In this document: piece after piece, positions 1 through 64,000 of the stretch
How the letters are laid out: every line of letters begins with the position of its first letter
How positions within the stretch are numbered: the first letter of the stretch is position 1
Assembly: GCF_042242105.1 (NCBI RefSeq)
Contig: NC_092032.1
Location: 6,118,415 to 6,182,414 of the forward strand
DNA length: 64,000 nt
Origin: Pempheris klunzingeri
Taxonomy: Eukaryota > Chordata > Actinopteri > Acropomatiformes > Pempheridae
Direction: 5' to 3'
The notes under the pieces: generated by a model
The model's input: the letters and a program-made list of their open reading frames with translations, nothing else
What the model was told of the DNA's origin: nothing
Databases searched by the model: none
Program-made: the position numbers and the translations under genes

Positions 1-133
1 CCACCAACCAGTCACCACCCGGAAGAAATAGGGTGCTGACTGAAGCTAACTTGGTTGTGACTCATGCAGATGTAAATTGCAGGAGGACAGAGGGGGATGG
101 GGTCAGTGAGTCACTGGGGGTACTCCTACATTT

Positions 134-5992
<5,859 letters not shown>

Positions 5993-6897
5993 CACAGCCT
6001 GGAGCACACACACTCACACACACACATGAACTGACAAACATTAACACAGATAAACAGCCTTTAAAAAAAATGGAGGGGAATATTTAACAAACCACATCCG
6101 CAGTCAGCCAAGTCATGACTGAGCTATGACTGCAGATATGAGATACAACTAAAATGAATTCATGCCAAACTGAATTCCAAAATCATGTAATGTTGTTGTT
6201 AAAATGTTGTTATTCATATAAAAAAAAAGTGTGAGGAAGACAATTCATATACAGACATCATGTGATTCATTATGGTCGTCTTGTAAATTCGGCAAACACA
6301 TGATTCACTTAGCGCCACATCAGATTAATTAAAATCCCATTTTTCTTCCATAAGGCTGCTGCTGTCGGTGGATGACGGTGTCGCAACAGACTAACGCTAC
6401 AGCTCCCATCACAATCACTGCTAATACTCTTTAATTACGGCAAAACTTTAAGCGTTGTTTTCTGCCGTCTGTCCATTATATAGAGACTTTACTGACGTTA
6501 ACGTAAATTAATTGACGTTACGTTAATGGACCGAAAACTAACGGACCGAGTTGAAACACGTTAACGTTACTAGTAACTACGGCGACACCTTTAAAACGTT
6601 AACGTTACGGTCGTTTCTATTAAAGCAGATAACGCGAAGAGAAAGTCTTCACTTTCTTTAGTTTGAGCTAGTTAATGTTAACTTGATTAGCTAACGTAAA
6701 CTTGATTAGTTAACGTTAACGCCTAACCTAGTGTCAGCTAACAGTCACGTGATACGAAGAAAAGTCGAATACGTTAACGTTACCATTTCAGTCACGTGAG
6801 TACGTAACTTGTAGCTGATAAAAGCTTTACGTTTATATTTATTTTGACAGCGAAAACGACATAACGTGAGCAGGAGCCGTCCCTTGAAGTGTCCTAC

Positions 6898-6950
6898 CTT
6901 GTTAGCTAGCTGTGTTTTGGTGCTAGCAGCAGTGGGAGAGGGCTAGCTCC
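6898..6950 (-). other. cpne3: Non-coding first exon and promoter area of the left copine (right limit approximate)
   Basis: On the minus strand a donor 'CTAACAAG|GTAGGAC' ends an exon at 6898. The coding exon acceptor at 5999-6000 needs an upstream partner, and this is the best one. The TSS is a guess near 6950. The intron just downstream (6480-6800) is dense in GTTAACGTTA-type palindromes. The intron contains no other candidate exon that I could see. Confidence 0.5.
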
Positions 6951-7229
6951 GTGGTGGGCGGTGTCCGGTGGGCTCGTTTCTTCTTACAGGGACACCCGTC
7001 AGATAAGAAAAGTGGGAAATGAGACACACTGAGGAGTTATTTTGGTGGGGCAGAATGTGATTGCTCGATTTAGGAAAGAAGGGGGTAATCTGGATCCATT
7101 GTTGTAGAGGATGAAGTAACGAAAGCAAAAGAGGGCAGTAGCTGCTGCAGTGTAATCTGACAGAAACAGAAACAGTCAATAAGGTAATGCTGCCAGGAGG
7201 AGGGGCTCTGGTGGAGCTACATGCAGTGG

Positions 7230-7520
7230 GTGTTGGAGGAAAAGGTTTTATTGGGTAACGGACTTTTTAAGTAAGAGGAGCAAGAATGATGTGAAATTTC
7301 CAACAAGCGTGAAGTCAAAACTAGCCACACCACAGAGGAGTATGAGAGGTCCTGTTCTAGTCCCTGCTGTAATAAATGACTTCTTTGAAAATGTGTCATC
7401 AGATTTGGGAAGATCAGTATTTGCAGATGATGAAGGTTTGTAGAGTAGAGGGAGATCATAGAGGTCATGAAGTGTTGAGAGACAGTTGAGAATATTTTGA
7501 CCCTAGATGGAGAGAGCACA
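7230..7520 (+). mobile_element. Decayed non-LTR retrotransposon reverse transcriptase fragment
   Basis: Read on the plus strand, one frame contains TPQ (7327-7335), the start of the TPQGS-type RT box, then INDFFENVSSDLGRS, then the catalytic-box variant FADD (7420-7431), closed by an in-frame stop at 7441. Spacing and order are those of LINE reverse transcriptases. Only this palm segment remains, with the glycine of the TPQG box replaced. It lies between the 3' end of the right copine (about 7690) and the promoter of the left copine (about 6950). The long minus-strand open frame here is a shadow. Confidence 0.7.
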
Positions 7521-7689
7521 TTAAATATTGTGGGTTAGTGCTTAAAAATGTACGTTTTGAACTTCCGTACAGGGTTGGACCAGTGATGGGTGCGCTCATC
7601 ATTTTGTAGGTTTAAGCAAACTTTAGTAAAATTGATCTAATAGTAAAATATTTTACATCATTCAGTGTATAAAAATGGACATAAACACA

Positions 7690-8929
7690 GCTCATAAAAG
7701 TGGAAATAGATTTATTAAAGACACAGAGAGACTTAGTATACACTTAAACAGTCATGCAGTACAGGCCTTCCTTTCCCAGTCACAAAGCCATCGCCCTGGA
7801 CTATCAAAGCTGTAACAGTCAGACAAAAAAAGAGCATCAATTGAGCATAAAGATGCCCAGCAGTCACCTACATGAGTGCTAAGAGGATAACTGTGGTTCA
7901 GTGCTGTGGATGTGGACATCCATGGACTAAAGGTCCGGATTCACCCGGACCAAAGGTGAAGTGAAGTCCAACAGTCTTGGCATCCAAAGACTACAGAGGC
8001 ACATTCATTCAGTGTTAGTGGTAGTGTGTTGTTTTTAAATTTCCATACAGTGTGTAATATATTCAGTATAAAGCTAGACAAACCTAAATATAGTGTGATC
8101 AGTCACTGTTCACCAGAGTAAGAAATAAGAGTAAGCCAAAAACAAGCAGCATCTTTGTGGTCACAGTTCAGTCTCTTTTTTTGGTGCTCATATCACTTCT
8201 TACAGCGCTGATGCAAGTGAAAAAGATTCATTTGACTAAAAATCTCTTCTTTTCCCAGAGGGGTGCAGCAGATGCTTGGAGTTACACTTCTTATAACTGC
8301 TTGCACACACAACAGCAGCAGGACTTGTGTCAAGAAGGCCTGAGGTGTCATACTGGTGTGATTGTGTGGTGCTGACAACAACACAAGCTGTCTAGTCATT
8401 TCCCTTTCCCAAGCCACTGCCAGAGAACGCACCATAGACTGTAAGAGCCCTCAGATGATTTGAGGATTAAGACACAAAATTTGTCTCTTAGAAACTTTGG
8501 TTACAGCGCTGACAGATATGTAACGTAAGACAGCAGACAAAATGTGACACATGTTGAAAAGCCTGAAAACATTTATACAACAAAGAAATAAACAGGAAAT
8601 TATGGCACTCAATCACCAAAGCCATAGCAACATCGAGTGTTACATGTGTAGCACACAGAATATATTCTGATTACTTTTACTGTTCTCATGCACCATACAA
8701 GCTACCATGTCCCTTGGTCACAGCAACTCTTTCATGAACTTTAACTGAAGTCAAACCACATTTTTAACATTACTGATCATTCCAATCACAGATTTGAGAT
8801 AATTATCATATTTTTCTCACATTTATGTCTCAGCATTGTCCCATTCCAGACAGTAAATACAGAAGACGGGCGCAGGAGTTAGAGATAAGCAATAAATATG
8901 AGCTTTTTGGGTTGATTTAACCCACCTTT
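7690..8929 (-). other. 3' UTR of the right copine with poly(A) signal
   Basis: The region runs from the stop codon at 8930-8932 to just past an AATAAA on the minus strand (plus-strand tttatt at 7711-7716). That gives a 3' UTR of about 1.24 kb. No other minus-strand AATAAA was seen in between. The open frames here (for example 8157-8375 plus and 8193-8435 minus) have no homology I recognise. Confidence 0.6.
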
Positions 8930-14613
<5,684 letters not shown>

Positions 14614-14679
14614 GGCAGCTTGTTGCGCTGGGATGATCAGACAAAGGCATCATTGAGAATCCACAAATCCAGGTGAGGT

Positions 14680-14800
14680 GAGAGTGAGCACATTTAATTT
14701 ATCAATGTATTTAAGTACAATTTTGAGGTACGTGTAAGTTAAATACTTCTATTTTCCGCAGCTTTATGTTTCTTCTCCACTACATTTCATTCACAGGGGC
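14680..14800. repeat. Second piece of the same dispersed repeat family
   Basis: The text 'aagtacaattttgaggta' followed by 'ttctccactacatttcat' matches the other half of the family seen at 12846-13110. It lies between the non-coding first exon and the first coding exon of the right copine. Confidence 0.5.
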
Positions 14801-15264
14801 CACTCAGCTAATTGACTGAAGAATAAGTAGTTTAACTCAAGTAAAGTTGGACTGCAGGACGTGAAGGAGTGTTCGTCCACTGCTGCTGTAGATGTTCTCT
14901 GACGGACAGCTACTGTTACACACGATGTTAGCAACTCAAAACGCTTATCACAGGATGGACCTTTGTACCAACAAGGAACCTGTAGCTAACCAGCTAATTA
15001 TATGATAACAGCAGTGGAGTAATGAAACACACAAGGGTTAGGGTTAGCTCTGGCAGGGTGACTTTGGTATCATTTGTTACTGTTACATGAGCTAACGTCC
15101 GCTTTAGCATGGCGTTAATTAGGCTCAGCCACGCAAGCAGTGCCAGTTAACATTAAGTGGGTGTGGCGACGCCTGTGGCACCAAAACTAAATACTGCCAA
15201 ACGATACAGTGCCCCCATACGCATATTAATTATTAACAAAGTTGACTTAAGCTCATTTAATTAC

Positions 15265-15345
15265 CTGTTTGGTTGTGGAAAATGTACAATATTTGGCCGC
15301 CTCTGGTCCTAGCTACACGAATACGTGATTATTATCTGACAAGAA
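15265..15345 (-). other. Non-coding first exon of the right copine (right limit approximate)
   Basis: A minus-strand donor 'CCAAACAG|GTAATT' ends an exon at 15265. The coding exon at 14455-14613 has its acceptor at 14628-14629, so a spliced 5' leader is expected. The start is inferred near the GC box at 15360-15371. Confidence 0.5.
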
Positions 15346-16227
15346 CAGCTGAGGAGCCCGGGGGCGGAGCCAGCAGCTAACTAGCTAGCTAACCTCTCCA
15401 GTTCCCCCAGTGTTTCCCCATAGGTTTGCTAACTGGTAATGTTAGACCACATGTTTATGTGTGTCTAGTACAGTCACGCTTAATTAAATCGACACTTTGT
15501 GGTGACACTTGGGGAAAAAGGCATAGACGTAAATACAACTGCCTGGTAAAATTACTCGGAAATGACGGGGTTTGTTTGTTTCCTACCGACCGCTTATGTA
15601 GTGGACATACTGGTCCAGGGTGCATTCAAGAAAGACAATTTTGTAGCAACAATTTAACGCTTGTAGCTAAATTTTAACCGCAGTGGTTGTGTATTAAGAT
15701 GTAAGACGGTCGGTGTGTCGAGTAGGATAGCTTCTGTAAATGTTCGTTTAGCTAGTAGAGCATTTATTGTGTTTGTATTCAAATGATTTTTAGCCGATGG
15801 TAACCCTTCCAGTGTGAGCTTTAGGGGATATTTGTAACCGACCCAGTCAAAGAGTTTATTCTGTTTCGTCTCACTTGTTAATCCACCTTTGTAAACCTTC
15901 TTATAGTCTGTCTGAAATGGGCTGTAGAAAAAGATTAATTTGTTACATAAACAACAAATGAACTCAAATACATGACATGCTAAAGTTATGCCAAAAGACT
16001 AGAAAATATGTTACAAAAATATAAAGGATGGTTTTTAATATGTAAAAAGGTAACATATGCCACAATAATTAAACTATTCAATGAAATATAAAAGTGTGCG
16101 TGTTAGTTGGGAGACTGACATCCCCAGTTTCTGTAACTTTGCAACGTTTTGTGTTTGTGCTCCTGAATGTCCACTGTTTGTATACCGCCGCAGTTCCCGA
16201 TCGCTGAGCGTGCGCACCGGTGGCACC
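15340..16227. promoter_or_regulatory. Divergent promoter region between the right copine and rmdn1
   Basis: About 0.9 kb separates the two outward-facing transcripts. A GC box (gggggcggagcc, 15360-15371) sits by the copine start. 'ctaactagctagctaacc' lies beside it. The rmdn1 ATG lies in a G+C-richer stretch from about 16190. No TATA box is evident. Nothing else recognisable was found here. Confidence 0.45.
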
Positions 16228-17500
16228 ATGGCGGGGACGGTGTTGGTGCGCTGTGTGAGCAGGACTCTACTGTCACCATCGGCTGCGAAGGGGATCAGAG
16301 GCAGGGGGACACTTCGGTATCGGTGGACAGCTGTGAAGGAAGGAAGGACCTCCGCTGCTCTGACCGTAAATAACCTCGCTTTGTATTCTCACTCTCTCAC
16401 TGTTGTGGTCCTGCAGGAAAACAGGTTGAATGTGGGTGAAAGGGCAGCAGGGCTGAAAGTGCTACCTCACCGGAGAGCTGCTTAACCGCTTTGCATCAGG
16501 ACTCAGCAACACCATCACTGTATCTAAGTGTTCACACGATGAGCAGGACAGGATCATTTAAGGGGAATTTTAGTTTGAAACAGACAAGTGAGTCAGATCA
16601 TTGTGAGTAACAGCCAGCAGCCAGGGGCCACTTAGAGCCTGAGGTGGTCCCCTTGTGTGTGTTTGTTCATGTGTGTTCATGTCACTTCCTTCAGTGTGTG
16701 CAGAGCAGAAGAGCTGCAGTCCTCCTGGGCCTCCCCACACTCTCCTTCCTGGGTTATGAGGCTTATCACAGAGTGCAGAGGTCAGCCGTCGTCCTCGCTC
16801 TGGAGAAAGGTAGCTGGTAAACGCAGTTAGATGGCACACAGGCATGTTTGCCATCCAGGACGGCGTGTGACTGAACTGGCTGTTGTGTTTGGTGTCTGTG
16901 CAGAGGAGGTGCTGGAGCAGGCTGACTACCTGTACAGCTGTGCAGAGACGGAGAAGCTGTACCAGCTGCTGCTGCAGCACAAGGACAGGTCAGGAGTTCA
17001 GCCACTTCCAGTTCCCCTCCTGCCCTCCCTACAAGTTATTACAGTCCAGCCTGTTTTGGCACACTGTATTTATGTGATCAATTTCCCCTGCTTATTTCTT
17101 TTTTATTTTTTTCATTTGGACAGACTGATTCTAAAACTAAATATCTCACTGTGGTAGAGTCTTTACTGGATGCTTCAAAAGGGAAAGGGGGGGGCTGCCT
17201 CACACAGCATGGGGACAAAAATGCTTGAAAAATTTAATAAGGAAGACTAAACGGTAGACACACAAACAAATGTACAAAATATGTATTCTATGTATTTATT
17301 TTTTATTGGTTATACATGTATCTATATATATATGTATATTTATTGTTGTTATGTTTTTTTAGATAAAAAAGACGATTTCCCTTTGTGATATTTACCACCA
17401 AAGGGCATCAAAGTTCAACATTTTATACACATGACCATTTCCATGCATACTGCATCTACACTCTCAGCTGATTTGTCCCATTTTCCTGTGTGTGTGTGTG

Positions 17501-17533
<33 letters not shown>

Positions 17534-19020
17534 CCTCCAGTGACGATGCAGAGTTCCTGTGGAGGCTGGCCCGAGCGTCCCGCGACGTGTCCCTCCTGCC
17601 CAACATGGAGGCCAAGCAGAAGAAGCAGCTGACGTACGAGGCCTTCGAATACGCAAAGAAGGCTCTGGAGAAAGACAACAACAATTTCGCGGCACACAAA
17701 GTAAGACGGCAGCTTCACTGGGAAGGCACGACTGAACTGATCAGGTCTCTAAGCTTCTCTGTGGTGGTGGTGTTTTTGTTCTAAGGGCTTTTGCCACGAG
17801 CGTCAGTGATGACCTCTGTAAAACTTCTTGCATGAACTCGCAACTGCAGAATGTTTCTAAGTTCTTCAGCCTATTATGACACAACAGAGCTTCTTTTACG
17901 ACACATCAGACATCAACATTGTTCCCCTCCTCACACAGTGGTACGCAGTGTGTCTCAGTGATATTGGGGATTACGAGGGAGTCAAGGTGAAAATTGGAAA
18001 TTCCTACATCATCCGTGATCATCTAGAGGTGAGAGGATGTTTGGATCAGTGTCATATTATCACTGTATCACTCATCCATATTTGTAAGTTAAACATGGTG
18101 CTTCTGCTTTTTCTTAGACAGCCATCAGGCTCAATCCCAAAGATGCCACTTCCCTACATATTTTGGGTCACTGGTGAGTATTTTGGGTTACTGGGGGGCA
18201 CTTTCTAAGCAGTGAAGTGACTTTATTTTGGACGTTTCTATCAAATGAGCCGCTTCAACTGTAGTTGTAACAACATTCCTTTTGTCCAAGATTCACTATT
18301 GTGCCAAATAATTCAATTTCTATATTATCGGAGCTTAAAGCGGCTTCTAATGACTTCTCTCTCTCAGGTGCTTTGCCTTCGCTGAGCTGCCGTGGTATCA
18401 ACGCCAGGTGGCTGCTGTAGTTTTTTCAACCCCACCCACGGCCACGTACGAGGAGGTGAGGTCGACGAAGCAGCGTCAGGCCCAACTGACATCAGTTACT
18501 TGTCATTTTTCTGTTTGGCCTGGGTTTCAGACGTCTTTACAAACTCGTGTTTTCTGCCTCTTTCAGGCTTTGGAATTCTTCCTGAAAGCTGAAGAAGGTA
18601 AAACACAGCATAGGAATAAGAAGACACAGAGGACAATACTGCTCTCCTCCAATTTAAACTCTTATGAAGCTTTAAAATGCATTGAACTAAGTGACTAACT
18701 ACAGAGCTGTGTCGTTTCTCCATTTTCCTCAGTTGATCCAAACTTCTACAGTAAAAACCTGATCATGCTCGGGAAGACGTACATGGCCATGAAAGACAAA
18801 GAGAGAGCGCTGCTGTGGCTCACCAAAGCGAAGGAGTACCCTGCTCACACACTGGAGGACAAAGAGGTACGACAGCTTTTGATTTACTGCAGTGTAACAT
18901 AGTTTATGTGTGAGAAACATAAAACATAGAGGAATCTCTATGCGTGAGTCAGCTTACAGTATATTTGCACCTCTGCAGGTCCATAGAGAAGCAGTGGACC
19001 TCCTGAAAAAGCTCGGATGA
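16228..19020 (+). CDS. rmdn1: Regulator of microtubule dynamics protein 1 (10 coding exons)
   Basis: RMDN1 (formerly FAM82B) is a TPR-like helical-repeat protein associated with microtubules and mitochondria. Coding exons: 16228-16365, 16695-16809, 16904-16988, 17541-17700, 17939-18028, 18118-18173, 18368-18455, 18567-18597, 18733-18866, 18979-19020. They total 939 nt, giving 312 residues (human 314). The ATG has a strong context (CACCATGG). The N-terminus is arginine-rich like a mitochondrial presequence, and exon 2 encodes a hydrophobic stretch (LLGLPTLSFLGYEAY). Family signatures seen: EEVLEQADYLY, ETEKLYQLL, LWRLARASRDV, WYAVCLSDIGDYEG, AIRLNPKDATSLHILG, FAELPWYQR and DPNFYSKNL. The exon 1/2 junction is the least certain part: a donor at 16317 joined to an acceptor inside exon 2 would also keep frame. 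The gene faces the copine and converges on wwp1. Confidence 0.92.
17487..17528 (+). repeat. (GT)n microsatellite upstream of rmdn1 exon 4
   Basis: The GT tract, with one interruption, ends 12 bp before the acceptor of the exon at 17541. In the RNA it is a UG tract in the polypyrimidine-tract position. Confidence 0.95.
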
Positions 19021-19096
19021 AGCAATATGTTGCCTTTGAGGACCTTTGGACTGTTAATAATTGCTAACAAAGTGTTTCCTTTGTTATGATTTTGTA

Positions 19097-19102
19097 ATTA
19101 AA
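19097..19102 (+). other. rmdn1: Probable rmdn1 poly(A) signal (ATTAAA)
   Basis: The hexamer ATTAAA lies 77 bp after the rmdn1 stop. The next AATAAA on this strand (19447-19452) lies within the following repeat. Confidence 0.5.
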
Positions 19103-19379
19103 TCAAAATGTGGCCTAGCACACAGAAATCACTCGTGCTTTTAACAGATCTTCAGGATGTGAGAGCTCTCTGCACATCTGGTCAGGCCTCGCACTGACTT
19201 TTCTCTAACATCTGGCTGTCACTTTTTCTACATTTTTAAGATCTGCATTCTAAAAATCCAGTAAGTGTGATCAAGAGAATGACATTTTTAGAAGTTTTAC
19301 TGAAGCAAATTTCATTACCAAACTGTATATGTAAGCTAAGAATTTTCATGTATTTTGGACGGTGCATCAAGGAGTTACA

Positions 19380-20230
19380 CGTCACTTCCTGTGTCCCCTA
19401 TGTGGCGCTAGAGAACAGCCACTAATTGCATCCTATATTTCAGCATAATAAAGTGTTGACTACACCGTGAAAATTTCATGCAAATCAAATGATGATTGGC
19501 ACAAAAGTCTTACTTCCTGTTGTCACCAGGTGGCGCAATGACTGGTCGCTAATTGTCATGTAGATGTATTCAGGCCGGGAGTCAGACTGGATAATGTGCA
19601 CTAACAATATAACAGTTTCCTGTTTCATGACGAACACAGCGTTGCCACGGTGACAGCGTTTGAAGTGAGTATCATCCACGTCTTGGGAATGTTTGGACCA
19701 AATTTGAGGTGTCTGTGGTTAACCTGCTGAGAGAGAGACGTCTGAGAACAAAACATGCACTTCCTCCCACCACTAGGTGGCGCTATGACTGTGGTTCTAA
19801 ATGAGCACATGCATGTCTTCAGAGGCGGACAGTCATCAAACATGTCAAGTTTGGTGCTGATTGGATCATGTAGAGTCTATTTATTAACAACTTCCTGTTT
19901 CATGGCGTGACACTGAAGTTTGACAGCTGGCCACGCCCACACCATTAAAGTTTTGTAGAGACTTTTAATAACTTTTCACCGTTAATGTCTTTTCTACCAG
20001 CTGACCAAGTTTGAAGTGGATCGCTTCAACCCCCTCGGACTAATTCGTTCATTTATGACCCCTGTAAATCGCCAAAAATGTACAGAAAATCCAATATGGC
20101 CGACTTCCTGTTGGGTTGAGGTCATCGCTCCAAGAGACTTTTTTTGTACATCTTGAAGAGACACACGAACCCTCCAAATGTTGTACATGACTGATGCGTG
20201 TGCAAAGTTTCAGGAGTTTTTGTGCATGTT
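19380..20230. repeat. Degenerate modular dispersed repeat between rmdn1 and wwp1
   Basis: Related modules recur: an acttcctg-type start followed by 'aggtggcgctatgact' or a close variant, near 19383, 19509 and 19756. 'ttcctgtttcatg' occurs near 19616 and 19890, and 'acttcctgttgggttgagg' near 20102. This is a common fish intergenic repeat of uncertain class. It encodes no protein that I can see. Confidence 0.6.
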
Positions 20231-20339
20231 CAGGCCGTCAAACCTAATCAGTATCAGATGGAACATAACCAGTTCTTGTTACAGGAAGACACACTGGTGG
20301 CAGAAAAATCAATTCAAACCAGCTGTAGAGATGGTCAGA

Positions 20340-23300
20340 TACATTTATTAAATATGGTTCTTTCCACAGGCAAGATCCAACCAAAACAAAGGATAAACCA
20401 AGAGCACATAGTTTAGGTTTCCTTCCCGTGAGAACAGATTAAGGTTTGCCAACAGTTGTGTTGTGAATCCTGAGCAGAAGGCCTCTCATCCCCCGGTGAT
20501 CACAGCAAAAAGGAAAAAAGGAGAAGAAAGAAAGCACGGAGGTCACGGAGGGGGTTTATTCACTTATTTATTTGTATCTCATAAATCCATCTCTCTTCAT
20601 TAAAATGGGTGAAAGCAGATTAAAAATGAATCTTCTATACACATCGTCTCCAGTAAAGGGGCATTCTGTACAGTGTAGTTGGTGTTTACAGTGTGTATCT
20701 ACACGCGATATGTTACAGTTTGGATGCGTTTCAGATGGCCTACACCGCAGGAAGCTCCCTGCTGCATCATCACGGGGGGGGGGGGGGGGGGTCACACCTA
20801 GTCTGGTTACTGGCTACGATGAAGGCAACCCGAAACGTCCCGTCTATTTCTGATAAGAACAAAAGGCATCACAGATTTCCATCAATGGAGCGGCGGCTCT
20901 GTGTAATTAATTATAATATTTAAGTACTTTATTTACTTTCATTATCTTTATACAATGAATATTCACATACACAGTTGATTTTCTTTGATTACACGTTTCT
21001 GTTCAAAAGGAAGCACAAAGTTATGCGGATCTGACTAAAAGTTGGCTCCTTTTGCTACAGTGAATGTTTTTCTTCATACTGTCGTCCCTCCTCCCAGCTC
21101 TTCCTCAGGGACAGCTGAGTGCGTTATATACATGACTGATAGAATGAGTGATCACCAGCTCCTCCTAGGAAGTCTGAAGCAGCTTGCTGCTGTCTGCGGT
21201 GGTCTGACAAAACATGATGCTAGAGGACACGAGGGGAGCGGTGTGCCACTGCCGGAGCTTTTTATCCTGCGTTCAGTCCGCTCACTGAAAGAATAAGCAC
21301 CAGAGTTGTCTTTTAGAAACGATGGGAGTTAGACGTGACGCTCTGAAAAACAAAGGGCATGTGTCCTGAAGCGGTTAAGCGGAGAAAAGGACGAGGGGAT
21401 GCAAAAACAAAAACACACAAGTGCATCGTCAGGCCTGCTGCTGTGTCGGCTGCTGAGGATTATCTGGTGGTGGCACCTTACTGTCTCATTGATGGAGTCT
21501 TATGATCCTTACATGTATGTGAAATAGGCAAAGGTTGTTGTTTTTTTTTTTCTGCAAACAGCCTCAACTTTACTGATTTCCACACAGATATCTTTATTAC
21601 TCATCTCAGCACAGAGCGTGAGAATGAGATGGAACGTGGGCAGAATAAATGTGAGTGTGAGATCTCAGGAAAAGCGGCTCAGCACTAGGGCTTCGCTTCT
21701 GTGGAACTGGACTGTGGTCACACTGCTGACAGCACAGCCTGTATCAGACACACACTGCATGTGACAGACCTGTTACTTCTACCAATACCCTACAGGTAAA
21801 GGTTTAGAGCCCAGTTAATACTCCCAGAGGCCCGACATTTCTAGTGGACCCCTCAGCCCCCTTTTAATGCTCATTTTCCACTCCACGCTGCCTGTGGGGA
21901 ATATTTGTCTGTGTTTGCATACGATGCGCTTAAATAACTCAGGAAGTGAAATTCTTTTTCAGTCAAGCGTCTGTGATCACCTTCATGATCACTGGACAAA
22001 ATAAAAAAAATAAAAAAACACTCTGATGATGATATTTTTGCAACAATGATAGGATTTGTGTGCAGCTGTAATTAGTTCATGTTTGGTAAAATGTGCTTCT
22101 TTCAGTACAAGTACGAATGTACTCAAGAGTATTTCTATGAATGAGACATTCAACCTCTGGACTTCAGGACAGCACCGTGTGGTCAAATATCATATGCTGT
22201 CTTTTGAGTTTCCTGATTAAAATGTCAGCTTTCATTTAGTAGGCGTCATGTTTATAGCAAGGATCACGACAGGAACATTTGACTACTGTGATCATTTAAC
22301 TGAGGAGTTTTAGTAAATGTGATCTCCTAGTTATCAAATAAGCACAATCATGTCTGGTGCTCTTGTCCACCAGTGGACTCTTTCCACTCTGGGATGAGAT
22401 TTCACAGCGTTGTCGGGGAATCAGTCAAGCACAAACAATCTATCGAGTCAGAGCCTTTTGTTTTTTTTTTTGTCTTTTTACAACAATTTTGGAAACGGCT
22501 CAATCTTCACTAAAATCTGTGAGTGTGTCACTCTAATGGGCATCTTGCTTGCCGACTGAAGCAGCAGGCTGCAGTCTAGGTGGCCTGGACCGCGTTCACC
22601 GTCGTCATCACAGCCCGAACCACAGAGCCCACAGCCACCACACTCACACACACACAATTCACTCTGTTGCTTCAATTTAGAATATTGTCCTTGTGTCCCC
22701 GTGTTCCTGATGATATAGAGGCCTTTCTCCACCAGAGTCTTATTTCCTTACTCGTGTCTTTATCCAAACAGGAGGATCCGGTGGTGCTTCTCTCTCTGGG
22801 CTGGTGTCCACTGTATGAGAGGGTTCTTCTCTGCTTCAGATCAGCCCACCCTGAACACTTTGCGTTGTGGACGATGATGCTGAGAAAGCTCATTAGGAGA
22901 CGGAGCGTCCATGCTAAAATGTGACCATTTGTGTACGTATGGTGGTCGCAGCAGTCTTCCCATCTTCAGAGGCAGCCATGCAAGCACGCAAACGATTGCA
23001 ACAGTAATTGAAACAATTACTATGGGTCCAACGGGGAAAAGAAAAAAAAAAAAAAAGATTCAGGCACCAGACCCCAACACTACTCTTGCCTTTTAGAAAC
23101 TCTATAGAACTAGAGCTTTAAAAGAAGATTGAGCTTCAACTATAAAATCCTCTCAAAAACACTTTTAGTCTCTTTTAAAAAGCCAGTCAGCAGTGGGGAG
23201 GAAATTAAAAAAATATCCATGATTTCTGTTTTTAAACAGAGGAGCAAAAATGCTGAAATGCTTGCATATTTCATGATGGGGCGTTATATAATATTTAAGG

Positions 23301-23471
23301 GCTGGGGGACAGGGTTGCGGCAAAAATGATGCTGCAAATTAAGATTTGGTTTCAAATGACAAAATAGCTTATATACATTGGTGGTTATCTTGTGCAATTT
23401 TTTAGTTTGTTTTACTTGGCTGAATAAACAGCGATGGGGGAGGGAGAGAAACACAAGAGGATTCCCCCCCT
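20340..23471 (-). other. wwp1: Probable long 3' UTR of wwp1 (left end uncertain)
   Basis: No gene-like frame exists between the rmdn1-side repeat and the wwp1 stop. Minus-strand AATAAA signals occur at 20344-20349 and 20555-20560, giving a 3' UTR of up to 3.1 kb. Shorter forms are possible. The stretch contains an 18-base G run (20774-20791) and a CA-rich patch near 22640. Small open frames here have no homology I recognise. Confidence 0.35.
20774..20791. repeat. Homopolymer run of 18 G
   Basis: Eighteen consecutive G lie within the presumed wwp1 3' UTR (poly-C in the sense RNA). Length may be unreliable in sequencing. Confidence 0.9.
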
Positions 23472-41682
<18,211 letters not shown>

Positions 41683-42064
41683 GTCATACACCACAGTGGG
41701 AAACCTTCAAAACCATACATACACAAACAAAAACACGCACATCAAACATAGGATCAAGACATATTCCCAGTCAATTAAAAGTAAATAACAAACAGGTGAA
41801 CTCAGCAAGGTTCCAATAAAAATACAGCTCCGAAATCGTAGAGGCTGCTTCAGCATATTTTGAACATTTTGTGAGGGTTTGTGGTCGAGGACCTACAGGC
41901 CCTTAGCTGTTGACATTATTACTTAATTTTCTTAATGTTGTTTCCAATAAAATATCCAATTATAATTCCAAATCAGACATAAAGATGGAAAAATAATCTA
42001 TACTCACAACTGGTGTGTGCTGCTAGACCCTCTGGTTCAGCCCACTCCGTGTCCCATGATTCCT
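41683..42064 (-). other. wwp1: wwp1 5' leader: rest of the ATG exon and upstream non-coding exon 42008-42064
   Basis: The first coding exon probably begins at 41704 after a T-rich acceptor (TTTTGAAG). A separate non-coding exon at 42008-42064 has both an acceptor (TTTTGTAG) and a donor (GTGAGTA) on the minus strand. It carries a complete six-codon upstream ORF (42037-42057). A second upstream ATG at 41685-41687 overlaps the true start out of frame. The start at 41682 has the better context (GACATGG). Confidence 0.6.
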
Positions 42065-45000
42065 CTACAAAATAAAAGACCACAGTTTTAAGACAAAGCT
42101 CAGAACAACGGGTGCAAACACCTATGCATGACTTTGTATGTGCAAAACAATTTTCACTATATATCACGAGATACATACATACATACAACCTGTAATGTTT
42201 CCCAACATGGAGGACCAAACAGCACATAGTGTGAAAAGCCCCTGTTGCTTTTTTTGCTTGTCTCAGAATAACATCACATCTACCTTTATGTTACATTGTT
42301 GTAAAATCCCCCCACTACAACTGATCACCAATTATGCCTGCAAATGTTTGCAGCTTTTATCAGTTTAATCAGTGGTCATGTGAAAACTCTGCATTCCTCA
42401 GAACTGACTTCTTCCTTTCAGTGAAAATAATATTGTGTAGTGATTACATTTTACCGCGTCTCTATTGTCTTTTGCTATGTATGTGTGCACTTGTCTGCCA
42501 TACTGTGAACATTGTACAACTTCTTGGTTCCAATTCAGAACTGTTGAATGGTATGTATGCTGTGTATTGAGGTTTACCATCATCTCTACAATAGATTTTT
42601 TTGGTAGAAAGTTACAGTGGGTCTGGCTTCTTTTCACCACCTAGGTGATAGATTCAGGTCTTTCAAAATTGACACCACAATTCTGACAAAGTGCTCGTGT
42701 AGACCTATTTTGCACTTCAGTCTGTAAATGTGCTGGCGATTTTGTGTGTCAACTTGATGTTGATCTTTTCTGTAAAAGTCACAGTGGCAATGTGGCAGGG
42801 TAGGACCAAGTAACATTTCCATTTCATGACCTACACAGATCATAAATTGAATGCAGTCATAATAATGTGAAATCTACAGCAAGCACAAATGTAAATACAC
42901 AAGTAGAAATGTGAAATAAACATCTTGTTCTGCCTTCTCAACACTGCACTGTAATAAATGATCATTCAAGTAGCATCTCTAATGCCCAAGGAAATAATGA
43001 CTTTCATGAACAAACCTTAAATTTACATTATCATGCTATATTGTACTGTACTATTATCAATTGTATTATTATTATCACTGACAACAAAACCATTTATATA
43101 CAGGGCAAACGTGTTTTAAGAGTCTTTAATCGTGCTTGAACATCATGGTCAACTGCAAAATGATGTTATAAGAAAAGCTTTTTCTTCAAAATGTGTCTAA
43201 GATTCATACAATTTGTAATTAGTAACTTAAGCTGTCTTTTTCTAATTACATTTGATCTCAAGACCACTTCATATTAATACTGAATATGTAATAAATGTGC
43301 CTTTCTTTGGGAATTGTCCAACTTCTTCCAGTTGCTAGCCTCTTCCAAAACAACCAGGGGAACAAGGTGAAGACAACATGCTCGCGATTGTCTTAGCCAG
43401 TCACTATACTCTCTGTTCCCTGTACCACGACTACAATTAGGTCCAAGCATTTTTTGATATGATTAAATGATCAGTGACAGCTTGCCACATAGGCTGGTTG
43501 ATCAACAAACATACTGTAGACCCCCAGTTGCAGCAGGCAGCTTTTAAGCAGCTTAGTAGGAACGAACCCTATTAGGAAGATAGGGACCATCCGTGCCAGA
43601 ATTAACTGATCAGTGTGTAGGGCTCGGGGCAGATGGAGACAAAAAATATCCACGTCAGCAGCACGGTACCAGACAAAGACTGCAATCTTGCTAATCTCAA
43701 AGTGTCATATGAGTGAGTTCATGACTGTTCTGCTGGGTTAATCAGCTATTCAAAAGAGTCCAAAGTTAAACTTTACCTTTTTTTGTAAAACTACCAATAA
43801 CATTAAGCATTAAAGCCTCTTTAAAAGTCTAGAACCAAACACAACATGCATTGTATTGAAATCTTTCAAAGATAAATAATTTCCTTCAATTTATAAAAAC
43901 AAAATGAACTGTCATGTACAGTGTACAGTGTACAATGAGCTGAATAAAAGCAAAAATTGTAAAAAAATATATATATATATATTGAAATTGTCAGAGAAAA
44001 CAAAATCTGAACACTAAATATAAGTGTGATAAAGATGATGTTAAAAAAGATAAAATGTTAAAATATGCCCCACATCCTTTTTAAAAAATGGCTGCATACA
44101 GAAAAATACAACGCTTAACATGTAACATATGCTGAAACTTGGTTGACTTGACATGCCAACATACAAACAGACAAAATGAAGGAACGCACAGCAATATAAT
44201 CAATCCATGAGCAAAAGACCTGACAATAAGGAAACGGCTGACACTGCTTAACAGCCCTCCATACATAGTAGGCAGGTGACAGCTATAACCGATAAAAGGG
44301 GATAAATGACGGGCATAGGACGGGGGCCAGCGGTCTTCTGCCATCACTCTCAGGGTCTTGACAAATGAATGATAAACTGTTATTAGCCAGGCAATAGACT
44401 GACTTGGGGTCACTCTGGAGGATGTAGTTTGTGGTGCTGTTGATCTGGACTGTGTTACACTGCATTTCTATCATTTTGTCAAACTCATTTACATCAATGA
44501 GGGTATGCTACATAACAGAATCGCCTCTCTGTATAATGCAAAACAGTTCAACAACAACAAAAACTACATCCTGAAAAACAGCCATCTAACTAACTACTTT
44601 TCTATTGATTAAGGAAGTTTTGAAGTTAAGATGCTTTTAGCAAAGAATTGATTAAAAGAAGCAATCCGGTTTAGAATCGAAGTCAAACTTATTACTTACT
44701 TACTGAATAAGTTGGAACACCTTAAGTTTATTTTAAATACCTCCTGCACGGTATATTTTCTTTCTGTTTCACTAATGGGAATCGTGTAATGACATAAAAA
44801 TTCAATGGATGGGGGATATATTCATATCAAAAAGCATAAGAGCATTGTGTGCACTGTATGCATTGTCAGGGCCAACTACTGGGTAGAAAATAACAACCCT
44901 TTTCATCAGCATATTATTTTATTAAATACAGAGTTATTTCTATCAGCCCTGGAAGTATGACTTAAAGATTCACTTGAGGGGATGCCTGAAGAATGCAACA

Positions 45001-45257
45001 GCACTGAAAAACACAGCAGCTCTGTGATTAGCAGCATCTTCCAAAAACCAATTCCTGACCACTGCACATTAAGATTGCAGGCAAATGTTCCAAATCTGAT
45101 TTTTCTTGTTCATAGTTGTCTCAGATCTGTAGTTTTTTCCACAACAGTGTGAACAGCTACATTTAAATTCTCCACTGTGTCGTCCTAAGCCTGATACAGG
45201 TCTGATTTTTTGCAATGTGCCCTCAGTCTGAACAACCATATCAGCATTCATGCACCT

Positions 45258-45480
45258 TTAACGTGATGTGCAGTAACACACTTCTGTTGCCAACCAATAC
45301 AACCCAAGTCCTATGTGCTTTCTTAGGGAGATGGCTCCCCTGAACTGAGTGTCATAACGCAAGAGTCTTGTGGAGAAGGGCTGACAGATGTAGTTAAAAG
45401 TAACCCATGACATTCTGAAATTTTGGGTGAAATCTGTTTCCGTGAACCCATTTACGTCACTAACTCCCAGCTGACTCCAC
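45258..45480 (-). mobile_element. PIF/Harbinger transposase fragment in wwp1 intron 1
   Basis: A minus-strand frame reads NFRMSWVTFNYIC, then DTQFRGAISLRKHIGLGLYW and LATEVCY. This is the FRM-S-xTF-xx-IC ... LATxxxY region found near the start of HARBI1-like transposases. The flanking sequence does not continue the protein in an open frame, so this is a remnant. The host intron (42065-48797) is otherwise anonymous AT-rich DNA with short microsatellites. Confidence 0.65.
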
Positions 45481-47299
45481 ATCCACACACACACATCTGT
45501 ACAGAAGTAGCAGCCACTGCTCTAAAAATGCCGTGATTAAAAAAAATTGGCTTTCTTTCTCCACATTCATGTCCTTGTTATCATCTGATGACCAATTCAC
45601 ATGCTTTCCCTGCACTTCAACTTATAAATGAAGCCACAAACGCTGAGGCCAGTGGCCTCCATGTTTACTTCTGTACAACAACAAATTTAAAAAATAATGT
45701 GAAAAATCAAACCAAAAACACATCTGTGCAATGTGAAAGTGCTTGGACTTGCAGTGTGAATGTTATCAGGTTTTTATGCTCTGCCTGTGCTCCAGTCTAT
45801 CCTGATGGTCAACATACATACATAGAAGTCAAGTCAGGCAGACTAGGGAGATCCTAATCAAGTTTTATTGCATGACCGTGGACTCTGATTTAATTTAAAG
45901 AGCCTTATGATTGGAAATGTATGGATTGAAACATTGTTTCATTCATCAGGGTATTTGTGCAGTGAGCTATATGATGAAATGACATCTTGATAATACTGAC
46001 ATTTTGGCTCCTGTATTCGGTGCATTTGTCTGATAACACATGGCAGATGGCTGTAAACTGGGAAGTCGGGAAGAGACACATTTATGTATGAAAGTCTTCC
46101 GGACATTTAACCACTGTCAGCACATTACACGTGATTGTGTGTGCAAGTTTTCCCATTTACAGTTTATCTATGAACGATTAAACAAAAAAGTAATCTGCAG
46201 ATTAACTTAAAATGAAAATAATTGTTAGCTGCAGCTCTAGTCCGAATCAAGGGCATCTGACTTTCCATCTTGCTTCAATCAGTATATATGGACATCTAAA
46301 TACAGTATTTTTCTAAACGGTCTACTTGCACTTGAGGTATACTTTAAACTGCACCAAGTCCAAGAGATGATAAACTTTAGACTAAATATGTAGGGCCATC
46401 ACATGTCTAGGTGAGAAAAGCACGACTCTGTAAAGTGCACAATAGCATTTAACCTTGCATATGAGGTTGCTTCAGCGTTTCTTGTATCATTATATGTGAC
46501 TGTTCTTTTTATAGTGTTCTATGTGCTGAGCGGCCTGTAGAAAAGAAAGCTAGCAGTGTTGACGTAAGGGTGGATTTGCTTACAAAACAGCTAGCACACT
46601 GCTTGCTGTTACACAATGCACTTTATATTTTGTGGTGCGTTTGTGTGTCTGCATAAATTCCAAAACTTCGTTAGAGAAGGTTGTTGACAGATTTTAGTGA
46701 CTGGGCTCATATGAAGAGTATTAAAGCTCTCTAATTTCACACACATAACAATTTGCACACCAACATGGGCGCTCAGGCCCACATGCGCAGTATTAGAGCA
46801 GCCTGCACTGGAGTACATCTGGGTGTACTATGATGTCGGGGTGGGGGTGCGTTTACATGAACGGGACTGCAGTTGCTTTTCAAACACACACTCAGTACAT
46901 TTAAATTGACTTTCTATAACAGCAGGAGGCAGGACAAGCTTCATTTTTACCTGCCAGAGATTTTGATCAGTCTCTTTAGACCATGTAGGGTTTCATTACA
47001 GTGCATTAGACACCCCAACATTGTGATAACTACACAGTTTAGCCTACGTAATGAGACAGCCATTATGCTTCTAAGTTCTCTAAATACAGTAGTACAGCTG
47101 ATAAATGTTAAGTGAACAACAATCTCAACAACAACCAATAGCTATTAAGTTCTTACAACTTTTCTTTATGTTGGCATAACACACCAGCTTTGCACAGTGG
47201 CGACGAGCTATGACTCCCATTGTTCTCACAGCTGCTTTCTTGCTTTTAAAAGGTCAATGTGTGAGCGTGTTTGTGCACATGTTTGTGTGAGTGAGAGAT

Positions 47300-47320
47300 G
47301 AGAGAGAGAGAGAGAGAGAG
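47300..47320. repeat. (GA)n microsatellite in wwp1 intron 1
   Basis: About ten AG units, followed by 'gttaaggg'. Confidence 0.9.
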
Positions 47321-48099
47321 GTTAAGGGAGAACGCAAACAAGTATATTTTAGAGCCAGAGTAAAAGTTGCTGCTAAAGTGACAGCTTCCTGCACGTAATT
47401 CCCTCCCAATGTGGCACTAATATATACAATATGTGACAGACTGAGATGCCAAACCACTGTTCATAGCTGAGACAACAGGATGTGCACTAATGGCTCTGAA
47501 ATACAATAGCCAAGATCGTACAGAAAACTGTCACCAGCCACAGAAACAAATAAAGTCATGTTAGCCTACTTTACTTTGAGGCCAAGCCTACACATAGAAG
47601 GAGAATGGATGACAACTGGGCCTAACCTTTATTGATAGGGATTCCCATCTGGTGTTAGCGGAGCCTAACTTAACTATGTTAGCCCTGTAACACATTGTGC
47701 TCAAAAGTCTCTATCTTAGCCAGTTAGGAATTGTTATGGTGCAAGTGTTACATTGCTCTTGTCCAGTATTTACAGATGGGGCGCTGCTTAAATGCTCTGG
47801 CAATGCTGTATTAAATAGCAGCGTGCCTCTTGTCAGGCCTGTTTACCTGAGTCTTCAGTCAACTGTTGTGGGTGACCAAAGAAGCACCTTATAAACAATA
47901 CATGTCAGCACCTTTGAGGTGAACTCTGTGTTTTTTGTTTCAGATCACAAAGTTCAGTAAACAGGGACATGACTTAATGGATAACAGAGCAGCGGATTGC
48001 TCACACTTTGAAAATGTCCGTAATATACGATAACAACACCTTGTTGATATTTCAAACAGCACTGATCAGCACACACGAACTCTGATACGCTTGAAGAAC

Positions 48100-48690
48100 A
48101 TTGGCTAACTTTAGATAATCTACTGTCATGCTAACGTTAGCTAACAAAGTAAAAGTAACTTTAAAGGGCAACTACTGGCCTTAAGGTGGCAATCCCCTAA
48201 ATCTGAGTCAATGTTTGGTACTCGTATATTTGCATCAGACGCTTCACATATGTACAGTATCTGTCAGATAAGGCTGGCTAACGGCATGTAGCCATGTACT
48301 GGCACTTGTCTGCAACGCAAGCTAAAGCCAGCTAGCTAGCTATCAATAAGCTAGCCAGATACTAACAGGAAAAAACTCCCCATTTTATTGCTAATCGTTT
48401 AAGTAACTAGCTTAACACTGGCTGACTACCCTTCTAATTACCCTTACGGTATCTAACTGACTAACCAGATCTCAATTTTCCTCACGCAACGGAAACACTG
48501 GACGTGTTTGTTTAATCTTTAGCTAGCGAGATAGCGCTGCAACTTGCACGGCTAGTTTAGCAAGCTAACGTTAGCTAAACTTAGCCAAGTTAGCTGATAT
48601 CCAATTGCTGCCAGCTAGCCGGCTTGCTAACTAATTTTCTTAGCGGCTTTGCTAGTTGTCCGCCATCGGAGCTAACGTTAGTCAAACAGT
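48100..48690. promoter_or_regulatory. Cluster of GCTAACGTTAGC-type palindromes beside the wwp1 promoter
   Basis: Within about 600 bp there are several perfect or near-perfect palindromes: 'gctaacgttagctaac' near 48131, 'gctagctagctat' near 48331, 'gctaacgttagctaaac' near 48564 and 'gagctaacgttag' near 48668. The cluster lies just downstream of the presumed TSS, in the start of intron 1. Whether it is regulatory or a fish repeat is unknown. Confidence 0.4.
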
Positions 48691-48797
48691 TAGGTTACAT
48701 TTGGGAGGACAAACTTGTCAAGAATTCATGTTGTGGCATTACGAGAAAGTCGTTTGTAAAGGTTTAACGCTAAGTTACATAAGCAGCCGTGTCTTAC

Positions 48798-48880
48798 CTT
48801 GTACGCTGTTCCGCTCCTTCCCTTCTTCACTGGTCTCTGCGGTTCTCTGTCGTTACGGTTGTCGGTAAAAAGCCCAACCG
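48798..48880 (-). other. wwp1: Non-coding first exon of wwp1 (right limit approximate)
   Basis: A minus-strand donor 'CGTACAAG|GTAAGAC' ends an exon at 48798, in a G+C-richer island reaching about 49020. This gives a spliced leader of the kind known for NEDD4-family genes and places the promoter near 48.9 kb. Confidence 0.5.
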
Positions 48881-49397
48881 TGCAGGCCCCACAGTCCGCT
48901 AGCTACGGTTCTCTGGCCATCTCTGTGCACAAGCCTCTGGGCAGCAAACACACGGGCGACAGGCGCGCCACCCCGAATACTGCTGTGTAATAACAAGGGA
49001 CAGGAGAGAGAGCCCTCCGACTGGGCACCACAGCTGCGTGTGTGTATAATGGAGTTATTAAACGGACTGAACTTACACAAACGATGCACTTTTCCCGGCG
49101 CATACAAGTACAATTTGTATATTCATAATATGTGGTGTTTTTTTTTTAATTTTTTTTATTTTTATTTTAAAACACTCGTGATCTGTCTACTTGAACGCAA
49201 ATACTGTATGTTGTGTGAATTTTAATTTTGTTTTTCCACATCAGTGTTTCTGCAACTCATTTTTCATTTATGTGTTATTTTATTCTAATATTGTACCTTT
49301 TTTTTTTGTCACATGTTGCTCACCTTTGAGTCTTATAATGGAGAGAGGCCTTTTTCATTTCACTTTACAAATTGTAGTTTATGTTAGTGTGTAACAG

Positions 49398-49560
49398 TGG
49401 TTCCCAACCTGGGGTTCAGGACCCTTAGGGGTCCCAAGATAAATCTAAGAGGGGGTCACAAAATAGAGGATACGTTTACCTCTTCTGGCTGTAAAAATCA
49501 TTTTTCATTTTCATCTGAGAAGGAGAAAATGAACTCATCACCACGATAAGAGGATCGTCT
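49398..49560. mobile_element. hAT-like transposon end remnant
   Basis: It begins 'cagtggttcccaacctgg' followed by 'ggtcccaagataaatctaa' and 'gggggtcacaaaat', text typical of terminal regions of hAT-type elements in fish. The matching opposite terminus was not found. Confidence 0.5.
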
Positions 49561-52500
49561 GTGGTGAGAAACCTAGTCTGCACACTTGTGTTAATTAACT
49601 TTTATCATCAAATGTATTTATCAAGTAAATATTGCTGTATGACTTATATTTACATTGCTATTCTTACACCACATTTATACAAGGGGCACTCCACACCGGG
49701 ACATTTATGTACTTTTGTACTCTCAGGCACTAGCTGCTCTTTTTGGCTGCCGTTGTTGTCTAGCATATGTCAGTTTATGATTCTAAAATTCACCCTTCAC
49801 ATCATCAGTGATATAACCTGGAGCCATGGGGTTTTCACTCTTTTTCAGGCACCCAGCAAAGGCTTGGCATATGTAAGCTCTCGTCCCCTGAGTAAACATG
49901 TTTGACGTTTATCGGCTTTGAGAAATCCAGAGTTTACAGGGAGGTTTTATGCTATATATTAGTCTGGCAAGCGCTAGACCACAACACCAGACCAAGTTTT
50001 TATTATATCTGACTGGTCAGAGTTATTAGATCAACATCTTCTTTTGGCTAACGCTTGTGACTATTGAATAAATAATCCATCTGTAAAACCTACCGAGACT
50101 GAGATTTTTGACAGCGGTTGAGAGTACACCTACTGTGGGGACCAAAAAAAATGAACCCAGAAACGGGAGGGAAGCCCTAGCTGTACACCAAAGCCTACAT
50201 CATTTTCTTTGATAATAAAAAAATGGATATCTGCCATTCTGTTTATGATTTGATCATCCAGCTGTAATACCATTGTGTTTACCATAATCAGATTGAGAGT
50301 AAAAACATCCAGAGATTTCTTCAAACATGTAAATAGAAAATATTTGCAAACACCAGTACAATACTGGCCACTTTACACTATTGGTTTTAGGCAACGCTAA
50401 TAGACTAACAAAAAAACAACAGATTATTTCATAAGTCTCATAAATTTTATTAGTATATATAGGTGCTGCTGCTGCTGGTATGTGTGTATTGTCTTGTCTT
50501 GTACTCTATATGTCTGTGTGTCTATGTGTGCAAATACACTTTCTTTCCAAACCTGCAATAGCTTATAGATGTACTAGTCTGCCTTGGATATTGTAATATG
50601 TGTACTGATGGGTTAATGTATTATTGTATTATATCTACTATAATACAATAATTCCAATACTTTATCCACAACTGCCACGTTATGTTGGGCTCACTCAGAC
50701 GTAATTGTACAGTTCAATGAACTTCTGTGATCGTGGGTTTAAATGGACACACCATTGCAGGAGAGTATGCCTTACATTGAAACCTACTCTTTACAACAGA
50801 GAGAGTGAGTCTTTGTATATCTCAAAAAATATTTTATTTACCCCTGTAGTCTACAAGGTACACAAAGTCTGAATAAGCACCTGTTTTAATTCAGTTGTGC
50901 CGAGGATTTCTCAGAAAATACTTTTCTTGCCAAGCATGTCACTTAAATAGAATAGAATACTTACGCTCCAGACATTTCCCAGCCCTCTCCCGCGGACTGT
51001 ATTTCACTTCATAAGTCACCATACCATTAAATGTAAAACACATGGAGAACCTAAGAATAAAAGAGATCACTTTGTCTCATTTGTCAAAATCTGTCAAAGC
51101 TATTATATTTAATGCAGACAAATGTACATTTGGTTGTCTTATCTACTTTTTCATACTTAAAAATGGAATTTGTAGGATTAGGCCACCTGTTCCAAATAAA
51201 TAGGGCAAGAAGTGCAGCACCCCTTCTCACACCCTCTTCCTCCCCTAAAAAAATGTTGCAATGTCTTCAAAAAAGATTAATTTATTTGTCATTTTTCAAC
51301 AATAAAATGAAAGCTTCATAATATTTACATTTAGAATAGAACAGTTTACAGTATATAATTATATGAAAACATCACCCTACAGTAATCAGATTAAGAAAAA
51401 ATACCAATTCCAGTGTAGCTGCAGGCAGTACAATGTCTGAATATGATATAGTAATACATGCAAATTAGATAGAAGATATTTGACCACGGACATACTAACT
51501 TGCAAGATATCTAACAGTATCATAGTATAATATTGATAAAAAATAAGATGCAAGAAAATGAGAAAGAAAACCACAGGGTGTCTTTGTTATACACTTTACA
51601 AGTTCAGTGACAATACAGTCACAGGCTGTATGCAGCAACCTGCGAACTAATGTTAGTTAACTGGCTAACTTCTATGGGAAATTATAGTAGAGAGCTAAGT
51701 GGCCTAGAAAGCACTTTCCAAAAATCGGGAAAAAACCCTTTGAATTCAGCCTTGTAGATCTCATATGAGTGAATATTTGGCACCTGGATAGCTGATATTT
51801 ACCATAACATTTCTTCAGAAACAGATTTTGTTGGACTGCTGACCTGAAATACGTGTAAGTTTACATAGCTTCTCTGTTCATACAACAGTAAGAGCTTTTT
51901 ATTGTTGGACACTGTTCGTATCATCTGGGTATCATGGATATACTGTAGATTTTGCTTTTGACAGCAGATGACATATCATCTGCAGTATGATACTAAGTAT
52001 GGTATGTGGTTTCCAATACAGCCATGGCATTAAATGGTTGACATCCTGTCCATCAACTTTGAATGCCTTTGAGCAACATCTTCTTGTCTCTGCCTGATCT
52101 GAACACAATCTGCCCCGACAGCAGTGGCAGTAGTGACCGTTTCAAGGTCTGCTGCTTCTAATCCAAATGGAAGAAATAACAGCTTGAAACAAAAAATGTA
52201 GCCATGCTTGAAAGAGCTATGGCTGCTGCATCTGTAGTGTTTTTCTTGTGTTGTCGTTGGCTGCTAGCAGTGCATAGATGTTTTATAAGAACTGCATATG
52301 GCACCGCTGCTCACTCACAGTATTGCAACAAGCATTTTCCCTCATAGACCACAACTGTAAAGGAAATATCTGTATCTCGACACCTCCAGCTATAAACATG
52401 TTCAATTATTACTCTTGTATCGTGTATTTTAAGCCATAGGAGTTTAATCTTTGTAAAACTTTTTTCCCCAAATGATGTCATTGCTGTGTTACAGGACATT

Positions 52501-52678
52501 CACCAGCCTGACTGGACCAGAGGCATGATGGGATGAGCGCTACTAACTCATATTCACTGGGCTGAATACCCCAAAACCTAACCCAGAAGCTAGACACTTT
52601 TTCATTGTATGTGCCAGGTGAGCAGTTCTTATTGGACTGACGAGGTGCCATTTTCGGTCTGGTATCCAGTTCTTATAA

Positions 52679-52735
52679 TCAATCAATCAATCAATCAAAT
52701 ACTTTATTAATCCCCGAGGGGAAATTCCGTTTACA
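52679..52735 (-). mobile_element. LINE 3'-end remnant with (AATC)n tail, reverse orientation
   Basis: AATC repeats (52679-52698) are followed by 'actttattaatccccgagg' and 'ggaaatt'. Reverse-complemented, the core is nearly identical to the element at 4722-4770, but the simple-repeat tail differs. Confidence 0.6.
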
Positions 52736-55573
52736 GTGGGGGGGGAAGTGGGGAGGAAAACAAGAGGAGAGAGAGGGGAGGAGAAAAAAAACATGCGACA
52801 CCAGACTATACTCATGTGGAGTGCAGTGTGGGACCGGTAAAAATAATATAAAGTATAATATAATACATACATGAGACTCTCACTGAGTTCTTATTCAAAC
52901 CAATATTAAACCAGTGCTCTTCAATCTATTCAGTGATTTCCTGTTGAAAACAAATGTAAGTCACTGCTCTCATCACTGGACTTAAACCTTACAGTGCCAC
53001 GCCATATAAAGGATCCTGCACGCTGTACTCATGTAATCTACACTGCAAAGTTCTTTGAACATGTCCTTGATAAATATTTACAACCAGTTAGTTGAAATGT
53101 GACCCAAATTTGATTTTTTTTCTTAATGCACAGGATGCATAGCTTGTCACCAGGGAAGTAAGAGGGGGCACATAGATGCCTGATCCTATTTTAAAGTGAT
53201 CAAAATCACAAGCACTAAAAATTTCAATTCCATGTTTTATGTAGGAAATTGTTTGCTTGGTTGCACAGACATGTTTAAAATATTACCAAGTCTAATGACA
53301 ACAGTCATTATGAGAAAATACTACTTAATATGCTTTAACCATTTTTGCAGTGCTTTGCTCTGTATTTTTCCAGTTGAATGGCAGATGTTGTTTGTGTAGC
53401 AACATTGGCTGCATTGACACTGTGTGTATCTTCCCACCTTTATCAGGTCTTCATGATATCTTCCTTTCACTTGATTCATACGACTTCAAAAATCACAGGC
53501 ATGATTTGCATTTAAAATCTGTTTTGAACCTCATGTAGACAAATGATCTGTTAGGCCTGTGAGATATGGGGGTGAAGCCTGTCATTTTGGTATTTGGCAA
53601 GTCTGCAAACATCCCATATGTGAAGCCTTTGAAATCAGTGGTGACAGTGATTCTCCAAAAGAAATGAGAAATGAGCAGTTGCTGTCAGAGAATCCCATGC
53701 TCTTCTCAAGTAGCAAAACATTTTTTGCAGGTTTTGGCTCATGTGCACCTTGCCCTCGGGTTCAAAATAAATGATCTATTAAGAGGAGGAACCAAAGCCC
53801 GTAGAGCTTCTAAGGAGATACAGGAAATGTGGAGAGGAAGTAATCACTGAAGTGCTCTGGTTCTGGTTATCTTCATGGGTTTGTGTCCCTATTAATTTAC
53901 AAATGTCTTAAATAGCTAGTAAACATGATTTTGTAGCAATATGCAGAAGCTAGTGTTAGCGGGCTGAGTAACCACCATGGTAACTACCACAACTTACTAT
54001 TGGGATTTAAAAAATTGACCCTACATCCTTGTATGTTACATGAACTTTAGTCCTGCAACAGGTTGCCACCTTCTGTCAGGATGTCCTCAGTTTGAGCAGA
54101 CTAAACGTTGGATGTGATAACTTGAGTGGATTGTAGTCTAATTGTTACAGTTTATGAATAAATACACCACCAATGCTGTTTATCACATGTAATGTCGAGC
54201 TAGGATGGAATCGACTTCATGCAGAAAACAAGCATGCAATTACACATGCTGGAGGGGAAGAAAACTGAGGGAATTAGACAGGGTATTAGCCTACTCCCCT
54301 GGCTACACAGAAAGTGGAACCTAATTTCACTTTGTTTGGCAGCCAACTGGGCATTTTTACATTCCGTCTCTTTATAGGCAGATAAAATCCAGAAACAAAC
54401 ATGTTACGTGGAATCAAATGCATCCTGTGGTCAGAACAGACTTAATTTGTGCTCCATCAGGTTCTTTTCATTGCCTTGTACATCCAGCAGACACAGGGTT
54501 ACACTAACATACATCACAGGCACTTATACATCAATGTAATTACTGCCTCCTCTCATCATGGTGGTTCTAATTCTGTTATAATGCTCAAACGAAAGGAAAA
54601 AAAAAACAGCCTTCTTTCCGGTAATTGCTCCAATGAACAATGCAATATTTTAAGTGGCTGGCATTTTTAAATCAAAGTTAATCACAGACAGGGAACGGAG
54701 GTGAGGAGAACAAAGCAGATATCACCAGCAAACATGTTGGCTGCTAAACAAACACCAAGGAGGTATGTAATGTGTTTGACATATATTTACCACATCAGCA
54801 GTTAAAGAGAAATAATTGACTTTGTTAAAGGGTATGCTTAACAAGCATGACAAGAGATCCTTTTTAATATTATCATGGTTACATGTCCACTGCGCTGCTT
54901 CTAAAACGGACGCAGGCAGGGCATTCCAAAGAAAAGAACAAAACGGTGCACAAACACTGCCAAGATGACTTGTTGACTGTTACTAATTACCAGCTGCAGC
55001 AGTGTGTGGCTGGTTTTATGTTCACCTTGTGAGTCTATGTGTCTGTAATCATGCCAAAATGCTGTCCTGGAGACATCTGTAGCAGGAACTACCACCGAAG
55101 TGGTTTTGACTACTTTGCAATGTTGTCACATGCCTGTGGACAGATATTGTCAACAAGACGGCATCACAACTGTACAAGATGCTGTCATGAAACTTAACAG
55201 GTATGCAGTTGTGATGACAACGATGGGTGAGTTCTGAGCAAGGGTGCCATATAAGTAGCAGGATGGCTCCCTCCCCCCTGGCACATTTGTTTAAAGTCAT
55301 GGATTACTGTGTCCCAGTTACAATCAATCATCAATCATTCCTGCCCCAAAATGACTGTGATACGATATCTGCCTAACTGCCCCCATACTGAAACAACACC
55401 ATGGCAAAAAGCTAAAACATCAGGAAAAGTCATCGAAATATATCAGAAGACAAAACATGGAACTTCATTTTGGATGAATAAATGATTCTAATGTTTCAGT
55501 ACTTTAATGTTTCATCTTTCATGTAGATTCTAAACTACTTTTGAGAGACTGTTGTCATCAATTGTCACTTAAC

Positions 55574-56113
55574 TTAACCCTGGAGAACCCAAGAACCCTT
55601 TTCTTCTTTGGAAAATTATGAACTATGCATTAAATTACTGCTATAAGTTCACTGAACACCAACATATCCACTTTTTCAATTTTAACCCTTTATTCCCTAA
55701 TTTAGGATTAGGGTCAAATTTGACCCATTGGGCTTTAGGTGTATCATTTCAAAGAATCACAATAACAAACACTGTCAATGCAAACTATTTTAAACTTAGG
55801 AAAATAATCAGTTAACCACACAGCTACATTTAACAATGTTTTTTTTTGCTTTATTTGTTGCATGTTAGAACTGGATTTCAAATGTACAAACACACTTTGG
55901 CCAATGGAAACAAGAACACAAGGCCAAAAAACTAACACCATGGGTCTTTGCTTATCAAAACATCTGTTCTGCTAGAGAGAGGAACTCACACTAGACATTG
56001 TGGTAGTCTTTGAAACAATTTCTTTTGTTGTTGATGCAGAGAGGAACTGCACATTTTTCACAGTGCATTTCAGTTTTGAGGTCCTTGCACACAGCACATC
56101 GACGGCGATTTAC
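55574..56113 (-). mobile_element. piggyBac element remnant: 3' terminus and transposase C-terminal end
   Basis: On the minus strand, 56113-55991 encodes about 40 residues and a stop. They contain RRRCAVC, then HCEKCAVPLC, then CFKDYH: the cysteine-rich zinc-binding tail of piggyBac transposases that contacts the terminal repeats. About 0.4 kb beyond the stop, the text TTAA then CCCTGGAGAACCC (55574-55590) fits a piggyBac end at its TTAA target. The rest of the transposase is missing: upstream of 56113 the sequence turns into AT-rich microsatellite. No partner terminus was seen, so the element is dead. A 16-bp palindrome (55711-55726) lies between stop and end. Confidence 0.75.
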
Positions 56114-56707
56114 TTATTATATATATTTATATATAAAATACGTAATAAGTTATTATATTATTATAGTTATTATAAGTATTAGTCTCTGGCCTTGTACTAC
56201 CGAGGTAACTTAGTAAAATATATTATACAAATGAATTTATTTCAAGGCTTTAGCCAAATACAGGACTGTCACCATTCTCCATCTACAAAGTCACTCAAAG
56301 AACCAAAGGGTCACCCCTGCAGTGTGCACTATATGCCAGTCTTGCAGTTAACATCTTTTATATTTATTATATTCATGCTCACTACATTTTCTGCTAAAAA
56401 GATAAAGCCAAATTAAACAGTCAGCATTAGTCAACTTCTTTATCAACAAGCAGAGGAAGGTTGGGTTGTGCAGTAGCACAACTCATTCTCTCTGTCTCTC
56501 ATTTTGTCTCAAAGCTGCAGAGTACGGAGAGCCCAACAGTTAAAATATGCGCAGTTTTCAACACAACATGCAAACAACTTGTTGATTTTTATTTATTTTA
56601 CTTATTTCTTTTTCCCCTTTCTTCCTGTTTTGTATAACCTATAAAAATGAAGTATTTGGATTGTGTTTTTATGAGAAATTATTTTAAGGAAGTAGAAGTG
56701 GAGCGCA

Positions 56708-56710
<3 letters not shown>

Positions 56711-56746
<36 letters not shown>
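56711..56746. repeat. (AC)n microsatellite
   Basis: Eighteen uninterrupted AC units in the wwp1-agrp2 intergenic region. Confidence 0.95.
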
Positions 56747-56748
<2 letters not shown>

Positions 56749-59700
56749 GCCCTGCCGTTTCTGAAACACAGCTCTTATTCAAACACTGTGATTCTTAATG
56801 TATCAGTACTAATAAACTGGGGTATAATACCATTTTAGTGGCAGAGTATCGTGATACCTTTTTAGGTTTGGTATACTATACCAAACACTAGCGCAATCTA
56901 GATAACATTCAACCTTTATTATAACAACCAACAACACCAACTTGCACGATACATCTTACACCATCTATACATACTAACAAAGTATTTTGTGCAAACATGT
57001 GTTAAGCACGACCATTAATCTTAAACGAATAAAAAAGATTATTTAAGGAGAAGGTGCATTCAGATCTTTCGTTGGATGCAGGCCCAGCACTAGACAGTGT
57101 TTCAAAAGTGTGAGTGAAACACACAAAAACTAAAGTTTTATTGCTAAATCAACTAATTCCTCAGCACACTCAGCGATCGTAAAGCCCCAGCAGAAGAGAC
57201 TACTTTGCTTCAGTGTGCTGCTGCACTACAGGCTAAACATGCCTGAAAATGAAGAAAGGAGAATTTACAGCTGGACACTGAACTGGCAGCTTCCAAAGCA
57301 GTGATACAAGTTTTGGAAGGAGGTGTTGTTTTGTAACAAGAGCATGAGTGATGAACTAATATTTTGGAAATCCAAAAACAAGCCAACATCGTAACACACC
57401 CTGGAAAATCCACTGCTTAATGAGGGTAAACCATCTGTTCAACACACAAATAAGGTGGAACCAAGACCAACACAGGAGCAGAGCCAATATGAAACAACAA
57501 ATATCAAAAGGTCTCATGGACATCAAGCTTATTTCCTTGGATCAAGTGATGTTCAAGAGATGTATCTCATCTTCTCGTTTGACCAGCCTCGGAATCAAAA
57601 GTCAAAATGGGCCAAAATGGGTCAAATTAAATCTCAAATTCAGCAGAGCAATGATGATTAAACAGCTTACTAAATAAAAAGACCAGAACATTACTAGTTC
57701 AACAACAGATTACTGCCTTGTTACCACGAAGAGATATCCCAGTGTTCAGTGGTAATTCCCTGGAATACGGAACATTAATTAAAGCCTTTGAACACCCCAT
57801 TAAAAAGATTAACTGACAACAGCCAGGGCTGTCTATACTTCCTTTGAGCGGTTCATTAAGGCAACAAAGCACCAAATCACTATTAAAGAAACATTTTTCT
57901 CATTGAAAGTAAAATAGCTACAGCCTGCATGAAAAAGGATTATGCTTGGCCTATAATTAAGCCAGACGATGTAAATGCTTTTCAGTCTTACCTTTTTTCT
58001 TTTTAAAACAATGTTGCACTGCAATGGTGGATGTAGCCAGTATAGGAGAATCCAACATAATAATGATAATGATGAAAGAAGTTGCTGTACAAACTTACGG
58101 AACGATGGAGAGCTGCAGAATAATGTTTTCAAACCCCATGCTGCCAAAGAACACACCGATTGCGGGGGAATGCAACAAGTTTGGGAAGAAGATGCACAAG
58201 ATAGATGCCTTACTAATTGTTTAAACATACCCATTCTTAGACCCTCAAGCACGGGTACTTTTTGTAACTGATAACCTGTTGAAGTAAAGCTGCGATTAGT
58301 TTTACATTTATAGGATTGGAGGCTTGATGGTGATCATGTCCCAGAAACCATTGGGAGGAGGAGGTTGTTTAACACAATTAAGGGGCCAGTATGTTGGAGA
58401 CAATACAGGTGCTTTTTAGTCTCTTTGTTCTTGGATATTAGAATGGCACAAGGAGGCAGTAACATGTTGATGATCCACATCAAATAATCTAGTAACAAAT
58501 AGACACAATTGTGTAGCCTCGGTGTGCTTGGACCACAGTAGATGTAATGGCTGTTACTGCCAAATGGTGTAATGTAGACTTACAGAGAATGATAAACTGT
58601 TGATAGAATATTGCTGATGTGGAGAACAACTGCAGCAAGAAAGAAGAAGAGAGCGGCATAGATTTCGCTAAAGAACACATTTCATTCACCACCACTGCTA
58701 TCGGTAATAAGTCAGAACATTTGTTCCACTGGGGCAACATGACAACCCTTTGATATTGCACCACCACAATGTGGCAGAAACATTCCTGCAATCTACAAAG
58801 GGGGTATAATCCTTGCATGTCACGCACATTTGTGGTGAACATGCCTTCACTCCATAGATGTTCATTAGAAATTATGCCCTCAGACCTTAAATCAGAGGAC
58901 TCAGCAACATCCTCATGGCATGAAGTCTTTCTAATCTGTCAAAATGGGGGTGACATAATCCTAGATGACAGTCGTGTCTGCAGTAAAACCAGGAAACCCA
59001 GGCAGCACTCAACAATTCAAAATAATCAAAAATGCCAACAAAGCTCACTCATTGTATAGAAACTGAATGCCCTTGATGTGAGGTGTGAATTAGTATAACA
59101 CCAACTACATGAAAGAAACGTTCTATTAAACACAGATGTTGTCTGTAATTCTTCCAGTAAGATTAACCTGCCTTGAGCGCATAAACAGAATATTTTCCAA
59201 TGCCATCGAAGTGGAACTGCCAGAATGACTGGAGGGATTTAATTATGGGCTCTAAACCACCCATGACCCTATCCTATAAATACCCGAATACAATATATTA
59301 GGAACATGTGGCTTGATGAACTTCTCAAACCTGAATTTCTCAGGTTGTGCAAACCAAACCAAAACTGTCCAAACACTGGCCTATCTGGAAGGTGTAAGAT
59401 TGAGTCGTCCAGCTGGGATTCACTCTTAGCACAGCTTTCCCATTGCCTCCAAATGTACCACGTATGGCACAAGCTATTTTGCTGGCTAGTCACAACAAAG
59501 CTAACATTTGACAGAGATATCAAATATTAGACAACAGTAGGATCATCAAAACTGTTCGGTTAAAGGTTAAAATAGTATGAGAAAATACTGCAGATTAAAA
59601 ACAAATGACTTTCATGCCTCAAAATACGATGATGATAGATGGCAAACCGGATATCATTTCAGTGAACGAAAGCAGGATGGTAAAATTAGGTGAGGCAACG

Positions 59701-59908
59701 AAAGAAAAGAAAGAGAAAACATGCACTAATGCATATTATACTATATGATGGTACATTAATCAATCCTATATTTCAATTTTTAAAAATAATATCACCATCA
59801 CCATGGCAGCATGCAGTCATGCCTGTTTCGTTTTGCTGTCCTGCCGTTCCATCAGACTGCCAGAAGGTGTTGTCTGTCTGCCGTCTATCCTCTGCCTCGT
59901 CTATGAAT

Positions 59909-59942
59909 AGCCAGACCTTTGTGTCTGTAAAAAGGTCTGGCT
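59909..59942. repeat. 12-bp perfect inverted repeat with 10-bp loop
   Basis: The arm agccagaccttt (59909-59920) and its complement aaaggtctggct (59931-59942) enclose gtgtctgtaa. It is probably part of a decayed transposon, and a long A run follows at about 59967. Confidence 0.7.
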
Positions 59943-61549
59943 CAACCCATTACCATTCTGGTATGGTAAAAAAAAAAAAAAAAGAAACGCTCTGGCTTGT
60001 TTGAATTTTCTTTAAACCAATCACAATCATCCTGGGTTGCTCTAAGCGCAGGATGCAGACACAGTGATCCTGCACAATATTGTTGGGGGGGGGGCTTGTT
60101 TTGGTGAAACATTTTCTTTTTACCAGCAAAAGTTGTTGTTTGACTTCACACACAGCAGCACTGGAGCTGAGGAACGACCGTGGGACCTTACTTCAGAAAG
60201 AATGTGTGTGGTAGTCAATGGCAAGACAACTTTCCACAATTTTCTACTGTCTTTCAATCTAAAAGATCACTTTGCAAGTTAAAGAAGTAAAAACTGACTG
60301 AAACTGATTAAGTATAAGACTGTTAAAATATGTAATTAGAAAAGACTATGCACCCAAAAGTAGCATAAGTGGCATCAAGATATCCAGCGTCTCTAGAGCT
60401 ACGATGTCTGTGTGTTTCATATCGGGTGTAGTCACAGGGGCAGGTGGCGCATAGACTAGAGGATAGTTCACTGAGCTGTTTCACACAAAACAAAATGATA
60501 TGTTGCTTTTGTCTTTACGACAAACTGTCTCTGAGTACATTAGTGTGTCACTGTGGTTGGTGGAATCCCATCACAAGATGATCTCTAGTTTATCTCTGGA
60601 CATGCAGACAGAGGGAACTAAAACATTCATGCAGACGTCCTGTGTATAGCCTGAATGACAATGAAGCTGATCTTAAATGTTGAAATCCACATATAATGGA
60701 GACTGGTAACAAGAGGAGTAAATAAATATCAAAAAGAAATAAAACAACTATTTATGTTATATGGCTAGTGTATTCTATAATTCACAGAAATTAAATGTCA
60801 CTAATTCTGTGTCACAAGATCTATGTGAAAGATGAAATGGTGAAAGATGAAAAACTGTGGTTGTATCTGCTGCAGTACTTTTTTTTAGCCTTCTACTCAA
60901 TACAACTCTCACATGTGACATGCACAAAAGTTATGACCCTTACTTATGTATACTCCCACAGTGAAGAGGAAACTAGGTCATATAGTTCACTGCATTACTA
61001 TGGTACTGACGTATTGTTAGCAGTTGCTGTGAATATTTCATTTTGATGTGTTAAATAAAGGTAAATTAGTCTGTATATTCATAGCGACAGTACAGACCAT
61101 AGTTACAAATGAACTGATCCGTTATCTGATTGCTGTCAAAAGTCTGTGACTTTTGACTGTCAAAGAATTTCTTTAATCAAATCATTCTCACAATGGTGGA
61201 CATAATATTAATAACGCAAAACAATACAAAACATGTATATGTAGTCACGGGACAATGATGCCGAAACACTGGAACAACCACAATGATAACGATTATACCA
61301 ATAATATACAGTATTGTTCAAAAGAATACACATACGACTTAATACAGTTTAAAGAATTGAAGCTTAAGTATGTGGTGGATAGTTTTTTGCAAGCAGCTGC
61401 CTTTAACAAGAGGTACAAAAGTTATCTTTAAACGTCTTCAAATGTGCATTCGTGACGACGCCTATTGCCCCATTCATATGATGCATCAGTCTGTGTGACG
61501 ATTGTGGCAGCATGGGTGATGGCGTCTCTGTTCACTGGTTTGTAGCGAG

Positions 61550-61555
61550 TTTATT
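61550..61555 (-). other. agrp2: Probable poly(A) signal of the agouti-family gene
   Basis: AATAAA on the minus strand lies about 30 bases after the TAA stop at 61586-61588. This implies a very short 3' UTR, as seen in AgRP-type genes. Confidence 0.55.
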
Positions 61556-61585
61556 TTCATGTCTCTGTTTTGGTGGGCCAGTTCT

Positions 61586-62351
61586 TTATGTTTTCGTCTT
61601 GCAAGCCGGCACTGTCCTCCGGCAGAAGCAGATTGCATTGAAGAAGCGGCAGTGGCATGTGGCACACGGGTTACAGCAGCCAGACTGGGGATAACACGTT
61701 TGAGTGAACTGAGAGCACTTGGACTTCACAGGCGTGGTTACAGCTTCAGAAGGAGGGGGGAGTTTACTTGGGGGAACAGGGATCACTTTGGACTTCTGGA
61801 AGGTGGAGAGGACAGAAAGAGGGAGACAGGGTTGGTCAGAGAGGGAGCGTCAAAATCAAGTGTTACAGTGATACCGTCTCACGTTCTTGTTTTGATTTCT
61901 AACTTTTTATTATGTTGATTGAAAGCTGCAAGCTCTCATTGTGAAGCCTCTTTTTTTTTTTTTTACTTTGTGTGCATGAACAACTATGTCCCAAACTGTG
62001 AAACCAGGGGAAAAAATCTGTTTATTTTAAGTTGTGATGTACCACATGTGTGTGCAAACTGTAGCTGAGCCTTTTATTTATTTTTTTATTGAATTCTTCA
62101 TCGGGACAAAACAAGCCAAAGTACAGTGTGCAATAATTCCAAAAGCTACATTTTTGATCCTTAAAAGATGATAAAATAGGCTCATGTGTTACTGAGCAGA
62201 AACGCTTCCTTTTAACTACAAACTAGAAACATCTGTGCACAATGTGATTGGAGTATAAGGCGAACACATCTTACCGGCACGTGAATCCTTTGCTGTTCAT
62301 ACTGTCCTCTCCTCGCAAAAATTGGTCTCTTTCTGTGGTTCGAAGACCCTG
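61586..62351 (-). CDS. agrp2: Agouti-family peptide, agouti-related protein 2-like; last two coding exons (5' partial)
   Basis: Agouti-family proteins are secreted antagonists of melanocortin receptors. The terminal exon 61586-61795 encodes 69 residues plus stop. Ten cysteines are spaced C-x6-C-x5-CC-x2-C-x2-C-x-C-x6-C-x-C-x6-C, the agouti inhibitor-cystine-knot pattern. The receptor-binding loop CRFFNAIC lies at about 61651-61628. The preceding exon 62275-62351 (acceptor 62352-62353, donor GTAAG, 77 nt) encodes basic text with RKRPIFARRGQYEQQRIHVP, leading into VIPVPPSKLPPPS. Phases agree: this exon ends in phase 0, and a phase-1 exon must precede it. That exon, with ATG and signal peptide, was not found up to 64000 and probably lies beyond the edge. 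NPCATCHCRFFNAICFC is closer to the AgRP type than to ASIP. agrp2 (also called asip2b) rather than agrp1 is chosen for its neighbours wwp1, rmdn1 and cpne3. Confidence 0.88.
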
Positions 62352-62353
62352 CT

Positions 62354-62910
62354 GAAAGAACATTGATTTGTTTAGGATATAATGCTACACAAAGTCAAAG
62401 AGATTGCTTTGTGTCCGATCCAAGATCACCATTAGTCCCGGGCAGACAGTGCCTCTCATGTATTGCCATCAGTTTGTTTAAAAAACTAAATAACTGGCAA
62501 GCTTAAGAACATTTAAAACTGCAGTCATTTCCAGAATCGTCTAACTCTGGCACAAAATAATACATCGTAACAACAATGTAGAATATATAAATATAAATGA
62601 TGATACAGCTTTTTAATTTCATTTCACATATGTCATATCCGGCGGCTACCATCTTTGGTTGACATATGATCCAGAGGGGCAACTTTATGGTGCAATGGAC
62701 AGAATATTTGAATCTTTAAGAATTGTATTCAATCATAACATGATTATTCTGTACAAACAAGACACCAGAACATGCAGATCATTTCAAAGCAGGCCTTTCC
62801 AGAGTGCTGTCACTACCTTCTCTGCCCACCAGAGGTGCTCTGTGAAAGAGCCTCATGTCTAATTCCTACAACCTGCCGGCTGCATCTCATCTTCTCATTA
62901 ATCTGTGTGT

Positions 62911-62947
<37 letters not shown>

Positions 62948-63830
62948 CTACTGCACTGTGCATGTGATTTAAGAGTGTATGGAAAACAGCAGTATTGCCG
63001 TGCAATGCAGATAGTGATACCACACTGAGATTGACAAGTTAATGAATGTGCCCTCAGGCCCCATTCCGAGAAAAGAAGTGCCTTGAGGCAACACTACCGC
63101 TTGTCTCTTTAATGTAATAAAATCCTTGTTTGCTGCGCATTCCCACTGAAGTTTAGTGGACAAATGGCAGTAAAACATTTTGAGACATTCAAAATGGATT
63201 TAAACAATGTCCAGCTAGCAGGGAAGCAATAAGTTTGCAAAATGACCACGCCTGACCCCATGTTCATAAATGCGGTGCCATACGATGCCAGCTGTGCTGT
63301 ACTATGTGGAGCACAGGGGGTCTCCTGCATTCAGATCATGTTGTGACAATCAAATGCTGGGAATGGCCTGACTTATGCATATGTTAAGAGTTATAACTAA
63401 AAGCTAAAATTATGCTGTCATAAATCCTGATATGCATGAAACCACCTCATTAAATTGATTTACCACTTGCCATACACTTGTACGCCTGACTGTAAGTGAT
63501 AGCCGAAAGTGATACAGTATTCTTGTTATGCCTGTGCTGTTTTCTACTCAAAATCAGTTTACTGTATGTGGTATGTACTGTATGGCTTACCACTGAGTGG
63601 CAGCTCAGGATGAAACAAAATGCACCTAGTGCTACTGTATAGGGGTGTGGGGCATGTGTGACAGTGAATATGTGGCTTCTGGAAGATTCATTTGAGGAAT
63701 GATGGCATGTCAGAGATCAGCAACAGGTCGCCTTACAGTCCGTGCAGTGCGGTGCCGCTTGAAACTAACACATGTGTAATGCTCCTGCCATATTTGGCCA
63801 CTAATGGTATATTACAGGTGGACCCTGACA
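62354..63830. other. Probable intron of the agouti-family gene
   Basis: No exon encoding a signal peptide with a phase-1 donor could be found on the minus strand. The stretch contains the TG/AC microsatellite at 62905-62945 and otherwise nothing I recognise. Confidence 0.4.
62905..62945. repeat. (TG)n(AC)n microsatellite
   Basis: Four TG units run into about seventeen AC units, so the junction is self-complementary. Confidence 0.95.
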
Positions 63831-64000
63831 GAAAGCCCCCCCACCTCTGATCCTGGTTCTGTTCGAGGTTTCCTCACCACTAATACCTGACGTTGCTCAT
63901 GTGGGGATTCTTGAGTCATTGGGTCTCTCTCTTCATTAAAGAGTTTGGTCTTGATCTGCTTTTTATGGAAAGCGTCTTGAGATAACACTTGTTATGAATC
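63830..64000. repeat. Fish dispersed repeat running off the right edge
   Basis: The text 'gttcgaggtttcctc', 'aaagagtttggtcttgatct' and 'gcgtcttgagataacac' is a widespread fish repeat end (usually 'ctgctctatatgaaaagtg' then 'ccttgagataac'). A fragment of the same family occurs at 26790-26920. Confidence 0.55.

Follow-up and report, generated by a model that had tools for sequence, protein, structure and literature searches.

Two exons of Pempheris klunzingeri are very probably the 3' part of asip2a, one of the two fish A2 agouti genes

Fish have two agouti genes of the A2 class, AgRP2 and ASIP2 (Vastermark et al. 2012, PMC3397983), which Braasch and Postlethwait, as told in passages of the same paper, renamed asip2b (AgRP2) and asip2a (ASIP2). 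These passages ascribe an L-F-A-R motif in the second coding exon to A2 proteins and, within the pair, assign an R-L-F loop to AgRP2 and an R-F-F loop to ASIP2. A C-x5-CC spacing of the cysteines is given for fish A2 and C-x6-CC for agrp1 and asip1 (passages of PMC3397983 and PMC3519472), Xenopus AgRP, of the x5 form, being one exception to the rule (PMC3397983). In human AgRP, residues 105 and 129 are the fifth and tenth cysteines and are paired; Asip2 proteins are said to lack both (passages of PMC3519472). Knock-down and knock-out work on agrp2 is recounted in passages of PMC5357965 and PMC9814215. The asip2 passages report expression that was increased in the skin of pseudo-albino sole (PMC6754371) and altered in tilapia brain under a pollutant (PMC9959106), the A2 copy measured possibly being either one in both cases. 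Asip2 is termed an Mc1r antagonist, by citation, in the discussion of PMC9959106, and the passages of the teleost asip2 literature considered here contain no receptor assay of asip2.

We analysed a 64,000-nucleotide stretch of DNA (the window) from Pempheris klunzingeri, a sweeper of the order Acropomatiformes. Two exons on its minus strand are confirmed as the 3' coding part of a real agouti-family gene and, judging from their sequence, are very probably that of asip2 (asip2a), one of the two fish A2 agouti genes. The encoded protein resembles percomorph asip2/asip2a proteins such as sea bass P0002 in knot spacing, RFF loop, FARR linker and clade, and differs in having all ten cysteines, whereas P0002 is without the tenth. 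With agrp2/asip2b (medaka P0149, linker LFAR) it shares C-x6-C-x5-CC and a ten-cysteine knot; unlike it, the medaka protein is shorter (114 aa), has an RLF loop and belongs to a separate clade, and it is to agrp2 that published work ascribes pineal and stripe roles. Human AgRP and ASIP (1hyk and 2kza) also have a cysteine knot with an RFF loop, but they are different genes with one more residue between the second and third cysteine.

Gene structure and the cysteine knot

Table 1 Features located in the window, with strand and supporting evidence.
Feature	Position	Strand	Evidence
First copine gene of a neighbouring pair	287-6013 (approximate)	-	Pfam Copine and C2
Second copine gene of a neighbouring pair	9140-14649 (approximate)	-	Pfam Copine and C2
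RMDN-like exon (regulator of microtubule dynamics 1-3)	17389-17781	+	Pfam 19.2 bits, under the cut-off of 26.7; RMDN1 by eye
WWP1-type HECT ubiquitin ligase gene	23898-38867 (approximate)	-	HECT and WW pieces
Probable asip2a, middle coding exon	62351-62275	-	Splice sites and frame; residues 45-69 of P0001
Phase-0 GT-AG intron	62274-61796	-	GTAAG donor starting at 62274; CCAG acceptor ending at 61796
Probable asip2a, last coding exon including stop	61795-61586	-	69 codons and stop; residues 70-138 of P0001
Agouti cysteine knot with RFF loop; its ten cysteines have A2 spacing (C-x6-C-x5-CC)	61601-61717	-	
AATAAA, possible poly(A) signal	61550-61555	-	30 bases past the stop

The middle exon (Table 1) is preceded by TTCTTTCAG and followed by GTAAG, and CCTTCCAG immediately precedes the last exon. 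Read from 62349, the joined exons form 94 codons and a stop in a single frame with no frameshift; bases 62351-62350 are part of a split codon, one base of which would come from an upstream exon. The middle exon encodes a basic linker with FARR. The first-pass annotation, made from the letters alone, had described two small coding exons in matching phase with 94 joined residues, and the frame indeed continues across the GT-AG intron; the ten cysteines in agouti spacing and the RFF loop that it listed were also found in the joined frame. Its further claim that the gene is hidden by a long frame on the opposite strand held in part. There is a 132-codon stop-to-stop frame on the plus strand (61520-61915), antisense to the agouti exon, which gave no match to Pfam and probably arose by chance, but the agouti exon itself sits within an 87-codon frame without methionine.

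The 94 residues were 100% identical to the C-terminal end of P0001, a predicted 138-aa Pempheris klunzingeri protein with a hydrophobic start, named 'agouti-signaling protein-like isoform X2' in the database. Because of this identity, the window gene is already in public data, as a prediction and not a cloned cDNA, and the gene itself is not new. A search of the 64,000-nt window for exact 8-residue words that begin anywhere in residues 1-42 of P0001 gave none, so the first coding exon, encoding the hydrophobic start, most likely lies beyond base 64000.

Analysis of the 94-residue joined protein with Pfam returned the Agouti family (PF05039) at 36.5 bits (cut-off 27; E 5e-9) which, with the identity to P0001, bore out the earlier assignment to the agouti family. 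The full spacing of the cysteines is C-x6-C-x5-CC-x2-C-x2-C-x-C-x6-C-x-C-x6-C, with the RFF loop; this pattern occurred once in the six-frame translation of the window and in 0/100 dinucleotide shuffles. The nearest solved structures were the knots of human AgRP (1hyk) and ASIP (2kza), at 2e-7 and 1.3e-6. A structure model gave blocks of 86, 90 and 90 pLDDT over residues 101-130, with 75 and 68 at the ends of the knot; it was weak overall (mean pLDDT 66.4, pTM 0.31), the first 20 residues scoring 83 and 79 and the rest poorly. With this weak model as the query, the top Foldseek match was 1hyk AgRP (prob 1.00, E 0.023), with unrelated knot peptides close behind, and none of the 27 matches reached E 0.001.

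We considered whether the two exons could be a decayed pseudogene copy. The window has two exons only, and many relatives are missing one disulfide, both of which would fit decay; the 94 codons without stop or frameshift, the GT-AG splice sites, the presence of all ten cysteines and the existence of a complete 138-aa predicted protein speak against it, and we give this explanation next to no chance. The real gene, of the agouti family, is the reading followed below.

Assignment within the A2 pair

Of 79 candidates in the first protein search, 78 were hits at E <= 0.001; sea bass P0002, with 67% identity across the 94 residues, came second after P0001. A comparison set of 174 proteins was pooled from three protein searches, the third of which scored the 7992 candidates with the most shared words, the best 120 of 199 hits being taken. 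The linker motif is IFAR in the window protein; among the matches listed, LFAR was found in 150/174 and IFAR in 10/174. The spacing between the second and third cysteines, for the 172 proteins parsed among the matches listed, was x5 in 167, x7 in five and x6 in none. Since the x6 spacing is absent from these proteins, the first-search hits are A2 proteins, and the x5 spacing of the window gene itself indicates that it belongs to the A2 pair. The C-x6-C-x5-CC spacing upheld the earlier placement in the fish A2 class. The best hits of the protein search with the 94 residues were neither agrp1 nor asip1, but the other A2 gene, asip2a, which the first-pass annotation had left unconsidered. An identity as agrp1 or asip1, for which it can be said that human AgRP and ASIP are the best solved-structure matches, was rejected on the spacing (C-x5-CC here and not C-x6-CC, with x6 in 0/172 of the parsed proteins among the matches listed) and has a negligible probability in our view.

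To decide between the two A2 genes, we built phylogenetic trees. The trees have no agrp1 or asip1 row and contain A2 proteins only, and so cannot by themselves place the gene relative to agrp1 and asip1. A quick tree had 175 rows (the 174 proteins and the window row); in it, the window row fell inside an 85-row set (SH-aLRT 100) nested in a 93-row set (91), and agrp2 formed a separate 65-row set (SH-aLRT 94). All but one of the 78 first-search hits, an Albula protein, were within the 93-row set (77/78). Forty-nine rows were labelled by database name, 48 as 'agouti-signaling protein 2b' and the medaka protein as 'Agouti-related peptide 2'; 42 of the 49 fell in the 65-row agrp2 set and five (gar, bowfin, sturgeon, tarpon and Brienomyrus) outside both sets.

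Two catfish proteins, P0104 and P0146, are asip2b by database name, yet they have RFF loops and lie inside the 93-row set that contains asip2a. They are possibly misnamed in the database, and their position indicates that the database name does not always track the tree.

In a careful tree of 62 hand-chosen rows (61 of the 174 proteins and the window row), the window row belonged to a 23-row clade at 100/100 and 23 agrp2 rows grouped at 100/97, although the bootstrap of this tree was not settled. Few alignment columns (127 and 133) could be used. Forcing the window row and P0001 to group with agrp2 lowered the log-likelihood by 97.3 (AU p = 0.000285). The loop agreed with the tree: RLF was present in 65/65 rows of the agrp2 set and, among the matches listed, in 0/109 other proteins, and the window protein combines RFF with the A2 spacing, which is the asip2a form and not the RLF form of agrp2. 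The RFF loop, listed as seen by the first-pass annotation, itself indicates asip2 within the A2 pair, following the loop rule in the passages of PMC3397983.

Species with both copies were also compared. The Pempheris protein scored higher against the non-RLF copy in 19/19 species paired by name, 17 of them picked by eye; the other two, Seriola dumerili and Astyanax mexicanus, had the same outcome. Sea bass agrp2 qPCR primers, published in a passage of PMC9739057, translate to AEDTKK and PPQESH, which occur in 10/65 and 6/65 RLF proteins, respectively, and both in 0/109 of the others among the matches listed. Neither peptide is present in P0002, the closest sea bass relative of the window protein. 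As for the salmon agrp2 primers (from a passage of PMC9828751), the reverse primer matched nine RLF proteins and one other, tarpon P0082, and the forward primer had no match in either group.

The gene had been identified earlier as agrp2 (asip2b), the pineal and skin melanocortin antagonist for background colour and stripes. This reading can draw on two features common to both A2 genes, the spacing of the knot and FAR(R) in the linker, and on a WWP1 neighbourhood compatible with an A2 region. The tree, the AU test, the RFF loop set against RLF in every agrp2 row, the paired species and both sea bass agrp2 primers all indicate the other copy; we rejected the agrp2 identity on these grounds and regard it as very improbable. 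Collectively, the comparisons point to the sister gene, asip2a.

Neighbouring genes

The flank of the gene contains two copines, an RMDN-like exon and a HECT ubiquitin ligase gene (Table 1). The ligase piece at 38.6 kb was assigned by eye, without a Pfam match. The vWA pieces of the two copines are 82% identical (67/82) and their N-terminal pieces 56% identical (32/57).

ITCH, which adjoins ASIP in the human genome, was considered as the neighbour instead of WWP1. The WW piece scored higher with Itchy than with WWP1 over the whole sequence (162.5 vs 157.7), but higher with WWP1 than with Itchy by best single stretch (115.2 vs 102.1). The three HECT pieces gave WWP1 as the best by whole score, one of them by 84.4 vs 82.6 only. 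The best stretch of the WW piece and the three HECT pieces countered ITCH as the neighbour, and a flank of WWP1 type, as opposed to the ASIP neighbour ITCH, is a further argument against an agrp1 or asip1 identity. WWP1 is one of three markers for the A2 region of human chromosome 8, and ATP6V0D2 is the agrp2 marker (passages of PMC3397983). In our judgement, the WWP1 flank counts against the asip1 and agrp1 neighbourhoods; it fits an A2 region, possibly that of either A2 locus.

Cysteines five and ten and the proposed function

The fifth and tenth cysteines are both present in Pempheris asip2a, contrary to the trait given in the passages of PMC3519472. We counted these residues in the 79-row quick-tree group that includes the window row (78 proteins, 76 of which were parsed). 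Both cysteines were kept in 18/76 proteins, Pempheris included, and both were missing in 45/76; the tenth alone was missing in 13/76 and the fifth alone in 0/76. The further 14 rows of the 93-row set included one without the fifth only. Since 18/76 proteins keep both residues, their loss does not define the asip2a group. On the tree, we counted 10 changes of the fifth cysteine and 8 of the tenth. An independent-pairs test for coupled loss of the two cysteines was underpowered, with 1 and 2 pairs on the starred branches, and gave no significance. In a tentative scenario, which we consider rather unlikely, asip2a would be a melanocortin antagonist in its own right. Many percomorphs would have dismantled its 5-10 disulfide, beginning with the tenth cysteine, and Pempheris, like some other lineages, would retain the knot of ten cysteines seen in relatives outside the group; the choice of receptor may have shifted along with this change.

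By analogy with its family, the product of the window gene is likely to be a secreted melanocortin-receptor antagonist. The protein would be secreted once the signal peptide encoded upstream has been removed, and its C-terminal knot would offer the RFF loop to receptors of the melanocortin family, Mc1r, Mc4r or Mc5r being the likeliest. Alpha-MSH would be blocked, or basal signalling lowered, and the effect would be lighter skin or an action in the brain. The first-pass annotation had attached to this gene the pineal control of background colour and the stripe pattern of cichlids. These roles are a property of agrp2 and, because they were shown for the sister copy, are not transferable to the window gene.

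The gene is an ordinary one and the correction a useful one, asip2a being the little-studied sister of agrp2. Correcting its identity averts a wrong transfer of function, as the pineal, background-colour and stripe results concern agrp2, and the RFF loop is a quick means of telling the two A2 genes apart. The asip2a group also provides a naturally occurring series of receptor-blocking knots from which one of the five disulfides is missing, and Pempheris is a member that has it.
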